A stretch of 5,308 nt of DNA from Vulcanimicrobiia bacterium (GTDB taxonomy: Bacteria > Eremiobacterota > Eremiobacteria > Baltobacterales > Baltobacteraceae). The position numbers were made by a program, and so were the translations under genes. The stretch spans positions 1 through 5,308 of the forward strand of contig JAMXLG010000013.1 in assembly GCA_024281135.1 (NCBI GenBank), given 5' to 3'. Shown piece after piece: positions 1 through 5,308 of the stretch (positions are counted from its first letter, which is position 1; each line of letters begins with the position of its first letter). Under the pieces are notes generated by a model, which ran no database searches, was not told the origin of the DNA, and saw only the letters and a list, made by a program, of their open reading frames with translations.

Positions 1-438
1 GATGCGTGGGACGAAGCGCGCCGTAAGGCCGGCGGCATCTTTATTGCCGCCATCGGCTTTCAGTTCATCGTGTGGGTTGCCGCATACGCTGGAAGCTTGA
101 TACCGGTGCCGTTTTTGCAGATCGCACTGCAGTTGATCGCATACTTCTTCTTGATTCTCACGATACCGGCAGCTTCGATCGGCGGTCTTCAAGGTGGCCT
201 TGCGCTTTCGGGATCGATTCGCGCCGTACGCGCGAACCCGGTGCCGTGCCTCGTTCTGGCGATCGTGTTTGTCGCGCTGTGGATCGGCGTGCCGTTGGCG
301 ATCGAAGTGTTCGTCGGAGCCCGTTTCGGATTTCTTGGATACGAACTCATGATGGCGATTGCCCGCGCCCTCGTGCTCGCGTACATGGCCTTCCCGTTCG
401 CGACCACGTACGACGAAATCGCGTTTAGGTTCTACTAG
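1..438 (+). CDS. Polytopic membrane protein, C-terminal part (5' end outside window)
   Basis: The frame is open from the first base to the TAG at 436-438, so this is the last 145 residues of a longer protein. The internal GTG at 70 is not needed as a start, because the frame continues upstream through DAWDEARRKAGG. Four hydrophobic segments are visible at about residues 12-34, 36-58, 81-105 and 115-134. Short charged or Gly-rich loops separate them (SGSIRAVRAN between the second and third). The last residues are polar, TTYDEIAFRFY. The DAWDEARRK stretch before the first visible helix and the repeated helix pairs recall membrane proteins such as the glycerophosphodiester phosphodiesterase membrane domain, but I cannot name the family. 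The gene converges on holB, and the two stop regions overlap by 14 bp (425-438). Location in the inner membrane is inferred from the helices. Confidence 0.8.
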   Translation, partial: DAWDEARRKAGGIFIAAIGFQFIVWVAAYAGSLIPVPFLQIALQLIAYFFLILTIPAASIGGLQGGLALSGSIRAVRANPVPCLVLAIVFVALWIGVPLAIEVFVGARFGFLGYELMMAIARALVLAYMAFPFATTYDEIAFRFY

Positions 439-1447
439 AAGCCTTTCCAGTCAACGCCATTCGAACGAGCTCACTCACCATGTTTGGGCTGACGTTCGTG
501 CGAGCGATGCGCTGCGCGTCGTCGATTTTTGCGAGCATCGCAATGGCTTCGGCAGGCTCCAGACGCGGTAACTTGTCGACTTCGCGTTCGTAGTCCACGG
601 CAACAAGGGGCGTTTTCCCTCCGGCAACGGAACGTGCCGTCCAATCGCGGACGAACGATTTGATGACTTCCAAACCCTCATCCAGCGTTTCGCGCGTGGC
701 CCACGTCTCTTCAGGCGTCGCGCCGCCGACCACCGAGAAGAACCACTCCGCGACTTGCGAGCGCAGCGATTCTTCATCATCGCCGAGTGCGGCGATCGCT
801 CGCGTAACGCTTCCCTGCCCGAGCGACGCTCCGAGCTGTGCATGCTCCTCGTCATAGTCCATCGCAAGCAAAATCTGACGCACTTGCGCCTGCGAGAGCG
901 ATGGAAAGCGAAGCTCGATCAAGCGCGAGCGAATCGTCGTAAGAAGGCGGCCGGGCGTCGATGTCGTCAAGAGCAGCACGACACCTCGAGGAGGTTCTTC
1001 AAAGAATTTCAGCAGTGCATTGGCAGCATGATGCGTGGCAAAATCGATGTCACCAAGCATTAGTACGCGCATTCCACCACTGTAAGACTGCATCGAGAGT
1101 TGACGGACTAAATCGCGCGCCGTCAATTCCTCGCTCTCGTAGAATCCCATCGCTGCGTCGCTGTCGCCGATCTTCAGCACACCGACATGTTCGAGAAAAT
1201 CCGGATGACGCGCGGCCTCGACGCTTGCGAACAAACGGCACGACGCGCACGTACCGTCATAACCCAGCACGTGCGTCTTCGGATATTCGCATAGCAGCGA
1301 TTGCGCAAGGCGCCGCGCAAACGTCTTTTTCCCCACACCTTGTGGTCCGGTAAAGAGATATGCATGCGCGATAGAATCGCGCGTGAGCTGCCCAAAGTAC
1401 GCTTTGGGGCCGTCGGCGCCAACGACGTCAAAACGGAGTTCGCTCAC
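425..1447 (-). CDS. holB: DNA polymerase III delta' subunit (clamp-loader ATPase-fold protein)
   Basis: A 340-residue protein, within the usual size range for delta'. It is the clamp-loader subunit that, with DnaX (tau/gamma) and delta, loads the beta clamp onto primed DNA. Visible features are HAYLFTGPQGVGKKTFA at residues 28-44, a P-loop in which the usual Ser/Thr after Lys40 is Lys41, as expected for a subunit that need not hydrolyse ATP. A zinc-module remnant follows (Cys53, Cys67, Cys70), then HPD at 81-83, the hallmark AANALLKFFEEPP, and TIRSRLIELRF, which matches the SRC region with Cys replaced by Leu but the Arg kept. The zinc site is unusual: the position expected to hold the second Cys is Asp64. 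Translation starts at a GTG (1445-1447) that overlaps the tmk stop as GTGA. No good Shine-Dalgarno precedes it, so it is probably translated by coupling to tmk. The tmk-holB order is common in bacteria, supporting the call. Confidence 0.95.
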   Translation of the reverse strand: MSELRFDVVGADGPKAYFGQLTRDSIAHAYLFTGPQGVGKKTFARRLAQSLLCEYPKTHVLGYDGTCASCRLFASVEAARHPDFLEHVGVLKIGDSDAAMGFYESEELTARDLVRQLSMQSYSGGMRVLMLGDIDFATHHAANALLKFFEEPPRGVVLLLTTSTPGRLLTTIRSRLIELRFPSLSQAQVRQILLAMDYDEEHAQLGASLGQGSVTRAIAALGDDEESLRSQVAEWFFSVVGGATPEETWATRETLDEGLEVIKSFVRDWTARSVAGGKTPLVAVDYEREVDKLPRLEPAEAIAMLAKIDDAQRIARTNVSPNMVSELVRMALTGKASSRT

Positions 1448-2052
1448 GATGCGTAGTTCAAAATCTCGTCGAGTGCTGCAGCAACCAACTCTTCAGGTGG
1501 ACGCGTCCCATCGAGCACGCGATAGCGCCCGCCATTGCGCGCAAGCGTGAGGAAACCGTCGCGCACGCGCACGTGGAATGCGTCATCCTCGGACTCCATG
1601 CGGTCGAGCCGTCCATGCCGCGCACGAACGCGCTCGCGCGAAATGGCAACGGGAATATCGAGAACGATCGTGAGATCCGGGGTCAAACCATCGGTGGCAA
1701 TGTTGCAAAGGTTGCGTAAAAGACCGAGGTCCACTCCGCGGCCGTACCCCTGATATGCGAGCGTCGAGTCGATAAAACGATCGCACAACACGGTCGCGCC
1801 TCGGGAGAGTGCCGGTGCGATCAGCTCCACGACGTGTTGCACCCGAGCGGCATTGATCAAAAACGCCTCGGTCAGCGCCGCCGGCTTGAGTTCCAGTTTG
1901 AGGAACGTCTCCCGCACCGCGTCGCCGACCGCGGTACCCCCAGGCTCCCGCGTAACGATGATTTCCCCGCCCCGGTCGCGTAATCGTTCCGACAGGCCGG
2001 CAAGCAGTGTACTCTTGCCGCAGCCTTCAATACCTTCGACGGTGATAAACAT
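1444..2052 (-). CDS. tmk: Thymidylate kinase (dTMP kinase)
   Basis: A 202-residue protein of normal Tmk length. It phosphorylates dTMP to dTDP with ATP in the cytoplasm, the step shared by de novo and salvage dTTP synthesis. Motifs in order are the P-loop GIEGCGKST (residues 7-15), TREPGG (34-39), CDRFIDS (90-96) with the dTMP-binding DR[FY] signature, YQGYGRG (100-106), and GLTPDLTIVLDI leading to the lid region RARHGRLDRME. The absence of Arg in the P-loop together with a basic lid is the bacterial E. coli-like (type II) arrangement. The ATG at 2050-2052 places the P-loop at the usual distance from the N-terminus, although no strong Shine-Dalgarno sequence precedes it. It is the first gene of a two-gene unit with holB (4-bp GTGA overlap) and diverges from the PilZ gene. 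Confidence 0.97.
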   Translation of the reverse strand: MFITVEGIEGCGKSTLLAGLSERLRDRGGEIIVTREPGGTAVGDAVRETFLKLELKPAALTEAFLINAARVQHVVELIAPALSRGATVLCDRFIDSTLAYQGYGRGVDLGLLRNLCNIATDGLTPDLTIVLDIPVAISRERVRARHGRLDRMESEDDAFHVRVRDGFLTLARNGGRYRVLDGTRPPEELVAAALDEILNYAS

Positions 2053-2084
2053 CGCCGTTCGAATGTTCGACGGAGCGGCTTTGC
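2053..2084. promoter_or_regulatory. 32-bp divergent spacer between tmk and the PilZ gene
   Basis: Only 32 bp separate the two start codons, too little for two ordinary non-overlapping promoters. At least one promoter must therefore lie inside the opposite gene. The spacer holds two direct copies of GTTCGA 8 bp apart (2057-2062 and 2065-2070) and the Shine-Dalgarno of the PilZ gene. I see no convincing -35/-10 pair on either strand. A weak TTGCCG at 2015-2020 with GATAAA at 2044-2049 has a 23-bp spacer and I do not call it a promoter. Confidence 0.35.
2072..2075 (+). promoter_or_regulatory. Ribosome binding site of the PilZ gene
   Basis: GGAG sits 9 nt upstream of the ATG at 2085. It supports that start over the out-of-frame ATG at 2063 and the internal in-frame ATG at 2103. 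Confidence 0.6.
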
Positions 2085-2774
2085 ATGTCTTTCACCGGCT
2101 CGATGTTCGGGGACATCATTGAATGGTTCTTGGGTCGCGCGGGCGATCGTAGACAGTACAAGCGCCGGGCGGGCGCATTCCACGTTTGGTATCAGCCGAA
2201 TCCCAACGACGCCAGCCAACTCAAACAAGGCGTGGGACTCGAAGTCTCTTCCAACGGCCTGATGTTCATCATGCAGGGTCCGATCGGCTCGCAAGAATTC
2301 AACTTGGTCGTTCGGCTGGGCGAAACGAACATTCCGTTGCGCATCCGTCAAATACGCAGCGACCAAATTCAGCATCAAGGAAAAACGTGGAACCGCTACA
2401 TGGGCGAATTCCAAGGTGTCGCAGCGGATCATTGGGATGCAATCGTCCGTTACGTCAACGACGAACCCGAAGTCGATCGCCGCAAGATGCAAAATCAAGA
2501 AGTCAGCGATAAGACTGACGACGCGTACCGTCTCCTTCCAATGGCGCTCCAAAAGAAGATCATGGATCTTCTCGTCTCGCAAGGAAAGCTCGAAGCGCCC
2601 AAAGACGGTCAGACGCCCTTGCTCAAACTCTTCTACGGCGGACTCGTAAAGCGTCCCGGACAAAAACCCGCACATCGTTTCAACGTGCACAGCCGCATCA
2701 AAAAGGGCGACGAGATGATGGCGTACGACACACGCTTTCTCGTTAGCGAAGACGGGCAGGTTACAGTCCTTTAG
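2085..2774 (+). CDS. PilZ-domain protein with an extra C-terminal domain of unknown function
   Basis: A 229-residue soluble protein. Residues about 20-125 read as a PilZ domain, the small beta-barrel that binds cyclic di-GMP. The N-terminal arginine motif RQYKR (R23-x3-R27, in a run of basic residues) is followed by the second motif as EVSSNG (E53, S55, G58), matching [D/N]xSxxG with Glu in place of Asp/Asn, and then by beta-rich sequence ending in MGEF near residue 108. Whether c-di-GMP binding survives the D/N-to-E change is open. The C-terminal half (about 143-229) has a predicted helical start (LLPMALQKKIMDLLVSQGK) and then a basic segment; I recognise no family. There is no signal peptide or membrane segment. 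The start is supported by GGAG at 2072. Its stop overlaps the stop of the convergent HD gene by 4 bp. A role in c-di-GMP signalling (motility, pili, surface life) is inference from the family. Confidence 0.8.
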   Translation: MSFTGSMFGDIIEWFLGRAGDRRQYKRRAGAFHVWYQPNPNDASQLKQGVGLEVSSNGLMFIMQGPIGSQEFNLVVRLGETNIPLRIRQIRSDQIQHQGKTWNRYMGEFQGVAADHWDAIVRYVNDEPEVDRRKMQNQEVSDKTDDAYRLLPMALQKKIMDLLVSQGKLEAPKDGQTPLLKLFYGGLVKRPGQKPAHRFNVHSRIKKGDEMMAYDTRFLVSEDGQVTVL

Positions 2775-3436
2775 GGCAGCTTCCCATCGAACGTTTCGCG
2801 CTGCCAGGCGTCGAGGAACGACTGCAGTTCCGCGACGCGTTCCGCGCCCATTTTTTGCGCTGTTTTCGTAATCAGCTTCGGCGGGATGTCCTTTATGAAC
2901 GTTCGCAGCGTTGCGATCGCTTTCGCGGCGCTTTCCGCATTTGAACCGGTGAGCGAGATCATGCGTGTTGCACCGATTGCACCGAGAAAATCGAGCGAAT
3001 CGGCATCGTGTAGGACGATTGCTTCCGGAACGGTCCCCGGATTCGAATAGTACATGTGACCGCGCATCGCTGCAGCGACGTGCGGGAACTTTTCCATAGG
3101 GAATCCCGCCGCGCGCAGAATTGATTCACTCTTTTGCGCAGCGACGTCGCCGTGTTCACCTTTTCCTTGATACGGCGGAAACGCAGCCATATCGTGAAGC
3201 ATGCACGCGGCAAAGAGGACGTCAGTGTCGATCGTCAACCCATCGCCCTTCGCGAGTTCCATCGCGAGATCGTAGTTGCGCTCGGCGTGCTGCCATCCCC
3301 ATGCGGGATGTTTGAATCCGGGGTGAACGAGATTGTACACCGTCACTTTCCACGGCGCGTCCAGCGGAATGCCGGTAACAGTCGTCGCAGGCGCCGGCGA
3401 TGCGATCGCAAGCAACAGCGCAAGCAGCGCGATCAT
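2771..3436 (-). CDS. Exported HD-domain phosphohydrolase (YedJ-like)
   Basis: I start this gene at the ATG 3434-3436. That gives 221 residues beginning with a hydrophobic signal-like segment, MIALLALLLAIASPAPA, with an AxA-type cleavage site (APA, then TT) near residue 17. The frame is open further up to 3556, but that part runs through the lactamase gene and looks non-native (Cys/Arg/Ser rich). The segment lacks the usual positive charge after Met, so export is likely but not certain. HD metal ligands are present: GWQH (H50), LHD (H81, D82) and HDADSLD (D144/D146). There are further His at GEH (H95) and RGH (H127). The stretch DADSLDFLGAIGATR closely matches the signature of YedJ-like predicted metal-dependent phosphohydrolases, which are usually cytoplasmic. 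The substrate is unknown. The gene overlaps the lactamase stop as ATGA and has GAAGG 7 nt before its start, so the two are probably co-translated. Confidence 0.85.
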   Translation of the reverse strand: MIALLALLLAIASPAPATTVTGIPLDAPWKVTVYNLVHPGFKHPAWGWQHAERNYDLAMELAKGDGLTIDTDVLFAACMLHDMAAFPPYQGKGEHGDVAAQKSESILRAAGFPMEKFPHVAAAMRGHMYYSNPGTVPEAIVLHDADSLDFLGAIGATRMISLTGSNAESAAKAIATLRTFIKDIPPKLITKTAQKMGAERVAELQSFLDAWQRETFDGKLP

Positions 3437-4206
3437 TTTCCGACCTTCGCCAGCGATAGCGTATGACTGAGAGAATCGCCACCGATCGTTCCGTGACCGG
3501 GGATCACATGGCGAGCATGATAGCGATCCATCACGCGTCCGACACTCGCAGGCCACGCCGGCACGTCGGCGTCCCCGAGATTGCCGAGATCGTTCGCCGT
3601 TACCGACTTAATGAAGCAACCGCCGAAAAGCACGTCATCGCCGGGTACGTACGCAACGATATTGTCGACCGTGTGCCCGGCGCCGGGATAGAACACCTCG
3701 ATCGGACCGAAACGTTGTGGCGCCTTCTCCGCGTTGTGCAACGGCTTAGGAGGTGCGTGGCCGCTGTCGATCGCAAGCCCGATAGTAAGTGGGTTTCCAA
3801 ACGACGGAACGCCGTGCCTCGTGAGTTCCGGTATACCGCCGAGGCGATCGTCATGAAAATGCGTAACGAGCGCCTTCGTAATTTTTGGGCGACCGGCCGC
3901 GTGCCAAGCGCGAAGGATCGTTTGCGTTTGCTCGTTCGTCCATCCGGTATCAACGAGAGTCGCCTCGCCGCCGTCGACGACAATCATGCCATTTGCCGGG
4001 TAGTAGATTTTGCCGGCGAGTAGGTAGGTCGTCGTGTGAATCCATACGCGCGGCGTCAGCCTCGCAAACCAGACGGTATCGCTAACACGCTCCATGTTAG
4101 GGACAGCCAATTCAAGTTCTTGAGGATCGCCGGTTCGCGCGGAAGCAATGGCCGGCGTCAGCGCAAATGCGGCGAGACCGCCGAGAAACGAGCATCGCGT
4201 ACACAT
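3433..4206 (-). CDS. Subclass B1 metallo-beta-lactamase, exported
   Basis: A 257-residue protein from the ATG at 4206. All B1 zinc ligands are present: HFHDD gives H116, H118 and D120, GAGHTVDN gives H178 (standard BBL H196), GGCFIKS gives C197 (BBL C221), and IPGHG gives H238 (BBL H263). The B1 Lys224 and Asn233 equivalents are K200 in GGCFIK and N209 in DLGN. The segments HDDRLGGI, FYPGAGHTVDN and GGCFIKSVTANDLGN closely resemble Bacillus BcII, so this reads as a true penem/carbapenem hydrolase rather than a generic MBL-fold protein; activity is inferred. The N-terminus has a signal peptide (SFLGGLAAFALTPAIASA). It is preceded by TRCSFL, a Tat-like motif with the second Arg changed to Cys. 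An in-frame GTG at 4264-4266, overlapping the ATPase stop as GTGA, would add 20 residues encoded by a repeat and a terminator hairpin, so I prefer 4206. No Shine-Dalgarno is visible at either start. The next gene, an HD protein, is coupled by ATGA. Confidence 0.93.
   Translation of the reverse strand: MCTRCSFLGGLAAFALTPAIASARTGDPQELELAVPNMERVSDTVWFARLTPRVWIHTTTYLLAGKIYYPANGMIVVDGGEATLVDTGWTNEQTQTILRAWHAAGRPKITKALVTHFHDDRLGGIPELTRHGVPSFGNPLTIGLAIDSGHAPPKPLHNAEKAPQRFGPIEVFYPGAGHTVDNIVAYVPGDDVLFGGCFIKSVTANDLGNLGDADVPAWPASVGRVMDRYHARHVIPGHGTIGGDSLSHTLSLAKVGK
3444..3448 (-). promoter_or_regulatory. Ribosome binding site of the HD-domain gene
   Basis: On the minus strand GAAGG lies 7 nt before the ATG at 3434-3436, inside the end of the lactamase gene. 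With the ATGA stop/start overlap, it fixes the start at 3436 instead of the upstream in-frame ATG at 3556. Confidence 0.6.
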
Positions 4207-4238
4207 AAAAACGGGGTTCGCAGCAACTGCGAACCCCG
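4207..4238 (-). terminator. Rho-independent terminator after the R3H ATPase gene
   Basis: On the minus strand a perfect 12-bp, GC-rich stem (arms 4212-4223 and 4227-4238, loop 4224-4226) is followed directly by TTTTT (4211-4207). It starts 24 bp after the ATPase stop codon. The T-run continues without a gap into the ATG of the lactamase gene at 4206. On the plus strand no T-run follows the stem, so the signal is one-directional. Confidence 0.85.
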
Positions 4239-4242
4239 CCTT

Positions 4243-4265
4243 TGACCCTTCGACAAGCTCAGTCA
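4243..4265. repeat. Short palindromic dispersed-type motif (CTTCGACAAGCTCAG family)
   Basis: The core CCCTTCGACAAGCTCAG (4246-4262) is flanked by TGAC (4243-4246) and GTCA (4262-4265), forming an imperfect palindrome. Cores of this kind, often written CTGAGCTTGTCGAAGGG, are recalled as frequent intergenic repeats in several bacterial genomes. Only one copy is in this window, so its repeated nature cannot be shown here. The right edge includes the TGA stop of the ATPase gene (4263-4265). Confidence 0.5.
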
Positions 4266-5308
4266 CTCAGGAACTTTGAATATCCGCACTCGCCTGTTCG
4301 GTTCGAGACCCGTGCTGCGTGATTGCAGACGGTACTTCTCGGCAAGCTGATGCTGCATGCGCCGGACGTACGAGGTCTGCGGTGAGAGCTCGATGCCCTG
4401 GTTCGTGAGCAGCACCTGGTACACGGCTTCTTCCGCTTCCCGAAGTGCGATTTCTTCATTATCGATCGAGCCCAAGTTGAACACATCGCGCAGGGCTGTT
4501 TGAATCTGCGTGGTCGTGTTCGTTTTGATCGCATAGATCGGCACATTGTCCGACGCGATCTGCTTGAGTTTCGGCTGGCCCTTGCGTTCGAGGGTCTTGA
4601 GCGTCAGCACGACATCAGCGTCGTCCCAGTTCCGCGCGATTGTCGCGTTGACGCGCAGGTTGTGCACGGCTCGCTCGATCTTGTTGCGCGAAACGCCGTA
4701 CGGGAAGATCATCAGCGGCTTCTCGTGGGCTTCGTCATGCTGATCGTGATGATCGTACGCTTCCGCCAGCTGCGGCATGGATTCGGTATCCGCTTCTTGC
4801 ACGATTGCAACGTCGCCGCTGGCCGTGCGCTGCCGAATCTCCGGTTGCGGTTGGTATCCGCGCAAGAGCGCGTCGACTACTTCCGCAACGTTCTTGTGAA
4901 TCGCGAGCCGGTCGCGATCTTGAATCTCGACTAAAAGGTCGAATGTCGGCGGAGCTTTGCGTTCGAGCACCGTCTTGCGCGTACCGCGACGGCGCGCTTC
5001 CTCGTCGGAAAGCGTCACCGCGCTGATGCCGCCCACGAGATCCGAGAGCGTCGGATTCATCAAAAGGTTCTCGAGTGTTTGGCCGTGCGCCGTGCCGATC
5101 AGAGCAACACCACGTTCCGCAATCGTGCGCGCCGCCGACGCTTCGGCTTCAGTGCCGATTTCGTCGATGACGATCACTTCGGGCATGTGGTTCTCGACCG
5201 CTTCGATCATCACGCCGTGTTGCATGGCCGGATCGGGAACCTGCATACGTCGCGCAAGTCCGATGCCGGGATGCGGAATATCGCTGTCGCCCGCGATTTC
5301 GTTCGAAG
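4263..5308 (-). CDS. SpoIIIAA/Ycf45-like AAA ATPase with C-terminal R3H domain (N-terminus outside window)
   Basis: The frame runs from the TGA at 4263-4265 to the window edge with no stop. The Met at 5246 is internal, because the upstream codons read NEIAGDSDIPHPGIGLARRM, the conserved block of this family. About 347 residues are visible; the Walker A motif lies outside. Visible features are Walker B VIVIDEIG (Asp-Glu codons 5160-5165), LIGTAHGQTLENLL, the conserved NPTLSDLVGGI and EEARRRGTRKTVLERKAPPTFD, then a variable linker rich in His and Asp (4719-4756). Next comes a second conserved domain, MIFPYGVSRNKIERAV to NTTTQIQTALRDVF, and a terminal R3H domain with RRMQH (RxxxH, 4350-4364) ending EPNRRVRIFKV. 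R3H domains bind single-stranded nucleic acid; the ATPase is related to type II/IV secretion-like and SpoIIIAA proteins. Its cellular role is not established. Relatives occur in cyanobacteria, plastids and Deinococcus. It is followed by a strong terminator. Confidence 0.92.
   Translation of the reverse strand, partial: SNEIAGDSDIPHPGIGLARRMQVPDPAMQHGVMIEAVENHMPEVIVIDEIGTEAEASAARTIAERGVALIGTAHGQTLENLLMNPTLSDLVGGISAVTLSDEEARRRGTRKTVLERKAPPTFDLLVEIQDRDRLAIHKNVAEVVDALLRGYQPQPEIRQRTASGDVAIVQEADTESMPQLAEAYDHHDQHDEAHEKPLMIFPYGVSRNKIERAVHNLRVNATIARNWDDADVVLTLKTLERKGQPKLKQIASDNVPIYAIKTNTTTQIQTALRDVFNLGSIDNEEIALREAEEAVYQVLLTNQGIELSPQTSYVRRMQHQLAEKYRLQSRSTGLEPNRRVRIFKVPE

What the first reader, a model, noticed from the sequence alone, without database searches (positions are those of the whole stretch)
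3433..4206. Intact subclass B1 metallo-beta-lactamase in a housekeeping chromosomal context
All six zinc ligands (H116, H118, D120, H178, C197, H238 in this protein) and the Lys and Asn substrate-binding residues of B1 enzymes are seen directly. The block GGCFIKSVTANDLGN is close to BcII. The gene sits between an R3H ATPase and an HD hydrolase, without mobile-element marks and with base composition like its neighbours. This suggests an old, resident B1 enzyme in an environmental lineage, useful for the origin of the class.
Basis: partly seen in the sequence, partly recalled or inferred. Interest (0 to 1): 0.72.

Follow-up and report, generated by a model that had tools for sequence, protein, structure and literature searches.

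The report
Chromosomal B1 metallo-beta-lactamase of Eremiobacterota
This is an intact gene for a zinc enzyme that very probably destroys penicillin- and carbapenem-type antibiotics, sitting among housekeeping genes of an environmental bacterium of the phylum Eremiobacterota, where its branch of the family looks old but is found in few members.

Summary

Neighbour proteins place the window in Vulcanimicrobiota (Eremiobacterota). None of 2708 matching plasmid records reaches 60% identity. But the gene is patchy: 3 of 149 phylum genomes match, 2 of them in this clade. The nearest relative found, G416 (98% in R3H), has the same gene order without it. Contig-length coincidences (partly post hoc) and an HD tree favour an old MBL-HD pair lost in G416 over recent gain.

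Verdict: a real, probably active B1 enzyme, a new member of a known kind. 'Old' is favoured, 'resident' holds only for part of the lineage. Hydrolysis is untested.

The parts
3433..4206 (-). Gene of the subclass B1 metallo-beta-lactamase, 257 aa (P0001)
4138..4206 (-). Codons 1-23, MCTRCSFLGGLAAFALTPAIASA, read as a signal peptide (inference; no signal-peptide program was run)
   Evidence: sequence; model pLDDT under 50 for residues 1-11; motif MCxRxxF in 57 of 121 listed proteins
3847..3861 (-). H116, H118, D120 (HFHDD)
3673..3675 (-). H178 (H196 in BBL numbering, recalled)
3616..3618 (-). C197 (C221 in BBL numbering, recalled)
3607..3609 (-). K200 (K224 in BBL numbering, recalled)
3580..3582 (-). 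N209 (N233 in BBL numbering, recalled)
3493..3495 (-). H238 (H263 in BBL numbering, recalled)
4207..4238 (-). 12-bp perfect hairpin (3-base loop) followed by T5 that ends directly at the MBL start codon; a similar hairpin precedes the HD start codon in G416
   Evidence: the consensus scan did not list it
2771..3436 (-). HD-domain protein; its ATG overlaps the MBL stop (ATGA)
4263..5306 (-). R3H / SpoIIIAA-like ATPase, cut by the window end

Best explanation
A functional, exported, di-zinc subclass B1 metallo-beta-lactamase. By analogy with VIM, BcII and NDM (inference), H116/H118/H178 bind Zn1, D120/C197/H238 bind Zn2, the bridging hydroxide opens the beta-lactam ring, and K200 and N209 position the substrate. 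It is encoded on the chromosome of a Vulcanimicrobiota (Eremiobacterota) bacterium between R3H and HD genes, with its stop overlapping the HD start, so the two are probably co-translated. It belongs to a clade of its own that is old in this lineage and has been lost by close relatives such as G416. Shown: ligands, profile, fold, clade, locus, absence in G416. Inferred: export, catalysis, loss rather than gain.
Against: No activity data; 3 of 21 predicted B1 enzymes in that screen were inactive. Patchy distribution: 3 of 149 phylum genomes match, and G416 has an intact site without the gene, which could also mean gain in the window's line. The near subset was picked after the matches were seen; over the whole lists 4 of 400 shifted controls also reached three matches. 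Equal contig length shows linkage, not adjacency. No Shine-Dalgarno-like stretch was seen by eye before the ATG, where a hairpin stands instead.
Confidence: 0.8

Rival explanations
1. Same enzyme, but gained by the window's lineage: the gene was inserted between R3H and HD after the split from G416, from another Vulcanimicrobiota lineage.
For: G416 (98% R3H, 91% HD) has R3H-hairpin-HD with 55 nt between stop and start and no MBL there, and no match in its genome at E 1e-15. Five further genomes with 93-95% R3H lack it in the fetched stretch and genome-wide.
Against: Three MBL-HD contig-length coincidences, one in a lineage outside the G416-window group; a perfect ATGA overlap is easier to explain by long co-residence; GC and codon use like the neighbours. 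The HD gene itself is not always at this site, so the site is variable.
Confidence: 0.3
2. A B1-fold hydrolase whose physiological substrate is not a beta-lactam antibiotic; hydrolysis of beta-lactams would be weak or incidental.
For: No beta-lactam data for the phylum were found: the Vulcanimicrobium paper has no occurrence of 'antibiotic', 'lactam', 'penicillin' or 'ampicillin' (passages only). 3 of 21 predicted B1 enzymes were inactive in the published test.
Against: All six zinc ligands plus K200, N209 and R121, and fold agreement with VIM, NDM and CcrA-type enzymes.
Confidence: 0.12
3. An acquired, mobile resistance gene of recent clinical type.
For: None found; the nearest mobile enzymes are the VIM group.
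Against: Highest identity on plasmids under 60% in all 2708 matching records (VIM-1 42.7%); no mobile-element model among the seven proteins scanned; composition like neighbours.
Confidence: 0.02

Closest known systems
VIM family B1 enzymes (VIM-1/-2/-31)
   Different: About 41-43% identity; below the VIM cut-off (168 against 500 bits); VIM-2 lacks the Lys of the C-x-x-K block, this protein has it
PYX / COR / MYX families (NCBIfam names; hosts recalled as Myxococcota)
   Same: Highest sub-family scores (204.5, 182.2, 177.6 bits)
   Different: Far below their cut-offs (473, 450, 520); Myxococcota enzymes found here are at most 43% identical (9 of 235 genomes match)
BcII-type enzymes of Bacillus
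   Same: The block GGCFIKS...LGN; old chromosomal gene
   Different: 141 bits against a cut-off of 500; placed on the other side of the tree
Metagenomic B1 proteins at 50% identity or more (82 of the 119 listed besides the window's own)
   Same: Same clade or nearest clades; several on contigs of 0.5-2.8 Mb, hence chromosomal
   Different: The four nearest are 82-85% identical; all are predictions, labelled by their source as metallo-beta-lactamase or hydrolase or not at all

Membership tests
Subclass B1 metallo-beta-lactamase | H-x-H-x-D, H, C, H zinc ligands | tested here: met
Subclass B1 metallo-beta-lactamase | NCBIfam NF033088 score over curated cut-off | tested here: met
   223 against 200 bits
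Subclass B1 metallo-beta-lactamase | Substrate-binding Lys and Asn | tested here: met
   K200 and N209; Asn is Y in 14 of 54 relatives
Subclass B1 metallo-beta-lactamase | Fold of B1 enzymes | tested here: met
Subclass B1 metallo-beta-lactamase | Clusters with B1 enzymes in a tree | tested here: met
   the only outgroup tried was one B3 protein with an end branch of 8.1, and no B2 sequence was at hand
Subclass B1 metallo-beta-lactamase | Zinc-dependent hydrolysis of beta-lactams including carbapenems | not testable with these tools
   needs purified protein
VIM family | NF012100 over cut-off | tested here: not met
   167.9 against 500 bits
BcII family | NF033095 over cut-off | tested here: not met
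   141.1 against 500 bits
PYX family | NF047975 over cut-off | tested here: not met
   204.5 against 473 bits
Subclass B2 | Asn at position 116 in place of His (recalled) | tested here: not met
   H116
Subclass B3 | Sequence similarity to B3; His in place of the Cys ligand (recalled) | tested here: not met
   C197 present; BLAST E 1.2 to the one B3 protein compared, L115
Mobile resistance gene | Close copy on plasmids or beside mobile elements | tested here: not met

The most novel reading that the evidence does not exclude
Vulcanimicrobiota hold a long-resident B1 clade of their own, outside the five published B1 groups and on the VIM side of the tree, kept as an MBL-HD pair behind the R3H terminator, with a conserved MCTRC leader in place of a twin-arginine signal; environmental beta-lactam pressure keeps it in some species and lets others lose it. 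It would be a non-proteobacterial reservoir next to the VIM lineage.
Probability: 0.2. Interest if true: 0.5.

Novelty: new member of a known kind. Interest (0 to 1): 0.3.

Why it matters
The published survey of B1 enzymes assigned the chromosomal hosts of the groups with most mobile enzymes (B1-1, B1-2) to Proteobacteria and those of B1-3 and B1-4 to Bacteroidetes and Firmicutes (PMC5637372, Results section). A B1 clade settled in Vulcanimicrobiota adds a phylum of cold and poor soils to the natural hosts, and a pair of near relatives with and without the gene at one site lets gain and loss be tested. It is not a new kind of enzyme.

Tried and rejected
Recent mobile origin: rejected. Viral contigs: five pattern matches, none a relative. 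Own genome: none held; the phylum was reached by a detour through an R3H search.

First conclusion dropped: after I took the empty site in G416 as evidence against residence (note 2); the HD contig-length matches and HD tree turned this towards loss, not conclusively. MBL-R3H and HD-R3H contig-length coincidences (one each) are at chance level (91 and 134 of 400 shifts reach them). A chance length match at 936 bases (P0007/P0171) was set aside because the contig is too short for both genes.

Rooting with B3: failed (end branch 8.1). The position of NDM-1 differs between trees (beside VIM-2, on the other side), so no statement is made on it. The tree is void: three rows were read on the wrong strand. 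In one search one locus (L130) could not be cut out and was left out, as were the B3 row, L021 (same as IMP-1) and L129 (same genome place as L012).

The first terminator scan did not list the hairpin at 4207-4238; folding did find it (z -4.26, none of 200 shuffles as good). Its regulatory meaning is not claimed. The label 'PilZ' in my scripts for the ORF at 2085-2774 is a guess: no Pfam or NCBIfam match.

Literature: no paper on a B1 enzyme of this phylum was seen in searches (open-access library only; listings only, plus passages of PMC9758169 and PMC8208683).

Full report

Relatives. 256 proteins match at E 1e-20 or better and 120 are listed; leaving out the window's own entry, 82 of 119 are at 50% identity or more. 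In 54 of these aligned (query included), five of the six ligands are invariant and H116 is kept in 53; K200 in 53; N209 in 39. The tree of 83 rows puts the window in a 24-row clade (100/98) with the copies of G423 and G424; VIM-2 is on the same side of a 95/87 split, and the Bacillus, Bacteroidota and IMP/DIM/KHM enzymes on the other. The same 24-row clade appears in the tree. NDM-1 moves between the two trees, and no usable root was found. A second G423 copy (48% identity) lies outside the clade.

Which organism. No genome is held for the window. An R3H search led to G208 (80% identity) and its phylum of 149 held genomes, 133 of which match the R3H protein at E 1e-60, up to 98% in G416. Relatives of the HD and R3H proteins are named by their sources as Candidatus Aquilonibacter, Cybelea, Tumulicola, Rubrimentiphilum, Tyrphobacter, Baltobacteraceae, Vulcanimicrobiaceae and Eremiobacteraeota (one listed R3H row is named Dormibacteraeota, many rows have no name). 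NCBI places Aquilonibacter, Cybelea, Tumulicola, Rubrimentiphilum and Tyrphobacter in Vulcanimicrobiota, family Vulcanimicrobiaceae. G208 is a single contig of 3,508,363 bases with two photosynthetic reaction-centre genes, which fits the 3.50 Mbp given for the phototroph Vulcanimicrobium alpinum (PMC9758169, one passage); that G208 is this strain is inference.

Distribution. In the phylum, 3 of 149 genomes match at E 1e-15: G424 (58%), G423 (59% and 48%) and G464 (37%). Outside: 4 of 286 relatives of G001 at E 1e-15, best 42% (this set reaches into other phyla and includes G208); 9 of 41 relatives of G002 at E 0.001, of which two, at 44%, are strong; 9 of 235 Myxococcota-group genomes at E 1e-25, best 43%. 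So copies at 50% or more were seen only in this phylum among held genomes. Not all genomes are complete. Plasmids: 2708 records match, all under 60%.

The locus. In G416, R3H, HD, an unassigned ORF, tmk and holB stand in the same order as in the window, with 82-98% identity, but R3H and HD are 55 nt apart and no MBL lies between. The next five genomes (93-95% R3H) have neither HD nor MBL in the fetched stretch; two of them, G427 and G425, have HD on another contig. HD matches in 36 of 149 genomes. So the spot between R3H and the next gene is variable. In the window the MBL stop overlaps the HD start (ATGA), and a 12-bp hairpin with T5 ends at the MBL ATG; in G416 a like hairpin stands directly before the HD ATG. 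The nearest listed relative with a longer N-terminus, P0002 (84%), begins MLRTPFF before MCTRC; LRTP is what the hairpin's 3' arm spells in one frame of the window, so P0002's gene probably follows the same hairpin (inference).

Gain or loss. The protein database gives contig lengths. Three MBL relatives and three HD relatives share exact lengths: P0004/P0125 (2268), P0006/P0123 (1735), P0008/P0146 (6333). Over the typed lists, 0.57 matches are expected and 4 of 400 shifted controls reach three; in the near subset (7 MBL by 19 HD rows, chosen after the matches were seen) 0.015 are expected and no control exceeds one. In the HD tree G416 falls with the window, P0123 and P0125 in one clade (97/92), unresolved inside, and P0146 lies in the neighbouring group (midpoint root). 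If the shared lengths mean shared contigs, an MBL-HD pair existed before G416 split off, and G416 lost the MBL. Against it: linkage is indirect, and HD-bearing long contigs (P0122, 2.07 Mb; P0129, 2.50 Mb) have no listed MBL of that contig length, so loss must have been frequent, or gain repeated. I give loss about two to one over gain.

Function. Established knowledge of B1 enzymes predicts a di-zinc beta-lactamase in the periplasm; Vulcanimicrobium stains Gram-negative (PMC9758169, passage). In the published screen 18 of 21 tested new B1 genes hydrolysed imipenem (PMC5637372, abstract and Results). Activity here is inferred, not shown.

Judgement. The finding is right about the enzyme and its chromosomal setting. 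It is a new member of a known kind, in a phylum not among the hosts named in that survey's Results section. Interest is modest: the enzyme class is well known, and the gain-or-loss question is open.

Noticed in passing
window 4207-4238 (-): A strong terminator-like hairpin with T5 ends exactly at the MBL start codon; in G416 (L077) a like hairpin ends at the HD start codon. No obvious ribosome-binding stretch precedes either start; how these genes are translated is open.
   Followed up: partly
N-termini of listed relatives: The near clade has a conserved MCTRC[AS]F leader (MCxRxxF in 57 of 121 proteins), where 22 others have a twin-arginine-like RRxF; the second Arg seems replaced by Cys. Meaning unknown.
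   Followed up: partly
L093 (G423) 6208-6864 and L092 4384-5184: G423 carries two B1 genes, 59% and 48% identical to the window's, on different contigs; it also has two reaction-centre genes.
   Followed up: no
L077 4600-4800 and L081 about 7410-7520: Long imperfect inverted repeats containing GTGTCATCCTGA...GAAGGATC between genes in G416 and G417, absent at that place in the window; they look like a REP-type element.
   Followed up: no
window 4246-4262: CCCTTCGACAAGCTCAG directly after the R3H stop codon; recalled as a sequence common in repeat elements of high-GC bacteria, not tested.
   Followed up: no
window 2085-2774 (+): Conserved 229-aa ORF (71-89% in near relatives) with no Pfam or NCBIfam match.
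   Followed up: no
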